Shown here: positions 1 through 64,000 of the stretch, in pieces
Numbering within the stretch: the stretch's first letter is position 1
How the letters are laid out: every line of letters starts with the position of its first letter
DNA from: Candidatus Poribacteria bacterium
GTDB taxonomy: Bacteria; Poribacteria; WGA-4E; WGA-3G
Direction of reading: 5' to 3'
Length of the DNA: 64,000 nucleotides
Assembly: GCA_022819945.1 (NCBI GenBank)
Contig: JAJEGI010000051.1
Coordinates: forward strand, 62,001 to 126,000
The notes under the pieces: generated by a model
What the model was told of the DNA's origin: nothing
Seen by the model: only the letters and a program-made list of their open reading frames with translations
The model's database searches: none
Program-made: the position numbers and the translations under genes

Positions 1-144
1 GATCGGGCGGATATCGAGATTGTAATTCAAAGTGGCTTGTGGTGTCTCGTGATGGTCCGCAGATGCCGCGGAAAGTCCAAACACGGCGAGGCAGAAACAC
101 ACCAACGTAGCTAATAGTGGAATCGTATTATTAGCAATCTTCAC
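1..144 (-). CDS. Secreted planctomycete-type cytochrome c (PSCyt1) protein, N-terminal part only
   Basis: Only the first 48 codons are inside the window; the gene runs off the left edge. It starts at GTG (142-144) after a GGGAGAA ribosome site. The product begins with a signal peptide: charged MKIANN, a hydrophobic stretch and an ASA-D type cleavage site near residue 29. The mature part starts with LNYNLDIRPI. In PSCyt1/DUF1549/DUF1553 proteins of Planctomycetes and relatives this pattern directly precedes a CxxCH haem motif, so a CxxCH is expected just outside the window. Such proteins are exported and thought to act in redox or polysaccharide-related steps. The identification rests on one short motif and is tentative. 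Confidence 0.6.
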   Translation of the reverse strand, partial: MKIANNTIPLLATLVCFCLAVFGLSAASADHHETPQATLNYNLDIRPI

Positions 145-342
145 TGGAATTCTCCCTTTTTCAGCGTTGTAGTGGGAAATTTATCAACTCTCTATACCAA
201 AAATCTAAATCGCAATTTCCTATACCGGATTTGGCAATTTGTGACGTTTGGCTAATCAAAAGGTTTAGCAATATTGCTATATTTTACGTTACAGTCGAGG
301 CCTTGTCAAATATTTTCTACTTGATTGGACATTCAGTTTTTG

Positions 343-371
343 TTGATACGCCATACGCGGTGTGATATAAT
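343..371 (+). promoter_or_regulatory. Sigma70-type promoter for the PD-(D/E)XK gene
   Basis: TTGATA (343-348), a 17-base spacer and a perfect TATAAT (366-371). The predicted transcript starts about 27 bases before the ATG at 405, and AAGGAG (392-397) lies in between. Confidence 0.7.
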
Positions 372-404
372 TCTAACAATTACCAATCATCAAGGAGCGA
401 CAGA

Positions 405-1028
405 ATGGCTTTTAGTGATTTTAAGAAGATCCCTGACGTTCAGAAAAGATTTGGCATCCGACACATCGAAAATGATTTCATAAAGATTAAGGAAAAAGTG
501 TTGCCTTCGGAACAATTTCTGAAAGAGTTGGAATTTAGCAGACAGTACATTCCTATTTTCGCTTCTGAGGGTGCGCGTTGTGAAGCCGTTATCTACCCTG
601 TTTTGCGGGAAGTGTATAAAGCATACGCTGCTAACTACGTCCTATGGATAAAGGAACCTCTTGCCTACGATGAAACGCTGAGCGGCACGCCTGATTACTT
701 CATCTCAACACGATCTGAATTGGGCATACTCATTGTAGGCACCCCGTTGATAATACTCGTTGAGGCAAAAAAGAACGACTTTGAGCAAGGTTGGGGGCAA
801 TGCCTCGCGGAATTGGTAGCGGCACAAAAAATAAATGCGAACACAGATATGCCCGTGTACGGTATAGTCAGCGACGGCACGTTATGGCAGATTGGGCACC
901 TTATCAACGAAACCTTCACCCAAAACCGGACAAGTTTTAGTGTGGATAATTTGCCCGTCCTATTTGGTGCTATTGATTCTGTCTTCAAAGCAGCAAACGA
1001 GTTTTCTCAGCAAACATCCACCGAATAA
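405..1028 (+). CDS. Stand-alone PD-(D/E)XK nuclease-fold protein
   Basis: This 207-residue soluble protein has no signal peptide or membrane segment. It carries a restriction-endonuclease-like core: Glu60 in a helix, Pro96-Asp97 in GTPDYFIS, then Glu120-Ala-Lys122 in LVEAKK, followed by a Gln/Glu helix (QCLAEL). This is the order of the E...PD...ExK metal site of type I restriction HsdR N-termini and related nucleases. No helicase, methylase or specificity gene is next to it, so it looks like a solitary member of the family, with an unknown substrate. The start is well supported by AAGGAG seven bases upstream and a consensus promoter. The fold is fairly secure; nuclease activity is inferred. 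Confidence 0.65.
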   Translation: MAFSDFKKIPDVQKRFGIRHIENDFIKIKEKVLPSEQFLKELEFSRQYIPIFASEGARCEAVIYPVLREVYKAYAANYVLWIKEPLAYDETLSGTPDYFISTRSELGILIVGTPLIILVEAKKNDFEQGWGQCLAELVAAQKINANTDMPVYGIVSDGTLWQIGHLINETFTQNRTSFSVDNLPVLFGAIDSVFKAANEFSQQTSTE

Positions 1029-1046
1029 AATACCGACGTAATTTGT

Positions 1047-1814
1047 CTATTGCCCACCAACTTTCTCAAAAATAATAACATGCTGCCACGGTAGGTCATC
1101 AAGTGTCTCTACCCAAGAAAGCGGGTGCGGTGTTGCCTCCTTAATCACCTGCAACTCACTCATCTTATGCAAGCGTTTGATCGGCACATTGTCATCTTCC
1201 AAGCGGTATTCCACAAAAGCAACCCTACCACCCGTTTTCAGACCACGGCAGATGTTCTGCATCATCTCATAAGGATGCGAAAATTCGTGGTAGACATCTA
1301 CCATAATCGCCAAATCCACCGAATTCGGCGGCAATTTCGGATCGGTAATCGTGCCTAATATCCCTTTGATGTTGGTAATACCTTCTTCCGCCATCTTCTC
1401 GGCAAGGATGTCAAGCATCTCCTGCTGGATTTCAACACCGTAGATGGTCCCTGTCTCACCGATTTTCGGTGAGATCCGCCGAGCAATGTAACCTGTGCCA
1501 ATACCGATATCCGCCACAACGTCCCCTGCTTTGAGTTTTAGCAGCTCAACAAGGCGGTTCGGCATCTCTTCGCGTTCACGCTCTGGACGTTCTAACCATT
1601 CTGCACCTTGATGTCCCATCACGTGAGAGATTTCGCGGCCCATATAGATTTTGCCGATCCCGTCTCGGCTGGGCGTGCGCTGTTCGTAGCGTGTACTCGC
1701 TGGGCGCGTAGGCGCGGTTTCTGATTGTGACTCACCACTTGGCACCATTGTAACATAAGTTAGCAGACAACCCACGCCGACAAGGCATATGAAAACATAA
1801 AATTTTCTGAGCAT
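1047..1814 (-). CDS. Membrane-anchored SAM-dependent methyltransferase
   Basis: A class I methyltransferase of 255 residues with an N-terminal signal anchor (MLRKFYVFICLVGVGCLL). I chose the ATG at 1812-1814 because AAGGAAGG precedes it; an upstream in-frame TTG would add a polar extension before the hydrophobic segment. After a linker, the Rossmann core has VVADIGIGTGYIA (SAM motif I), an acidic GVEIQ strand end (motif II) and a VDLAIMVDVYHEF segment (motif IV region). Exported methyltransferases of this type occur in Planctomycetes, Poribacteria and some Proteobacteria, where the substrate and the source of SAM outside the cytoplasm are unclear. It may instead be an inner-membrane protein facing the cytoplasm. 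The next gene upstream on this strand starts at 2925. Confidence 0.7.
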   Translation of the reverse strand: MLRKFYVFICLVGVGCLLTYVTMVPSGESQSETAPTRPASTRYEQRTPSRDGIGKIYMGREISHVMGHQGAEWLERPEREREEMPNRLVELLKLKAGDVVADIGIGTGYIARRISPKIGETGTIYGVEIQQEMLDILAEKMAEEGITNIKGILGTITDPKLPPNSVDLAIMVDVYHEFSHPYEMMQNICRGLKTGGRVAFVEYRLEDDNVPIKRLHKMSELQVIKEATPHPLSWVETLDDLPWQHVIIFEKVGGQ

Positions 1815-1884
1815 CAGTTTTGTACTACCTTCCTTTTGTCCTGGCAATCCTAAAATCCTGCAAATCCTGATTCAGATAATAGTT

Positions 1885-2925
1885 TTACCACCTTCCGAGG
1901 TAGAGCCCTCGGTTTTCCATCGGCATTGATACCCGTTTGCCACCCTGTCGTTGCGAATCAACGATAGCGAAAACCATCTCAGTGCTTCGGTGCGCGAGAT
2001 GAATATTACCGCAGGTCTCGGTATCGGTCTCAATCGCATCAACGATGTCTTCAATACAGCCGACGGTGCCGCTTTTCCGTTCATAAGGCGGGAATTGCGC
2101 TTCCAAAATCTCGTTAAACTGCCCTTGCCGTTTGCGGAGGTGAAAACCGAGTCCATTATTCAGTGCACGAACCGTGCCTTCGCTACAATGCACCTCAAAT
2201 TCATAAGCCGTGCCGGGGATACTAATGCCGTTAATACCGTTCTCAAAACGGATAAATCCCATCACAATCCCAGGATCAGATTCTGTGCGATTGTCCTCAA
2301 AATCCGCATCATCAACGGCAACGTTGCCTTGCACATATTCTATCGGGGAATCGCTTGCCAAAAAGAGGAGCATATCCGCTGCGTGCGTGTATCCCCAGAG
2401 TGCAGCACCACCGCTATAGGCAATCACCGCGCGTCTATCCCCTAACTCGCCGCTTTCGAGAATTTCGCGCATTTTGATGTATCCCGGCGTGTAACGCCGC
2501 TGCGTACCGAGGTTGAATTTGACATTGTGTTTTTCGCAAACCTCTACCATGGCATCCGCCTCTTCCATAGAAGCACAAAGCGGTTTATCGCAATAGATAC
2601 CCTTCACGCCGTTTTCCGCAGCGAATGCTGTAATCTCGGCATGGTTCCCAGGACGCGTGGCGATACTGACAATATCCGGTTTCTCTTCAACAATCATCTC
2701 ACGATAATCTAAGTAGTACTTCGGGATATCCCATTTGTTGCAGACGTATTGTGCCTTATCTTCAACGACATCTGCGGCGGCAATAAGGTCTGTCCGCTCG
2801 AAAGCCGTATATCCCGCGGCGTGCGAATAGGGTAACGCGCCGTGTGGTGACGCACGGACTTCCTCATCAATTGTACCACCCATTCTGCCACAGCCAACGA
2901 TGCAAGCACGATATTGCGTTCCCAT
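1885..2925 (-). CDS. Gfo/Idh/MocA family NAD(P)-dependent oxidoreductase
   Basis: 346 residues, the normal size for this family of sugar/inositol dehydrogenases. The N-terminal Rossmann fold shows GCGRMG (11-16), with Asp52 at the end of the second strand. The family EKP motif appears as CDKPLC (Lys114), and His181 in WGYTHAADML fits the catalytic His of the C-terminal alpha/beta domain. GGAGG lies six bases before the ATG. It is on the same strand as, and 63 bp downstream of, the two PhyH-type genes, so the three may be co-transcribed. The substrate cannot be read from the sequence; cyclic polyols or uronates are typical. Confidence 0.85.
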   Translation of the reverse strand: MGTQYRACIVGCGRMGGTIDEEVRASPHGALPYSHAAGYTAFERTDLIAAADVVEDKAQYVCNKWDIPKYYLDYREMIVEEKPDIVSIATRPGNHAEITAFAAENGVKGIYCDKPLCASMEEADAMVEVCEKHNVKFNLGTQRRYTPGYIKMREILESGELGDRRAVIAYSGGAALWGYTHAADMLLFLASDSPIEYVQGNVAVDDADFEDNRTESDPGIVMGFIRFENGINGISIPGTAYEFEVHCSEGTVRALNNGLGFHLRKRQGQFNEILEAQFPPYERKSGTVGCIEDIVDAIETDTETCGNIHLAHRSTEMVFAIVDSQRQGGKRVSMPMENRGLYLGRW

Positions 2926-2988
2926 TAGATTCCTCCATTGTGTTTCGCTGTTGAGATCAGGAGATCACTCCTGCGGTAAGAGGTTTCG

Positions 2989-3828
2989 CTAAACTGTCAA
3001 CTCTACAACGTCTTGTTTGACGATCTCTTTTGTATGTCCATAAGACGCGGTTTGCACCAATTCCTGAACTTCAGGCGTTAAACGGTCAACGATTTTCTCC
3101 GGTAAACTTTGCTTACCATCGTATTGCGGACGATAGCGCAGAATCAGGAAGCGTCTATCCCGATCTTTCGGTTTCCACCGCAAAACACCGTGTGTTAACA
3201 GTTCAGAAATAACAAGAAAATCGCCCGCTTTTGGCGTGAGATTCGTAAAAACGTCGTCCGGTTCCGGATCAATACCATCAGGTCCCGGGGTCAGAAGATC
3301 TTCGGGTCTCTCGAATTTGCTCTTATGTGAACCGGGGATAACAATCAGTCCACCATCGCCGGGCTGCACATCTGTCAAGTAGAAGAACGCCACGAAATCA
3401 TTGCAATAGATCTGGCTATTCTGTACCTCATACCGAGTTGACCACTGCCGTCCCTCACGCGCACAGTGCAAACCCGCTGGATTTGTCCCCATCGGTTGCC
3501 TGTCCGGGTTGTGCTGTTCAAGCGTGAGCGTGCCAGTGACAAACCGCGGTTTATCGAAGGTAAACTCTTTAACGAGGGACCAGATAGCCGGATGAACCGT
3601 CATCGCCTCAAGCGACCGGTCAAAAGCAAATCCGTGTTCATACCTACCGCCTTTACCGGGTTCTAAGTCGCGAGGACGTGTCGTGAATTCTTCAGGACGT
3701 TCATCAAGCGGCGTATGAATATACCGATCCACAGCCGCCTGTGCTTCTTTTAAGGCATCCCCTGTGACCGCACCTTCGATGTGCAAGTAGCCCGTAACGT
3801 CAAACAGGTAACGTTGTTCTGGGGTCAT
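2989..3828 (-). CDS. Phytanoyl-CoA dioxygenase (PhyH) family protein with HxA metal motif
   Basis: 279 residues with the double-stranded beta-helix signature of PhyH-type Fe(II)/2-oxoglutarate oxygenases: YLTDVQPGDGGLIVIPGSH, then LLTHGVLRW with His213 as the distal Fe ligand, and RRFLILRY supplying the 2-oxoglutarate-binding Arg about 12 residues later. The proximal HxD motif appears instead as His121-Cys-Ala123-Arg-Glu125, so the Asp ligand is replaced by Ala. The His121 to His213 spacing matches that between the ligands in PhyH enzymes. HxA is the arrangement in SyrB2-type iron halogenases, which belong to this superfamily. Glu125 could still reach the metal, so chemistry is uncertain. Start ATG has AAGGAG upstream. 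The paralogue at 3842-4657 lies 13 bp upstream in the same operon. Confidence 0.8.
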   Translation of the reverse strand: MTPEQRYLFDVTGYLHIEGAVTGDALKEAQAAVDRYIHTPLDERPEEFTTRPRDLEPGKGGRYEHGFAFDRSLEAMTVHPAIWSLVKEFTFDKPRFVTGTLTLEQHNPDRQPMGTNPAGLHCAREGRQWSTRYEVQNSQIYCNDFVAFFYLTDVQPGDGGLIVIPGSHKSKFERPEDLLTPGPDGIDPEPDDVFTNLTPKAGDFLVISELLTHGVLRWKPKDRDRRFLILRYRPQYDGKQSLPEKIVDRLTPEVQELVQTASYGHTKEIVKQDVVELTV

Positions 3829-3841
3829 TTTTCGCTCCTTA

Positions 3842-4657
3842 TTAAGTTAACTGAACATGTTTACTTTTAACAATGTCTTTGGTATGCGTATAGAATGCGG
3901 GTTGCGCAAGCTCACGGGTTTCAGGCGAAAGTCGCTCCATCACTTCAGGTGGAAACGGATCCCTGTGTCCTCTGGCATCTTCAAAAAACTGTGTTTTGTA
4001 ACGCAAGATAAGAAACCGCCGATACCGATCCTTCGGTTTCCAGATGAGAACGCCATGCGTCAGCAGTTCGGACATAACAATTGCGTCGCCAGCGCAGGCT
4101 GTCACATTAACCAACGCAGGATGAAGTTCATCGGGTGGATCCGCTGGGTCTGGGAAAAAGAGCCCCTCCGGACGTTCAAAGTTCGCTTTGTGCGAACCCG
4201 GCAGCACAACTAAACCGCCATCGCCGGGATAGACATCGGCGAAATAGAAGAAAACGATGAAGTCGTTGCAGTGAATCTGTCCATCCTTGACAGTATAGCG
4301 GCGTGTCTGCCATCCACAATCTTCACGGGCACAGTGCAACTTACCGATAACCTGATCGTGCTCTGGTCGCTTCGCAACGAGGCTACCGCGATTAAAACGG
4401 GGCTTATCGTTGGTAAGTTCCTTGACAATCGGCCATGTTTTCGGGTGAAGTGTGAGTGCCTCAAGCGATTTATCGAACGAAAAACCGTTAGAATAGCCAC
4501 CACCACCATAACTGATACCGGGCGGGAGTTCATCCTCCGGTGTTTGGACACACCGTTCAACCGCATCTTGGGCGTTTTTCAATTCTTCATCGCTAAGAAC
4601 GTTTTTGAGGTGGATATACCCCATTAAATCAAAGAGGTATCGTTGTTTGGGAGTCAT
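3842..4657 (-). CDS. Second PhyH-family oxygenase-like protein with HxA motif
   Basis: 271 residues, a clear paralogue of the product of 2989-3828. The start ATG (4655-4657) is preceded by AAAGGAGG; an in-frame extension further upstream begins without a ribosome site and contains no conserved sequence. The core again has FADVYPGDGGLVVLPGSH, LLTHGVLIW (His201) and RRFLILRY. The proximal site reads His108-Cys-Ala110-Arg-Glu112, so both copies share the Asp to Ala change. The two begin almost identically (MTPxQRYLFD) and differ most in residues 40-60 and in the loop after PGSH, which may indicate different substrates. They are most likely soluble and cytoplasmic and translated from one mRNA. 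Confidence 0.8.
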   Translation of the reverse strand: MTPKQRYLFDLMGYIHLKNVLSDEELKNAQDAVERCVQTPEDELPPGISYGGGGYSNGFSFDKSLEALTLHPKTWPIVKELTNDKPRFNRGSLVAKRPEHDQVIGKLHCAREDCGWQTRRYTVKDGQIHCNDFIVFFYFADVYPGDGGLVVLPGSHKANFERPEGLFFPDPADPPDELHPALVNVTACAGDAIVMSELLTHGVLIWKPKDRYRRFLILRYKTQFFEDARGHRDPFPPEVMERLSPETRELAQPAFYTHTKDIVKSKHVQLT

Positions 4658-4851
4658 TGCGCCTCCTTTTGGAAAGAGGTGTGCGCGTGGCTTCGGAGCA
4701 ATCGAATTAAAAAAACATAAGTTGATGCCGTACAAAAGACTATGTGTGAAACGCATAACTCTAAAGTCGCGCGTTTCCGTAATCCGATCATCAATTATTG
4801 TACTGAATGTCAGGCAAAGATGGAACCAGAACACCTGATAAAGGCGATAAA

Positions 4852-5550
4852 CTACTGCTTAAGCCGACCCCACGTTGTCGTGAGTAACCCGTCCGGTTCT
4901 ACCGGCAACGTTTTCGCTTCCGCCTTTTCGTAGTCTTCATCCGTAGGTTCATATTCCAAGTCGCTGGACCAACAGAAAACGTCGTACTGGACCTGCAGCG
5001 AGCTCTGCCGCGTCCAGATCATCATAACGTTTTCACCGTCCTGCAATTCATTAATCGTGCCAGCATCCTGTCCGAAATCACCTGTCCGCATCCACGTCCA
5101 AACAGGAACGTTTTCCTCAAAGATAATATCAGCAGGACGGGCAAACGCAGGTTCCGCATCTGGAATCTTATCACCATCGTCGCCTAAAACCCACAACCAA
5201 TCTGAATGGTTGCTCGGATTGATGAGCCGACCGATGAAACGCCATTCACCGGCTTTTCCGCCAGCACGACTGATGTCGAATCTATAGAGTATCCAGCCTT
5301 TTTTGCCAGCACCAGCGTTTGTGATAATATCCCCGAACGCACCGTCTGCCGGATCTACCGCCTTCTCACCTTTACCTAATTTATAGACATCCTCGGAATC
5401 CCTTTCATCAAAGGCTTCCGCCTCAAACCAAATCTGTTCGCCATCCCCGAATTCAGAGACTTTGAACTCTTCCACGGCAAAGCCTGTAAACGGTTGCATC
5501 AGCAGCAGACAGAGCGCTAAGCTGAGCGTTAATTGACATTTCTGGAGCAT
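4852..5550 (-). CDS. Secreted protein of unknown function with carbohydrate-binding-like N-terminal region
   Basis: 232 residues with a signal peptide (MLQKCQLTLSLALCLLLMQP..., cleavage probably after GFA) and GGAGGAG before the ATG. The mature part is rich in acidic and aromatic residues. It begins with a FEAEAFDERD segment, then WILYRFD and WRFIGRL, which resembles the opening of jelly-roll carbohydrate-binding modules (CBM6-like: EAE...Y.f). There is no recognisable catalytic motif. Proteins of this form are common in Poribacteria beside sulfatases and sugar enzymes. I cannot assign a function; ligand binding in the periplasm is a guess from the fold hint. Confidence 0.55.
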   Translation of the reverse strand: MLQKCQLTLSLALCLLLMQPFTGFAVEEFKVSEFGDGEQIWFEAEAFDERDSEDVYKLGKGEKAVDPADGAFGDIITNAGAGKKGWILYRFDISRAGGKAGEWRFIGRLINPSNHSDWLWVLGDDGDKIPDAEPAFARPADIIFEENVPVWTWMRTGDFGQDAGTINELQDGENVMMIWTRQSSLQVQYDVFCWSSDLEYEPTDEDYEKAEAKTLPVEPDGLLTTTWGRLKQ

Positions 5551-5686
5551 TATATCTCCTCCTATATTCTGATTATGAATCAGTTTGGTCTTTTTCTGGT
5601 TTTTGCTAACGAGGTTTGTACCCCCTCAAGTGATGAAAATACGAAATCTCGATAGTGTTTTGGTCTGGATTTCCGAGCCTGGGTAA

Positions 5687-5703
5687 AGCGGTTTCAAACC
5701 GCT
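5687..5703. repeat. Palindromic intergenic repeat (GGTT-AACC family)
   Basis: Perfect 17-base palindrome AGCGGTTTCAAACCGCT in the 361-bp divergent gap between the secreted protein and the TIM-barrel gene. A weaker relative is at 5611-5627. It belongs to a dispersed family seen at least a dozen times in this window. Confidence 0.75.
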
Positions 5704-5741
5704 GCGATCTTGTCTGATTCGCCATAACGACTTTAAAAGAC

Positions 5742-5770
5742 TTGACATACGTCTTGAAGTATCGTATATT
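5742..5770 (+). promoter_or_regulatory. Sigma70-type promoter, long leader to TIM-barrel isomerase gene
   Basis: TTGACA (5742-5747), a 17-base spacer, TATATT (5765-5770). The leader to the ATG at 5912 would be about 135 bases; I see no clear riboswitch fold in it. Apart from this promoter and the palindromes, the gap 5551-5911 holds nothing I recognise. Confidence 0.6.
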
Positions 5771-5911
5771 TGGCTGTTAAGTCGAATTTGCGTGTATCTG
5801 TATTTTGCTTAAATAACAACTAAAGTATACGATAAAGGTGTTTTTTTGTCAACTTCGTCAGATACACTCGGATTCTGTAATAAAATATCTAAAAACGAAA
5901 CAGAGGTTGTA

Positions 5912-6826
5912 ATGAAACTCGGATTTGTGAGTGCAATTTTACCGGAGCAGACATTAGCACAGGTCGTCGAATTCGCTGCTGACACAGGCTTCGATTGCGT
6001 CGAATTAATGTGCTGGCCCAAAGGAAAAGCGGAACGGCGGTATGCAGGCGTTACACATGTTGATGTAGCCGATCTTTCCGAAACGGAAGCAGATAAAATC
6101 TTACAATGTGTCTCAGAGGCAGGGATAACCATCAGCGGCTTAGGTTACTATCCAAACCCGCTAACACCTGATGAAACCGAAGCAGCGATCTATAGCGAAC
6201 ACCTTAAAAAACTTATTCTGGCAGCAGAGCGCTTGTCAGTGGACATCGTCAACACCTTCATCGGTAGAGATCAGACGCGCACGATAGACGAGAATTGGCA
6301 CCGCTTTAAGCAAGTATGGGAACCACTCATTCAATTTGCTGCTGACCACGGTATCCGTATTGGCATTGAGAATTGCCCGATGTTTTTTACCGAAGACGAA
6401 TGGCCCGCGGGTCAAAACCTCGCCTACTGTCCCGCCGTTTGGGAACGGATGTTTGAAGAGATTCCGTCCCCGAATTTCGGACTCAACTTCGATCCGTCCC
6501 ACTTTATATGGCTCCAAATGGACTACCTGAAACCGCTTGTTACTTTCGCTGACCGGATCTTCCACGTACATGCAAAAGACGTCCGGTTAGACAGAGCAAA
6601 ACTTGATGAAGTCGGCATCCTCGCAACACCTTTATCGTATCATACACCGAAACTGCCGGGACTTGGCGATGTCGATTGGGGAAGTTTCTTCTCTGTCTTG
6701 AGTGATACCGGTTATAAAGGCGCAGTCTGTGTTGAAGTAGAGGATCGGGCTTATGAAGAAACCTTAGAAATGCGACAACGCTCCTTGCGACAGAGCCATA
6801 TCTTCCTGAGACAGTTCATCGGGTAG
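5912..6826 (+). CDS. Sugar phosphate isomerase/epimerase-like TIM barrel (xylose isomerase-like)
   Basis: 304 residues of the AP-endonuclease-2/xylose-isomerase-like TIM-barrel family (PF01261). The usual divalent-metal ligands can be placed: Glu in [10 protein letters not shown], Asp/His in [10 protein letters not shown], His in [10 protein letters not shown] and Glu in AVCVEVED near the C-terminus. The ATG at 5912 has AGAGG six bases upstream and starts the first strand (MKLGFVSA); an upstream in-frame TTG at 5846 lacks a ribosome site. Such enzymes isomerise or epimerise sugars or inositol derivatives in the cytoplasm, and often sit with Gfo/Idh/MocA oxidoreductases, one of which is 3 kb away. 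The substrate is unknown. Confidence 0.8.
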
Positions 6827-6842
6827 GCATGCCCCTCGCTGG

Positions 6843-6859
6843 CGAGGTTTGCAACCTCG
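6843..6859. repeat. Palindromic intergenic repeat between isomerase and bioF-like gene
   Basis: CGAGGTT-TGC-AACCTCG, seven-base arms around a three-base loop, in the 58-bp gap. It is a member of the GGTT-AACC family and may form a hairpin in the mRNA. There is no T-tract after it, so it is not an obvious terminator. Confidence 0.7.
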
Positions 6860-6884
6860 TCTGTTTCCAGAGTCTATTCTTTTT

Positions 6885-8060
6885 ATGACGCATAATTACG
6901 ACTGGTTGAACACAGAACGTACAACGCTCGAACAAGCAGGCTTACGCCGCTACCTCCGCACTGTCATGAGCGCACCTACGGGGACCATCAATCTTGATGG
7001 ACGCGACGTTGTGCTGCTCGGTTCAAACAACTATTTGGGCTTAAGCACGCATCCGGAGGTAATCGCCGCTGCTGTTGAGGCGACGCGAACTTTCGGCACA
7101 GGAGCAAGCGGCTCACGCCTCATCTCCGGGAACAGCGAACTCTATACAACATTAGAAGCCAACCTTGCAAAAACGAAGCACACCGAAGCCGCGCTCGTTT
7201 TCAGTTCAGGGTATGCTGCCAATACAAGTATCATCCCCGTCCTTGCCAGCGATGGCGACCTCATCTTAAGCGATGCACTCAACCACGCCAGTATCATAGA
7301 CGGGTGTCGGCTGAGTCGAGCAACAAGAAAAGTCTATCGACACTGCGATGTGGAGCATCTCAAGACCTTATTATCAGAAGCTGCTGCGTTTCGACGGAAA
7401 CTCATCGTGACGGACGGCGTTTTCAGCATGGACGGCGATATTGCACCGCTACCAGATATTTACGGAGCCGCTACACAATACGATGCGATGTTACTCGTAG
7501 ATGACGCACACGGGTTCGGTGTGTTAGGAAAAGATGGGAGCGGTACCGTTGCACATTTCGGACTGGAAGGGACAGATATTATTCGGATGGGCACACTCAG
7601 CAAGGCGGTTGGCGCACTCGGCGGGTATATTGCGGGGAGCCGCGCGCTGGTTGAATTGCTCATCAATAAGGCGCGTGGCTTTATTTTTTCAACAGGACTA
7701 CCGCCCGCAACTTTAGCAGCAGCGAATACTGCCCTTGATGTGATACATTCTTCGCCTGAATTGCGGCAACGTCTGTTTTCCCACGCGAAATGTCTCAAAA
7801 CAGCGTTGACTAACTTAGGGTACACCCTACTCCCCACCAAAACGCAGATCCTTCCCGTAGTATTAGGAAGTCCACAACAGGCAACAAGTATTGCAGACGC
7901 ACTACTCGCCGAGGGAGTGTTCGCACCAGCGATCCGTCCGCCTGCTGTCCCACCGGGCACGAGTCGTTTAAGGCTAACCCTCATGGCTACACATACCGAA
8001 ACAGAGATACAACAGGCAATTGCTGGATTTGCAGCAGTTCTTCCCAAATTCCATCCTTGA
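6885..8060 (+). CDS. bioF: 8-amino-7-oxononanoate synthase-like PLP enzyme (BioF/KBL family)
   Basis: 391 residues of the alpha-oxoamine synthase family, which condenses an acyl-CoA with an amino acid using PLP. Visible motifs: [40 protein letters not shown] (His near PLP), [13 protein letters not shown] (Asp and His binding PLP) and [12 protein letters not shown], whose Lys forms the Schiff base. The SNNYLGL form favours BioF (biotin synthesis) over 2-amino-3-ketobutyrate CoA ligase, but no other bio gene is nearby, so the acyl donor is not certain. I took the ATG at 6885 over an upstream TTG at 6849, which lies inside the palindromic repeat. The ribosome site is weak. Confidence 0.75.
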
Positions 8061-8085
8061 TTTTTTTCCCTTTTCGTGCTATACT
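8057..8085 (+). promoter_or_regulatory. Sigma70-type promoter of the cupin gene
   Basis: TTGATT (8057-8062) overlaps the stop codon of the bioF-like gene; after 17 bases comes TATACT (8080-8085). Transcript start would be near 8092, about 25 bases before the cupin ATG. Confidence 0.65.
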
Positions 8086-8115
8086 GCGTCAAATCTTAAC
8101 GAAAGGCAATCAGAG

Positions 8116-8529
8116 ATGAGCACGAAAGCACACGTAATCAATTTTGGAAAACAAGACCCTATTGACCGAGGCACCGGCGTGAAAACTGTCCCGTTAGCCG
8201 GTAAATGGATCGACTCCACTTCGCTCACTAACGGTGTGACGATGTTTGAACCGGGTGCCGCGATCGCACGCCACTATCACAACTGTGATGAATCCGTTAC
8301 AATTCTTGAAGGCGAGGCCGCTTGCGAGGTTGATGGCGAAGTCTTTACCATGAAAGCCTACGATACGACATTCGTTCCCGCGGGCATCCCACACCGATTC
8401 TGGAATGAGAGCGACGCACCCATGAAAATCCTCTGGACCTACGCCTCTGTCACTGTGACACGCACCTTCACGGAGACAGGTGAAACAGTCGGACACTTGT
8501 CTGCCGGAGATCAGGCAGTCGTCACATAA
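8116..8529 (+). CDS. Small single-domain cupin protein
   Basis: 137 residues. A cupin_2 barrel is visible: motif 1 ARHYHNCDESVTILEGE gives two His and one Glu for a metal, and motif 2 is PAGIPHRFWNES with the last His. Such proteins bind a metal and act as small isomerases, dioxygenases or sugar-binding regulators. The ATG at 8116 is preceded by GAAAGG; the longer in-frame reading would start inside the bioF-like gene. The M20 peptidase gene begins 20 bp downstream, probably in the same transcript. The function cannot be made more precise. Confidence 0.75.
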   Translation: MSTKAHVINFGKQDPIDRGTGVKTVPLAGKWIDSTSLTNGVTMFEPGAAIARHYHNCDESVTILEGEAACEVDGEVFTMKAYDTTFVPAGIPHRFWNESDAPMKILWTYASVTVTRTFTETGETVGHLSAGDQAVVT

Positions 8530-8549
8530 CAACGACTGAGGAGCCTAAA

Positions 8550-9788
8550 ATGTCCGTTCAAGCCTATATTAAGGACAATCAAACCGCACTTTGTGCCTTG
8601 CTACAGGAACTCGTCAGGATTCCTACGGTCAATCCGCCGGGTGAGAATTATGCCGAGATTGTTGGGCTACTTGAGGCGAAGTGTCAGGCATTGGGCATGC
8701 GGACACGGATTGCTAAAGTCCCAAAACGACGTGCAGAACAGGTGATCTCAAATGCGGATAGCCATCCACGACTAAACCTCATCGCGCGTTGGGATGTCGG
8801 CGCAGAAAAGACAGTGCATTTCAACGCACACTACGATGTGGTCCCCGTTGCTGGGAACTGGCGGTTCGGTGATCCGTTCAGCGGTGAGATTGATGGCGAA
8901 TGGCTTTACGGACGCGGTGCTGATGATATGAAGGATGCCATCGCTGCACTCCTATTTGCAATCCAAGCAGTTCAAGAGACCGACACAAAACCGAAGCTCA
9001 ACGTTGAATGCTCATTTACCTGCGATGAAGAGACCGGCGGGCAATTGGGCGCGGGATATATTGTCGAAGAGGGTTTGGTTAACGCGGACTACGTCGTCAA
9101 CTGTGAAGGCGGCGCGGAGATGAACATCGGCAACGGACATAACGGTGTACTCTGGTTGGAAATTGAGGTTAAAGGGAAAGCAGCACACGGCGCGCAGCCG
9201 GATAAGGGAATAAACGCTTTTGAAAAAACCGCCGAACTCGTAACCGCACTCCAACGCGTTAAACGAAATTTAAAATCACCGGAACGCGCATTTAAACTCC
9301 CCGATGGCAGCGACCGCTATCCGACATTGAACATCGGCGGAACGTTCCGAGGCACCGACGGCGACAAAGTTAACACTGTCCCAGCAAGCGTTACGTTCTC
9401 AATTGACCGACGGATTACACCAAACGAGGAACTTGAGTTCGCTGAATTAGAATTGCGGGAAGCGATTTCGGGGGCGTGTCAATACTACCCAGATTTGGAG
9501 GCGGAGGCACGAGCGATCTTGCGGATTGAACCGTGCTTGACGGATACCGCTTCGCCAATAGCACAAGCGTTTGCCGATGCAGTCCGTATTGTCCGTTTCA
9601 ATCAACCCCGATTTAAAGGCACCACAGGGTTTACGGACTTGCACTATTTCGTCAATACAGGCTTACCCGGTATCGGATATGGACCCCGCGGCGAGGGTGG
9701 ACACGCCATCAATGAGCGCGTCCATATCCCCGATCTCGTCAGAACCTCCGCCATCTACGCAACCTTCATAACCCGCGCAGAACTATAA
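8550..9788 (+). CDS. M20 family metallopeptidase/deacylase (ArgE/DapE-like)
   Basis: 412 residues, the usual length for ArgE/DapE/CPG2 hydrolases that cleave amide bonds using a two-zinc centre. Metal and catalytic residues are visible: His94 and Asp96 in NAHYDVVPV, Asp125 or Asp126 in GRGADDMKD, Glu160-Glu161 in TCDEETGG, Glu187 region in NCEGG, and the late His in GEGGHAINERV. The dimerisation lid is inserted after KGKAAHG. GAGGAG precedes the ATG. It follows the cupin gene by 20 bp. N-acyl amino acids or dipeptides are likely substrates; the precise one is unknown. Confidence 0.85.
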   Translation: MSVQAYIKDNQTALCALLQELVRIPTVNPPGENYAEIVGLLEAKCQALGMRTRIAKVPKRRAEQVISNADSHPRLNLIARWDVGAEKTVHFNAHYDVVPVAGNWRFGDPFSGEIDGEWLYGRGADDMKDAIAALLFAIQAVQETDTKPKLNVECSFTCDEETGGQLGAGYIVEEGLVNADYVVNCEGGAEMNIGNGHNGVLWLEIEVKGKAAHGAQPDKGINAFEKTAELVTALQRVKRNLKSPERAFKLPDGSDRYPTLNIGGTFRGTDGDKVNTVPASVTFSIDRRITPNEELEFAELELREAISGACQYYPDLEAEARAILRIEPCLTDTASPIAQAFADAVRIVRFNQPRFKGTTGFTDLHYFVNTGLPGIGYGPRGEGGHAINERVHIPDLVRTSAIYATFITRAEL

Positions 9789-9795
9789 AATACAT

Positions 9796-9950
9796 GGGAC
9801 TTACGCATTACCTCTGAAAGTCTCTGATAACGGGATTTAGGTTAAAGTCCCCTGATAAGGGGCAGGGAATGCCCATAAGGCATTCATACCGTTGATTCTG
9901 ATTCTTTAGGGGGTTAAAATTACTGAAATTACTGCTTTTTGCGTAAGGCC
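9796..9950. mobile_element. MITE-like element with GGACTTACGCA ends
   Basis: The left end GGGACTTACGCA (9796-9807) is matched by the inverted right end TGCGTAAGGCC (9940-9950), with one mismatch against the left arm. No coding capacity inside. A second, shorter element with the same ends in perfect form is at 36586-36676. The 239-bp gap upstream of the WD40 gene is mostly this element. Confidence 0.6.
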
Positions 9951-10027
9951 TGATACGCTAAAATACACTGTAGCGCGAGGTCTCCGTGCCTCAGCGCATT
10001 CCATAAAACATAAAAGAGATTAATACA

Positions 10028-12121
10028 ATGCAAAACCGAAGACCAGCACCCTTCAATATCGTACCAGAGGACCCTACAGGAACAACATGGGCATTGCCAG
10101 AAGGCGCAATCGCCCGATTTGGAAAAGGAATTGCATTGTCTGGTGGGGGACCGAAACTGGCACTCCCACCCGGCGGTGCGTATTTCGCCGTTCAAACCCG
10201 TATAGGACTCTGGTGGTACGAAATGTCGTCAAAGCTTCCTATTGCGTTATGGGAAACGGAGCGAGGATTGATTGCCAGTGCTTATTTTTCACCTGATGGT
10301 AAGTGGATCGCTATCGCCAATTGGGATGGTGTTCTCAAGGTGATGAATGTTCAGAGTGGTGAGTGCATCGCGCAGATGAAGCGGATGGAAGCGCAGAATA
10401 TCTATGCACATGTTGTCTTTTCGCCAGATCGCAAGTGGATTGCCACCGCGAATCAGAAGGGTAATGTTGAAGTATTGGATGTTCATCAAGGTGAGTGCAT
10501 CGCACAGATGGATCGAGGTGAACGTGATACGCAATCGAACGATGCTTCCCATCTTGAGTTTTCGGCGGACAGCAAATTCCTCGCTGCTACTGTAGGCAAT
10601 CCTAAAGTTTATTCGTTTCGCGACGGTGAACGTAAACTCATTAATCCTGATACCGAGGGGACGCAAACTTATATATGGCATCCAGAGACGGGCACCCCGA
10701 TTGTCAAGTTTGCGGGTAGAAATTTTGCCTTTTCTCCGGACAGTCGATTGCTTGCTGGTGCAGCTTCTGACGAAACTATAAGTGGTGATGATCGCGTTGA
10801 CCGCTGCGTCTCGGTGTGGGATATAACAACAGGTGAACGCGTTGCTCATTTCATGGGACATAGCAATTGGGTGGATAGTGTCATTTTTTCACCGTGCGGC
10901 GGGTTTCTCGTATCAAGTAGTAGAGATAAAAGCCTACGCGTCTGGGATATTGCGAATGGCACACAAAAGATGGTTTATACCGACTTTGAAGAGGCTTGGG
11001 TGAAACCGTTTTACTCACCAGCGGGTGAACTACTTGTAACTGTAGATAGACAGGACACCATTGAGATCTGGAATATCGAAGGTCGTGAGAAACTATACAC
11101 TTTAGAATTACACCCGCGGAGTGTTTATGCTAACTGGTTTAAAAAATTTCCGCAACGGGCTATTACCGACAAAAAGACTGAGGTTGGCGATGGACATACA
11201 TCTTCAACACTTCGTGAATTTGCCTGTTATCCAGATCCCGTACTGTTTTTACCAGATGGAGAGACGCTGGCGACAATAGGATATCGCTCAGGTATTATGT
11301 TATGGGATGTTGTACGTAAGCAGAATCGGGAAACGTTACTAAAGAACACGCGTATCTCCTCTTTTACTGTTTTGCCTTGCGGAAACATGTTGGCTGCAAG
11401 TATACAGGACGAAAATGTCACGGTGTGGGATGCTGAGAAACCTGATGAACCGATTGCTGAATTTGCTGAAACCGAACAGGCACATTTGATATGGAAAACC
11501 GCATTTGCACCGACAGAGGATCGACTTGCAGTCGGAAGTAGAGAAGGCACAATCTATCTATATGATTTCAAACGTAACGAAAAGTTGAAACCGCTCACAG
11601 GGCATACAGATTTTGTCTGGTCGGTGTCCTTTTCACCGGATGGCAAGCGACTGGTCAGTAGTTCAAGCGATGAAACCTCCAAGTTGTGGGATGTTGCATC
11701 GGGTGAACAAATTGGGACATTTCCGTTGGATGAATCTCGGACACTTATGGGAGTAGCATTTTCTCCGTGCGGCAGCATAATTGCTACAGGGATGTTCGGC
11801 GGACTCCAGTTGTGGTGCGCTGAAACGCTGACAACGCTTTTGGAGATACCGCAGCCACAGACACAGAAACCGTACGCCCTCGCTTTTTCGCCGTGTGGTA
11901 AGTATTTCGCATCGGGGACTTGGTGGCGGAGGGAGGAAGGGATGGAGAAGATGGCAATCCGTTTATGGGAAGTCGCTACCGGTGAAGAGATCACGACCTT
12001 TTGGGGACATCCAACGGACGTACAGTCACTCGCCTTTTCGCCAGACAACACGCTTCTCGCAAGTGGCAGTCACGATTGCACAATCCTGTTGTGGGATGTG
12101 AAATCCTTCATAGACGCTTAA
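10028..12121 (+). CDS. WD40-repeat beta-propeller protein
   Basis: 697 residues made almost wholly of WD40 repeats. Many blades end in LWDV, VWDI or similar (for example SVWDITTGERV, LWDVASGEQI, LLWDV at the C-terminus) and begin with an xFSPDGK/xFSPCG strand; I count about a dozen blades, enough for two propellers. No signal peptide or transmembrane segment is evident, so it is probably a cytoplasmic scaffold. Its first 60 residues are not repeat-like. There is no enzymatic domain. A purine-rich AAGAG stretch serves as a modest ribosome site. No functional partner is apparent next to it. Confidence 0.8.
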   Translation: MQNRRPAPFNIVPEDPTGTTWALPEGAIARFGKGIALSGGGPKLALPPGGAYFAVQTRIGLWWYEMSSKLPIALWETERGLIASAYFSPDGKWIAIANWDGVLKVMNVQSGECIAQMKRMEAQNIYAHVVFSPDRKWIATANQKGNVEVLDVHQGECIAQMDRGERDTQSNDASHLEFSADSKFLAATVGNPKVYSFRDGERKLINPDTEGTQTYIWHPETGTPIVKFAGRNFAFSPDSRLLAGAASDETISGDDRVDRCVSVWDITTGERVAHFMGHSNWVDSVIFSPCGGFLVSSSRDKSLRVWDIANGTQKMVYTDFEEAWVKPFYSPAGELLVTVDRQDTIEIWNIEGREKLYTLELHPRSVYANWFKKFPQRAITDKKTEVGDGHTSSTLREFACYPDPVLFLPDGETLATIGYRSGIMLWDVVRKQNRETLLKNTRISSFTVLPCGNMLAASIQDENVTVWDAEKPDEPIAEFAETEQAHLIWKTAFAPTEDRLAVGSREGTIYLYDFKRNEKLKPLTGHTDFVWSVSFSPDGKRLVSSSSDETSKLWDVASGEQIGTFPLDESRTLMGVAFSPCGSIIATGMFGGLQLWCAETLTTLLEIPQPQTQKPYALAFSPCGKYFASGTWWRREEGMEKMAIRLWEVATGEEITTFWGHPTDVQSLAFSPDNTLLASGSHDCTILLWDVKSFIDA

Positions 12122-12180
12122 AGCCTTACTAACAGTATCCCGCCTCTCTGCAAAGGGTGGATATGACTGCCCATTTTGGT

Positions 12181-12209
12181 TTGATTCCGTGCCTTGGATG
12201 TGTTATTAT
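12181..12209 (+). promoter_or_regulatory. Putative promoter of the AAA ATPase gene
   Basis: TTGATT (12181-12186), a 17-base spacer, TATTAT (12204-12209), about 48 bases upstream of the ATG at 12258, with AAAGGG between. Confidence 0.5.
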
Positions 12210-12257
12210 TTCCATATCACATTCGCAGGGCTATATTTTTAAAAAGGGCTACTCATC

Positions 12258-13397
12258 ATGATTATCAATCGGCTTATCGTTAAAAACTGGCGGAATTTTC
12301 AACAGATTAATGTGCCACTTAGGGAACGTCAGTTTATTGTGGGTCCAAATGCTTCTGGCAAATCTAACCTGCTGGACATTTTTCGTTTTCTTCGCGATAT
12401 CGCTAAAGCCGAAGGTGGCGGACTCCAAAAAGCAATCAGTGACCGAGTCGGTGTCTCCAAAATTCGGTGCCTATCCGCGGGACAAGACACAGAGGTTGCC
12501 ATCGAAATTCACATCGCCGACACGCCAGATGCTCCCGCCACATGGCGATATGGTATTGGGTTTCACCATGAAGATCACAAACACCGCCAAACTTATCTCA
12601 CGCATGAACGCGTTTGGAGAGACGGTGAATTACTTCTCGACAGACCCGATGCAGACGACAACAGGGACCCAGATCGTCTTACGCAGACCGCGCTTGAGCA
12701 GATCGCTGCCAATGCGAAGTTCCGAGAGATTGGAGGATTTCTCCGGAATGTTACCTATCTCCATCTGATCCCACAACTTATTCGTTTCGCAGATTCAATA
12801 CAAGGGAAAATTATTGAAGACGACCCTTTTGGCCAAGCTTTCCTTGAAAGAATTGCGAGTGTGCATCCGAACACCCGCCGTGCTCGTGTAAAAAAAATAG
12901 AACACGCACTCAAAACCGTCATCCCTCAGTTTGAAAAGTTGGAATTCATCCGGGACAACGCAGGTCAACCACATCTTCGATCACGTTATTCCCATTGGTG
13001 TTCAAACGAAAAAGGACAGCAGGAGAATCAGTTTTCAGAAGGCACCTTCCGACTTATTGGGCTCTTGTGGTCGCTCCTTGAAAGCGATTCGATTATTTTA
13101 TTCGAGGAACCTGAGCTTTCTTTGAACATTGGAATCGTTTCTCAACTTGCACCTCTGATTTCTCGAATGCGGCGGAACAAACGATGTCAGGTGTTCGTTA
13201 GCACGCAAAGCGATGTCCTTCTTATAGAGCCTGGTATTGATGGTACGGAAGTCCTAATGCTCACACCCAGCGAAGAGGGAACAATAGTTAAGCCTGCTTC
13301 TGATTTTGACGATGTGTGTGTTCTTCTTAAGAATGGGTTTACAGTAGGTGAAGTCGTACTAACTAAACCTACAGAACAATTGAGTTTATTAGAATGA
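12258..13397 (+). CDS. AAA family ATPase (AAA_21/OLD-like, no nuclease domain)
   Basis: 379 residues of the ABC/SMC-like AAA_21 type. It opens with the typical first strand INRLIVKNWRNFQQI, then Walker A GPNASGKS (29-36), a signature-like SEGTFRL segment, Walker B IILFEEPELSLN (about 279-290) and the switch region QVFVSTQSDVLL. No TOPRIM or HNH domain is attached. Stand-alone ATPases like this commonly pair with a small effector gene in defence or toxin modules, but the next gene encodes an RNHCP protein and no effector is intact. About 30 codons at 13398-13488 may be the tail of a lost gene. Function beyond ATP use is unknown. Confidence 0.75.
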   Translation: MIINRLIVKNWRNFQQINVPLRERQFIVGPNASGKSNLLDIFRFLRDIAKAEGGGLQKAISDRVGVSKIRCLSAGQDTEVAIEIHIADTPDAPATWRYGIGFHHEDHKHRQTYLTHERVWRDGELLLDRPDADDNRDPDRLTQTALEQIAANAKFREIGGFLRNVTYLHLIPQLIRFADSIQGKIIEDDPFGQAFLERIASVHPNTRRARVKKIEHALKTVIPQFEKLEFIRDNAGQPHLRSRYSHWCSNEKGQQENQFSEGTFRLIGLLWSLLESDSIILFEEPELSLNIGIVSQLAPLISRMRRNKRCQVFVSTQSDVLLIEPGIDGTEVLMLTPSEEGTIVKPASDFDDVCVLLKNGFTVGEVVLTKPTEQLSLLE

Positions 13398-13484
13398 GAT
13401 TAAAAAACGCGCTGCTACCGCCTCTCCAAGTCTAAAACGAACATTAGACAGACTTGCTCAAGAGAAAAACGCGGGAGCTAACCA

Positions 13485-13787
13485 GTGAACAAAAAATTCC
13501 AACGCCACATTGAAGATTTCACCTGCACACATTGTGGCACCGCCGTCGAAGGAGACGGCTACACCAACCACTGTCCAGAATGTCTCTGGAGCCGACACGT
13601 CGATATCAACCCCGGCGACCGAGCCGCATTCTGTCAAGGCATGATGGAACCGGTAGGATTTACCGTAAAGCACGGCAATTATATCCTTACCCACCGCTGC
13701 ACAACATGTGGCATCGAAAAAAAGAACAAAACAGCAAAAAATGATAGTTTTGCGGCTATCCTCAGTCTACAAGGAGACGTACTGTGA
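13485..13787 (+). CDS. RNHCP domain zinc-ribbon protein
   Basis: 100 residues. The family signature is nearly complete: FTCTHCG, then TNHCPECLWSRHVD, GDRAAFCQGMMEPVGF and a second pair CTTCG, giving two zinc-binding Cys clusters. The RNHCP family (PF12647) is widespread but uncharacterised. Translation starts at GTG (13485) after GGGAG. Its stop overlaps the GTG start of the OmpA-type gene by four bases (GTGA), so the two are translationally coupled. Confidence 0.8.
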   Translation: MNKKFQRHIEDFTCTHCGTAVEGDGYTNHCPECLWSRHVDINPGDRAAFCQGMMEPVGFTVKHGNYILTHRCTTCGIEKKNKTAKNDSFAAILSLQGDVL

Positions 13788-14707
13788 ATAAAAAAGGCAT
13801 ACTTGCAATTGTATCCATCTGTGTTGTCGCTATTGCTGCGATTGTTCTGGCGTTTCTGCTCCATTCAACCTCCAGCAAACTCAAACAGACACAGGCAGAA
13901 TTGGCTACCACTAAAACCATATTACAGACGACTGAAACCGCCAAAACCGATGTCGAAAAGAAGTTAGCAGAAACCCAAAAGACACTTTCCGAAACCCAAA
14001 GCACATTGGAAAAGACGCGTTCGGAACTCAGTCAGACGCAAGAAATATTGCAAAACGAAAGCGCAGCCGGCCGAAAAATCGCCGCTGAACGGAATGCGCT
14101 GCAACAGGACAAAAGCGCACTTGAACGCGAAAAAGAGAGTCTCCGCGCGAAACTCACCGAGATTGAATCCGAATTACAACGGATCCGGGAGCAATCGCAA
14201 CGTTCAATTGCAGCCATCCAAGAACGGTTTAAAGATACAGTCGGTGCTGTGTTAGATGACGCGGGACGGTTGAAACTTGATGTTAAAGGGAAAATCCTGT
14301 TTGAAACAGGCAGCGCGATTCTAAGCACAGAAGGGAAAGAACTTTTGGATGCAATTGCGGAAGAGGTTTTACTCAACGCAGACTATTCAGATTATGCCAT
14401 TCGGGTTGAGGGACACACGGATAACACACCCATCGGCGGCGACGCACTGCGGAACTGGAACCTCTCAACCGAACGCGCAATCGCAGCAGTGAAATACTTG
14501 CAAGAACATGCCGATGTGACTGCAGAACGTCTGGCAGCCACTGGCTACGCCTTCTACCAACCCATAGATACCGCCGAAACACCGGACGCAAAAGCCAAAA
14601 ATCGGAGAATCGAAATTATACTCGTGCCACCGCAAGATTTTTTGTCTGAACTCCTAACATCGCTCCAAAATGTGATGACATCTATTGAGACGAAGGTGTC
14701 TCAGTAG
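13784..14707 (+). CDS. OmpA/MotB-type peptidoglycan-binding protein with long coiled coil
   Basis: 307 residues. A single N-terminal membrane segment (about residues 5-26) anchors it in the inner membrane. Residues 30-150 form a continuous coiled coil rich in Gln, Glu, Lys and Thr heptads. From about 165 there is an OmpA-like domain: ILFETGSAIL, then IRVEGHTDNTPI and NWNLSTERA...NRRIEI, which bind peptidoglycan. The layout resembles MotB-like envelope tethers, but MotB's charged membrane helix and a MotA partner are missing, so a structural role is more likely. The GTG start overlaps the RNHCP stop. Its 3' end overlaps the convergent gene at 14682-15560 by 26 bases. Confidence 0.8.
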   Translation: MNKKGILAIVSICVVAIAAIVLAFLLHSTSSKLKQTQAELATTKTILQTTETAKTDVEKKLAETQKTLSETQSTLEKTRSELSQTQEILQNESAAGRKIAAERNALQQDKSALEREKESLRAKLTEIESELQRIREQSQRSIAAIQERFKDTVGAVLDDAGRLKLDVKGKILFETGSAILSTEGKELLDAIAEEVLLNADYSDYAIRVEGHTDNTPIGGDALRNWNLSTERAIAAVKYLQEHADVTAERLAATGYAFYQPIDTAETPDAKAKNRRIEIILVPPQDFLSELLTSLQNVMTSIETKVSQ

Positions 14708-15560
14708 TTTCCGCCACTGCTTTTTTCTTTGAAACCGCGCGTTTCGCTGCTACCGCAAGTTCTGTCGCGCGTGTGATCAACCGTTGCGTTTCACGGATCT
14801 GTTCGAGGATCTGCGCGTTTGTCCACGAAACCGTAACAAGGTAGTGCAATTCATCTGGATCGTTTAAGGTTTCAGCACCGAGTGCAACCTGAAGTCCGCT
14901 TGGAATGATATATCGCATGCCAGCGTTCACACCGGCGCCATCAAATTCCAGCTGCATCGTGAGGTCGCCTCTCGCAAAAGCCGGTTGGAACGCCTTGCTC
15001 AGACCCACAAACACACCTACAGGACGGTCTTCAAAGGCAAACCGCTGTGTACCAACCCCGATGTGCCCAGAAAATCGGTGTATCCGCGGGAAATTAAAGG
15101 TTTTACTGACGGCGAGAAAAGTGGAAGGCGTTTCACCGACTTCTGCTTCCGAATCCGACGCGAAAATCTTGTTGCCGAGTCTCTCGACACCTATTGCTAC
15201 ACTCGGAATCGCGCCCACTTCTGGCTCTTTTAAGAGTTGTAACTTCAAGTTCGCAGTCCGATCAGAAGAGGGGTCTGAACCGTGTTCCTCCCATAACTGT
15301 GTCAACCCGATTTCAACCCGGTCAAACAGTCCAAAGTTGAGACGAACCGCAACGGTATCCCCAAGGCTTGTCGCAGAACGGGCCATCATCCGTTGTTGGA
15401 AACCGAGATAAGTCCCTGCCTCGAATATGCCGTGTTCCAATACCCGACCCGTCGGTATATCCACCAATCCACTCCCAGTAAGCACTTCGCTCCTGACAGG
15501 ATTAGAAACCGTAATAGATACAAAAACAATCAGAAAGAGCAAGATCGTGTGTCGAAGCAT
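14682..15560 (-). CDS. Outer-membrane beta-barrel-like protein (YjbH-related)
   Basis: 292 residues with a signal peptide (hydrophobic ILLFLIVFVSITV, cleavage near residue 24). The mature part opens with GSGLVDIPTGRVLEHGIFEAG, the pattern found at the start of YjbH/YmcA-type outer-membrane proteins linked to exopolysaccharide export. It continues in alternating beta-strand style (VAVRLNFGLFDRVEIGLTQ, GMRYIIPSGLQVALG). The last 45 residues are a charged Ala/Lys/Thr-rich helix. A barrel in the outer membrane is inferred. It ends convergently inside the OmpA-type gene and lies just downstream of rpiA. Confidence 0.6.
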   Translation of the reverse strand: MLRHTILLFLIVFVSITVSNPVRSEVLTGSGLVDIPTGRVLEHGIFEAGTYLGFQQRMMARSATSLGDTVAVRLNFGLFDRVEIGLTQLWEEHGSDPSSDRTANLKLQLLKEPEVGAIPSVAIGVERLGNKIFASDSEAEVGETPSTFLAVSKTFNFPRIHRFSGHIGVGTQRFAFEDRPVGVFVGLSKAFQPAFARGDLTMQLEFDGAGVNAGMRYIIPSGLQVALGAETLNDPDELHYLVTVSWTNAQILEQIRETQRLITRATELAVAAKRAVSKKKAVAETTETPSSQ

Positions 15561-15565
15561 TGACG

Positions 15566-16255
15566 TTACTCCATATACTGGATACCGGAAGACGTACCGA
15601 TAATGACTTGGTCAGCACGATTCACAAAAATCCCGTTCTCTACCACACCCGGAATGTTGTTTATCTGCATCTCTACCGCTTCTGGTGCTCGGATACCCTC
15701 AAAGTGGCAGTCAAGGATATAGTTCCCATTATCGGTGATAAGTGGCGATGCGTCTTCGTCTTGTGAGGTGTTCTGCCGTAGTGTCGATTTCCCACAGATC
15801 CGATTGACTGCCGTCTGGGTGGCTTCCCATCCGAACCGCACAATTTCCACAGGGAGCGGAAAGTTAGTACCGAGAACCCGTGATACCTTGCTTTCATCGA
15901 CAACAATCAATATCTCTTTCGAGGCGTTAGCGATAATCTTCTCTCTCACGAGCGCAGCACCACCCCCTTTAATCAGATTAAGGTGTGCATCTACCTCATC
16001 GGCACCGTCAATGGTCAGATCAATAGTAGGATGCGTGGCGAGCGTTGTGAGTGGTATCTTTTCTTCTAATGCGATTTTCTCGGTCCCCTCAGAGGTCGGG
16101 ATACCGATAATATCAAGGCCTTCACTCACCATCGCACCGAGTTTCAAGAGGGCATAATAGACGGTGGAGCCTGTTCCCAGCCCTACGATCATGCCGGATT
16201 GGACGCTTTCTGTCGCTTTTTCTGCAGCTAATTTCTTCTGGTTTTCGGTGTTCAT
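15566..16255 (-). CDS. rpiA: Ribose-5-phosphate isomerase A
   Basis: 229 residues, normal for RpiA, which interconverts ribose 5-phosphate and ribulose 5-phosphate in the pentose phosphate pathway. All family motifs are present: GLGTGSTVYY (25-34) for phosphate binding, TIDGADEVD (81-89) with catalytic Asp residues, and LIKGGGAALVREK (94-107) with catalytic Glu and Lys. I took the ATG at 16253-16255; a longer in-frame TTG start adds a non-homologous tail. The ribosome site is weak. It is divergent from the deacylase gene across about 106 bp and is followed after 5 bp by the outer-membrane protein gene. Confidence 0.93.
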   Translation of the reverse strand: MNTENQKKLAAEKATESVQSGMIVGLGTGSTVYYALLKLGAMVSEGLDIIGIPTSEGTEKIALEEKIPLTTLATHPTIDLTIDGADEVDAHLNLIKGGGAALVREKIIANASKEILIVVDESKVSRVLGTNFPLPVEIVRFGWEATQTAVNRICGKSTLRQNTSQDEDASPLITDNGNYILDCHFEGIRAPEAVEMQINNIPGVVENGIFVNRADQVIIGTSSGIQYME

Positions 16256-16325
16256 AATACGTATAAGTTTATCAAACAATCTTCTGAAAAGCAAGTTTTT
16301 ATGTGCTTCTCGATCATCAAAACAT

Positions 16326-16354
16326 TTGATTCTTTTTATTCATTATGCTACAAT
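16326..16354 (+). promoter_or_regulatory. Promoter giving a probably leaderless mRNA for the deacylase gene
   Basis: TTGATT (16326-16331), 17 bases, TACAAT (16349-16354). The ATG at 16362 begins only eight bases after the -10 element, so transcription should start at or within a base or two of the start codon. No Shine-Dalgarno sequence is present. Confidence 0.6.
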
Positions 16355-16361
16355 ACCCACC

Positions 16362-17348
16362 ATGAGGAATAATATTCGCCATGGCAGCTTGGTAGTTGGG
16401 CATCTGGTCGCTGAACCCGGAACTCGGATGGAAGGTCACCTCAAAGTTGGCACGATGCCTGACAGAACGGCTGTCCGACTGCCTGTCGTACTCATTAACG
16501 GGAGGTACCCCGGCAAAACACTCTACATCCAAGCAATTAGCGACGGAGATGAACTCAACGGAATCGCTGTTGTTCATAAAATTCTCCAAACGGTCGCACC
16601 AGAGCAATTGCACGGTAAAATTATCGCTGTACCGCTTGTCAATTTCCACGCATTTCATGCAAAACAGGCATTAAGTCCTGTAGACAATCGTAAAATGAAC
16701 CGCTGTTTCCCGGGTAGACCCGACGGCACGTCCAGTGAACGGATCGCCTATCATCTTTTCCAACATGCTGTACAGCAAGCGGATTACTGCCTTGATCTGC
16801 ACCAAGGCGGCGTACACCCAATGATAGATGAAGTCCGTGTCCGCGTTGGTGAGAAACATACACTACATGCTGCGTGTCTTGAACTCGCACGCGTCTTCGG
16901 GATCGGGTACATTCTCAATCAAAAGGGACCCAAGGGGCAACTCGCACAGGCAGCACCCGAAATCGGCATCCCAACGATTGACCCAGAATTGGGAGGAACC
17001 CACGGATGGGATGCAACAAGCATCGAAAAAGGCGTGCGCGGTGTGCTTAATGTGCTACAATACTACGGTTTTATTACCGGAACGCCAGAGATGCCTGAGC
17101 AGCAAGTGGTTGTCAAAAAATTTGTGCCGCTCATCAGCAATGAAGGCGGTTTCGTCTATTATAGAGCGGAATTATATGAGCAGCTGACGGTGTCTCAACC
17201 CGTTGCCGATATTTGTGATGCCTTTGGCAATGTTCAGGAATCCATTTCCTCACCCGTTGATGGCGTTTTCTGGGCAAAACCTATTTATCCGATGGTTGCG
17301 AGTGGTGGTATCATCGGTAAAATCGGCACACCGATTGGGTATCTCTAA
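16362..17348 (+). CDS. Succinylglutamate desuccinylase/aspartoacylase family deacylase
   Basis: 328 residues of the M14-like AstE/AspA zinc hydrolase family. The first zinc motif, usually HGDE, reads Asp61-Gly-Asp63-Glu64 in AISDGDELNG, so the canonical His is replaced. The second part is present as CLDLHQGG, and the late region GGTHGWDATSIEKGVRGVL and the C-terminal beta domain match the family. N-acyl amino acids or related amides are typical substrates. The ATG at 16362 was chosen from homology and the promoter position; the frame is open further upstream but overlaps rpiA. The aminopeptidase P gene follows 21 bp downstream, suggesting a peptide or acyl-amino-acid catabolic unit. Confidence 0.75.
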   Translation: MRNNIRHGSLVVGHLVAEPGTRMEGHLKVGTMPDRTAVRLPVVLINGRYPGKTLYIQAISDGDELNGIAVVHKILQTVAPEQLHGKIIAVPLVNFHAFHAKQALSPVDNRKMNRCFPGRPDGTSSERIAYHLFQHAVQQADYCLDLHQGGVHPMIDEVRVRVGEKHTLHAACLELARVFGIGYILNQKGPKGQLAQAAPEIGIPTIDPELGGTHGWDATSIEKGVRGVLNVLQYYGFITGTPEMPEQQVVVKKFVPLISNEGGFVYYRAELYEQLTVSQPVADICDAFGNVQESISSPVDGVFWAKPIYPMVASGGIIGKIGTPIGYL

Positions 17349-17369
17349 TCTTCATGAGGAGGAACTGGA

Positions 17370-18677
17370 TTGCACAAACAGAATCGTAAAGCCTTTATTG
17401 AAAAAATGGGAAGTGGAGGGGTCGCTATCTTCGCCAGCGCACCGACAGCGAAATGGAACCATGACACCGAATATCTTTATCGTCCAGATCCGAATTTTTA
17501 TTACCTGACCGGGTTTGAAGAACCAGAGTCGATCTGTGTCATCGCACCTGAACATTCAAAGTACCAGTATATCCTTTTCGTACGTCCGAAAGACAAGCAG
17601 GCGGAAATTTGGAACGGTAAACGCGTCGGCGTTAAGGACGCACGTAAACGCTATGGTGCCGATAAAGTCTATCCAATAGAAAAATTCAGTGAAAAAATCG
17701 GGAAATACCTACAAGGCGCCGAAAGACTTTACTATACCCTCGGTTCCAATGAGGATGTTGATACCGAAATCCTTTCGCTTTTCACGCGGTCTGTGAGATC
17801 ACGGATCCGCTCAGGTAAAGGGTTCGATACACTTGTCGATCCAAGTCCTATTCTCAGTGAACTGCGACTCATCAAAAATGAGACCGAGCTGCAGTACCTC
17901 CAGATGGCAACGGAGATTACAGTCGCCGGTCACGTCGCAGCGATGAAAGCAGTCCGTCCAGGGATGTATGAATACGACTTAGAGGCTCTCGTTGAATCCA
18001 CGTTCCGTATGAACGGGGCGAGCGGCGCAGCCTTCCCTACCATCGTGGCAAGTGGTGATAACGCGACGATACTCCACTACACAACAAATGACCGTCAAAT
18101 TGAAGACGAAACGCTCGTCCTCATTGACGCAGGCGCGGAATACGGTCGGTACTGCGGTGATGTGACCCGTACCTTCCCCGCAAACGGTACCTTCACTGAG
18201 GCACAAAGAGAAATCTATCAACTTGTCCTTGAGGCACACTGTGCTATTATCGACGGTATCCGTCCGGGTGTTTCCATTGATGAACCACACCAAAAGTCGA
18301 TTGAGTTGCTAACAGAAAGCATGCTCAGCCTCGGTCTTCTAAAGGGAAAAGCAGAGAAATTGATTGAAAAAGAAAAATACAAACAGTTTTACATGTATCG
18401 CATCGGACACATGCTCGGCTTAGATGTACACGATGTCAACTGCATCCGAGAACCAGATGGAGAGTTTAAAACCTTCCAGCCGGGGATGGTAATGACGATT
18501 GAACCCGGACTCTACGTCGCTGAAGACACCAAAGGAGTTCCATCGAAGTACTTAGGTATCGGTGTCCGCATAGAAGACGACATCCTCGTCACAGAATCCG
18601 GCAACGAAAACCTAACCGACGGTGTCCCCAAAGAGATTGATGAAATCGAAGCTCTTGTAAACAGTACAAGGTGGTAA
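17370..18677 (+). CDS. pepP: Xaa-Pro aminopeptidase (M24B, PepP-like)
   Basis: 435 residues, the size of E. coli PepP, which removes an N-terminal residue preceding proline. The N-terminal domain has the signature YLYRPDPNFYYLTGFEEPES. The pita-bread domain holds the two-metal site: Asp and Asp in LIDAGAEYGRYCGDVTRTF, His in GHMLGLDVHDV, Glu in MTIEPGLYV and Glu in GVRIEDDILVT. Translation begins at TTG (17370) eight bases after AGGAGG; the nearby ATG at 17354 is out of frame. It is likely co-transcribed with the deacylase. Confidence 0.9.
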   Translation: MHKQNRKAFIEKMGSGGVAIFASAPTAKWNHDTEYLYRPDPNFYYLTGFEEPESICVIAPEHSKYQYILFVRPKDKQAEIWNGKRVGVKDARKRYGADKVYPIEKFSEKIGKYLQGAERLYYTLGSNEDVDTEILSLFTRSVRSRIRSGKGFDTLVDPSPILSELRLIKNETELQYLQMATEITVAGHVAAMKAVRPGMYEYDLEALVESTFRMNGASGAAFPTIVASGDNATILHYTTNDRQIEDETLVLIDAGAEYGRYCGDVTRTFPANGTFTEAQREIYQLVLEAHCAIIDGIRPGVSIDEPHQKSIELLTESMLSLGLLKGKAEKLIEKEKYKQFYMYRIGHMLGLDVHDVNCIREPDGEFKTFQPGMVMTIEPGLYVAEDTKGVPSKYLGIGVRIEDDILVTESGNENLTDGVPKEIDEIEALVNSTRW

Positions 18678-18754
18678 GCGGATGCCGTTCAGCCAAAGTA
18701 GTAGGCATACCCCGTCCGCCGTCCACCCTAATTCTCAACTTGAAGGAGCACATC

Positions 18755-19036
18755 GTGATTGAAAACTTAAGAAGACTAATCGTAGAAAGGCAGGACGTAA
18801 TCCGCCAGAAATACAAAGCCGAAATTAAGGGTATCTTCGGTTCATACACCCGCAGCGATTTCCACGCAGACAGCGATCTGGATCTCTTGGTAGATTTCGA
18901 TGACAGCGCCGATCTGATGGATTATATCAAGCTCCAACAGTTTTTAGAGGATAGACTGGAGTGCAAGATTGATGTAATATCACAACGTTCACACCGAGAA
19001 GAACAAAACTTCGTGCCTCTGTTCATAACAGCATAA
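18755..19036 (+). CDS. MNT-type minimal nucleotidyltransferase (MntA-like antitoxin), solitary
   Basis: 93 residues with the polymerase-beta-like active site GSYTRSDFHADSDLDLLVDF: Gly29-Ser30, Asp41 and Asp43. MntA proteins usually AMPylate and block a HEPN ribonuclease (HepT) encoded next door. Here no HEPN gene follows; a HepT-like gene occurs 11 kb downstream at 30196, inside the defence island. The GTG start (18755) has GAAGGAG seven bases upstream. It trails pepP by 77 bp. Confidence 0.75.
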   Translation: MIENLRRLIVERQDVIRQKYKAEIKGIFGSYTRSDFHADSDLDLLVDFDDSADLMDYIKLQQFLEDRLECKIDVISQRSHREEQNFVPLFITA

Positions 19037-19147
19037 TAGCCCCACGAAAGAGATTTGATGTCTTCTTGTAGGAGCGGCCTCCTGGTCGCGACCTTACTCC
19101 AGATTCATTCAGTTTTCCATTCTTCACTTTGATTTTCATTCCAAACA

Positions 19148-19432
19148 CGGTAGTTTCGGTTTCCTAACCGAACCATCATAAGTGTCAATTTTAGCAGAAA
19201 TAACCGCCTCAGACCCAGGACCGGTAGTTTTGGTTTCCTAACCGAACCGGATACTACGCGGAAACCTTGAAGACTTCAAAAACCTCTTCAGTCGCGTAGC
19301 GACGGCATGTTTATAGAAATGCATGTAAAAAAACATTTAGCCCTGTAAGGGCGGCATGTTTATTACATCTGTTATAAAACGCTGTGAAAATCCTAAATTG
19401 ACACCTATGGTTCGGTTTCCTAACCGCACCGG
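19148..19432. repeat. Cluster of palindromic intergenic repeats
   Basis: The 548-bp gap 19037-19584 holds no gene but three palindromes of the GGTT-AACC family: TTCGGTT-tcct-AACCGAA at 19155-19172, a CCGGT...ACCGG version at 19221-19250 and another at 19409-19432. Between them, two related segments share GGCATGTTTAT (near 19303 and 19352). The cluster sits directly before the defence island promoter. Confidence 0.7.
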
Positions 19433-19501
19433 ATTGTAAAAAAGGCGCGAAACGCTGTAATTTCTTAAAGCTAAAAGGCTCTGGCTTGCTCTAAATTTTA
19501 T

Positions 19502-19529
19502 TTGACAAAACCGTGAAGTATAGTAGACT
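19502..19529 (+). promoter_or_regulatory. Putative promoter of the defence island
   Basis: TTGACA (19502-19507), 16 bases, TAGACT (19524-19529), followed 55 bases later by the helicase ATG. The spacer contains TATAGTAGACTATA, an inverted repeat that could be an operator. Confidence 0.5.
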
Positions 19530-19584
19530 ATACGCCATTGTTGCTTTTCTAATCTGAAACACGAGGCATCTTTAGACCGTAAAA

Positions 19585-22500
19585 ATGGATTCCGCAGCGC
19601 AGCAAACAGACACAATTCATATTGAAGATCTTCAACCCGGTATGTCGTTAATTGACACGCATCAGGGAAAGAAAAAGGTAATCCGTCAGATTGAGTCACA
19701 CGCTACGTTTGTCCAACTCTTTTTCCAAGATGACGACGAACCATTTACTTGTTCTATTCAAGAACTGCAATCCCGTTTTGAACTTGGGTCCGATGCTTTT
19801 CGCGCAGATGCTAATCTGGTAAGACTTGTTGCTGAGGCACATCGACTTCAACACGCCTACCTGTTTAATCCGATCTTCGCGACTGAAACGTCGCTGATAG
19901 ATCCGCTGCCACACCAATTCATCGCCGTCTATGAACATCTGTTGAAGCATAATCCTTTACGCTTCCTGTTAGCTGACGATGCCGGTGCCGGAAAAACAAT
20001 TATGACAGGACTTTATATCCAAGAATTGTTACTCCGGCAGCAAGTGGAGCGTATATTGATTGTGCCACCAGCGGGACTGATTGGTAACTGGGAGCGCGAA
20101 TTACGGGTCTGTTTTCGACTCCAATTCCGTATCCTGTCCAGTGCTGACGCAGCAAATACCAATCCGTTTGCTAATCCAAAAAACCGTTTAGCCATTATTA
20201 GTCTTGACACCTTACGGCAAGAACGGATGCAGGACTGCCTCTTTGAAGCACAACCCTATGATCTGGTCGTTTTTGACGAAGCACATAAACTTTCTGCCCG
20301 ATACGAATCAGATGGAACAGTAGACAAATCAAAACGGTATGAACTTGCTGAGCGGATTGCCAACCAACAGAAAAATCTGTTATTGCTCACAGCAACACCC
20401 CACATGGGAAAGGATGATGCCTATTATTTTTTATGGCGATTGCTCCTACCTGAATACCTTGCCGCACAAAACGCATTTGGTCGATTGACTGACAAAGAAA
20501 AATCTAAACATCTGCTCCGGCGTATGAAGGAGGAGATGGTTACCTTTGATGGAAAACCCATCTACCCGCCGCGACAGAGTCAGACCATCGCCTATCCACT
20601 CAAGCCAGGAGAGGTAAGTGAGCAAACTTTGTACGATGCTGTCACAACGTATTGTGAGCAGTATTTCGATCTCGCTGGTCAATACAATCGAAGCGCAGCA
20701 AAAATGGCGATGATGATTTTACAAAGGCGACTTGCCAGCTCAACTTTTGCACTGCTGCAGAGCCTTATCAGACGAGCGGAAAAACTCCAAATCACGCTTC
20801 GTAACCTCAAAAATGGAAGGTTGTCAATAGAGGAACTGGAAAAAGCACAAACGAAACTTTCAGATATTGACATCAGAGATGAAAAAACAGGGGATGAGGA
20901 GGAAAGTGTTGACGGAAAGGAAGAGGCAGAACAGGTTGATGAGGATCTTGAGCGTGCAACGGCTGCGCGTTCAATCGCCGAGCTTGAAGCTGAAGTTGAT
21001 CACGTTGAAAACTTGGTTGCGTTGGCAAAGAAAGTTTACGACCTGAAATCTGAAAGCAAGTTTGAAAAACTCTGGGAGGCACTAACGGAGTATCCAGAGC
21101 CAAAGGTTCTGATTTTCACTGAACATCGCGATACGATGGATTTTATCATTGAGCGTTTAGAAGCGTTGGGTTTTACTGGAAAAGTTGCCCAAATCCACGG
21201 CGGCATGAGATATAGTGTGCGTGAAGAACAGGTAGAATTCTTTCGTGATCCCAACGGTGCGCAATATCTCGTCGCAACCGATGCTGCTGGGGAAGGCATC
21301 AACCTCCAATTCTGTTGGCTCATGGTCAACTACGATATTCCGTGGAACCCCGCACGACTTGAGCAGCGGATGGGACGGATTCACCGGTACAAACAAACAC
21401 GCACGGTGGTTTTGCTAAATCTCGTTGCTGAAGATACGCGTGAAGGCCGCGTGCTGAGAGTACTACTGGAAAAGATGGAAAACATGCGTGAAGAATTAAA
21501 TGACGATAAGGTCTTTGATGTCATTGGGCAACAATTCAGTCAAATCTCTCTGAAGGAGCTTATCACAAGAGCCATCACAGAAGATCAAGTTGATGCTTCA
21601 ATCCAGTCTATCAACACACAATTCACGATGGAAAGTATACAAAGGCAATTTGAAGGGCAACAGAGATCGGTCGTCAGTAGTGAGGTCAAACGATTACTCA
21701 GCAATGTTCAGAACCAACGGGAATCCGCTGAAACGCTTCGCATGCTACCCGCTTATGTCCGAAGTTTCTTTGAAGATGCAGCACCCTTACTCGGCTATCG
21801 GATTAACGGAGATATTGAAGCGACTTTTAAGGTATCCCGTTGTCCTACCTCTGTGCAAAAGGCAATTGATGGATACCCGACAAATCTCCGAAATCGGTTA
21901 ACATTCTCACGCGAACTTGCACTACCTGCTGGATCCGAGAAACCAGAAGCGATTTTTCTACACCCCGGCGAACCGATTTTTGACGCAATCCGCTCCGGCT
22001 TTTTAGAAAAATTCAACACTGAAGGCGAGCGCGGGGCAGTCTACTTTGATCCACAAGCAGATGAACCGTATCTGTTCTATTTGGTAAGAATGCCTGTGGT
22101 ACGACAAACTAATGATAAACCTTACGTCCTTGATGAGATGCTTGTCGGAATCAAACGCTTGGCAGATGGACGATGCGAAGAGACACCCGCGCATCTTCTG
22201 TTGACCCTAATACCACGGACAGGACAACAAGGTATGCCTAAAACTTTGTCCGCAGAATGGATTAACCGCGCTGACGAAACGCAACCTATTGAAAATTTTA
22301 TCTGTGAAAACATCGGAAATCCGAAACTTTCTCACATCCGCGATATGTTTCAATCTGAAATAGATGAGAAAAGGGAGCAGATCAAGATTTCATTCAACGC
22401 AAGGAGGGGTGAACTTCTTAAACAGCGTCTCAATCTCAAGAAAGATGTCGCCAAAGGTATACCTGCTGCACAAACAAAATTGAATAACTGCGATCAGGAG

Positions 22501-23022
22501 ATTAAAGCACTTCCTAAAAAGCGCGCGGAAGCAGAAGCAAACCTCATTAGAGAAATCGAAGGTATCCAATTAGGCCCCGTAGATGTCTATATTCGCGCCT
22601 TTGTTACCAAACCTCCAACTGAGGAAATTCCGACAAAGACATTACGAGATGCCGAGGCTATTGCCGTCAATACTGTTATCAAGTATGAACGCGATCGAGA
22701 TGCTGAAATCAAAGATGTCTCTAATCCAAGCCTCAAAAAAGGGTTTGACTTACAATCTATATACCCAAATGGTGAAGTGCGTTATATTGAAGTCAAAGGA
22801 CGTACAGGAATAACAAGTGTCGAATTGACAGCGAATGAATGGCGGCAAGCAGCCAACCACCGAGATCGCTACTGGCTTTATGTCGTCTATCATTGCGACA
22901 CTGAAGAACCGCAGCTCTACCGATGCCAAGATCCGTTTGGCAACCTGCTCGCAAAAGCTACAGGAAACATACGGATCAATGCCGGTGACATCATCAGAAA
23001 ATCGAAACTGGGATCACCCTAA
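19585..23022 (+). CDS. SNF2-family helicase with C-terminal DUF3883-like domain
   Basis: 1145 residues. Helicase motifs are complete: a Q-like LPHQ element, Walker A DDAGAGKT (about 131-138), DEAH in VFDEAHKLS (about 231), LLTATPH, and in the second lobe VLIFTEHRD, QIHGG, ATDAAGEGINLQ and RMGRIHRYKQ (about 594). An acidic, coiled insertion lies between the lobes (about 430-480). The C-terminus has GFDLQSI then RYIEVKGR and LTANEWRQA, the DUF3883 pattern, which resembles a PD-(D/E)XK nuclease core. Helicases of this type accompany DUF1156 methylases and DUF499 ATPases in predicted anti-phage loci, and both are encoded downstream here. It probably translocates on DNA and discriminates or cleaves unmodified DNA; that role is inference. 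Confidence 0.85.
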   Translation: MDSAAQQTDTIHIEDLQPGMSLIDTHQGKKKVIRQIESHATFVQLFFQDDDEPFTCSIQELQSRFELGSDAFRADANLVRLVAEAHRLQHAYLFNPIFATETSLIDPLPHQFIAVYEHLLKHNPLRFLLADDAGAGKTIMTGLYIQELLLRQQVERILIVPPAGLIGNWERELRVCFRLQFRILSSADAANTNPFANPKNRLAIISLDTLRQERMQDCLFEAQPYDLVVFDEAHKLSARYESDGTVDKSKRYELAERIANQQKNLLLLTATPHMGKDDAYYFLWRLLLPEYLAAQNAFGRLTDKEKSKHLLRRMKEEMVTFDGKPIYPPRQSQTIAYPLKPGEVSEQTLYDAVTTYCEQYFDLAGQYNRSAAKMAMMILQRRLASSTFALLQSLIRRAEKLQITLRNLKNGRLSIEELEKAQTKLSDIDIRDEKTGDEEESVDGKEEAEQVDEDLERATAARSIAELEAEVDHVENLVALAKKVYDLKSESKFEKLWEALTEYPEPKVLIFTEHRDTMDFIIERLEALGFTGKVAQIHGGMRYSVREEQVEFFRDPNGAQYLVATDAAGEGINLQFCWLMVNYDIPWNPARLEQRMGRIHRYKQTRTVVLLNLVAEDTREGRVLRVLLEKMENMREELNDDKVFDVIGQQFSQISLKELITRAITEDQVDASIQSINTQFTMESIQRQFEGQQRSVVSSEVKRLLSNVQNQRESAETLRMLPAYVRSFFEDAAPLLGYRINGDIEATFKVSRCPTSVQKAIDGYPTNLRNRLTFSRELALPAGSEKPEAIFLHPGEPIFDAIRSGFLEKFNTEGERGAVYFDPQADEPYLFYLVRMPVVRQTNDKPYVLDEMLVGIKRLADGRCEETPAHLLLTLIPRTGQQGMPKTLSAEWINRADETQPIENFICENIGNPKLSHIRDMFQSEIDEKREQIKISFNARRGELLKQRLNLKKDVAKGIPAAQTKLNNCDQEIKALPKKRAEAEANLIREIEGIQLGPVDVYIRAFVTKPPTEEIPTKTLRDAEAIAVNTVIKYERDRDAEIKDVSNPSLKKGFDLQSIYPNGEVRYIEVKGRTGITSVELTANEWRQAANHRDRYWLYVVYHCDTEEPQLYRCQDPFGNLLAKATGNIRINAGDIIRKSKLGSP

Positions 23023-23135
23023 TTGATTTTCTTTGCGATCCGTTATTTTTTCTGCTATGCTAATGTAGTGGGAGGCCCGCTTTGTATGCACTTAACCTGC
23101 AATAGAATATTATCAAACGAGGTTTAGATAGACGC

Positions 23136-23620
23136 GTGCAAACTTTTTTGCCATTCTGGAAAATTTATCTTGATACATGTTGTTTGAGCCGCCTTTTTGA
23201 TCCACCCACTCAAGCACGTGTTGTAGAGGAAGCCGAAGCTACTAATCAAATTCTCACTTACTGTCTTCGCGGGTATTGGCTGCCAGCAACGTCATAATAG
23301 ACGAAGTTGATCAAACCCCGGATTTGGAAGAACGCACGCAAGTCAAAACTTTGTTAACGCTTGCACATCAGACCATTTCTGTCGGAGCAGTGGAAATATC
23401 AAGAGGTCTACGACTTGAATCCTTGGGTTTTAAGGAAAAAGATGCCTTGCATCTCGCCTGCGCTGAAAGTGGGGAGGCTGACCTTTTCCTAACAACGGAT
23501 GATAGGCTGCTTCGGAGAGCACAACGGTACCAGGCCAGGCTTCATATCCAAGTCAAAAACCCAGAAACATGGTTACGGGAGGTGACAGAAAATGGACGTT
23601 TTACAGATGACGGATCTTGA
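23136..23620 (+). pseudogene. PIN-domain toxin gene broken by a frameshift
   Basis: Two frames together make one PIN protein. The first frame (23136-23297) gives KIYLDTCCLSRLFD with the first catalytic Asp, then hits stop codons. The second (from about 23276) continues with VIIDEVDQTPD and DALHLACAES...DLFLTTDDRLLRRA, which carries the remaining Glu/Asp residues. A one-base indel near 23275 would restore the reading frame. The start is also poor: GTG at 23136 without a ribosome site, and Trp where the usual Met would precede KIYLDT. The 3' end overlaps the next gene by 29 bases. It could be a decayed toxin or a sequencing error. Confidence 0.75.
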
Positions 23621-23966
23621 GATTTATGAACTTGGCATTAAGGAACTTACAGAGCAACTTGGCCCCGCGTATGCAACACAATTCCTCCAGCACTGCAAAC
23701 CGCGCAACTACGATTATACTGCTGAGCGACATAAATACATGGCTAACGACCCAGATATCTATACGCTCGCAAAACGGATTCAACAGGGAGAAGCATCGCG
23801 GAAAGAGGAGGAACATATCAAAGCCGAACGGATCGCAGCATGGCGCAAAGGGTTAGTTGAACTCACCGATATTGAAATTTATGAACTCGGATTTAAAATC
23901 CTCGCAGATGAACTTGAAGGTTACGGACTGTTGAGATTTATCACACAGCATTTCAGACAACTATGA
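23592..23966 (+). CDS. Small protein with internally duplicated segment, possible PIN partner
   Basis: 124 residues, unrecognised by function. The opening MTDLEIYELGIKELTEQLG recurs in altered form at about 89-109 as LTDIEIYELGFKILADELE; the region between is charged and helical (KRIQQGEASRKEEEHIKAE). The duplication suggests two copies of one small helical unit joined by a linker. GGGAGG precedes the ATG and the gene overlaps the end of the broken PIN gene, so it may be the antitoxin of that module, with the order reversed from the usual antitoxin-first layout. The ATPase gene follows after 39 bp. Confidence 0.55.
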   Translation: MDVLQMTDLEIYELGIKELTEQLGPAYATQFLQHCKPRNYDYTAERHKYMANDPDIYTLAKRIQQGEASRKEEEHIKAERIAAWRKGLVELTDIEIYELGFKILADELEGYGLLRFITQHFRQL

Positions 23967-24005
23967 AGTTACGGACGGGCAACTTAATGAGGGAGGACAT
24001 CTGAG

Positions 24006-25268
24006 GTGTTTCTCAAATCAATCCATCTGAACAATGTCAAATGTTTTTCTGATATTGACTTGTCATTTGAAGGTGAGGATGGCGATATCCGCAAGTGGAC
24101 ACTTTTGCTGGCTGAAAACGGTGCGGGGAAAAGCACGCTTCTGAAAGCCATCGCCCTGGCAACTGCCGGTAGTGATGCGATCGCCGATCTGTTGGGGGAA
24201 CCTTCCGACTGGATCCGGTACAAAACGCAGCGGTGCGAAATCTCAGCCTTTTTGGTTACGACGGAAGGGAAAGAGAGAGAAATTCATCTCCGAATTGAAC
24301 CTAAAGATACCCGCGCCGATGTCATTGTGAAAAACAAACAAAGTCTCGCGTGGCTTGATGACGCTCTAAATCAGAAAAAGAGAGACTACTTTGTTCTCGG
24401 TTTCGGTGCGTCCCGCCATCTCAATACAGCAAACAGTCGAAGAGCAAAGACATCAGAATTTACAAACAAAAGAGCACAGCGCGTCGCTACCCTATTCAAC
24501 CCTGATGCGACCACCAAACCGATTGATGCTTGGGCAATGGACCTCGACTACATCGGAAACGGCACTGCATTGGAAACCGTCCAAAAAGTGCTCAGCAATC
24601 TACTACCGGAGATAAAGTTTCATAGCATTGATAAACAGAATGGGCACTTACTGTTTGATACGCCAGATGGTATCGTGCCGTTACATTGTCTCAGCGACGG
24701 GTATCTCGCAATGGCAGCTTGGATAGGCGACTTGTTGTTCCAAGTTTCAGAAGTCTCTGGTGACGCACAGGAAAAACCGCTTACCGCAAAAGGACTCCTC
24801 CTCATTGATGAGGTCGACCTGCATCTCCATCCAAAGCGGCAACGCCAACTCTTATCGCTCCTTGACAAATGGTTACCGAATTTTCAGTTCGTTGCAACGA
24901 CGCACTCGCCCATGGCCGCGCAACAGGCAGGTGAAGGTGAACTTCACTATTTGATGCGCGAAAAAGGGAAAATTCACCTCTATCCATTTTCCGGTGCCCC
25001 AAATACGCTTCTTTTACACCAATTGGTAATGTCACCCGCGTTCGGGTTAGATACCGACGAGTCAAAAACGGTTGAGGACATGAAGAACCGATACTGTGCC
25101 CTCCGGGACAAAGCGGATTTGTCGTCTAAGGAACGAGAAGAACTGAACAAACTAACCGCGTTTCTAACCGATCTTCCAACTCCCAGTAGATCCAATATGC
25201 AATCTTCTGACGAACATACACAGCTTTTGCAGAAAATTGAGAAGGAATTGCGGGAGGGCAGGCGGTGA
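24006..25268 (+). CDS. Septu-like ATPase (PtuA-type)
   Basis: 420 residues of the AAA_21/ABC type. It begins with FLKSIHLNNVKCFSDIDL, then Walker A AENGAGKS (36-43), a long variable middle, signature-like LSDGYLAMAAW, Walker B LLLIDEVDLHLHP (about 262-274) and QFVATTHSP. It is paired by a four-base GTGA overlap with an HNH nuclease gene, the arrangement of PtuA-PtuB in Septu anti-phage systems and of some retron effectors. The GTG start at 24006 follows GGGAGGAC. It probably controls the nuclease through nucleotide binding. The pair lies inside the larger SNF2/DUF1156/DUF499 island. Confidence 0.8.
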   Translation: MFLKSIHLNNVKCFSDIDLSFEGEDGDIRKWTLLLAENGAGKSTLLKAIALATAGSDAIADLLGEPSDWIRYKTQRCEISAFLVTTEGKEREIHLRIEPKDTRADVIVKNKQSLAWLDDALNQKKRDYFVLGFGASRHLNTANSRRAKTSEFTNKRAQRVATLFNPDATTKPIDAWAMDLDYIGNGTALETVQKVLSNLLPEIKFHSIDKQNGHLLFDTPDGIVPLHCLSDGYLAMAAWIGDLLFQVSEVSGDAQEKPLTAKGLLLIDEVDLHLHPKRQRQLLSLLDKWLPNFQFVATTHSPMAAQQAGEGELHYLMREKGKIHLYPFSGAPNTLLLHQLVMSPAFGLDTDESKTVEDMKNRYCALRDKADLSSKEREELNKLTAFLTDLPTPSRSNMQSSDEHTQLLQKIEKELREGRR

Positions 25269-26143
25269 TACGCTTAAGGAGGAGCCGATCGAAAACAGAC
25301 ATTCACACTAACTTCCACGGCCAAAAAAAGAGAACCTTTGAGAAGGAATTGTTGATCAACCAAAGACGTATTAGGCGCGGTGAGATTCAAAAACACACTT
25401 TCAACAGCAACCGTTGGAAACCCGCGAAGGAACAACTTTTCGCCGAAACAGGTGGTAAATGTGCCTACTGCGAAGCACCAACTATAGGGGTTGCTTACGG
25501 AGATGTTGAGCATTATCGCCCCAAAAGCAGCTATTGGTGGCTCGCCTATTGCTATGACAATTATCTTGCTTCATGTCAACTTTGCAATCAGAGGTTTAAG
25601 AAAGATGATTTCCCAATCCAAAATCGGAAGATGCAAGCCCCTATAATTAAACGCAATACAACGGATAATTTTATAGCAACTAAAGCAGGCCAAATTGCCC
25701 CTGACCCGCTGGATACAGATCGGGTTAACACATTCATTCACTTACATCAACAGGAACGTCCGCTCCTGCTCAACCCTTATTTTGATGATCCTGCTGAATA
25801 CTTTGCATGGCGTGCCGATGATGTGCTGAGAGAAGTTGAAGTCACCCCTAACTCTGAAAATTTTCAAGTTAAGGTTATCGTTAACACTGAAAATCCTGAA
25901 GTTGAATCTATTGCTGCAGCATCTATCCAGTATTATGGATTGAATCGTATGGAGCTCAGGGGCGGGAGATACAATATCTATCATAAATATCGTGTATTCA
26001 AGACTACACTTGAAGATGATCGGATCCGTCCGGAAACTCGGGAACGGAATATAAATGCCATAGAAAGAATGAAGGCACCAGGCGCACCCTTTGCAGGCAT
26101 GATCCAGTACTTCGATGAACTTTTTTCTCTATCTGGGCGTTGA
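25265..26143 (+). CDS. HNH endonuclease (PtuB-type) paired with the ATPase
   Basis: 292 residues. The HNH site with zinc ligands is clear: Cys66 and Cys69 in GKCAYCE, Glu82-His83 in VEHYRPK, Tyr-Trp-Trp-Leu-Ala-Tyr, Asn99, then Cys104/Cys107-Asn108 in SCQLCNQRFKKDDFP. This is the TIGR02646-like HNH group found with AAA ATPases in Septu. The basic N-terminus (RLRRSRSK) may bind nucleic acid. Translation starts at GTG overlapping the ATPase stop, so expression is coupled. The C-terminal half (ERPLLLNPYFDDP...) follows the family pattern. DNA or RNA damage upon infection is the expected role. Confidence 0.8.
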   Translation: MIRLRRSRSKTDIHTNFHGQKKRTFEKELLINQRRIRRGEIQKHTFNSNRWKPAKEQLFAETGGKCAYCEAPTIGVAYGDVEHYRPKSSYWWLAYCYDNYLASCQLCNQRFKKDDFPIQNRKMQAPIIKRNTTDNFIATKAGQIAPDPLDTDRVNTFIHLHQQERPLLLNPYFDDPAEYFAWRADDVLREVEVTPNSENFQVKVIVNTENPEVESIAAASIQYYGLNRMELRGGRYNIYHKYRVFKTTLEDDRIRPETRERNINAIERMKAPGAPFAGMIQYFDELFSLSGR

Positions 26144-26208
26144 ATTGTATGAGGTAGAACTCATAGAGGTTTCAATACTTTAATCATCAACAATCAAAAA
26201 TCATAAAA

Positions 26209-27042
26209 ATGTCTATTCCTTCATTCTTGATTAATCAAGAGAGATTACCCAAAATTCTGAAATCGGAATTTGAATTTTGGGTTCATAATTTTGGGCAAAG
26301 GCCAATTCCGGAAGCACAAGATCTGCGCGCCTTCTTTATCCAATGGTTTGCAGTTTTCGCTCCCGAGTGTTTTGAGCAGTCGTTGGTCAAGGAAATTTCA
26401 GCCTTTGCCTGTGAAATGAAACAACACGCTGATTTCATGCGTAGGAAATGGTATGAATTGCTACCGATTGAAATTGCTTTGTACGCGCTTTCATCAGATT
26501 CGTCTTGGATAAATATTGCACGTGCTAATCTAAATCATCATAACTCAGGACTTCGTATGTTCGCTCTCAAATCCCTTCTTCTTGTAGTTGACAGGCTTCG
26601 TTTTGACGATCCGCACTTGCTTGCTCCAGTCCGTGATAATCTTGAGAGGGGGCATATGGGTGCCAAAGAGACTGCGCTCTTTCTATGTATGACACAAGGG
26701 GAGCCAGAGATGAAACAAACCCAAATCAAGCAATGGATGGATCAGGTCATGAATTCGTATGATCGTGAGAAACTTCAAGAACTTTTCAATGGAGAATTCA
26801 TGCCAAATCCTTTTTTGCATCATATTACTCAATTTACATGTTATATTTCTCTACGTTTAGCATCTCATGAGACCCTGTTGCAGTCGATACTATTCCCTGA
26901 AATGCTTGAAGAACAAAACTCTACAATTCCGGATGAATTCCAATTGAAGTTACCAATTATACTCGAATCTATTATTTGGCAACGAATGAACGATCATCCG
27001 ATTTTTCAACCGTTTATCAAATTGGAAAAAGTTAAAACATAA
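26209..27042 (+). CDS. Unrecognised helical protein within the defence island
   Basis: 277 residues with no motif I recognise. It looks all-alpha: amphipathic segments such as IARANLNHHNSGLRMFALKSLLLVVDRL and GAKETALFLCMTQGEPEMKQ resemble irregular HEAT-like repeats. There is no signal peptide or membrane segment. Its DNA is visibly more AT-rich than its neighbours, suggesting separate origin. The ribosome site before the ATG at 26209 is weak. It sits 65 bp after the HNH gene and 16 bp before the methylase gene, so it is likely co-expressed with both and may be a third component of either module. Confidence 0.5.
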   Translation: MSIPSFLINQERLPKILKSEFEFWVHNFGQRPIPEAQDLRAFFIQWFAVFAPECFEQSLVKEISAFACEMKQHADFMRRKWYELLPIEIALYALSSDSSWINIARANLNHHNSGLRMFALKSLLLVVDRLRFDDPHLLAPVRDNLERGHMGAKETALFLCMTQGEPEMKQTQIKQWMDQVMNSYDREKLQELFNGEFMPNPFLHHITQFTCYISLRLASHETLLQSILFPEMLEEQNSTIPDEFQLKLPIILESIIWQRMNDHPIFQPFIKLEKVKT

Positions 27043-27058
27043 ATAGGAGAATTCCATA

Positions 27059-30034
27059 GTGCCGCGCAGACTCATAGAAGAAGCCTTTCCCCTCAAAAAA
27101 GTCTCCACAGACTCAAAACACGAAAAGAGACCGAGTATTAAAAAGGTTTTTGAAGACTCAGAGCAGCAAAAGAAAGTCCGCCGCGAACATATTTCTACAC
27201 TTCATATCTGGCCCGCGCGTCGCCCGCTCGCGGCATGCCGTGCAGTGACAATCGCTACCCTACTCCCCGATCCCGCGGATGCACCACAAAAAATCAGAGA
27301 TGAATACACACGCCTCTCCGGTTCGCCGCTTCCAGATAGACAGCGCGACTACCTCTGCAACAATCTCATCGCTTCGTTAACACGCTGGGGCGACGAAAAC
27401 GGCCACGGCAACTGGGACACGAAGGATAACAAAGGACGCTGGGTCAATAAACTCCGAATCGCCAGAGAACTGATCGCCATGGCATATAACGGGCAACCGC
27501 CTAAAGTTTTGGACATGTTCGCTGGTGGAGGGGCCATCCCGTTGGAAGCAATGCGCCTCGGCTGTGAGGTCACGGCAAACGACTATAATCCGATTGCATG
27601 GTTCATTCTCAAATGCACGCTGGAACACCCACAACGACTCTCTGGCAAAACCGCACCGCTCCCGAACCTCAACCTTAATGAGAAACCCGAACTCAAAGGC
27701 GGAGACCTTATTGATCACGTTCGCCTCTGGGGACAGTGGGTGCTGGAAAATGCCCGCAAAGAACTGACACAATACTATCCTACTATAGACAACAAGCCAA
27801 CAGTAGCCTATCTCTGGGCGCGCACGATTCCATGCCAAGATCAAAAGAAGTGTGGCGCGACAATTCCGCTCCTCAAAACGTTGTGGATGTGCAAGAAAGC
27901 GGAGAAAACCCTTCTTGATACGCCGGAAAATCGCAATCGTCCCGACTTCCTCCGCATCAAAGAAACAAAAAATCAGGCGAAGATCATCATCAACGCCAAG
28001 CGTGCCCTCAAACTCTATCCGGACCCCGAAACCAAGCGCGTCCAATTTGAAATTATCATACCAGAAACTGTCCAAGATGTTGATCCACCCACGATGTCAG
28101 ATGGCACGGCGGTTTGTCCGTTTTGCGGTTCGCAGCAACCTGATGAGTACATCAAGCGGTGTGGGCACCAAAGCAAACTTAAAACGCAGATGACAGCAGT
28201 TGTTTATCAATCGGACTATGGTAAGGAGTATCGTCTACCAACACCGTTAGATATTAAGGCTGCAGAAGAAATACCGCAGGATATCTTGGAGACAATTGCC
28301 GATGAAATTCCATACGGGATTCCTGATGAACCAATGCCCGGACCCGAAACACTTGGATTTCGCTTACCTCTCTATGGGTATAAGAAATGGGCAGATCTGT
28401 TCACAACTCGGCATTTATTGTCACTAATGACGTTTATGAAGTGGACCCGAGCAGCACGGGAAGAAATGAAAAAAATCGGTTACTTACCAGAGTGGTTAGA
28501 GAGGATTAACGCATATTTAGCTTGTGTCTTTGACAGAATGTTGGTTTTTAACTCAACCCAAGTTGTTTGGGATTTGAATGCTGAGGGAACCGGTCATACT
28601 TTTCCCAAATACGCTTTCCCAATGACTTGGGATTTCTGTGAGGGTCCTATTCTGGGCGATGCCCGCGGCAGTTACAAGATCTGTCTTGACAGAGTTATCG
28701 CCTCTATGGAAACAACCCGTAGAGCACATCAACCAAAAGCACCAAAATGCTTGATTTTATGTCAATCCGCGACCGATTCAGTCAACCGAAAAACCGATGT
28801 CGTCATCACTGATCCACCCTATTATGATGAAATACCCTATGCGGATATCTCCGACTTTTTTTATGTATGGCTTCGTCGGATAATTGGACATCAGCTCCCT
28901 AGTAATTTAACGCAATCACTCACACCCAAAATCAATGAGCTTGTTCAACACGCTGGGCGTTTTCATGGAAATAACGATGAAGCGAAAAAGTTTTACGAAA
29001 GAGGCATGACTGAAAGTTTTAAGAAAGCTCATGAGGCTTTGTCAGGTGAAGGTAGAATAGTAGTTGTTTTTGCTCATAAAGCACCAGACGCATGGGAAAC
29101 CCTCGTTAAAGCGATGATTGAATCGGGTTTAGTGGTTACAACATCTTGGCCCATTGCCACTGAGCAAGGGCAAAGAATGAGGGCACAGGGAAGTGCGGCA
29201 CTTGCAACCTCGCTCTGGCTTGTCTGCCGAAAACGTCCAACAAACGCGAAAACTGGCTGGTACAAACAGGTCACAAATGCCATGAAAGAGCGAATCACCG
29301 AACGCCTCCGCTATTTCTGGGACCGAGGTATCCGAGGCCCTGATTTCGTCTGGGCAGCTATTGGCCCCGCCTTAGAAAGTTATTCCAGTTACAAAGTTGT
29401 CAAGCGGGAGGAGGGAGGCAAATCTTTCACAGTGGCTGAATTCCTTAACGAAGTGAGACGGACTGTCACCGACTTCGCACTCGGGAAAGTCCTCGGGGAC
29501 ACAAGCACCGAGGCGTTAGACGAATGGACCCGCTACTACCTGATGCACAAGGACTACTTCGGTACGAAGGATGCCCCCATAGGTGAATGTATTCTGTTAG
29601 CACAAGGATACGGCGTGTCACTTGACGATTTAAGGGCAAAACAGATTGGCATCCTGACAAAAGCACGTTCCGGCAACGCTCTCAAACTCCTTGAACACAC
29701 CGAACGCACTTCAGACCGGATCGGCTTTGCACACACTTCTGGGAGAATTCCCATGATAGACATGATCCACAGAATCATGAAACTCTGGGACGTGGGCGAC
29801 AGAGAGCAAATCAATGCCTATTTCCACAAGCATGGCCTGCAAGAAAATCCCCTTTTCAAGGCTGTCGTTCAGGCACTCATTGAAACGAGTCCGCAAGGTT
29901 CCAGCGAAAGATCGCATTTGGAAAAACTCATCAATTACAAACCGGGGGAACCGGTCAGTGGAGTTTCGTTTCCAAACCAATCCGCAAGGGAAACCCAACA
30001 GCAACTCACAATGGATGATATTCTGTCAAAATAG
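27059..30034 (+). CDS. DUF1156 adenine-specific DNA methylase
   Basis: 991 residues. The N-terminal DUF1156 segment is plain (RRLIEEAFPLKKVS...EHISTLHIWPARRPLAACRA). Methylase motif I is VLDMFAGGGAIPLEA (about 156-170), a zinc ribbon CPFCG...C lies near 353, and the catalytic motif IV is TDPPYYDEI at about 583-591. DPPY with this order marks N6-adenine or N4-cytosine methylation, and COG1743 members are annotated as adenine methylases. Start is GTG after GGAGAA. In predicted phage-defence loci this enzyme marks self DNA while a helicase and a DUF499 ATPase act against unmarked DNA; both are encoded in this island. Confidence 0.88.
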   Translation: MPRRLIEEAFPLKKVSTDSKHEKRPSIKKVFEDSEQQKKVRREHISTLHIWPARRPLAACRAVTIATLLPDPADAPQKIRDEYTRLSGSPLPDRQRDYLCNNLIASLTRWGDENGHGNWDTKDNKGRWVNKLRIARELIAMAYNGQPPKVLDMFAGGGAIPLEAMRLGCEVTANDYNPIAWFILKCTLEHPQRLSGKTAPLPNLNLNEKPELKGGDLIDHVRLWGQWVLENARKELTQYYPTIDNKPTVAYLWARTIPCQDQKKCGATIPLLKTLWMCKKAEKTLLDTPENRNRPDFLRIKETKNQAKIIINAKRALKLYPDPETKRVQFEIIIPETVQDVDPPTMSDGTAVCPFCGSQQPDEYIKRCGHQSKLKTQMTAVVYQSDYGKEYRLPTPLDIKAAEEIPQDILETIADEIPYGIPDEPMPGPETLGFRLPLYGYKKWADLFTTRHLLSLMTFMKWTRAAREEMKKIGYLPEWLERINAYLACVFDRMLVFNSTQVVWDLNAEGTGHTFPKYAFPMTWDFCEGPILGDARGSYKICLDRVIASMETTRRAHQPKAPKCLILCQSATDSVNRKTDVVITDPPYYDEIPYADISDFFYVWLRRIIGHQLPSNLTQSLTPKINELVQHAGRFHGNNDEAKKFYERGMTESFKKAHEALSGEGRIVVVFAHKAPDAWETLVKAMIESGLVVTTSWPIATEQGQRMRAQGSAALATSLWLVCRKRPTNAKTGWYKQVTNAMKERITERLRYFWDRGIRGPDFVWAAIGPALESYSSYKVVKREEGGKSFTVAEFLNEVRRTVTDFALGKVLGDTSTEALDEWTRYYLMHKDYFGTKDAPIGECILLAQGYGVSLDDLRAKQIGILTKARSGNALKLLEHTERTSDRIGFAHTSGRIPMIDMIHRIMKLWDVGDREQINAYFHKHGLQENPLFKAVVQALIETSPQGSSERSHLEKLINYKPGEPVSGVSFPNQSARETQQQLTMDDILSK

Positions 30035-30103
30035 ACGTGACGCAATGTATACCTGTCTCAGGTGGTGTATCAACGAGGGATGCTAATCAGAAACGATTTT
30101 CAG

Positions 30104-30160
30104 TTGACATTGACGGGTGAGCTGTGTTAAACTAAACTTTGTAGGAGGGTTTGTAACCCT
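30104..30160 (+). promoter_or_regulatory. Internal promoter and palindromic repeat before the HepT-like gene
   Basis: TTGACA (30104-30109), 18 bases, TAAACT (30128-30133). Immediately downstream, AGGGTT-TGT-AACCCT (30146-30160) is a member of the palindromic family and would form a hairpin at the 5' end of the transcript, 36 bases before the HepT-like ATG. Confidence 0.5.
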
Positions 30161-30195
30161 GAAGCTTTTTGTTCTATCCAACTGATAACAGCAAT

Positions 30196-30555
30196 ATGAC
30201 AAACTATCTACTTTATCTCAAAAACATCTCTGAAGCTATGGTCGCTGCTCAGGCATTCGTTTCAGGCATGGATTTCGCTGCGTTTGTCGCGGATGATAAA
30301 ACCGCTTCTGCCGTTTTGCAAAAACTTAAAATTGTTGGGGAAGCAGCTAAGAAGGTTCCAGAAACGATTCGGCAAGACTATCCGCAGGCCCCTTGGCAGC
30401 AGATGAAAAGGATACGAGACCAAATCGTTCATGCCTACTTTGCAATTGACTACGCCGTCATTTGGAATACCCTTAAAATAGATATTCCGTCGCTGCAAAC
30501 TTTCATCCAGCAAATTCTTGAGGATATAGAAGAGGAACAAGTCCATGAGCAATAA
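30196..30555 (+). CDS. HepT-like HEPN ribonuclease family protein
   Basis: 119 residues of the DUF86/HepT type. The HEPN active-site motif Rx4H is intact: Arg74 and His79 in RDQIVHAYF, followed by Tyr81. Family landmarks such as LKIVGEAAKKVPE and PWQQM are present. HepT is normally a toxin silenced by AMPylation of the Tyr by MntA, but no MNT gene is adjacent; the closest is at 18755. The ATG at 30196 has no good ribosome site. Its end overlaps the DUF499 gene by 11 bases, so it appears to have been recruited into the defence operon. Confidence 0.8.
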   Translation: MTNYLLYLKNISEAMVAAQAFVSGMDFAAFVADDKTASAVLQKLKIVGEAAKKVPETIRQDYPQAPWQQMKRIRDQIVHAYFAIDYAVIWNTLKIDIPSLQTFIQQILEDIEEEQVHEQ

Positions 30556-33500
30556 CACATGGCATGAGCTCTGCATCTTAAGAGACGATGTCCAACAGGA
30601 CAAACTTGATATTTCGGAATTCGCCGCGGACCTATACGCTATTAGAACCGGAACCGCACCCGATGTTTACCGGCAACCGTTTCAATTCTTTGAGCGTACC
30701 TATCCGACCCATAATCTCAAAACGTTGGCGCGGGATGTCCTTAGACGACTCGCTGGACACGGCGGTAACCCCGTCACCACCCTTCAAGTCGCTTATGGCG
30801 GTGGAAAAACACATGCACTTCTCACACTCCTACATCTTGCCGAAAACGGCACGCAGTGGAAAGAACATCACACGGTTCAGGAATTTATGGGTTTCAGCGG
30901 GTTGGATACACCCCCACAAGCAAGAGTTGCCATTCTCCCGTTCGATAAATTCGACGTGAAAAACGGGTTTCAAGCAATAGCCCCTGACGGAACACAAAAA
31001 ACACTCAAAACACCGTGGGGGGCATTGGCATATCAACTCGCCGGCAATGACGGACTCGCAACTGTTGCAGCACATGAAAACGACTATATAGAGCCCGCCC
31101 AGCCGACACTCGCTAACCTGATCAGGGCACCTCAGAAAGATGGATTAGCGACGCTCATCTTACTTGATGAAACGCTCATGTATACACGCGGTGCTGTCAA
31201 CGACGATCCCAGACGACACGGAATTCTTCAAGATTTTTTTCAGAATCTAACACAGGCAGTGGAAGAGGTTAATACTTCTGCCATCGTCGCTAGCCTCATC
31301 ACATCGGATATGATCGGAAACGATCCCATCGGTATAGATGTGCTACAGATGCTCGTACGTGTATTTCGACGGGTAGAAAAGAATGTTGAACCCGTCTCGG
31401 GCGAAGATGTCGCGGAACTGCTACGCCGTCGATTCTTTGAACGCAATCCGTCTGAGCAATACTATCGTCCTATTGTAAACAGCCTCATCGCAGCTAGAGA
31501 ACAACTCGGGCTCCACGCGAAACACACCAATCCGGATGCATATCAGAAACTTATGAACGCTTATCCGTTTTCCCCCGATCTGATTGAAATCTTCCATCAA
31601 AAATGGACGCGGCTCAATAACTTCCAGGGAACACGCGGTATGTTCCGTACATTCGCCACGCTCCTGAGAGATGGATACGGGAAAGACCTGTCATCTATCG
31701 TTACTCCGGCCACATTTCTAACAACAGGACGAGGACTCTCAGATGCGACGCAAGAACTCATCAGAGCCTGTGAAGAAAGTGAAAAATGGACCCCACTTCT
31801 GACAGGTGAATTGGACAGAGCCAAAGAGATTCAGAACGAAATCTCGGGCCTCAAAGCACGCGAAATGGAAGCCGCTGTCCTCGCTACCTTCCTACATTCA
31901 CAACCTTTTGGGCAGAAGGCTGAAACGGATAATCTCCTCCTCCTCCTTGCACACCCTAACATCGACAAAATAACACTGGAGAGAGGGCTTGAAAAATGGC
32001 GAAACGCTTCGTGGTTCCTCAGAGAAATTGAAGGAAATTGGGCACTCGGAATAGAGCCTAATCTCACTCACATGCACTTTCGCGCAATGCAAAGTATTAA
32101 CGAAGACCAGATCCACCAAGATTTGATGAAACGGATAAACGAGGTCAAACTTGAAAAAGATGCCAGTACCAGTAGCGTCCGAATCCACAAGCTGCCTCAG
32201 TCCCCCAAGGATATTTCTCCCGATACGCCTGACGAATTCCGTTTTATCATAGCTGGACCAGAATACGCAGCCACCCCTGGCGAATCAATACCTACAACAC
32301 TCAAACCGTTTTTCGATCGTACCTATAAAAACAATATCGTCATCCTTACCCCGGACAGATCAGCATTAACAGTACTCCGACAACATATCCAGAAAATCCG
32401 CGCTTGGCAGATTCTCGAAACCTGGGACGATATGAAAGACTTGAGTCCCACCCAAAAAGCACTTTTACAGCAACGTAAAAGAGAGGACGAAACCGGTATA
32501 CAAGACTCCACCATCGCAGCGTATAACGTGCTAATTTCGCTTGACGAAAATAGCGACATCAAAGCAAGCCTCTTACCATCGGGACAAGAGTCACCTTTTG
32601 AACGGGTGAAAAAACACCTCACCGACAGAGGGAGATTACTCACGACCACCCTCGCTCCAGAACTCCTTACACCCGATAGTTACTTTGATATCTGGGGAGA
32701 AGACGAAACCGCCAAACCCGTTCAAGAGTTATATGGTATGTTTGCAAGTCTGTCTCGCCTCCCCCGAATGCTAAACCGACAGGTGTTCAATGAAACTCTT
32801 CGACAGGGCGTTATTGACGGACAATTTGTCCTACGCACCATGCGACCAGATAGGTCTCAGCAAACCTACTACCGCGAAGCACCCGCAACAGATGAAGATT
32901 TTAAGAAAAAGGATTTAGAAATCGTTCCGATTGAGCACGCGAAACTCCACAATCTCAGTCCTGAGTTATTAACTCCGGGGCAGCTGCCAGAACTATGGCA
33001 AAGCGATAACGTCACCGCAACGGTGGGTGCAATTCGCGGATTTTTTGACGGAGACGAAGTAACAAAACTCGCCTCTGACCTTGTTCTTTTAGAAACCATC
33101 CAGTCTGCTATTCAAAGCGGTTTGCTCATGGCGCGCCACGAAAATAAAGCCTACCTTAAGGAAGCCATCCCTGACGCTGAGATAACCGACGAGCTGGAAT
33201 TACTCACGCCGTTAGAACCCATCAGTGGTTCGGAAATTAGCCACAAATCTCTGCCGGACGCGTGGGAGAACGAAACCTCATCTGTTGGAAAAATAATACA
33301 CGCGCTATCGGTTCTCAAAGGTTCTCCGATTCCATGGCAACTGATTGTTGATGCTATCAACGACGCTCGAGATAAAAGGCTTTTTGAATTCATTGAGGGA
33401 AGTCCACTGTGGCCATGTGCTGCTGAAGAAGCCGATAAGGTCGGTGTAAAAGTTTCACAAGCACCTGTGACTATAGTTCCGAAAGACCTCATTGGAAATG

Positions 33501-33904
33501 ACGCAGAATCTGCTTGGAAATCTGGACAACCCACACTCGCTTTGATTAAAGAGACACTTGAAACTAAAAGAGGTATTTCCATTCCTGATGATGTGTTCCG
33601 CTACGCTGTGGAACAAGCCATTAAGATTGGAATAATCGCTTCAGAAGATGAGTTTTTAACTAACGGTTTTTACAAAATTCGTGTGCGGAAACCAGCGTGG
33701 ATGCGCCATGCCGAATCCTATCTTACCGAAATTGAAATCCAGGATTTACCGGAACGGGTTGCTGATTTGGCTGACATTGCACCCGAACTCGATTTTAAGT
33801 TCCGTATATCAATTAGTGCTGAGGGGGAACAGCCTTCCAATGAGGTGTTGGAAAAAATAAACGAAGCACTCCAGAAGGTTACAGATAAACTGAAGTTTGA
33901 TTAA
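30545..33904 (+). CDS. DUF499 AAA+ family ATPase (COG1483-like)
   Basis: 1119 residues, typical for the family. Walker A is AYGGGKTH (83-90), with the GGGKTH form characteristic of DUF499; Walker B is LILLDETLMY (about 205-214). The N-terminal half contains the ATPase, and the C-terminal half repeats short winged-helix-like units (for example LIKETLETKRGISIPDDVFRYAVEQAI). Such proteins accompany DUF1156 methylases in predicted defence systems. The ATG follows GAGGAAC and overlaps the HepT-like gene. A regulatory or DNA-loading role is inferred. Confidence 0.85.
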   Translation: MSNNTWHELCILRDDVQQDKLDISEFAADLYAIRTGTAPDVYRQPFQFFERTYPTHNLKTLARDVLRRLAGHGGNPVTTLQVAYGGGKTHALLTLLHLAENGTQWKEHHTVQEFMGFSGLDTPPQARVAILPFDKFDVKNGFQAIAPDGTQKTLKTPWGALAYQLAGNDGLATVAAHENDYIEPAQPTLANLIRAPQKDGLATLILLDETLMYTRGAVNDDPRRHGILQDFFQNLTQAVEEVNTSAIVASLITSDMIGNDPIGIDVLQMLVRVFRRVEKNVEPVSGEDVAELLRRRFFERNPSEQYYRPIVNSLIAAREQLGLHAKHTNPDAYQKLMNAYPFSPDLIEIFHQKWTRLNNFQGTRGMFRTFATLLRDGYGKDLSSIVTPATFLTTGRGLSDATQELIRACEESEKWTPLLTGELDRAKEIQNEISGLKAREMEAAVLATFLHSQPFGQKAETDNLLLLLAHPNIDKITLERGLEKWRNASWFLREIEGNWALGIEPNLTHMHFRAMQSINEDQIHQDLMKRINEVKLEKDASTSSVRIHKLPQSPKDISPDTPDEFRFIIAGPEYAATPGESIPTTLKPFFDRTYKNNIVILTPDRSALTVLRQHIQKIRAWQILETWDDMKDLSPTQKALLQQRKREDETGIQDSTIAAYNVLISLDENSDIKASLLPSGQESPFERVKKHLTDRGRLLTTTLAPELLTPDSYFDIWGEDETAKPVQELYGMFASLSRLPRMLNRQVFNETLRQGVIDGQFVLRTMRPDRSQQTYYREAPATDEDFKKKDLEIVPIEHAKLHNLSPELLTPGQLPELWQSDNVTATVGAIRGFFDGDEVTKLASDLVLLETIQSAIQSGLLMARHENKAYLKEAIPDAEITDELELLTPLEPISGSEISHKSLPDAWENETSSVGKIIHALSVLKGSPIPWQLIVDAINDARDKRLFEFIEGSPLWPCAAEEADKVGVKVSQAPVTIVPKDLIGNDAESAWKSGQPTLALIKETLETKRGISIPDDVFRYAVEQAIKIGIIASEDEFLTNGFYKIRVRKPAWMRHAESYLTEIEIQDLPERVADLADIAPELDFKFRISISAEGEQPSNEVLEKINEALQKVTDKLKFD

Positions 33905-33970
33905 GAAGGATTGTTAGCCATGATTAACTGGGAAAACTGAAAAACTACAATTCTAATAATGGGGGAACAG

Positions 33971-34537
33971 ATGCCAAAACATGGAATTCCGAAGCAAAAA
34001 AAAATGAAAGGCATGAACAAGTATCAGAAGAATGCACACCGCCGACGTGAAGATCGGTTGCGCGGTAATGAGGTCGAATACTACCTTGAACTTGCCTACT
34101 CTTCCAACCCTGACGATCGCGTCGAGGCGATGGACAATCTCTGTCCGTGCCATGTTCGGAAACGGATTGACGCAGTCTGGGTAGCACTCTACAAAGGCAT
34201 GGTCGATCCAGACCTACGCGTCCGAAAAGCGGCATGGCACACACTTGACGACGGCGGAAATCCAAACGATCCGAGACTCCAACCGCTTCTTGAAAAAATC
34301 GCTAAAGAGGAAACCGATCCCAAGCTACGCCAACGCGCACTTGATCTCATCGCTGCCACCCGAAAAGTTGAAGAAGAGAAAGAAGCACTGTTAGGACAAA
34401 AAACGCATACCTTTTCTGGACGCTGCGATTGGTGCGGTGCATCAAACCTTCCAGTCAGCCACGATTACGAAACCGAGTTTGAGACGAACGGCACAAAACG
34501 TTTCGCCTTGGTCTGCGAGGCGTGTGAGGTTGTGTAA
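33971..34537 (+). CDS. HEAT-repeat protein with C-terminal zinc finger
   Basis: 188 residues from the ATG at 33971, chosen because GGGGGAA lies just before it; an in-frame ATG at 33959 is the alternative. A basic N-terminus (KHGIPKQKKMKGMNKYQKNAHRR, shown here in part) suggests nucleic-acid contact. The middle has HEAT-like helices (DPDLRVRKAAWHTLDDGG, DPKLRQRALDLI). The C-terminus has CDWCG and CEACE, a likely zinc finger. Function unknown. It is the first gene after the defence island and is seven bases from the methyltransferase gene, so these two form an operon. Confidence 0.6.
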   Translation: MPKHGIPKQKKMKGMNKYQKNAHRRREDRLRGNEVEYYLELAYSSNPDDRVEAMDNLCPCHVRKRIDAVWVALYKGMVDPDLRVRKAAWHTLDDGGNPNDPRLQPLLEKIAKEETDPKLRQRALDLIAATRKVEEEKEALLGQKTHTFSGRCDWCGASNLPVSHDYETEFETNGTKRFALVCEACEVV

Positions 34538-34543
34538 ACCGTT

Positions 34544-35038
34544 ATGGCGACCCAAAATCAATTGTTTGACGGACATACCGATTTCGTCGCAACCCGCGGC
34601 GTTAAAGAATATCGAGAGACGATCCCCGTCTGGGTCAACGCGAACGATGTCGTGTTAGAAATCGGCTGCGAATGGGGAACGACGACAACCCTGATCGCAC
34701 CGCACTGTAAAAAAGTTGTTGGCACGGACATCAGTCCCAAATGTATTGAACGTGCGAGGGGAAGACACCCCGATCTACATTTTGAGGTACTTGACGGTTT
34801 TGATGTTAAAGCAGCACTCGATCTCGGTGAACCGTTCAGTAAGATTTACATCGATATGTCTGGCATGTCAGGCTATAACTCTCTGCTTGACACAATCGCG
34901 TTGCTTACGTCGTATGCCACTGTGTTACGTCCAGAGGCGATCATTGTTAAAAGTAGCGCATTGAAACGTTTTGCTGGACACTGTAATCCGTGGCGTTCTC
35001 CGCCCAAAGAATCTCACACGGTCCCAAACCGATCTTAA
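34544..35038 (+). CDS. Small SAM-dependent methyltransferase
   Basis: 164 residues. Motif I is VVLEIGCEWGTTT, motif II VVGTDIS, and motif IV region IYIDMSGMSGYNS. It looks like the core Rossmann fold with a short C-terminus rich in Pro and Ser, so it may be slightly truncated compared with full enzymes of 200 or more residues. It starts seven bases after the HEAT/zinc-finger gene. The target is not evident. Confidence 0.65.
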   Translation: MATQNQLFDGHTDFVATRGVKEYRETIPVWVNANDVVLEIGCEWGTTTTLIAPHCKKVVGTDISPKCIERARGRHPDLHFEVLDGFDVKAALDLGEPFSKIYIDMSGMSGYNSLLDTIALLTSYATVLRPEAIIVKSSALKRFAGHCNPWRSPPKESHTVPNRS

Positions 35039-35172
35039 CTAACAACTGATAACTAACAACCAACAACTATTAAAAAATTAAAGAAAAATTAGTTTGGATG
35101 CAACAAATAGATAGGATCCCGTTTTATGAACGCGTTTACCACTCGAAAAAAAGTGAAGGGGAGTCAATTTCA

Positions 35173-35217
35173 ATGCAACAAACTAAGCAACATCCTGCTA
35201 AAGTGAGTTTTATATGA
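35173..35217 (+). CDS. 14-codon leader ORF coupled to the ECF sigma gene
   Basis: ATG at 35173 has a strong ribosome site (GAAGGGGAG, 35154-35162), whereas the sigma gene start at 35214 has none. The leader encodes MQQTKQHPAKVSFI and its TGA (35215-35217) overlaps the sigma ATG as ATGA. This suggests translational coupling: ribosomes finishing the leader re-initiate on the sigma frame. The peptide itself need not have a function. Another overlapping 26-codon frame starts at 35126 but lacks a ribosome site. Confidence 0.5.
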   Translation: MQQTKQHPAKVSFI

Positions 35218-35771
35218 TCCCTGACGATGTGTACGTACACCAGACAGTAGAGGGCGATGCCGAGGCATTCAACGAGCTCGTCAATCGGCATCATTCAAAG
35301 ATTTATGGACTGGCATACAGGATGCTCGGTAATTCCGAGGATGCCGCTGATGCAACACAAGAAACATTTTTGGAGGCATACAAGTCCGTTAAAACGTTCC
35401 AATTTCAGTCACAATTCGGAACATGGTTATATCGTATCGGTATTAACACATGCCAGCAATATATTCGTAAGTCGCAATCGAATGAGCGCAAGTTGACCGC
35501 TTACACCCGAGAGGCGGAAATCCAAGGACGTCCCGCTGAGAGTGATTCCCCAGAGCGTGTCGTGATTAAAACTGAGCAGAGCGAGATGGTGCAGAATGCT
35601 ATTGATCAGTTACCACCAAAGCAACGCGAGGTTGTCACGCTGTACTATATGCAACATCTTAAGTATCGAGAAATCGCGGAGATCTTGGCGTGTTCGGAAG
35701 GCACAGTCGCCTCACGTTTGAATCAGGCACTGAAGAATCTTAAGCGGAAGCTGAGCAAATATTATCTCTAA
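35214..35771 (+). CDS. ECF-family RNA polymerase sigma factor
   Basis: 185 residues with the two ECF domains only. Sigma2 includes FNELVNRHHSKIYGLAYRML and EDAADATQETFLEAYKSV; sigma4 includes LPPKQREVVTLYYMQHLKYREIAEIL and GTVASRLNQALKNLKRKL, a helix-turn-helix for the -35 element. The anti-sigma gene follows 15 bp downstream, the classical arrangement. It thus contrasts with the four fused sigma proteins at 48-61 kb. Start is set by length and the ATGA overlap with the leader ORF. Confidence 0.88.
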   Translation: MIPDDVYVHQTVEGDAEAFNELVNRHHSKIYGLAYRMLGNSEDAADATQETFLEAYKSVKTFQFQSQFGTWLYRIGINTCQQYIRKSQSNERKLTAYTREAEIQGRPAESDSPERVVIKTEQSEMVQNAIDQLPPKQREVVTLYYMQHLKYREIAEILACSEGTVASRLNQALKNLKRKLSKYYL

Positions 35772-35786
35772 GAAGGGGGTGTCTCA

Positions 35787-36506
35787 ATGAATTGCGAACA
35801 AACTCTTAATAATCTGCCGCATTCGGTAATAGAAGAAAATACGGAAGCAACGGATCGAGCTTCTGGGGAAACCTCGCGGCGTGCTGTTTTGGAGCATCTC
35901 CGAACCTGTCCGGAGTGTCAGCGGGAGTACGAGGCGTTATGGCACACCGCAAGTGTACTCGAGAACACAGAGGAACCGACCCCCCCGCCAGAATTGGTGG
36001 GGAACATTCAGCAACGCGTCCGAACACTCCATCAACGCCAGCAGTTGGCATTCTTTGCCAATCCATTGGCGTGGTGTCTCGAACGATTGAAATTGGATCT
36101 CTCGCCAAAAGTTGTTAACGCCACCGCCCTGCTTTTCTTTCTCATCGCTTCCGGTTTTGTCATGAAATTCGCGCTCTTTACGAACCCACCGGAACCAGAA
36201 TCCGGCTTGATGGCAATGAAAAAGACGATGCTTCATAACATCAAAATTTCTACGTCTCCGTGGGCGGTGATTAAAGACACCGAAACAGGAACGGAAGACA
36301 GGCGCGTGTCACAGCAGTCAATAATTGCTATCCAAGGTGAGCATAACCACTTCTTTAACCCAACGCACACTTCATCGAAGATATGGCACACGGATACTGT
36401 GGATGCCAACGGACAGACGGGTGAAACAAGTGTTGCTAATTACTTACAAAACAAGGTGAGCGAAAAGTTAACCGTGTTTTGGGATCACATTAAAACAGAA
36501 TTGTAG
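35787..36506 (+). CDS. Membrane anti-sigma factor with zinc-binding motif
   Basis: 239 residues. The N-terminal anti-sigma motif is HLRTCPECQ (His x3 Cys x2 Cys), the zinc-binding form that holds ECF sigma factors. One transmembrane helix (VVNATALLFFLIASGFVM, near 110-130) places the C-terminal 105 residues outside the cytoplasm; that part has no recognised fold. GAAGGGGG precedes the ATG, and the sigma gene is 15 bp upstream, so the pair is co-expressed. Confidence 0.8.
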   Translation: MNCEQTLNNLPHSVIEENTEATDRASGETSRRAVLEHLRTCPECQREYEALWHTASVLENTEEPTPPPELVGNIQQRVRTLHQRQQLAFFANPLAWCLERLKLDLSPKVVNATALLFFLIASGFVMKFALFTNPPEPESGLMAMKKTMLHNIKISTSPWAVIKDTETGTEDRRVSQQSIIAIQGEHNHFFNPTHTSSKIWHTDTVDANGQTGETSVANYLQNKVSEKLTVFWDHIKTEL

Positions 36507-36552
36507 TCTTTTGACTGAGTTTAAGTCCAATTTTATCTTTCATTCATTGGAG

Positions 36553-36584
36553 GCGCGGTTTCTAACCGCGCTTTTCTTTTTTTA
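36553..36584 (+). terminator. Rho-independent terminator of the sigma/anti-sigma operon
   Basis: GCGCGGTT (36553-36560), loop TCT, AACCGCGC (36564-36571), then a T-rich run to 36583. The stem is a member of the GGTT-AACC palindrome family, here used as a terminator. Confidence 0.85.
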
Positions 36585-36585
36585 T

Positions 36586-36676
36586 AGGACTTACGCAGCC
36601 CCCCTTGCAGGCGGGATTTGAAATCCCGCCTACAGTGCGTCGGATGTTCGTTATCATGGAAAAATGCGTAAGTCCT
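36586..36676. mobile_element. 91-bp MITE-like element with perfect 12-bp inverted ends
   Basis: AGGACTTACGCA (36586-36597) and its exact inverse TGCGTAAGTCCT (36665-36676). An inner palindrome AGGCGGGATTTGAAATCCC... spans 36609-36631. The same ends flank 9796-9950. It sits between the terminator and the transporter promoter. Confidence 0.7.
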
Positions 36677-36714
36677 GTTTTAAACACCTGACAGGTAAAA
36701 TTTAGAGAAAACAG

Positions 36715-36743
36715 TTGACACACAACCGTTTTTTCTGTACAAT
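36715..36743 (+). promoter_or_regulatory. Promoter of the peptide transporter operon
   Basis: TTGACA (36715-36720), 17 bases, TACAAT (36738-36743). It lies about 46 bases before the first ATPase ATG. Confidence 0.7.
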
Positions 36744-36789
36744 AGGCTAAAATTTTTTAGGAGCGATCTCCAGAGCGCAAAAATTAAAA

Positions 36790-37824
36790 ATGGCTGCATC
36801 ACGAGAAACATCTTACCAAAAACCGCTTCTGGAAATTTCTGGATTAAAAACAGTCTTCCCAACAGACGACGGCATCGTAAACGCTGTGAACGATGTCAGT
36901 TTCTCTATTGCACGTGGACAGACCGTAGGCGTTGTCGGTGAAAGCGGTTGTGGGAAAAGTATCACCGGACTCTCGCTCCTCCAACTCGTGCCATCACCGG
37001 GCAGGATTGAAGCCGGTGAGATTCTGTTCTATCGCAACGGCGATGGTGACCCCTTGGACATCACACAGGTGCCACCGAAAAGCGAGCTGATACGCCAGAT
37101 CCGGGGCAACGAAATCGCCATCATTTTCCAAGAACCGATGACCTCCCTCAATCCTGTTTATACCGTTGGAGACCAAATCGCTGAAGCCGTTGCTTTACAC
37201 GAACAGGTGGACAAAAACACTGCGCGCGAACGTGCAATTGAGATGCTCACGCGCGTCGGTATCCCCGCCCCAACGCAACGCGTCGATGAATACCCGCATC
37301 AACTCTCTGGCGGTATGCGCCAACGCGTCATGATCGCAATGGCACTCTGCTGCTCACCCGCACTGCTCATCGCAGATGAACCGACAACCGCACTTGATGT
37401 GACGATCCAAGCACAGGTACTCGGTCTTATGCAGGAACTCCAAGCGGAAATGGGAATGGCAATTATGCTCATCACGCACGACCTCGGTGTTATCGCTGAC
37501 CTCGCTGATGAAGTCGTTGTCATGTATGCAGGACGCGTTGTTGAAAGAGGGAGCGTTGATGACATCTTCTATAACTCACTACATCCCTACACGCAGGGAT
37601 TGCTCAGGTCTATTCCTGTCCTCGGTAGAACGGTACAGAAAACCTTACCCTCTATCCCCGGAACAGTCCCACATCCGTTGGCACTGCCGACAGGGTGTTC
37701 ATTTCAACCGCGGTGCCCAGAACGGATGCCAGAATGTGAACACATGCCTGAACTTGAGTTAACGAATAAAAATGGAGATAATGGCACACACGCCGTACGA
37801 TGCTGGCTCCACACAGATTTTTAA
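36790..37824 (+). CDS. dppD: Peptide ABC transporter ATP-binding protein (DppD/OppD-like)
   Basis: 344 residues. Walker A is GESGCGKS, the Q-loop is in IIFQEPMTSLNPVYTVG, the ABC signature is LSGGMRQRV, Walker B LLIADEPTTALD and the switch His is in LITHDLG. The C-terminal oligopeptide extension with GCSFQPRCPERMPEC carries Cys residues as in OppD/DppD. It works at the inner face of the cytoplasmic membrane, energising import of peptides or, in related systems, other solutes. It is the first gene of the operon; 220 bp separate it from the second ATPase gene. Confidence 0.92.
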   Translation: MAASRETSYQKPLLEISGLKTVFPTDDGIVNAVNDVSFSIARGQTVGVVGESGCGKSITGLSLLQLVPSPGRIEAGEILFYRNGDGDPLDITQVPPKSELIRQIRGNEIAIIFQEPMTSLNPVYTVGDQIAEAVALHEQVDKNTARERAIEMLTRVGIPAPTQRVDEYPHQLSGGMRQRVMIAMALCCSPALLIADEPTTALDVTIQAQVLGLMQELQAEMGMAIMLITHDLGVIADLADEVVVMYAGRVVERGSVDDIFYNSLHPYTQGLLRSIPVLGRTVQKTLPSIPGTVPHPLALPTGCSFQPRCPERMPECEHMPELELTNKNGDNGTHAVRCWLHTDF

Positions 37825-38010
37825 TTTATTGCTCTTGGGCTGCACTCCATTCCATTACGCGCAGGTTTTCGATTAGTTTGTACTGGATTTTGGAATTTTG
37901 ACGTTTTTTTTGGGGGGAATCATTAAACCAAAACGGTAGCCTGCAACAACGGCGCAGGGTTTTTGCTTGGGTGTTTTTTCAGATATACGTCGATTAACAT
38001 TATTCACTAA

Positions 38011-38038
38011 CTTGCCTAACCGAACCGCAAGGTATAAT
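38011..38038 (+). promoter_or_regulatory. Palindromic repeat and -10 element just before the second ATPase gene
   Basis: An imperfect palindrome starting CTTGC and ending GCAAG (38011-38031) is followed by TATAAT (38033-38038). The ATG at 38045 is six bases further on, so a transcript from here would be leaderless. No convincing -35 is seen (weak TTGCCT at 38012). The rest of the 37825-38044 gap holds no gene. Confidence 0.45.
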
Positions 38039-38044
38039 TAAAGA

Positions 38045-39040
38045 ATGAAATTGCTTCAGGTGAATGACCTCCGAAAATACTTCCCTATCCAAAAAGGGAT
38101 CCTCCAACGCACCGTCGGCTATGTAAAAGCCGTCGACGGGATCAGTTTCGACGTGCAACGCGGTGAAACACTCGGTCTCGTCGGTGAGAGCGGCTGTGGA
38201 AAAACGACTGCCGGACGCTGCCTCCTCCGGCTAATACTACCGACAAGCGGGAGTTTCATTTTCGGTGAGGAACAGGTAGATCTGGCGAAATTGACGCACC
38301 GCGAGATGCAACCTTTTCGCAAACGCATCCAGATGATCTTCCAAGACCCTCACGCATCACTCAATCCACGGATGACGGTAGCCGATATCGTCGGCGAGCC
38401 GATGCGAGTCAATCGCATTGAGAAAGGGACAGCACTTCAAGATCGGATTGTAGAACTGCTGGAATCTGTCGGCTTGAAATCCCAAGATATGCGTCGCTAC
38501 CCACACGCCTTTAGCGGTGGGCAACGCCAACGCATCGGTATTGCGCGCGCATTAGCACTCCAACCTGAACTCATCGTCGCAGATGAGCCGGTCTCTGCAT
38601 TGGATGTCTCCGTACAAGCACAGATCCTCAACCTGTTGGCAGAACTCCGAGAAGAATTCAACCTCTCTTACATCTTTATCGCACACGATCTCAGCGTTGT
38701 TGAACACATCAGCGACCGCGTCGCAGTCATGTACCTCGGCAAAATCGTGGAGATTAGCGATGCCGAAACGCTCTATGAATCGCCAAAGCACCCGTACACC
38801 GAAGCGTTAATATCCGCCGTCCCACTTCCCGATCCGAATGCGCAGCGCAAACGTGAGCATATTCGCCTTGAGGGGGATGTACCTGATCCATCACAACCAC
38901 CGACTGGATGCTATTTTCATCCAAGATGTCGTTACGCAACCGATATATGTAAACAGGAAACACCAGAACTCCGAGAGGTTACATCCGGGGTTCAGGTAGC
39001 ATGCCATCACAGTGATACGTTGGAGTTACAGGGAGTTTAG
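38045..39040 (+). CDS. dppF: Peptide ABC transporter ATP-binding protein (DppF/OppF-like)
   Basis: 331 residues, the partner ATPase to DppD. Motifs: [63 protein letters not shown], and the C-terminal [15 protein letters not shown]. It would form a heterodimer with the upstream ATPase on the membrane permeases encoded at 42090 and 43220. There is no ribosome site before the ATG, which fits the leaderless start suggested by the -10 element. The next gene starts 2 bp after its stop. Confidence 0.92.
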
Positions 39041-39042
39041 CG

Positions 39043-39987
39043 ATGTCAACACAAAAAATATCCCCAGATGAACTCGCGGCATGCAGAAAGCGGTTGGAAC
39101 AGGTATGGAAGAACCGAGTGATGGATGATGGACTGCTTCATCGGGCATGGGACACTGCATATCAAGTAGCGACACTGCTTTACGAACAATTCGGTGCAAC
39201 CCAAGTCGTCGTTTTCGGTTCACTCACAGAACCTATAGGTTTCACAAACAGGTCGGATATTGATATCGCCGTGTCTGGACTCTCCACGGATGATTATGAT
39301 AAAGCGTGGAGAATGGTTATGGACTTCAAATCAGGATTTAAAATAGATTTCATTAACTTCGATACGTCGAAAGGGCTCTTCCGGGAGCGAATAAAATACC
39401 AAGCGATACCTATTGAAAAAGGATCCCACTCAGGATTGTGGCGGACGCTTTACGAACATCTGCACCGACAAGTTTTCCCTACCGAGGAGGGAGACATTTA
39501 CGAAATGAACCGAAAACGACTCACACAACGCATCAACGACGAACTTGATAAAATAGAGGGAACGCTTGAAAGAATCCACAGGGGATTGGAAAAGATTGAG
39601 GAGGTTCCCATTGATGTTACAGAATTCATCGAAAATACAATCGCTACAGATCTCGCTGACATCTATCATGGCATAGAGCGGATTTTTGAACGGATTGCCC
39701 GTGAGGTTGATACGCTTATGCCGACTGGAAGTAGATGGCATAAAAATCTACTTGCACAAATGGCAGAAAAGCGACCGGAACGCCGCCCAGTAATTTCCGA
39801 AAACACACACCGCGAACTGGGAGAACTTTTAAAATTCCGTCACAAGGTGACCAACATCTACGGCAAGGAATTGAGATATGAAAAAACCATACCGCACGCA
39901 AAATCAATTGAGACACTCTTGGCAAACGTATCTCAAGACCTAAACACGTTCACTGACTCCCTCGAAAAGCGTGAAGAGGACGCTTAA
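39043..39987 (+). CDS. Fused MNT nucleotidyltransferase-HEPN (HepT-like) protein in the transporter operon
   Basis: 314 residues with two parts. Residues 35-145 are an MNT nucleotidyltransferase: VVVFGSLTEPIGFTNRSDIDIAV with Gly59-Ser60, Asp72 and Asp74. Residues 160-300 match the HepT-like ribonuclease domain (DLADIYHGIERIFERIAREV, then LLKFRHKVTNIYG with Arg266-His267 and Tyr). This is an antitoxin-toxin pair in one chain. Met155 (ATG 39505) is preceded by GAGGAGGGAG, so the HEPN half might also be made alone. The gene starts 2 bp after dppF and ends 1 bp before the binding-protein ATG, which is a surprising place for a toxin module. Confidence 0.75.
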   Translation: MSTQKISPDELAACRKRLEQVWKNRVMDDGLLHRAWDTAYQVATLLYEQFGATQVVVFGSLTEPIGFTNRSDIDIAVSGLSTDDYDKAWRMVMDFKSGFKIDFINFDTSKGLFRERIKYQAIPIEKGSHSGLWRTLYEHLHRQVFPTEEGDIYEMNRKRLTQRINDELDKIEGTLERIHRGLEKIEEVPIDVTEFIENTIATDLADIYHGIERIFERIAREVDTLMPTGSRWHKNLLAQMAEKRPERRPVISENTHRELGELLKFRHKVTNIYGKELRYEKTIPHAKSIETLLANVSQDLNTFTDSLEKREEDA

Positions 39988-39988
39988 A

Positions 39989-41929
39989 ATGCGAAAACTA
40001 ACAAAAACATCTCATCTTGCAGTTTGGCATCTCATCTTGCTGATTTACATTATCGGATGTTCGGGGAACCCATTAGAGGATACTTCCAATTTCCCCAGTG
40101 GGATTGAAGCGAAAGAGGCACCGATGTGGGCAAAACAGGTCGCCGAGGGCAAACTCCCGCCACTGTCAGAACGGCTCCCAGAAAATCCGCTTGTCGCCAA
40201 AACGAATTTTGATGGCTATGAAGAACCCGGTCCCTACGGCAGCACGTGGCACCGGTTTCACACGCATCCAGATTTGGGGACATGGAAGATGACCGCAGGC
40301 TATGCACCCCTCATCCGCTGGAAATTTGATGCCTCCGGTTTGGAACCCGGTTTAGCAGAATCATGGGAATTTAACGAAGACGGCAGTATGCTAACGTTGC
40401 ATCTCCGCAAAGGGGTCAAGTGGTCGGATGGACATCCATATACGTCTGCCTCATTCGCTTACTATTATCAACTCTGTCTTGATGAGCGACACAAGTACGG
40501 CGCGCCTGTCTGGTGTAAGGTCAACGGCATCCCGATGGAAGTTGAAACACCCGATGACTACACGATTGTGATGAAATTCGCTGGGCCCAACTGGCTCGTA
40601 CCGCTTTGGTTGGCGACAGGCTTTTGGTGGTGCAATCAATACAACATCCCAGAACACCACATGCAGCAGTTCCATCCAGACAGCAACCCAGCGTATACCG
40701 ATTTCATCCGATTCGAGAAAGAAAATATCCCACACCAAAATCCGGAACGTCCGACATTGTGGCCCTGGCGGGTGACAAAATATGAAAAGGGTGGCTTCCG
40801 TGTTGAACTCGAACGCAATCCCTATTACTACGTCGTTGATACACTCGGCAGGCAACTCCCGTATATCGATAGAGTCAAGACGAGTTTGGTCCCTGAACCC
40901 CAAGTTCGTGTGCTTAAAATCCTCGCAGGCGAGATTGACTGCCAATACCGCGGAATGGAACTCCGAGATCTCGCGCTCTATCTGAAAGGACAGAAAAAGG
41001 GGAACTATACGGTACGACGCTGGAAAAGCACCGCTGGCGCGCAACCCGCGATCCTGATTAACTGGACCGCGCCCGACCCCGTGTTAAGAAAAATTATCCG
41101 CGACCAACGGTTCCGAAAGGCTCTCGCTTATGGGATCGACCGTGTAAAATGTAACGAGATCGCATGGCGCGGATTGTTGGAACCACAAGCAGCGACGGTT
41201 AGCCAAGAGGGATGGCACTTCGCTGATGAAGACGGACAGACGCTTTTTGAGGAGTGGAAACGCGCCGATGCCGACTTTGACATCGATGCGGGGAACCGCC
41301 TCCTTGATGAAATGGGACTTACAGAACGTGATAAGGACGGTTATAGACTACGACCCGATGGTCAACGGATTGAGATGCTCATGGATGTGCCGAGCTCCAA
41401 TCTCAACAGCCAAGAAAATGACATCGGGCTGATTATTCAAGAAGGATGGGAACAACTCGGCTTGAAAACCCTGCTCTATACGCCACCGGGTGCCGAATTG
41501 AGTCTCCGTCGTACGCTCGGCAAATTTACAATCAGTATGCACGGTGAAGCGGAGATGGATCTCTTCACGTATCCCGACTGGGTATTTCCGACACTCCCGA
41601 AGTATTGGCATCCCAAGGTAGGGAAATGGTATGAAACCGGCGGTGAAAAAGGTGAACCCGCTACTGGACCGCTAAAGAAGCTGCTTGATTTATACGATGC
41701 GATTAAGCGTGAACCCGACGAGAAACAGCGACATCAATATGTTCGGGATGCAGTCAGGATTCATATTGACGAGGGACCGTTTCACCTCGGTTCCGCAGCG
41801 CGTTCGCCGTCGCTCTTAGTCGTTGCGAACCATTTTCACAATGTCCCAAACGACGGCATTTTAGGGCCGTGGGCAATTGTTACACCCGCAACCCATTATC
41901 CCGAACAGTGTTGGATATCTAAGGAATAG
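39989..41929 (+). CDS. ABC transporter substrate-binding lipoprotein (SBP family 5)
   Basis: 646 residues, the size of large DppA/OppA-type binding proteins. A lipoprotein signal ends in LIYIIGCSG, so Cys would be acylated and the protein tethered outside the inner membrane. Family features include LVPSLAESW-like GLAESWEFNEDGSMLTLHLRKGVKWSDG and FRKALAYGIDR. I chose the ATG at 39989 (after GAAGAGGAC); GTG at 39971 is an alternative. It follows the MNT-HEPN gene and precedes the two permeases. Peptides are the usual cargo, but sequence does not settle it. Confidence 0.88.
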   Translation: MRKLTKTSHLAVWHLILLIYIIGCSGNPLEDTSNFPSGIEAKEAPMWAKQVAEGKLPPLSERLPENPLVAKTNFDGYEEPGPYGSTWHRFHTHPDLGTWKMTAGYAPLIRWKFDASGLEPGLAESWEFNEDGSMLTLHLRKGVKWSDGHPYTSASFAYYYQLCLDERHKYGAPVWCKVNGIPMEVETPDDYTIVMKFAGPNWLVPLWLATGFWWCNQYNIPEHHMQQFHPDSNPAYTDFIRFEKENIPHQNPERPTLWPWRVTKYEKGGFRVELERNPYYYVVDTLGRQLPYIDRVKTSLVPEPQVRVLKILAGEIDCQYRGMELRDLALYLKGQKKGNYTVRRWKSTAGAQPAILINWTAPDPVLRKIIRDQRFRKALAYGIDRVKCNEIAWRGLLEPQAATVSQEGWHFADEDGQTLFEEWKRADADFDIDAGNRLLDEMGLTERDKDGYRLRPDGQRIEMLMDVPSSNLNSQENDIGLIIQEGWEQLGLKTLLYTPPGAELSLRRTLGKFTISMHGEAEMDLFTYPDWVFPTLPKYWHPKVGKWYETGGEKGEPATGPLKKLLDLYDAIKREPDEKQRHQYVRDAVRIHIDEGPFHLGSAARSPSLLVVANHFHNVPNDGILGPWAIVTPATHYPEQCWISKE

Positions 41930-42089
41930 TTATCAGTTTGCCTTGCAGTGAGAGTTCGGCTAACCTGATACGCAGGTTAGCCTTTCAGTGGTCAGTTAAG
42001 GAGAACTTTCTGCATATCAACAGATTCCGTTATATGAATGCCTTAACTGAAAACTGTTAACTGACTACTAATAATAAGGAGACACACTC

Positions 42090-43076
42090 ATAATTACCTA
42101 TATCATTCGCCGGTGTTTCATCGCTATTCCGACACTTCTGGCGATTTCTATTATCTCTTTTATCATCATCCAACTTCCGCAAGGCGATTACCTCGACCGC
42201 GAAATCCAACGGTTAGAGGAGGAGTTCGGCGATAGCAGCTCGCTCGCACAAGTCGAGGAATTGCGCGAACGCTACGGGTTAAATGATCCCTTATGGAAAC
42301 GCTACTTCATCTGGATTAGCGGTTTTGTACGCGGCAACTTCGGCGAGTCGTTTGAGTATAAGCGCGAAGTCGATGAACTGATATGGGATCGGATCGCCTT
42401 CACGCTTGTTATCTCTGTCGGATCGCTCATCTTCACCTATGTTGTCGCTATTCCGCTCGGAATTTATTCCGCCACGCATCAATACAAATGGTCGGATCAT
42501 TTCCTTACTTTCCTTAGTTTCGTCGGCATGTCAATACCGGCGTTTCTCTTAGCACTCTCGTTGATGGTATTTGCGTTTGACATCTTCGGCGTTCCGCTAT
42601 TTGGACTGTTTTCATCTTACTATGAAGGCGCGCCGTGGACATGGGGCAAACTCGGCGATCTTTTTAAACATCTCTGGATTCCAGTAATTGTCGTCGGCAT
42701 TAACGGCACCGCAAGTCTAATGCGTATCATGCGTGGCAACCTGCTCGATGTGTTAGGGCAGCCTTTCGTTCAGACAGCACGCGCAAAGGGGCTTAAAGAG
42801 ATCGTCGTTGTCGGGAAACATGCCGTGCGGATAGCAATCAATCCACTCATCAGTATTTTAGGGATGAGTCTGCCCGGTATCCTCTCAGGTTCAGCGATCG
42901 TCTCAATTGTCTTAGGCTTGCCGACAGTCGGGCCGATTCTCTTACGCAGCCTCCTGAACGAAGACATCTACCTCGCTGGCACACTGATTATGATGCTGAG
43001 CCTCCTTTTGGTTATCGGCAATTTGCTTGCTGATATAGCCCTCGCTTGGGTAGATCCGAGGATTCGCTATGAATGA
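42090..43076 (+). CDS. dppB: ABC transporter permease (DppB-like) with a non-AUG start
   Basis: 328 codons. The family N-terminus TYIIRRCFIAIPTLLAISIISFIIIQLPQGD is encoded from 42093, but no ATG, GTG or TTG occurs between the in-frame stop TAA (42072-42077 region) and 42261. AAGGAG (42076-42081) is placed correctly for an initiation codon at ATA (42090-42092, spacing 8) or ATT (42093-42095). One base change, ATG to ATA, would explain it. The rest is normal: about six membrane segments and the EAA loop (ARAKGLKEIVVVGKHAVRIAINPL). Starting at 42261 would delete the first membrane helix. Confidence 0.8.
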   Translation: MITYIIRRCFIAIPTLLAISIISFIIIQLPQGDYLDREIQRLEEEFGDSSSLAQVEELRERYGLNDPLWKRYFIWISGFVRGNFGESFEYKREVDELIWDRIAFTLVISVGSLIFTYVVAIPLGIYSATHQYKWSDHFLTFLSFVGMSIPAFLLALSLMVFAFDIFGVPLFGLFSSYYEGAPWTWGKLGDLFKHLWIPVIVVGINGTASLMRIMRGNLLDVLGQPFVQTARAKGLKEIVVVGKHAVRIAINPLISILGMSLPGILSGSAIVSIVLGLPTVGPILLRSLLNEDIYLAGTLIMMLSLLLVIGNLLADIALAWVDPRIRYE

Positions 43077-43219
43077 TTTTTAACTTTACCTTGCGGTTCG
43101 GTTAGATGGACTTGACACTTGAAATCTCACGCCGTTTATCCGCTCTCCATTTCATTACGAGCTACGTTTTTGGGTTTTTTATCGGAAAAATCGGGGCAGA
43201 AATCCAATAATTAAAAAAT

Positions 43220-44314
43220 ATGAAACTTACAATCGAGACAACAGAAGATATTGAGGGTACAGGCGACCCTTGGGCAGATGGCGGGCAGCTGAGTTACCGT
43301 CAACTCATCTGGCGACGGTTCCGTAAGAATCGGATGGGTGTTATCGCGGGTGCCCTTTTGCTGCTTTTTTATATCCTTGCCAGCGGTGCTGATTTCTTCG
43401 CGCCTTACCACTACAACGAAATCAACATGCGACTGCGGCACGTCCCACCCCAACGCCTCCATTTTTCTCTCGAAGATGGATTCTATGTTCACGGCTTGAA
43501 ATCTGTCCGCAACCCCGAAAGCCTTGAATTAGAATTCACTAAAGATATGGAGCAACGGCATCCGGTTGAATTCTTTTTCAAGGATACCGACGGCAAACGA
43601 CACCTCTTCAGCTCTGCGGGGCCCATGTTCCTGTTGGGCACCGATCGAATGGGACGCGATCTACTTTCACGGATCATGTACGGGGCGCGTGTCTCGATGA
43701 CACTCGGCTTGGTCGGTGTCTTTTTAAGTATCGTTCTCGGTTCTATCCTCGGCACTGTATCTGGATATTGGGGCGGATGGGTCGATAACCTGATCCAACG
43801 TATTATTGAAGTCCTTTCAGCGTTCCCTGACATTCCACTGTGGATGGCACTCGGTGCCGCACTCCCACCCGGTTGGTCGAGTATCCAGATATACTTCGGG
43901 ATTACGATCATTTTGTCAATTATCCGTTGGGGTGGTTTAGCACGGCAGGTGCGCGGAAAGGTCTTGGCATATCGGGAGAGCGATTTCGTTATGGCAGCAC
44001 GGGCTGCAGGCGCGGGACATTGGCATATCATCACGAAACACCTGCTACCCGGATGTTATAGCCATATCATCGTTATCGCCACACTCGCGATCCCCGGCAT
44101 GATTTTAGGCGAGACCGCACTCAGCTTCTTAGGATTGGGCATCCGTCCGCCGATGACGAGTTGGGGCGTGCTATTAGAGGAGGCACAGCGTGTCACCGTT
44201 CTGCTCCATTACCCGTGGCTCATCTTTCCAGCCGTGCCGGTGCTCGTCGTCGTCATCGCCTTTAACTTCTTAGGAGACGCGCTCCGCGATGCCGCAGACC
44301 CATATTCAGATTAA
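43220..44314 (+). CDS. dppC: ABC transporter permease (DppC-like)
   Basis: 364 residues. After a polar N-terminus comes the first membrane helix (MGVIAGALLLLFYILASGADFF), then a long periplasmic loop (about 60-140) that is larger than in E. coli DppC, LGTDRMGRDLLSRIMYGAR, and the permease core with EAA motif VMAARAAGAGHWHIITKHLLPG, ending in LGDALRDAADPYSD. It completes the transporter with DppB. The preceding gap 43077-43219 has a palindromic-family sequence (CCTTGCGGTTCGG, near 43085). No ribosome site is evident before the ATG. Confidence 0.9.
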   Translation: MKLTIETTEDIEGTGDPWADGGQLSYRQLIWRRFRKNRMGVIAGALLLLFYILASGADFFAPYHYNEINMRLRHVPPQRLHFSLEDGFYVHGLKSVRNPESLELEFTKDMEQRHPVEFFFKDTDGKRHLFSSAGPMFLLGTDRMGRDLLSRIMYGARVSMTLGLVGVFLSIVLGSILGTVSGYWGGWVDNLIQRIIEVLSAFPDIPLWMALGAALPPGWSSIQIYFGITIILSIIRWGGLARQVRGKVLAYRESDFVMAARAAGAGHWHIITKHLLPGCYSHIIVIATLAIPGMILGETALSFLGLGIRPPMTSWGVLLEEAQRVTVLLHYPWLIFPAVPVLVVVIAFNFLGDALRDAADPYSD

Positions 44315-44317
44315 AAG

Positions 44318-44528
44318 TAACCCAACTTGCTGCTAACAGATTTTGGTGTTTTGCTTACAAGAAATCCGAAGAAATACCCCAGCAAAAACGGTATTTCTGC
44401 GTATTTCAATAAGGTTTTCAACCACTTTCCCCACCCCGGAGGGGTGATATATCTATAGAAAATGGCATATTCAAACTCCTGCACTCCAGCCGAGTGCTAT
44501 GTGGATAAAAAGGTGGCAACTTGGGTTA
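44318..44528. mobile_element. MITE-like repeat, copy 1 (TAACCC ends)
   Basis: Begins TAACCCAACTTGC (44318) and ends GCAACTTGGGTTA (44528), imperfect inverted ends; AAAG flanks both sides. Its right 130 bases match, in reverse orientation, the element at 60846-61000, sharing a GATATATC block, the hairpin-like GCACTCC...GGAGTGC segment and GTGGATAAAAAGGT. No coding capacity. It accounts for most of the 44315-44622 gap. Confidence 0.65.
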
Positions 44529-44568
44529 AAAGTAGCAGGCACACGTCGGGTGCCATCCACATGTAGAA

Positions 44569-44583
44569 GGGGTTTGTAACCCC
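44569..44583. repeat. Palindromic intergenic repeat before the SDR gene
   Basis: GGGGTT-TGT-AACCCC, a perfect stem around three bases, 40 bases before the SDR start. Confidence 0.7.
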
Positions 44584-44622
44584 GACGCGTAAGCCCTATT
44601 TCTATGACATTTGGAGAAAAAC

Positions 44623-45453
44623 ATGTCAACAGATACAAATCTTGGATTTTTCGCAACAGACGTTTCCTTCACAGACAAATCCGCAATCGTAACCGGTTCC
44701 AGCCGCGGCATCGGACGCGCAATCGCTATTGAATTAGCGCGCCAAGGTGCCGACGTGCTTATCAACTACAACCAAAACCGAGATGCCGCCGAATCCGTGC
44801 AGCAAACGGTAGAAGCACTCGGCAGAAAAGCCGTCATCATTCAAGCCGACATCAGCAACCTCGATTCACACGAAAGACTCCTCGACACCGCACACAATGC
44901 CTTCGGGAAGGTAGACATCCTCATCAACAACGCCGGCATCACCCGCATCGCTGATATTCTTGAAGAGACACCGGAACAGTTCGACCTGATTGTCAACACC
45001 AACCTCAAGGCGACCCACTTCCTCACGCAACGCGTCGCGAATTACATGGTCGCAAACGAGGTCCGAGGATGCATCATCTACACACTCTCGATTTCCGATA
45101 TAATGGCATCCGACAATCGTACCGCCTACTGTATCTCAAAAGCCGGATTAGAGATGAGCATGCGCGCCTACGCCGGACGCTTAGCGCAGCACGGCATCAA
45201 AGTGAACGGCATCGCTGCGGGTGTGATTGATACAGACCTCTCTCGGATCCGTATCCCCGATTATGAAGAAGCGGCGGAGAAAGGCTATATCTTTATGGTC
45301 CGCGCAGGCGCGCCCGAAGATGTCGCACACGCCACCATTTCTGCGATGAAGTTATACGATACCGGCGTAGTCATCCCCGCTGCAGGTGGCGTAATGACCC
45401 CGCTGTTAAATCTCAGATCTATGGCAGAATTAGACATGAATAAAGAGAAATAG
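44623..45453 (+). CDS. Short-chain dehydrogenase/reductase (FabG-like SDR)
   Basis: 276 residues, classical SDR. TGSSRGIG (24-31) binds the nucleotide, NNAG (102-105) is present, and the catalytic set is Ser156 or Ser158, Tyr169 and Lys173 (YCISK). The ATG at 44623 has GGAG eight bases upstream. It reduces or oxidises a carbonyl/alcohol using NAD(P)H in the cytoplasm; the substrate is unknown. No operon partner is close. Confidence 0.88.
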   Translation: MSTDTNLGFFATDVSFTDKSAIVTGSSRGIGRAIAIELARQGADVLINYNQNRDAAESVQQTVEALGRKAVIIQADISNLDSHERLLDTAHNAFGKVDILINNAGITRIADILEETPEQFDLIVNTNLKATHFLTQRVANYMVANEVRGCIIYTLSISDIMASDNRTAYCISKAGLEMSMRAYAGRLAQHGIKVNGIAAGVIDTDLSRIRIPDYEEAAEKGYIFMVRAGAPEDVAHATISAMKLYDTGVVIPAAGGVMTPLLNLRSMAELDMNKEK

Positions 45454-45564
45454 GATAGGCTATCTTCCTGCAGACGGACTTTGATGTTAAAAGATTGACT
45501 GAACATCGCAGGGCTATTTAGTTCTCGGTTTTTTTCGTCCAATTTTGACCCCCCAGACCCCGCA

Positions 45565-45585
45565 GGTGCGGTTTGGAACCGCACC
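45565..45585. repeat. Palindromic intergenic repeat
   Basis: GGTGCGGTT-TGG-AACCGCACC, nine-base arms. It lies in the 328-bp gap 45454-45781, which otherwise contains no gene that I can support. Confidence 0.75.
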
Positions 45586-45781
45586 GGACTTGAAAAAGAA
45601 GATTCAAAAATTTAGAAAATCCGATAATTTATCTAAAACTAAATCGTCCTGCTGAACATCGTTTTCGCACTTGAATTTAAGGGATTTCTGTATCAGAGCA
45701 GTCAATTTCGTGCCCAGCGACAATTTTTCGTAACATTTATGGAGTTGATATTGATAAAATCCGTTTTTTAAGGAGATAATC

Positions 45782-46147
45782 ATGTCAGAAAACATTCAAA
45801 TATCCCTATTTGAAGTCGTAGGCAGCCCTTTTTGCGTCGCTACCGATGATGGGCAGGAGGTTCATAAACACCTCGACGCTGCGCTGAGAGCGAATCAAGA
45901 GGTCGTCCTTTCATTTCACAATGTCACGGCACTAACAACACCTTTCCTCACCGCCGCGATCGGTGAATTGTACGGAACATTCAGTGAAGAAGAAATTCGG
46001 TCTCTATTGAAAGTGGAAGATATAGCAACAGACGACCTTGCTTTGCTGGAATCCGTCGTTCGCGATGTCAAATTATATTTTAAAGATCCCCAAAGATTCA
46101 ATCAAATATTTCAAGAGGTCTTGGAGGATGACGACGATGAAATATAA
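45782..46147 (+). CDS. DUF4325 STAS-like protein
   Basis: 121 residues. The segment VVLSFHNVTALTTPFLTAAIGELYGTF matches the STAS-like DUF4325 pattern, in which a strand-helix unit resembles anti-sigma antagonist domains. AAGGAG precedes the ATG. The acidic C-terminus (EDDDDEI) overlaps the start of the PIN gene downstream by 11 bases, so the two are coupled and probably form a toxin-antitoxin-like pair. The role of the STAS-like part is not established. Confidence 0.7.
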   Translation: MSENIQISLFEVVGSPFCVATDDGQEVHKHLDAALRANQEVVLSFHNVTALTTPFLTAAIGELYGTFSEEEIRSLLKVEDIATDDLALLESVVRDVKLYFKDPQRFNQIFQEVLEDDDDEI

Positions 46148-46660
46148 AACAGGCGAGATCCGTCACTATAACTTCACCGCACAAGACAAACTGTTTCTGG
46201 ATGCTAATATCTGGTTATATCTGTACGGTCCGCCGAAACCGAGATCTTATTGGAGACCTATCTATGCAAGTGTCTTTAACCGTATAGTGAGAGCAAAAAG
46301 CCGAATTTATATTGATGTGCTTGTCGTTTCAGAATTTATTAAAGGTTGAAATGGAGAGATGCCTCGTTCTATCCGAACGCCTTCAAAACTTTTCGCAACA
46401 GCCCAGATTTCAAACCAATGGCTCAAAGTATTGCCACTCATGTCAAGCAGATTATGAAGCATTCTACACGGATAGAGAGTGACTTTGTAACGCTGCCAAT
46501 CGATGACCTACTTACTGATTATGAAACTGGTAATTTCGACTTCAATGATCAAGTCATAACAGAAATCTGCAAAAGCAATGGATTCACCTTAATAACAAAC
46601 GATAGCGATTTCAAAACTCAGGAAGTACCTATCCTGACTGCGAATTCAAATCTTCTTTAG
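46137..46660 (+). pseudogene. PIN-domain gene interrupted by a frameshift
   Basis: The first part, from ATG 46137, gives KLFLDANIWLYLYGP (first catalytic Asp) to VVSEFIKG, then TGA at 46347-46349. The second frame picks up at 46346 with LKWRDASFYPNAF and carries FNDQVITEICKSNGFTLITNDSDF, the late acidic residues. A single-base indel near 46345 would join them into a PIN nuclease of about 170 residues. It overlaps the STAS-like gene. Decay, sequencing error or, less likely, programmed frameshifting are possible. Confidence 0.75.
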
Positions 46661-46700
46661 GAAGATAAGGAACAGCAAACAACAAAAAGGAGAACAAAAA

Positions 46701-47207
46701 ATGTTTCAACACGTAAATCTTCGTTCATTTTTGTGGATGGTTACCCTTTATGTAGTGCTTATTATCGGAACCCTCGGTTGTGGTCGCGATGACGATAATT
46801 GGGTCGGTACATGGAGCCTCGAAACTATTGATGGTCAGAGGCTCGAACAACTTTTAGCAGAAGACATTGGAAGAGCAGGCTTAAATGCTTCCTTTGTTAC
46901 CAACAGCTGGACGTTTAATAGCGATGGAACCATGGAAGCGGAAATAGAAATAAAATTTACAGGAAAGATAGAGGGTGTTGAGGATTCAGCGAGTATCTCC
47001 ATTAAAGTAACGGGGACTTACAGCCTACTTGATGCCAACTATACACTCATCATCACATCGGGTACAAGGGTCCTAATCACGCCGGAAGGCGTAGAGACTG
47101 ACCCCCTTACAGGAAGTGATGAAGATACCGGCACATGGACTAGAGAAGGCAGTACCCTCATACTCTTCAGCGATAGCGATGAGACCAGCGTCTTCAAGAA
47201 GAAATAA
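46701..47207 (+). CDS. Lipocalin-like lipoprotein
   Basis: 168 residues with a lipoprotein signal ending in IIGTLGCGRD; Cys would be acylated. The mature part begins VGTWSLETIDGQRL and shows alternating strands (SWTFNSDGTMEAEIEI, GTYSLLDANYTLII, GTWTREGSTLILFS), the layout of small lipocalin-type barrels. AAGGAG precedes the ATG. Ligand unknown. Confidence 0.65.
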   Translation: MFQHVNLRSFLWMVTLYVVLIIGTLGCGRDDDNWVGTWSLETIDGQRLEQLLAEDIGRAGLNASFVTNSWTFNSDGTMEAEIEIKFTGKIEGVEDSASISIKVTGTYSLLDANYTLIITSGTRVLITPEGVETDPLTGSDEDTGTWTREGSTLILFSDSDETSVFKKK

Positions 47208-47234
47208 AGTCTAATGCAAGCTTGTGCACACACG

Positions 47235-48155
47235 TTACATAATCCCAATATCCCGCAGTATTGACTTCTTGATTTTGCAGACCATTGTATACGCCGGATC
47301 GAACACGTTGCCCATATCATACTCTACGGCTTGCCCTAACAAGATGTGTGCTGCAGATTTTTCTAAGCCAAGCTCACCCAACCATCGGAGGAGTTCTGTT
47401 GTTGCGTGTTGCACCGCCTGATCCAGAGGTCGCGCATTGCCCGCTGTTAGGATATAATCACTGTTCTCGGCACGAGGCCAGTTAATCCCCTTGCCTTTAA
47501 GCACCTCAACAGTAAACTGCACATCAAAAGAAATTTCGATACCGGTCCCGACGATTTCGCCATCACCTTGCACAGCGTGCCCATCGCCCAAATGAAAGAG
47601 TGCACCGGCGACAAAGACAGGAAAATAGACCGTAACACCTTCCTTAAAACCGCGATAGTCCATGTTACCGCCATGTGTAGAGGAGGTCGCTGTCGAGATC
47701 GCTTGTCCACGCGGCGGTGCAACACCGAAACACCCGACCATCGGTTCAAGTGGGAGCGTGAGTTTACCCAACTGCGTCTCTGGGGTCATTAATGTCGCCG
47801 TCCACTGCTCCACATCCACGTGCCATTCTGCGCGACCGTTTTCCGGCATCTCGGACGCTACATAGTGCGGATCCAGCACATTCGGCGCGACGACCATAGC
47901 CGTCCGCCCGATAGAACGATTCGGAAGGATCCGATCAAAATGAACGGATAACGTATCCCCCGGTTCCGCCGATTCAATATAAAAGGGACCCGTCTGTGGA
48001 TTCCCTCTTTCGGTTACCTGCGTATCCGTGGCATCGTAGCCTGCATTATCCACAGTTGTTGTGAAAACCGTATCGCCACTCTCAATGTGTAGTACCGGTT
48101 CATGCGCACCTATCGCTGTGTGGTAGACTGTCGGTTCAAAGTGATGTGTTGCCAT
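47235..48155 (-). CDS. Acetamidase/formamidase family protein
   Basis: 306 residues of the FmdA/AmdA family, which hydrolyses short amides to ammonia and the acid. Typical segments are VLHIESGDTVFTTTVDNAG, GPFYIESAEPGDTLSVHF, HGGNMDYRGFKEGVTVYFPVFV and GALFHLGDGHAVQGDGEIVG. The ATG at 48153-48155 has GAGAGGAA upstream; the in-frame extension to 48182 has none. Nearby genes do not suggest a specific pathway. Confidence 0.88.
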   Translation of the reverse strand: MATHHFEPTVYHTAIGAHEPVLHIESGDTVFTTTVDNAGYDATDTQVTERGNPQTGPFYIESAEPGDTLSVHFDRILPNRSIGRTAMVVAPNVLDPHYVASEMPENGRAEWHVDVEQWTATLMTPETQLGKLTLPLEPMVGCFGVAPPRGQAISTATSSTHGGNMDYRGFKEGVTVYFPVFVAGALFHLGDGHAVQGDGEIVGTGIEISFDVQFTVEVLKGKGINWPRAENSDYILTAGNARPLDQAVQHATTELLRWLGELGLEKSAAHILLGQAVEYDMGNVFDPAYTMVCKIKKSILRDIGIM

Positions 48156-48300
48156 ATCTGAAATTCCTCTCTTACTTTTCAAGATGACTGGGGCAGTTTT
48201 GTGAACAATATATCACATTTGCGAGGTCGCGTCAAGATGTAGGCGTTGGTTTTCAGAGGCATTCAATTGTCCATGTTTTGATCGAATTTTCATCCCCAGG

Positions 48301-48336
48301 TCCGGTAGATGCGGTTTCCTAACCCCACCTACCGGA
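48301..48336. repeat. Long palindromic intergenic repeat
   Basis: Arms TCCGGTAG... and ...CTACCGGA enclose GCGGTTTCCTAACCCC. It is one of the longest members of the palindromic family and sits between convergent transcription units' outer ends at the 3' side of the sigma-propeller array. Confidence 0.7.
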
Positions 48337-48375
48337 CCTGGTGTGAAATGCGATTAAAAAGAGAAGAAGGAACGC

Positions 48376-51267
48376 TTACTGATTGTCCCGCTGGAAGCGG
48401 AGTACGCCACTTTGCTTTGTGCCGATGTAAAAGGTGTTGCCATCAATAGCGAAAGCGGTTGCTGTATGTGGTAGTTCTGGCGTAATCTGTTTCCATGCGT
48501 TTGTTTCGGTATCTACCTGATAGACCCCGCTATCACACACGCCGTAAGTTGTCCCGCCATCGACTGCGATCCGATCCATGATAAGTCTATTCCCATCAGT
48601 ATCGGTGAGGACGTGCCATGTTTCGCCGTCGCTTGAATGCATGATGCCCATATCGGTTGAGACATAGACAGTTGCCCCTGCGAAAAACATCTCCGTGAAA
48701 TAGCCGAATGGAAATACGAGGTTTGTGGTGATGTCGCGCCAAGTGTCGCCACCATTTTCGGACAGGAAAAGATCGCCCTCTCGTTTCCCTGCATAGACGG
48801 TGTTCCCCGAAGCAGCAAGCGTGAGACCTTTCCCCTCAATAGGTGAGATGCCTTCGATGTCTTCTAAACCTGTATCGTGCCATGCTGTTTCGCCGCGCCG
48901 CCATCTGTAAAGTTTATGTCTGTATTCCATGAAGATGGTATCGTCAGAGATTGTAAACGTTCCATTCGTCATCCATTCTTCAATGATGCGATGCTGGTCG
49001 GCTTTCCTCTGCTCTTGGACTTTATTAACATCTTCACCCTTCTTTCTCGCCTCCATACGTTTGTTCCACCATTCCTTGTGTAGGGTATCTTCTTCAAAAT
49101 CCGGGACACCCTCAACGGGTAGAAACGCGTCACCAGTATCAGAGAGACGAAAAAGCGTGACACCATCAAGCTCACTGTTGCTTGCATAGAGCACACCGTT
49201 GGTAGTTGCGACTTTCGCTGTTTCTGCTTCAAGAGAGGCATTCTCGTTAGTATTCAAGTTGACGGATTCCCACGACTCACCACCATCTGCAGATTTGAGC
49301 GTTTCCTCAGGTGTTAGCGCGTAGAGAACGTTATTGACTGTAACCAGACTTGGAACGTGAGAATTCACCATTCCAGCCATCAAGGGGTGCAACGTGAGAC
49401 CACCATCCGTTGAACGTGCTATTCCTTCGTGATAGGCTCTGTAAAGAGTGTTTTCGTCCAACGCGACAAGGTAAACCGACGCGGCAACAGGAAACGGTCC
49501 ATACGCACTCCGGTCGCCCCCAGGATCGATCCATGTTTCACCACCGTCATCAGAGCGTAAAACACCGCCAGAACCCATCAACATAAGCGTATCACCGACT
49601 GGAACGACCTCAACAGCGGCTATTATCTTCACTGGATGTTCGTGGGTATTTGGGGTAATATCAATCCAGAAATCACCGAGGTCGGTCGAGTAGAAAACGG
49701 CGGCATGCGGACCATCCGGAGGACTTGCGATTGTTCCGACGTAGAGTCTATCTCCAGCAGTTGCCAACGATTTGATCCCGTGCGAAGTCGGTACCGGCAA
49801 TTTTTCCCAAGCATTGGTAAATCGGAAAAGCCCATGCCTGGTTCCGACAAATAGGGTGTTGTCAATGGCGAGTGCGTCCCAAATTCGAAAATTAAGATCG
49901 CCTGCCCCTGGCGCGTTATCGACTGGCAAATCTTTTCCTATGGGTTCCCACTGGTTCCCGACATCTTCAGAACGAAAGACCTCCGTTTGAAGAACAAGGT
50001 ACATCGCCGCATCTGTGATAACCAATGCAATCGCCCGTCCTTCGGGACGCGCGCCGAGGCTGTTCCAGGTCTTACCCGCATCGCTTGAGACCAAGAGTTC
50101 ATTAGGTGTGAGAAGATAGAGGTTGCCATCGTGTTCCGCCATAACAGGATTGAACTCGCGATTTGGACCGCTGGCACTGACGAGTGTCCACGCGTCCGCT
50201 GCTTCTGTGAGCCGATAGAGTCCTGTTTTCGCGATGGCGTAGAGGGTTTGGTCGGATGCGAGAAAGAGGCCAGCACTTGTAACGCCTCCGGGTCCTTTCG
50301 TTTGAATCCACTGTGGTTTTGCTGCTGGAAGGTCAGTCTCTTCGGCATGTGCAGCTGCGAAGAGAAGTGATTCCGCTGTGAATCCAGATCCACGGTTTTT
50401 ACTCGGTGTATCGGCACTCCCGAATTGGGTCAGTGCGTCGGATTTACGTTCCGATTCAAGGACAACAAGTGTGTCAACGAGTTCTATTGTCATCTCCGAT
50501 GTGGCGTCCAAGTTATAAGGTTGCTGGAAACGCGATAACGCCTGAGGTCCCATCCCGACCATCAGGATAACCAAAAAGGTTGACGCGAAAGAGAGTCCCC
50601 ACGGTAACCAAGGTTTGCTTACGGAAGGAGATGCAGGTTTGATGTTAGCAATTTCGCGCATGATGTTTTCGGTTAAGGTTAGTGGTAATTGGAAAATGCC
50701 GGAAACGTCGTGGAGCAGATGTTCTTGCGCCTCCAATCGCGCGCGAGCGCGGCGGAGCCGACTCCGAATCGTGTTCGGTGATACACCCAAAAACGCGCTA
50801 ACCTCCTCACTCGTCATTTCTGCGAGATAATACAGTGTTACAACCGTGCGCTCGCTCTCTGGAAGTTTTTGAAGCAGGCGTTTAACGAGTTCGCGTTGGT
50901 GTTCAACAGATGCTTCTTCGCCACGCGCTGCCTCATATCGTGCATAACATAACGCCTCCAGCTCGGTTGTGGGCATCGCATTCAGGGATGTCGTTGAGAC
51001 GCGCTTCTTTCGGAGCCATGTGATACAGTGCCGCGTGGTGATGACATAGAGCCACCCCGGAAAACGATCTGGCGGTTTCAGTGTTGATAACTTTTTGTAC
51101 ACCTTCAAAAAAATATCCTGTGTGAGTTCTTCAGCGATATGGAAATCACCAATCTTCCGCCAGACAAGCGTGTGAACCCATTTCTGGTATTTCTTGACGA
51201 GTGTCGTAAATGCTCCCTCGTCTCCATCCAAAGTCCGTTGAATTAACGCAACATCATTCTCTTTCAT
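48376..51267 (-). CDS. Membrane-tethered ECF sigma factor with extracytoplasmic Asp-box propeller, copy A
   Basis: 963 residues in three parts. Residues 5-90 are ECF sigma2 (AFTTLVKKYQKWV, ELTQDIFLKVYKKL) and 125-180 sigma4 (LPESERTVVTLYYLAEMTSEEVSAFL, NTIRSRLRRARARL). Residues 222-240 form one membrane helix (PWGLSFASTFLVILMVGMG). The remaining 700 residues are beta-propeller with about eight Asp-box (SxDxGxTW) repeats such as SSDAGKTW, RSDDGGETW, KSADGGESW and LSENGGDTW. Sigma should face the cytoplasm and the propeller the periplasm. No separate anti-sigma gene is present. GGAGGGAG precedes the ATG. A helical insertion rich in Lys, Glu and Gln interrupts the propeller near residue 745. Confidence 0.88.
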   Translation of the reverse strand: MKENDVALIQRTLDGDEGAFTTLVKKYQKWVHTLVWRKIGDFHIAEELTQDIFLKVYKKLSTLKPPDRFPGWLYVITTRHCITWLRKKRVSTTSLNAMPTTELEALCYARYEAARGEEASVEHQRELVKRLLQKLPESERTVVTLYYLAEMTSEEVSAFLGVSPNTIRSRLRRARARLEAQEHLLHDVSGIFQLPLTLTENIMREIANIKPASPSVSKPWLPWGLSFASTFLVILMVGMGPQALSRFQQPYNLDATSEMTIELVDTLVVLESERKSDALTQFGSADTPSKNRGSGFTAESLLFAAAHAEETDLPAAKPQWIQTKGPGGVTSAGLFLASDQTLYAIAKTGLYRLTEAADAWTLVSASGPNREFNPVMAEHDGNLYLLTPNELLVSSDAGKTWNSLGARPEGRAIALVITDAAMYLVLQTEVFRSEDVGNQWEPIGKDLPVDNAPGAGDLNFRIWDALAIDNTLFVGTRHGLFRFTNAWEKLPVPTSHGIKSLATAGDRLYVGTIASPPDGPHAAVFYSTDLGDFWIDITPNTHEHPVKIIAAVEVVPVGDTLMLMGSGGVLRSDDGGETWIDPGGDRSAYGPFPVAASVYLVALDENTLYRAYHEGIARSTDGGLTLHPLMAGMVNSHVPSLVTVNNVLYALTPEETLKSADGGESWESVNLNTNENASLEAETAKVATTNGVLYASNSELDGVTLFRLSDTGDAFLPVEGVPDFEEDTLHKEWWNKRMEARKKGEDVNKVQEQRKADQHRIIEEWMTNGTFTISDDTIFMEYRHKLYRWRRGETAWHDTGLEDIEGISPIEGKGLTLAASGNTVYAGKREGDLFLSENGGDTWRDITTNLVFPFGYFTEMFFAGATVYVSTDMGIMHSSDGETWHVLTDTDGNRLIMDRIAVDGGTTYGVCDSGVYQVDTETNAWKQITPELPHTATAFAIDGNTFYIGTKQSGVLRFQRDNQ

Positions 51268-51311
51268 TTGTCTCCCTCCGAAAAAATAAAAAATAAGGCT
51301 TCATAATATAG

Positions 51312-51340
51312 TAACGCACTTTGGAAATCGAAGTGGTGCA
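51312..51340 (-). promoter_or_regulatory. Conserved ECF-like promoter upstream of copy A
   Basis: On the minus strand TGCACC (51340-51335), 17 bases, GCGTTA (51317-51312), about 45 bases before the ATG. The flanking ATTTTA before the -35 box and TATA after the -10 box are shared with the other copies. Confidence 0.65.
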
Positions 51341-51381
51341 TAAAATGCAATTTTCGGAAAATTGTGTGTTTGATGATGCAA

Positions 51382-51404
51382 AGGCGAGGTTGCAAACCCT
51401 GCCT
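51382..51404. repeat. Imperfect palindromic intergenic repeat
   Basis: AGGCGAGGTTGCAAACCCTGCCT, a degenerate member of the palindromic family, between copy A's promoter and copy B's 3' end. Confidence 0.55.
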
Positions 51405-51452
51405 GCAGAAAGGAGAATCAAGGTCCTATGAATCGAAAAGCGAAGGAAATAT

Positions 51453-54359
51453 TTATCGACTGTCACGCTGAAATCGGAGCACACCGCTTTGCTTGGTGCC
51501 GATGTAGAGCATATCGCCATCAACAGCGAGTGAAGTCGCTGTGCGCGGTGCTACAGGCGCGACTTGTTCCCATGTGCCTGTTCGGTTATCTACCTGATAA
51601 ACACCACTATCACACACGCCGTAAAGGGTTGCGTCGTCAGCAGCTGCAATGCGATCCATAAGGAGCGTTTCGCTGTCAGCATCAGTGAGCGCGTGCCAGA
51701 CCTCGCCATTGAGGGAACCCATGACCCCTTTGTCCGTTGAGACATAGACGGCTGAACCCGCAAATGCGATCTCTTTGAAATACAGAAACGGAAAGGCGAG
51801 GTTTTCGGTGATGTCGTTCCATGTATCTCCGTTGTCTAAGGATCGGAAAAGGGCGCCCTCCCGTTTACCGGCATACACGATGTTTCCTGAAGCGGCAAGG
51901 GTAAATCCCTTCGCGTCAATAGGTGGGTGTTCTCCTTGATCTTCTAAACCGGTGGGGTGCCACGCTGTTTCGCCGGGTCGCCATCTGAAAAGTTTCCGTC
52001 GGTGTTCGATGAGAAAGGTATCTCCAGCGATGGTAAACCCTCCATTTCTTGTGTCCTCTTCAGCGATAAGCAGTAAACTCTCTTGCCACAACCGCTCTGT
52101 TTCACGAACATTGATGTTGGTTTCTCTGGCTTTCCTAAGCCTCTTTTTCCATTCAACATACAGATTATCTTCCTCGAAATCCGGTATGTCTTGAACACGT
52201 ACCAGTGTATCGCTCTTGACAGGAAGGTGAAAAAGTTGCGTTCGATTATTGGCAATACTGGTTAAATAAAAGGTCTCATCGGTTGTTTCAATCCTTGGTA
52301 TCAGAAGTTTACCTCCGTCACTTACGTTAACAACCTCCCAAGATTCACCACCGTTTGCTGATTTAGCAATCTTACCACCTGTAACCGCGTAGAGTATGTT
52401 TTTGCCTACGATTAGATTCTGAACATCCGCACTTACGAGTCCTGTTACAAAGGGGTGCCACGTGACACCGCCATCAGTTGATCGCGCTATTCCGTTAAGC
52501 CCGGTGTTGTAGAAATTATTTTTGTCCAAAGCGACTACGGGGAAGAGGGCATCAGTCCCCCCGTGTGAAGCACGTCCGGGGTCTATCCATGTCTTACCAA
52601 AGTCGTAAGAAAGTAGCACCCCACCTGGACCTATTAACATAAGCGTGTCTCCAGCTGGAACGACCCTGCTTGCGGTTATTAATTTAAGCGGATGTTCATT
52701 CGGCGTAATATCGGTCCAGGAATCGCCAAGGTCTGTTGAATAGAAAACTGAGGCATAGGGACTCCAATCCGGCGTATCCTGCGTCCCAGTGAATGTCCCA
52801 ATACAGAGCCGGTTTCCAACAACTGCCAAGGAAAAGATTTCTTGGGCGGTCGGTACGGGTAACTTCTTCCAGTTATCCGTAAGCCGGAAAAGTCCTTGAC
52901 TCGTTCCGACAAAGAGCATATTCTCAACCGCGAGAGCACTCCAAATGCGGAAATTAGGATTACCTGCTTCCGGAACGCCCTCGGATCGCAAGACATGCCC
53001 TATGAATTCCCACTGCCTACCCGCATCCTGAGATCGAAACACCTCTGTTTTGAGAATGAGGTACATCGTCATATCGGCGTTTTGTGGGTTATGTTCTTGA
53101 GTCGCATCTGTGACAATCAAAGCAACAGCCTGCCCCTCAGGGCGCGCACCGAGGGTATCCCACGTCTTACCGCGATCGGTCGAGGCTAAGAGTTTATTGG
53201 ACGTGAGCAGATAGAGGGTCCCACCACGTTCCGCCATAACTCGCTCAAATTCCCGATTTGGACCGCTGGCACTAACAAGCGTCCACGCGTCAGCCTTTTC
53301 TGCGAGTTTATAAAGCCCTCCCTTTGCGACAACGTAGAGTGTTCGGTCAGATGTCAGAAAGAGTCCTGCTCTTGAAACGCCTCCGGGTCCTTTCGTTTGA
53401 ATCCACTGTGGTTTTGCTGCTGGAAGGTCGGTTTCGGCATGCGCAGCTGCGAAGAGAAGTGATTCCGCTGTGAATCCAGATCCAGGGTTTTTACTCGGTG
53501 TATCGGCACTCCCGAATCGTGTCAGGGCGTCGGATTTACGTTCCGATTCAAGGGCAACAGGTGTGTCAACGAGTTCTATTGTCATCTCCGATGTGGTGTC
53601 CAAGTTATAGGGTTGCTGGAAACGCGATAACGCCTGAGGTCCCATCCCGACCATCAGGATAACCAAAAAGGTTGACGCGAATGAGAGTCCCCACGGTAGC
53701 CAAGGCTTGCTTACGGAAGGAGATGCAGGTTTGATCTTAGCAATTTCGCGCATGATGTTCTCGGTTAGATTCGTAGGTATTTGGAAATTACTCAGCACCT
53801 CTTGAATCATGCGTTCTTCTTTTCCCAAGCGTTCGCGGGCGCGGCGGAGCCGACTTCTAATCGTGTTTGACGATACCCCCAAAAACGTGCTAATCTCTTC
53901 GCTTTTCATTTCTGCGAGATAATACAGCGTTACAACGGTGCGTTCACTCTCAGGCAGCTTTTGCAGGAGACGCTTGACGCATTCGCGCTGGTGTTCAATC
54001 GCTGCCGCTTCGCTACGATCGGCTTCATGTTGCGCGTAGCAGATTTCTTCGAGTTCAGCTGTGGACATCGCATCCAAAGATTTCGTCGGGAGCCCCTTTT
54101 TCCGTAGCCATGACACACAGTCCCGCGTGGCAATCACGTAGAGCCATCCTGGGAAAAGCTCAGGACGTTTCAGCGTGGATAGCCTTTTGTAGACCTTCAG
54201 GAAGACATCCTGTGTGATTTCTTCGGCGATGTGGAAATCGCCAATCTTTCGCCAGACGAGGGCGTGGACCGATTTTTGATATTTGTTAACGAGCGCGGTA
54301 AATGCACCTTGATCACCATCTAAAACCTGTCGAATGAGGTTAACGTCATTTGTTTTCAT
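51453..54359 (-). CDS. Membrane-tethered ECF sigma factor with Asp-box propeller, copy B
   Basis: 968 residues with the same order: sigma2, sigma4, membrane helix near 222-240, propeller. Its membrane and juxtamembrane region is almost identical to copy A over more than 50 residues (PWLPWGLSFASTFLVILMVG, then SRFQQPYNLD.TSEMTIELVD) and stays close up to about residue 335 (SGFTAESLLFAAAHAE). The propeller differs more; Asp boxes include STDRGKTW, SQDAGRQW, STDLGDSW, STDGGVTW and SLDNGDTW. The ATG is preceded by GAGGAG. The stop is 185 bp from copy A's ATG, so each copy has its own promoter. Confidence 0.88.
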   Translation of the reverse strand: MKTNDVNLIRQVLDGDQGAFTALVNKYQKSVHALVWRKIGDFHIAEEITQDVFLKVYKRLSTLKRPELFPGWLYVIATRDCVSWLRKKGLPTKSLDAMSTAELEEICYAQHEADRSEAAAIEHQRECVKRLLQKLPESERTVVTLYYLAEMKSEEISTFLGVSSNTIRSRLRRARERLGKEERMIQEVLSNFQIPTNLTENIMREIAKIKPASPSVSKPWLPWGLSFASTFLVILMVGMGPQALSRFQQPYNLDTTSEMTIELVDTPVALESERKSDALTRFGSADTPSKNPGSGFTAESLLFAAAHAETDLPAAKPQWIQTKGPGGVSRAGLFLTSDRTLYVVAKGGLYKLAEKADAWTLVSASGPNREFERVMAERGGTLYLLTSNKLLASTDRGKTWDTLGARPEGQAVALIVTDATQEHNPQNADMTMYLILKTEVFRSQDAGRQWEFIGHVLRSEGVPEAGNPNFRIWSALAVENMLFVGTSQGLFRLTDNWKKLPVPTAQEIFSLAVVGNRLCIGTFTGTQDTPDWSPYASVFYSTDLGDSWTDITPNEHPLKLITASRVVPAGDTLMLIGPGGVLLSYDFGKTWIDPGRASHGGTDALFPVVALDKNNFYNTGLNGIARSTDGGVTWHPFVTGLVSADVQNLIVGKNILYAVTGGKIAKSANGGESWEVVNVSDGGKLLIPRIETTDETFYLTSIANNRTQLFHLPVKSDTLVRVQDIPDFEEDNLYVEWKKRLRKARETNINVRETERLWQESLLLIAEEDTRNGGFTIAGDTFLIEHRRKLFRWRPGETAWHPTGLEDQGEHPPIDAKGFTLAASGNIVYAGKREGALFRSLDNGDTWNDITENLAFPFLYFKEIAFAGSAVYVSTDKGVMGSLNGEVWHALTDADSETLLMDRIAAADDATLYGVCDSGVYQVDNRTGTWEQVAPVAPRTATSLAVDGDMLYIGTKQSGVLRFQRDSR

Positions 54360-54397
54360 TGTATCTCCTCAGAAAATATAGGGGTTTCATGATATAG

Positions 54398-54425
54398 TGA
54401 CGCATATAGAAATCAAAATGGTGCA
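54398..54425 (-). promoter_or_regulatory. Conserved ECF-like promoter upstream of copy B
   Basis: TGCACC (54425-54420), 16 bases, GCGTCA (54403-54398), about 38 bases before the ATG. Confidence 0.65.
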
Positions 54426-54446
54426 TAAAATGCGATTTTTAGTTGT

Positions 54447-54480
54447 CAGTTACCAGTTACCAGTTACCAGTTACCAGTTA
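54447..54480. repeat. Seven-base tandem repeat CAGTTAC, nearly five copies
   Basis: CAGTTAC repeated four times plus CAGTTA, just upstream of the copy B promoter. Copy C has the corresponding position with a single CAGTTA, so the array expanded in B. Confidence 0.85.
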
Positions 54481-54530
54481 AGAGGGTTTGTGGGTAGCTA
54501 CAATGAACTGGACTGCCACAAGCAAGTTAC
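54474..54530. repeat. Upstream sequence duplicated between copies B and C
   Basis: This stretch, containing GCTACAATGAACTGGACTGC, is nearly identical to 57710-57765 upstream of copy C. Together with the promoters it shows that copies B and C were duplicated with their 5' regions. The remainder of the 351-bp gap (54531-54710) holds no gene I can support. Confidence 0.8.
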
Positions 54531-54710
54531 AGTAAAACCCGTAATTACCTATACACTCACAAAATGGCGAGGATACTAGGGGAAACACCCAAGCAAAAAC
54601 TCCCTCGCCAGCAGCAGTGGGGTACTTGTTCCTTGACAAACTGTAAACATACTTTTGGGTTTCACTATAATAGGGGAAGATTGATAAAATTGTGCCAGTG
54701 GAACTGTGGA

Positions 54711-57620
54711 TTATTGTCGTCCCTGCAGGGGTAAACGTAGAATTCCAGAGTAATCTGTGCCGACAAAGAGTTCATTGTCTGTTACCACGAGTGAAATCAA
54801 GCGTCCGGGCACTTCTGGTGCAATCTGTATCCAAGTGTTTGTCTTGTTGTCCAAACGATATACGCCTGTCCCAGAGGCACCATAGAGGGTTGTCCCTTTA
54901 ACGGCGAACTGGAAGATGCGGATCAGCATGGATTTTTCATTTCTGAGTGGGTGCCAATTCTCGCCATCGGTTGACATAGCAACCCCGTCGGTTGTTGCGA
55001 TATACACCGTGCGCCCCACGTAGACTATATCTTTGAAATGCGGCAATTTTCCCAGCATCTCCTTGACTTCCGACAAGTGGATTAACGGTAATTTTGATCT
55101 ATCGAGCGGAAATGGAAAGGTTGCAGTAATATCGCGCCAAGTGTCTCCGCGATCCAATGACTGAAAGAGGCTACCGTCGCTTTTTCCAAGGTAGATAACT
55201 TTCCCTGAGACTGCGAATTGGAAACCGTTGCGAGGTGGATAGTAGTTGCCGATTGCGGGGGCATCTTGCATGCCGGTATCGTGCCATTTGTGTTCACCGC
55301 GGGTCCATCGATAGAGTTTCCGTTCGTGTTCAATATAGAAGGTATTCCCGCTGATGGCGAATTCACAGGCTTCTCGTTGTTGTCCTGCTTCTACATCTAC
55401 AGTTTTGACAAGCAGCGCGCGGGCATCTGTGGTTGGCAATAGCTCCAACGTTTTGTCAGGGTTCGCGGCTACATAAAGCGGCATACCTTCAACAGGTTGT
55501 GGCGTATCTGCATGGGGGTGTAGGTGGAACAGGCCGTTTGTACTGCCGCCTCCGTTTTGTCTGACATAGAGCGAATTTCCGACTGCTGTTAAGGATGGTA
55601 ATGAAGATGATAGTGCTGGCTGGATATACGTCCATTGTGTGCCCCCGTCAGTGGATGTTGCGATGCCTTTAGTGGTTGCTGCGTAGAGGTTGTTGTTAAC
55701 CTGTGCCAGATCTATGATACTGGGTGCAGTGATGCCTGCTGTGAACGGGTGCCAACTCGTGCCCCCGTCGTCTGAACGTAAAACACGCCGGTTGCTGAGA
55801 AAAACGGTGTCTTCGTCCAAAGCGACTACAGAGATAAAGGCACCAAGGAATTCCTGTCCACGGTGTACAAGGTTTTCCCATGTATTGCCGGCATCCGTTG
55901 AACTTAAGATGCCATCCCCGATTATCCAGAGCGCATCGCCTATCGTCGCAAGTTTAGCAAACGCTGGCAGCTGCTGCGGGGGTGTTATATCTGTCCAGGA
56001 CTCTCCGAAATCGTTTGAGAGGTAAACCGAATCAGGCCAACTGTCATCCTGCTTTCTCGTAATGAAATAGATCCTATTATCGGCAACTGCCAACGATTGA
56101 ATAGGTTGTGATGGTACGATCGGCAATTTTTCCCATACGCCGGTATTGAGCCGATAGAGTCCCTGTTTCGTTCCCAAAAAGAGCGGATTCGTTCCTAAAA
56201 AAAGCGCGTTGTCAATGACGGCGGCAGTTTTTATCTTCGCTGTTGTCAAGCCCTCATTAAACGCGTGCCAGATCTTGCCCGCATCCGTTGAACGGAAAAC
56301 AGCGTTGGTGAGGACGAGGTACATTTCATATTGTGCCTCCTGTGGCGGGCGAACTTGACTCGGATTTGTAATCAGCAATGCGACAGCGCGTCCCTCTGGC
56401 CGGGGGCCGACAGGTGTCAGCGTTGCTCCGCGGTCAATTGAGACGAACAGATGTTTTGGGGTGACAATATAGAGTGTCCCATTCCGTTCTGCTATGAGTG
56501 TCCCATAAGTTGTAGGGAGCTCGGCGTTGATGAGCGTCCATTCAGTGCTATTTTCGTCTGTCAATCGGTAAAGTCGGGCACCACTAATAGCGTAGAGATC
56601 CTTTTGAGATGTTAGAAAGAGGTTACTGACGGATTCGCCTCCCGGTCCCTTTGCAGGTGTCCATTTCGGTTGTGTTTCCAACTGTGCTACCGTATCTGCT
56701 TGTGCTGCTGCCAAAAATCCGGCAGCGTTTGTCGGAAGCACTCCGTTGCCTAACCCGGCAACAGCGGTGAGCCCGTGCTGGTTTCTCAAATCCTGTTTTC
56801 GTTCTAACGCGATCAGGGCAGGGACATCCACTAACTCGATTGTCATCTCTGATGTCGCATCTAAATTGTAAGGTTGCTGAAAACGGGACAACGCCCGCGT
56901 GCCGAATCCCAGCATCAGGATAACCAAAAAGGTTGATGCGAAAGAGAGACCCCACGGTATCCAAGGCTTACTCGCGGAAGGGGATGTCGGTTTGAGACGG
57001 GCGATTTCACGTCTGATGTTCTCTGTGAGATGTCGGGAGAATTGAAAATTGCCTACGAACTCTTGAATTATGGATTCTTCTTTTGCCAAGCGTTGTCGGG
57101 CGCGGTGGAGCCGACTCCTAACGGTGTTATGCGATACACCTAAAAACAGGCTAATCTCTTCACCCGTCATTTCTGCAAGATAATATAGTGTTACGACGGT
57201 GCGTTCACTCTCTGGCAATTTTTGCAGGAGGCGTTTAACGAGTTTGCGCCGGTGTTTAACTGCAGCCGCCTCGCTGCTGTTTGCCTCATATCGTGCGTGG
57301 CAGATTTCTTCGAGTTCGACTGTGGACATGGCATCCAACGATTTTGTCGGCAGCCGCTTCTTGCGCACCCATGCGATACAGCGACGCGTCGCAATTACAT
57401 AGAGCCATCCCGGAAAATGATCCCGACGTTTCAGCGTCGATAGGCTCTTATAGACCTTCAGAAAGACATCTTGCGTGATTTCTTCGGCGATATGGAAATC
57501 ACCTATCTTCCGCCAGACGAGTGTGTGCACCGACTTTTGATATTTGTTGACGAGTGTGGTGAATGCGGCTTGATCGCCGTCTAATGTTCGTTGAATGAGA
57601 TCAGCGTCATTGGTGTTCAT
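54711..57620 (-). CDS. Membrane-tethered ECF sigma factor with Asp-box propeller, copy C
   Basis: 969 residues from the ATG at 57618-57620, chosen because GAGGAG lies five bases upstream and MNTNDADLIQ aligns with the starts of the other copies; the adjacent ATG at 57621-57623 is too close to the ribosome site. Sigma2, sigma4 and the membrane helix align with A, B and D. The linker after the helix and the propeller are the most divergent of the four: it lacks the SGFTAESLLFAAAH segment form and has VSIDRGATL, STDAGKIW, SNDFGESW, STDAGNTW, SDDGGTSW, STDGGTQW and SLDRGDTW. The C-terminus ends GILRLPLQGRQ instead of GVLRFQR. A different ligand is likely. Confidence 0.88.
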   Translation of the reverse strand: MNTNDADLIQRTLDGDQAAFTTLVNKYQKSVHTLVWRKIGDFHIAEEITQDVFLKVYKSLSTLKRRDHFPGWLYVIATRRCIAWVRKKRLPTKSLDAMSTVELEEICHARYEANSSEAAAVKHRRKLVKRLLQKLPESERTVVTLYYLAEMTGEEISLFLGVSHNTVRSRLHRARQRLAKEESIIQEFVGNFQFSRHLTENIRREIARLKPTSPSASKPWIPWGLSFASTFLVILMLGFGTRALSRFQQPYNLDATSEMTIELVDVPALIALERKQDLRNQHGLTAVAGLGNGVLPTNAAGFLAAAQADTVAQLETQPKWTPAKGPGGESVSNLFLTSQKDLYAISGARLYRLTDENSTEWTLINAELPTTYGTLIAERNGTLYIVTPKHLFVSIDRGATLTPVGPRPEGRAVALLITNPSQVRPPQEAQYEMYLVLTNAVFRSTDAGKIWHAFNEGLTTAKIKTAAVIDNALFLGTNPLFLGTKQGLYRLNTGVWEKLPIVPSQPIQSLAVADNRIYFITRKQDDSWPDSVYLSNDFGESWTDITPPQQLPAFAKLATIGDALWIIGDGILSSTDAGNTWENLVHRGQEFLGAFISVVALDEDTVFLSNRRVLRSDDGGTSWHPFTAGITAPSIIDLAQVNNNLYAATTKGIATSTDGGTQWTYIQPALSSSLPSLTAVGNSLYVRQNGGGSTNGLFHLHPHADTPQPVEGMPLYVAANPDKTLELLPTTDARALLVKTVDVEAGQQREACEFAISGNTFYIEHERKLYRWTRGEHKWHDTGMQDAPAIGNYYPPRNGFQFAVSGKVIYLGKSDGSLFQSLDRGDTWRDITATFPFPLDRSKLPLIHLSEVKEMLGKLPHFKDIVYVGRTVYIATTDGVAMSTDGENWHPLRNEKSMLIRIFQFAVKGTTLYGASGTGVYRLDNKTNTWIQIAPEVPGRLISLVVTDNELFVGTDYSGILRLPLQGRQ

Positions 57621-57659
57621 CATGTCTCCTCTCAAAAAATAGGGGTTTCATGATATTAT

Positions 57660-57687
57660 AGACGCGTATAGGGATTGAAATGTTGCA
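57660..57687 (-). promoter_or_regulatory. Conserved ECF-like promoter upstream of copy C
   Basis: TGCAAC (57687-57682), 16 bases, GCGTCT (57665-57660), about 40 bases before the ATG. One -10 base differs from the copy B version. Confidence 0.6.
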
Positions 57688-57835
57688 CAAAATGCAATTT
57701 TTAGTTTTCAGTTAAGAGGATTTGTGGGGCGGCTACAATGAACTGGACTGCTACAAGCAAGTTAACTTATAACTGATAACTACTTGGCACAGGCTAACAG
57801 CCTATGCTACAAAGATGTCTATTTATTTTTAGGAT

Positions 57836-60805
57836 TTACTCGCGCTGGAAGCGGAGTACGCCGTTTTGCTCGGTGCCGATGTAGAAGGTTCGACCATCAA
57901 CGGCAAACGCGGTTGCGACGTGCGGTAGTTCTGCCGTGATCTGTTTCCACGCGTTGGTCTGAGTATCCACCTCATAGACCCCGCTATCACAGACGCCGTA
58001 AACCATAACACCATCGACTGCAATTCGATCCATGATTAGCCTATTGCCATCAATATCGGTGGCGACTTCCCAGGTTTCGCCATTGCGTGAACGCATCACT
58101 CCCGTGTCCGTTGAAACATAGACGGTTGCGTCAGCAAACAATATCTCTTTGAAGTATCCAAACGGAAAGGCAAGTTTCTCGGTGACATTGCTCCAGGTGT
58201 CTCCACCATCTACGGATAGGAAAAGCTCACCCTCTGGTTTACCGGCATAGACAGTGTTCCCTGAAACAGCAAGGGTGAATCCCTTTTGAATAGGTGAGAT
58301 GTCTTCTATGTCTTCCAAACCTGTATAGTGCCATGCCGTTTCGCCGCGCCGCCATCTGAAAAGTTTATGCTTGTATTCCATAAAGACGGTATCGTCAGCA
58401 ACCGTAAACGTTCCATTCGTCCTAAGCTCTTCAAGCATATTGAACGTAAGTGCTTCATTCTCTCTCAACTCCTCAAGCACGCGAGGTTGATTGGTTTTCA
58501 ACAGTGCCTGTATTTTATCAATCTGGTTGGTTTTCCATAGTTCTTGGACTTTATCAACACCAATATTATTCTTACTCGCCTCAATAATTTTTCGCCACCG
58601 TTCCATGTATAAAGTTTCTTCTTCAAAAGCTGGGACACCTTCAACACGTAGGAACATATCGCCATCATCAGACAGGCGAAAGAGCACAACACCATTAAAT
58701 TTACTGTTGCTTGTATACAGAACACCATTAGATGTTGCGACCTTCGCATTCACACCTACTTCGTCCAATGAAGCATTTTTGTCAACAGACAAGCTGACGG
58801 ATTCCCACGTCTCACCACCATCTGCAGATTTGTGCATTTCCGAGCGCGTTAGCGCGTAGAGAACATTTTTGACTGTGACCAGCTCTGAAACTCGGAAATT
58901 CACCAGCCCGGTCATAAAAGGATGCCACGTGACACCACCATTCGTTGAGCGGATTATTCCAGATGGATTGGTTACGTAAAAATTGCTTTCGTCCACTGCA
59001 ACAACGGGAAACGCTCCCAATACTCTGCGGTCGCGTTTAGGATTCATCCATGTCTCACCACGGTCATGAGAGACGAGTACGCCGCCGGCACCCACCAACA
59101 TCAGGGTATCTCCAACTGGAACGACCTCAACAGCGGCTACTATCTTATGCAGATGCTCGCGAGTATCGGGTGTAATATCTGTCCAGGAATCGCCGATATC
59201 CGTCGAATAGAAAACGGCGGCATACAGGCTCCGACCTATCTTAGATTGTGGACCGACATTAGTTGTTCCGACATAGAGTCTATCTCCAGTAACTGCCAAC
59301 GATTTAATACCCTGTGAAGTTGGGACCGACAATTTTTTCCACTCGTCAGTAAATCGGAAGAGTCCTTGACTTGTGCCTAAAAATAAAGTGTTGTCAATAG
59401 CGAGTGCGTCCCGGATATGGAACTTCGGGTTGCCTGCTTCTGGGGGGTTATCGGCTTGCAGCGTCTGACCTATAGGTTCCCACTGCTGACCGGCATCCTC
59501 AGAGCGAAACACTTCCGTCTGGAGAACGAGGTACATGGCCGGACCTGTAATAACCAAAACAACCGCACGTCCTTTAGGTCGTTTGCCGAGACTATTCCAT
59601 ATTTTACCATCATCAATTGAGACTAAGAGTTCATTGTGTGTGAGGAGGTAGAGGGTGCCATCGCGCTCTGCCATGAGCGAACTGAAACTGAACTCCCGAT
59701 TCGGACCACTGGCACTGACAAACGTCCACGCGTCTCCGTTTTCTGAGAGTCGATAGAGTCCTGTTTCCGCAATCGCGTAAAGGGTGCGATCGGATGTGAG
59801 GAAGAGTCCGGCATTTGAAACGCCTCCGGGTCCTTTCGTCTGAATCCATTCAGGTTTTGCTGCTGGAAGATCGGTCTCGTCTGCTTGCGCGGCTGCGATG
59901 AGGAGGGGTTCCGCTTGGAATCCAGCCCCGCTGTTTTTTCCGAGTGTATCGGCATTCCCGAATCGAGTGAGGGCATCAGATTTGCGTTCTAATGCTCGGA
60001 CGACAGGTGCTTCAATCAGTTCTATTGTCATCTCCGAAGTCGCGGTTAAGTTGTAAGGCTGCTGGAAACGGGACAACGCACGTGTGCCGAATCCGAGCAT
60101 CAGGATAACCAAGAAGGTCGATGCTAAAGAGAATCCCCACGGCATCCAAGGTTTGCTTACAGATGGAGATGCGGGTTTCAGACGCGCAACTTCTTGCATG
60201 ATATTCTCAGTGAGATTCCGGGGAATTTGGAAACTGCCGAGAACCTCTCGAATCATGCGTTCTTCTTTTTCCAATCGTTCACGGGCGCGGCGAAGTCGAC
60301 TTCTCACTGTGTTATGCGATACACCTAAAAACAGGCTAATCTCTTCACCCGTCATTTCTGCCAGATAATACAGCGTTACAACTGTGCGTTCGCTCTCTGG
60401 GAGTTTTTGCAGCAGGCGTTTAACGAGTTCGCGTTGGTGTTCAACAGATGCTTCTTCGCCACGCGCTGCCTCATATCGTGCATAACATAACGCCTCCAAC
60501 TCGGTTGTGGACATCGCATTCAGGGATGTCGTTGAGACGCGTTTCTTTCGGAGCCATGTGATACAGTGCCGTGTAGTGATTACATAGAGCCACCCTGGAA
60601 AACGATCGAACGGTTTCAGCGTTGATAACTTTTTGTAAACCTTCAGGAAGATATCCTGCGTGAGTTCTTCAGCGATATGGAAATCACCTATCTTCCGCCA
60701 GACAAGCGTGTGAACCCATTTCTGGTATTTCTTGACGAGTGTCGTAAATGCACTCTCGTCTCCATCCAAAGTCCGTTGAATTAACGCAACATCATTCTCT
60801 TTCAT
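57836..60805 (-). CDS. Membrane-tethered ECF sigma factor with Asp-box propeller, copy D
   Basis: 989 residues from the ATG at 60803-60805, set by GGAGGGAG upstream and by the MKENDVALIQ start shared with copy A; the frame is open a little further 5'. The sigma domain is close to copy A, the sigma4 region to copy C (EEISLFLGVSHNTVRSRL), hinting at recombination between copies. Membrane helix PWGFSLASTFLVILMLGFG. Asp boxes include SIDDGKIW, SEDAGQQW, STDIGDSW, STNGGVTW, SADGGETW and SVDGGDTW. The helical insertion in the propeller is longer than in A and internally repetitive (VQELWKTNQ, IQALLKTNQ, LEELRENEA, LEELRTNG; DNA about 58428-58562). Confidence 0.88.
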   Translation of the reverse strand: MKENDVALIQRTLDGDESAFTTLVKKYQKWVHTLVWRKIGDFHIAEELTQDIFLKVYKKLSTLKPFDRFPGWLYVITTRHCITWLRKKRVSTTSLNAMSTTELEALCYARYEAARGEEASVEHQRELVKRLLQKLPESERTVVTLYYLAEMTGEEISLFLGVSHNTVRSRLRRARERLEKEERMIREVLGSFQIPRNLTENIMQEVARLKPASPSVSKPWMPWGFSLASTFLVILMLGFGTRALSRFQQPYNLTATSEMTIELIEAPVVRALERKSDALTRFGNADTLGKNSGAGFQAEPLLIAAAQADETDLPAAKPEWIQTKGPGGVSNAGLFLTSDRTLYAIAETGLYRLSENGDAWTFVSASGPNREFSFSSLMAERDGTLYLLTHNELLVSIDDGKIWNSLGKRPKGRAVVLVITGPAMYLVLQTEVFRSEDAGQQWEPIGQTLQADNPPEAGNPKFHIRDALAIDNTLFLGTSQGLFRFTDEWKKLSVPTSQGIKSLAVTGDRLYVGTTNVGPQSKIGRSLYAAVFYSTDIGDSWTDITPDTREHLHKIVAAVEVVPVGDTLMLVGAGGVLVSHDRGETWMNPKRDRRVLGAFPVVAVDESNFYVTNPSGIIRSTNGGVTWHPFMTGLVNFRVSELVTVKNVLYALTRSEMHKSADGGETWESVSLSVDKNASLDEVGVNAKVATSNGVLYTSNSKFNGVVLFRLSDDGDMFLRVEGVPAFEEETLYMERWRKIIEASKNNIGVDKVQELWKTNQIDKIQALLKTNQPRVLEELRENEALTFNMLEELRTNGTFTVADDTVFMEYKHKLFRWRRGETAWHYTGLEDIEDISPIQKGFTLAVSGNTVYAGKPEGELFLSVDGGDTWSNVTEKLAFPFGYFKEILFADATVYVSTDTGVMRSRNGETWEVATDIDGNRLIMDRIAVDGVMVYGVCDSGVYEVDTQTNAWKQITAELPHVATAFAVDGRTFYIGTEQNGVLRFQRE

Positions 60806-60845
60806 CTGTCTCCCTCCGAAAAATAATAAATAAGGCCTTATTATA

Positions 60846-61000
60846 TAACGCAAGTCGCTACCTTTTTATCCACATAGCACTCCGCTGGAGTGCAAGCGGT
60901 TAAATGTGCCGTTTTCTATAGATATATCACCCTTCTCGGGTGGGAAGGGGGCAGAAAACCTCATTGAAACGTTCAAAACCGTTAGTAGTAACTCGGGTTA
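60846..61000. mobile_element. MITE-like repeat, copy 2, inserted in the copy D 5' region
   Basis: Starts TAACGCAAGTCGCTACC and ends ACTCGGGTTA, imperfect inverted ends like those at 44318-44528, flanked by TTATA on both sides (60841-60845 and 61001-61005), a possible five-base target duplication. It separates the conserved promoter (61009-61037) from the copy D start, lengthening the leader to about 200 bases. It explains most of the 344-bp gap 60806-61149. Confidence 0.65.
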
Positions 61001-61008
61001 TTATATAG

Positions 61009-61037
61009 TAACGCATTTTGGAGGTTAAAATGGTGCA
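61009..61037 (-). promoter_or_regulatory. Conserved ECF-like promoter upstream of copy D
   Basis: TGCACC (61037-61032), 17 bases, GCGTTA (61014-61009). Here it lies about 200 bases from the ATG because of the inserted MITE-like repeat. Confidence 0.6.
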
Positions 61038-61149
61038 TAAAATACAATTTGGGGAAGATTTAGGACTTCATAAAATAAGAAAGCGGCTGAAAGCCTACTA
61101 AGCAGCAAAAGACACGGCGGACAGAAAAGGTGCGCGGCGGGAAACTGTC

Positions 61150-62448
61150 TTACGAAGCAGAGGGCATATCCTCTGATATTTTATAGTCTTTCAACCTATT
61201 TTGTAAGGTCCGGATGCTTATGCCTAATATTTCGGCTGTCTTTGTTCGATTACCGCCCTGCCATGCTAAAGTATCACGAATGAGGGCTTCTTCGACGGCT
61301 TTAAGGCTCGCGCCCAGAGGAACGGTTACTGTGCTTCGGTTTTCAGGCATACGGATTTCTTCAGGCACGCTGACCGGTGGTTTTTGAAACGCCAAAATTT
61401 CTTCGGGTAGGTCCGTCGGCAGGATGCCGTTGCCGTCAGCAAAAAGGAGGGCATGGATTAGGACATTTTCCAACTCTCGCACATTGCCGGGCCAGGGGTA
61501 GTTTTGAAGGCATGTAAATGTTTCGGGGAGTATTTTCCGTTCCGTTCGTCCGTAGGTATCGCAATGTTTCTCTACAAAATGTTCTGCTAACACACGGATG
61601 TCTTCTTGCCGTTCACGTAATGGCGGTAGAAAAATAGAGACAGCATTTAATCGATAATAGAGATCCTTGCGAAAAGTGCCATTTTCGACGGATTGTGCAA
61701 GGTTAGAGTGTGTCGCTGCTATAATTCGGATGTCCACTGGGATTGGCTTTGTACCACCGACCCGTTCAATCTTACACGTCTCAACAGCACGTAATAATTT
61801 CACCTGTAGGGATAGGGGCATATCTCCGATTTCATCAAGGAACAAGGTATTGTTGTGTGCCCTTTCAAATTTGCCGATGTGTTGTGTCCTTGCACCAGTA
61901 AAGGAACCCCTTTCATGTCCAAAGAGTTCGCTTTCGAGCAGTTGACCTGGAATGGCTGCACAATTAAGGGAAACCATTTCGTTCTCTGAACGGTCACTGT
62001 TGTGGTGTAAGGCTTGTGCAATCAGTTCTTTTCCGGTCCCGGTTTCGCCACAAATTAGCACTTTCGCCGTTGTGTTGGCGATCCTATCAATTTGTCGAAG
62101 AATTTCAATAATCTGAGGGCTTTTTCCGATAATACCGGCGTAATTGCCGTGTAATTCACTTCTTGAAATCGAATTTGTAAGTTGCAAGGCTCCTGCTTTT
62201 TTAGTTTGGCGGGCTTCTTCTATCCGCTGTGGTATTGGGTGCCCATTTCCGTTCTCAGAAACTGGTAAAACCGCATCGGCATCAGCTTTCGCGAGTTGTA
62301 CACCCCTATCTTTTGCCACGATAGCAGCATCATAACCGTCTTTCTCAAGGAGATTTTCCAAATTTTTCAACATATCATTGGACACATTACCGAGAATAAA
62401 AACGTTTGCTTTATTATAGGGTTTACTATCTCTCGTTCTGTGAATCAT
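61150..62448 (-). CDS. Sigma54-type AAA+ transcriptional activator with degenerate receiver
   Basis: 432 residues. The AAA+ core has Walker A GETGTGK (134-140), the sigma54-contact loop GSFTGA (181-186, Ser instead of the usual Ala), Walker B LFLDEIGD (202-209) and RKDLYYRLN. A Fis-type helix-turn-helix closes the protein (GGNRTKTAEILGISIRTLQNRL). The first 65 residues look like a shortened receiver (NVFILGNV...GYDAAIVAKD) but no phosphorylatable Asp pocket is evident. The ATG at 62446-62448 has AAGG eight bases before it; GTG or TTG just upstream are alternatives. The shared ECF-like promoter lies upstream, linking it to the sigma-propeller genes. Confidence 0.88.
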   Translation of the reverse strand: MIHRTRDSKPYNKANVFILGNVSNDMLKNLENLLEKDGYDAAIVAKDRGVQLAKADADAVLPVSENGNGHPIPQRIEEARQTKKAGALQLTNSISRSELHGNYAGIIGKSPQIIEILRQIDRIANTTAKVLICGETGTGKELIAQALHHNSDRSENEMVSLNCAAIPGQLLESELFGHERGSFTGARTQHIGKFERAHNNTLFLDEIGDMPLSLQVKLLRAVETCKIERVGGTKPIPVDIRIIAATHSNLAQSVENGTFRKDLYYRLNAVSIFLPPLRERQEDIRVLAEHFVEKHCDTYGRTERKILPETFTCLQNYPWPGNVRELENVLIHALLFADGNGILPTDLPEEILAFQKPPVSVPEEIRMPENRSTVTVPLGASLKAVEEALIRDTLAWQGGNRTKTAEILGISIRTLQNRLKDYKISEDMPSAS

Positions 62449-62621
62449 CAATCTCACCTTTTCCTTCAGTCGTTAGGGGATCCGCTGTTATCTTGTTGTA
62501 GTTTTTGTGGTGGAACACACCGGTTCATTAGAAATCACCACGAAAACTAATACCGTTTAACCACCAATAGACTTTTTCATAAAATGCCCCTTAAAATAAA
62601 AATAGAGGCTTCATATTACTA

Positions 62622-62650
62622 TAACGCGTATATGGGCACGAAAGGTTGCA
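62622..62650 (-). promoter_or_regulatory. Conserved ECF-like promoter upstream of the sigma54 activator gene
   Basis: TGCAAC (62650-62645), 17 bases, GCGTTA (62627-62622), with the same ATTTTA and TAT-A-rich flanks as the sigma-propeller genes. The leader would be about 165 bases. The remaining gap 62449-62766 has no gene that I can support. Confidence 0.6.
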
Positions 62651-62766
62651 TAAAATAAAAAAAATGTGAGCTTGGTGTAAAATATTCCGTCTTTAGCGTG
62701 GAAATATGTTAAAAAACAGGTCATCAGCAGCGCGAATTCTCTTTGAAAGGCAATAGACCTGTCCGC

Positions 62767-64000
62767 TTACTTCACTGGATTTGTTGCGAGATATTTGGGA
62801 TTTGACTGGATATCGGGAGCGTAGTGAACCTCCCATACCTTAACCGCTGCTTCTGAAAAATTTTCGGTAGGATATACAGGAATAAACGCACTGCTTAATT
62901 GTCTATGCAGAAACGTATTTGCGGGTTCTCTCTCTGTCGTTAGCATGATATGCGTGGCATCGTGTGTCTTCAGGAATTCTAAAACTTCGCGTTCGGACTT
63001 AGCAAAATAGACGTGCTGGTTATAGAGGTATATCCAGTGTTGTATAAAATGATCCTGATCAACAATGGTTTTGACATTAGATAGGACATTAAGTAGGCTG
63101 CCGAAACTCCAGTTTGCGGCAACGACAGCGGTATCTGGCAGATTATTTTTTATCCAGTCAAAGGCGTGTGCCTCTGCGCTATTTCCGGGTATCGCACGTC
63201 GGAAATGGGTAGCGGCAAGCAGGGTGCGCGTTGCGTGTCCACCGGTGGGTGTCCAGAAAAGTATGGTCCCCAGCATAATCGTGATAATAGCGGTCTTTAG
63301 TAAGCGTTGTGGTGTGCGTTTTTTTACTGGATTCCCATAAAAATCGGCAAGGAAACAGATAAGGTCTGCGGCAAAAAAAGCGACAGACATACCGATAAAG
63401 AAGTCATAGCGTTTCGCATCACGTGCGAGCGCACACCAGAAAAGAAACCACATAGCAAAGGCAATATAGATCGGTTCATTTTTAGGCGTACTCTGTTTGC
63501 GCCAGGCAAGCACAATAAACCCGATGGCGCAGACACCAATGGCAGCAGTAAAGAATAGATTGCCTGTTGCTGCGCCCCATAAACTATCAAGTCGGCTACG
63601 ATAAAAGGTGGTGATTGCAAATAGTGTTAGCGGCGCGGCAAACAGTACACCTCGCGTTTTCCAAAAGCGGATGGCTGCCATAACAATGCCGAAGTATCCT
63701 AAAACAAAGACGCTGCCGTAGCGGAACATCCAATATTCAAGAAAAGGATTTTTAAGTTCTGCTACGGTTTTCATCAATTCATTTTGACTCAACGGCACAG
63801 TGGTACTGGCAAAGGTATCGCGTTGGAGCAACACATACCCGATTGCAAGTGCGATGCTGGCGAGTGTCAAGCCGAGTGCAAGGGGACGGGTGGACGGTTT
63901 GAGTTTCTCCGCCCAAGGTGTCTTTGTGATCAAGATGTATCGGAGGATACGTATCCCTAAAAACGCGAGCGGTGGCATTAGCATAAAAGCAAAGAGATGT
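62767..64000 (-). CDS. Multi-pass membrane glycosyltransferase-like protein, C-terminal part
   Basis: At least 411 codons; the frame stays open to the right edge, so the N-terminus is outside the window. Seven or so hydrophobic segments (for example ALGLTLASIALAIGYVLL, YGSVFVLGYFGIVMAAIRF, AIGVCAIGFIVLAW) are followed by a soluble tail: AFDWIKNNLPDTAVVAANWSFGSLLNVLSN. That tail is reminiscent of the STT3/AglB or GT39 pattern in which a WWDYG-like motif follows a Pro-Asp-Ser/Thr loop, though WSFG replaces it. Transfer of lipid-linked sugars at the membrane is a cautious guess. Confidence 0.5.
   Translation of the reverse strand, partial: HLFAFMLMPPLAFLGIRILRYILITKTPWAEKLKPSTRPLALGLTLASIALAIGYVLLQRDTFASTTVPLSQNELMKTVAELKNPFLEYWMFRYGSVFVLGYFGIVMAAIRFWKTRGVLFAAPLTLFAITTFYRSRLDSLWGAATGNLFFTAAIGVCAIGFIVLAWRKQSTPKNEPIYIAFAMWFLFWCALARDAKRYDFFIGMSVAFFAADLICFLADFYGNPVKKRTPQRLLKTAIITIMLGTILFWTPTGGHATRTLLAATHFRRAIPGNSAEAHAFDWIKNNLPDTAVVAANWSFGSLLNVLSNVKTIVDQDHFIQHWIYLYNQHVYFAKSEREVLEFLKTHDATHIMLTTEREPANTFLHRQLSSAFIPVYPTENFSEAAVKVWEVHYAPDIQSNPKYLATNPVK

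Follow-up and report, generated by a model that had tools for sequence, protein, structure and literature searches.

The dppB gene of the window (the whole analysed stretch of 64,000 nucleotides from a Candidatus Poribacteria bacterium) encodes a permease subunit of an oligo/dipeptide ABC transporter. Its frame is open through 43076 and encodes a complete permease. The DppB/OppB type follows from the presence of both BPD_transp_1 and BPD_transp_1_N and from the nearby genes, which encode an SBP_bac_5 protein, a second permease and an ABC ATPase (Table 1).

Table 1. Features of the dpp cluster and of the dppB start region, in window coordinates.
Feature	Coordinates	Strand	Domains or basis
ABC transporter ATPase gene (dppF-like), further upstream	38045..39040	+	ABC_tran, oligo_HPY
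Solute-binding protein gene, family 5 (dppA-like), upstream of dppB	39971..41929	+	SBP_bac_5
Shine-Dalgarno TAAGGAG	42075..42081	+	sequence reading; GGAG core invariant among relatives
dppB, oligo/dipeptide ABC permease subunit, 328 codons and stop	42090..43076	+	BPD_transp_1, BPD_transp_1_N
dppB start codon ATA	42090..42092	+	family conservation; Pfam N-terminal profile position 1
ATT, second codon, judged not to be the start	42093..42095	+	relatives have GTT or GGC
TTG, codon 58, first canonical in-frame start	42261..42263	+	judged not to be the start
dppC-like permease gene, ATG start, downstream of dppB	43220..44314	+	BPD_transp_1, OppC_N

The dpp cluster also includes a gene (39043–39984), placed after the ATPase gene and before the solute-binding protein gene, that fuses a polymerase-beta-type nucleotidyltransferase with a HepT-like domain. 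Such a nucleotidyltransferase and a HepT-like domain usually form a toxin–antitoxin pair of two genes. The gap between dppA and dppB (41930–42075) contains short repeats of the type aactgaaaactgttaactgac, and many relatives have similar yet differing repeats there. In one locus (L011) the gap is only a few bases long, and the Shine-Dalgarno element (SD) lies inside the end of dppA. The dppB paralogues in the same genome (L002, L003) have GTG or TTG near the frame start as candidate starts.

In the window, ATG, GTG and TTG are all absent from the dppB frame upstream of TTG 42261. The in-frame stop TAA at 42075–42077 overlaps the SD, the same bases being the first three of TAAGGAG. The hexamer AAGGAG (42076–42081) is followed by a spacer of 8 nt and then by adjacent ATA and ATT codons. 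The initial annotation had noted a properly spaced AAGGAG and the lack of a canonical codon before codon 58, and the coordinates confirm both. It had further named ATA or ATT as the apparent start and placed ATA 42090 where MITYIIRR would begin; of the two, ATA is borne out by the distance from the SD, by the Pfam profile and by the conservation in orthologues. The match to the BPD_transp_1_N profile (positions 2–111) begins at residue 6 of P0001, a translation that itself starts four codons ahead of the ATA; hence profile position 1 corresponds to the ATA codon. The ATT at 42093 was rejected as a start, since its spacing to the SD is longer and some relatives have GTT or GGC in its place. TTG 58 was rejected as well, since the first membrane helix would be lost. 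No unusual mRNA folding was found around the start (z 0.68). We class dppB among genes with near-cognate starts, as its N-terminus is coding, yet has no canonical start there, and as an ATA conserved in relatives is situated at the SD distance. Judged by its sequence context, the translation start of DppB at ATA 42090 is well supported.

The alignment of 30 species bears on the status of the segment before TTG 58. Among codons 2–57, the amino acid is invariant in 49 of 56, and 42 of these 49 show synonymous variation; by this pattern, the segment is translated and evolves as protein. The GGAG at positions −12 to −9 is identical in all 30 species, and most columns upstream of −17 vary. No canonical in-frame codon is present upstream in 26 of the 30 loci, the other four having one 8 to 29 codons upstream. 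Within eight codons downstream of the ATH (ATA, ATC or ATT) none of the 30 has a canonical codon, the first occurring at least nine codons in.

A pattern scan of 58 family genomes yielded 39 dppB matches, 38 with ATA and one with ATC (genome G002). The pattern fixed the start as ATH, and no row was dropped from the counts. Matches were found in 37 of the 38 genomes of the window's genus, in both genomes of the genus g19 and in none of the 18 genomes of the sister genus g18, where the zero concerns the ATH pattern alone and says nothing on the presence of the gene or on a canonical start. As the pattern required ATH, any genome with ATG would appear to be missing. The sole non-match among the 40 genomes of the window's genus and g19 is G014, in which dppB is cut by the contig end, and thus none in these two genera is missing through ATG. 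The comparison of orthologues suggested by the initial annotation hence supports one of the options listed there, that of a rare initiator codon.

At the level of individual loci, the aligned start codon was read in 32 close orthologues, which are the loci from named assemblies with at least 92% identity and the 5′ end present (L034–L061, L063, L073, L075, L076). It is ATA in 31 of them and ATC in one. The twelve distant orthologues (75–84% identity; L062, L064–L072, L074, L079, with L077 and L081 left out) have ATG in eleven cases and GTG in one. Loci without the 5′ end (L078, L080, L082) were excluded from this reading. Since the distant orthologues have ATG or GTG, the AUA start is probably derived in this family. 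Seven of the distant loci (L067–L072, L079) come from genomes labelled Latescibacterota and Gemmatimonadetes, and their DppB is 75–76% identical; a transfer of the dpp operon between phyla is possible.

The conservation of the codon should be compared with what the rest of the gene allows. A single transition would convert ATA to ATG. Changes of this kind are common in dppB: of the 24 Lys, Glu and Gln codons whose amino acid is invariant in the 30 species, 23 have A in some species and G in others at the third position. Third-base G is absent from codon 1 in the same species; one of the 24 control columns likewise lacks it. Three internal Ile columns (98, 149 and 316) have ATA in 26–28 of the 30 species, almost as well kept as the start, and hence the constancy of ATA alone is weak evidence. 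The telling fact is the absence of ATG, not the constancy of ATA. Judged from this single gene and its alignment, selection on the start codon is suggestive, not conclusive.

Three further genes of the clade behave, by their sequences, like dppB, that is, at least three more genes appear to have weak starts. Their products (IF3, Rpe and a TauE/SafE permease) were confirmed with Pfam.

The infC gene encodes IF3, the factor that guards the choice of start codon. With the third base left free in the pattern, ATA is at the apparent start in all 56 matched genomes of the 58, the matches in G077, G079, G080 and G081 being assigned from the pattern alone; 20 rows with two mismatches lying off the infC site were dropped from the counts. 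In all 30 genus loci read, the next canonical codon downstream lies 20 or more codons away. The start at ATA is less certain here than in dppB, because seven of the 30 loci have in-frame TTG and GTG five and three codons upstream, inside the SD stretch, and because this stretch is GGGGGTG, not GGAGG, in 24 of the 30. In the infC leader of the window's genome (L083, 1965–2075, minus strand), GGGGGUG and AUA can share a hairpin formed by GGUGUG and UACACU around AAAAA. The GUGU...ACAC arrangement is seen in nearly all genus infC loci read; L184 has ACAT. Twelve of 200 shuffled sequences fold as well (z −1.66). The hairpin may be a second control layer or may account for a part of the conservation.

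The rpe start is ATT in 34 and ATC in three of the 37 matched genomes, out of 38 in the genus, again with the third base free; eight rows that came from another gene (ACACC instead of GCNCC) were dropped. The codons immediately flanking the ATT or ATC vary. A canonical in-frame codon is absent upstream in 25 of 30 loci and present in five. Neither of the two g19 genomes matched the rpe pattern. Among the 18 genomes of g18, two have ATG, one GTG and five a non-start codon, and ten yield no rpe match.

At the site examined in tauE, which encodes the TauE/SafE permease, 46 of 55 matched family genomes have ATC and nine have ATT (third base free, no row dropped); 37 of the 38 genomes of the window's genus are among those matched. 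The upstream sequence was read within the genus, so outside it the ATC or ATT counts as the codon at this site and not as an established start. Of 29 genus loci, 28 have GGAG in place, 21 have no in-frame canonical codon upstream and seven have one. Across the genus, A, C and U interchange at the third base of these starts, and G is never seen at dppB, rpe or tauE; infC keeps AUA.

A gene for a GT2 glycosyltransferase (G021:2156532, ATC) was considered as another conserved case and rejected, since 23 of the 28 loci read (L294–L323, with L317 and L318 not included) begin with ATG or have one close to the start. In the other five the codon is ATC or ATA and no ATG is close by. As read from these loci, the GT2 start flips between ATG and ATC or ATA within one genus; it is a natural switch series and shows turnover.

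The frequency of such starts was assessed with a coding-potential scan, which flags frames whose coding signal sets in ahead of the first canonical start. In the window, one of 45 gene frames was flagged, namely dppB (20.6 bits). The same scan of E. coli K-12 (300 kb, 248 frames) also flagged one frame, infC with its annotated AUU start. In 2.4 Mb of the genome G021 there were 11 flagged frames out of 1828, of which three (tauE, rpe and GT2) have an AUH codon that follows a 7-base SD match and heads the coding signal. The scan is blind to AUH starts with a canonical codon close by; thus it misses infC and dppB of G021, and it also misses pcnB of E. coli (ATT).

The other flagged frames of G021 were set aside. 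Five (1603214, 1211773, 2233894, 2223246, 1007563) have no AUH or CTG codon listed at an SD match of at least 5. In two (2403148, 1356283) the AUH codon has an SD match of just 5 and precedes the first canonical codon by 16 and 12 codons, respectively. In one (309682) an ATT follows an SD match of 7, but it is one codon before the first canonical, ordinary start. Some of the unexplained frames may be frameshifts. Two of them, 1603214 (contig C1) and 2403148, have a long strong coding signal ahead of any canonical start and no convincing start site, and by eye are thioredoxin-like.

A census of strong SD sites gave 28 AUH codons against 25.2 expected at SD matches of at least 6, and 12 against 6.8 at matches of at least 7. 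In the latter set ATA alone was seen six times against 1.9 expected, some of these codons directly preceding ATG. General AUH usage in the clade is not supported, as there is no clear genome-wide excess; hence a large regulon is unsupported. AUH starts are restricted to a handful of genes and do not reflect a relaxed start rule.

Near-cognate starts are already known, and dppB adds a further gene. The number of characterised non-canonical starts is very small, and start prediction builds largely on ATG, GTG and TTG (PMC5472188). Among the listed papers on Poribacteria with start codons or translation initiation, titles and opening lines of abstracts make no mention of weak starts in this group. 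The infC gene starts with ATT in E. coli and ATC in Streptomyces (PMC5472188) and with AUA in S. aureus (PMC13009471). The autocontrol of infC resembles the present case in the AUH start and the SD-like element, and the infC of this clade also has AUA at the apparent start; unlike IF3, however, DppB is a transporter subunit, hence there is no closed feedback loop, and its regulation would follow by analogy. The sigR gene of Streptomyces has a GTC start repressed by IF3, with GTC in 32 and GTT in two of 34 species (PMC5472188). As in dppB, its third base drifts among non-G bases only and the SD is strong and conserved. In contrast to dppB, for which both points are presumed, sigR has been shown to be repressed by IF3, and its product, a sigma factor, to be harmful in excess.

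Other genes provide looser parallels. In S. aureus, ccpN and citZ (AUA) and cvfC1 (AUU) reach about 10% of the expression from AUG in poor medium, and ccpN up to 30% in rich medium (PMC13009471). They share AUA or AUU starts with dppB, but the genes are different ones, initiation in S. aureus depends on an extended pairing with the SD, and no common ancestry is implied. The E. coli pcnB gene (annotated ATT) also has an AUH start after an SD-like stretch, although it encodes a single enzyme and not an operon transporter subunit.

The mechanism we propose is as follows. The SD element would position the 30S subunit at AUA 42090, where the ordinary fMet-tRNA(CAU) would read AUA with a mismatch at the third position; the mismatch of AUA with the CAU anticodon follows from the codon, and the pairing is presumed. 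A tRNA with the CAU anticodon and a GGG/CCC anticodon stem was found in G021 in a search covering 47% of the genome, and this stem we take to be an initiator-type feature. The IF3 of the clade has both domains (Pfam). By analogy with other bacteria, IF3 would discriminate against the AUA mismatch, leading to slow initiation and a low DppB level. In an in vitro survey, strong pairs at the third base were favoured by IF3, which reduced initiation with AUU/CAU; the fMet test of that survey does not include the AUA/CAU pair (PMC10158994). Measured cases elsewhere suggest that DppB synthesis would rise as IF3 becomes scarce. That AUA would limit the expression of dppB is deduced from the AUA, AUU and GUC starts measured elsewhere (PMC13009471, PMC5472188). 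The weak codon would be kept by selection, the likely benefit being a low or stoichiometric dosing of the permease; dosing of DppB relative to DppA and DppC is a guess. We infer both the link of this start to IF3 and its purpose.

Thus our main reading, with a probability of about 0.75, is that dppB starts at AUA, a selectively kept near-cognate codon discriminated by IF3, and that DppB is held low. A first alternative keeps AUA as the start but regards it as no more than tolerated: an ancient change, neutral or mildly deleterious, that the strong SD has fixed in place and that has no regulatory role. One isolated weak-start gene could arise in this way, and some internal ATA codons of dppB are also well kept. 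However, with ATG one transition away and A/G variation common in the control columns, ATG is absent from all 39 matched genomes, and no genome of the window's genus or g19 is missing because of it. Moreover, purifying selection on AUG starts has been reported, with one switch to AUU among 61,358 ancestral AUG starts (PMC5622118), and infC, rpe and tauE show the same behaviour as dppB. We therefore consider mere tolerance improbable. Four conserved AUH genes in a single clade might also mean that AUA, AUU and AUC are efficient there owing to an altered initiator tRNA, IF3 or ribosome, so that no repression takes place. This is markedly unlikely: AUH codons have no clear genome-wide enrichment, ATG dominates the strong-SD sites (177 of 522 against 15.3 expected at matches of at least 6), IF3 retains both domains, and the tRNA search, which covered 47% of one genome and could thus have missed a second initiator, found a tRNA whose initiator features look ordinary.

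Readings that deny the AUA start fare worse. Canonical codons are present downstream in the loci read, and TTG 58, or a nearer TTG, ATG or GTG in some relatives, could be the true start of a shorter DppB. Their positions differ among species, initiation there would remove or cut into membrane helix 1, codons 2–57 are constrained at the protein level, and the conserved SD precedes ATA; we regard such a start as very improbable. The initial annotation, which rested on one genome, had also allowed for a sequencing or assembly error and for a mutation. An error or a recent change confined to this genome is excluded for practical purposes, as AUH is common to the assemblies of 39 species. Given the orthologues, G at 42092 in the reads is very unlikely. 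Finally, upstream canonical starts are possible, judging by the in-frame codons, in some species (in four of 30 loci for dppB, seven of 30 for infC, five of 30 for rpe and seven of 29 for tauE).

A broader reading joins the four genes into a small set governed by IF3: infC (AUA), dppB (AUA), rpe (AUU/AUC) and the TauE/SafE exporter (AUC/AUU). Their starts would be selectively kept, nutrient transport and pentose-phosphate flux would be tied to the level of free IF3, and the dppB member would postdate the split of the family from its AUG/GUG relatives. As a whole we hold this tentatively and consider it rather doubtful.

Start callers limited to canonical codons would misplace the N-termini of these four genes. 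As four genes in one group of uncultured species illustrate, a comparison of related genomes can by itself reveal weak starts that selection maintains, and these genes offer material for asking what weak starts serve.
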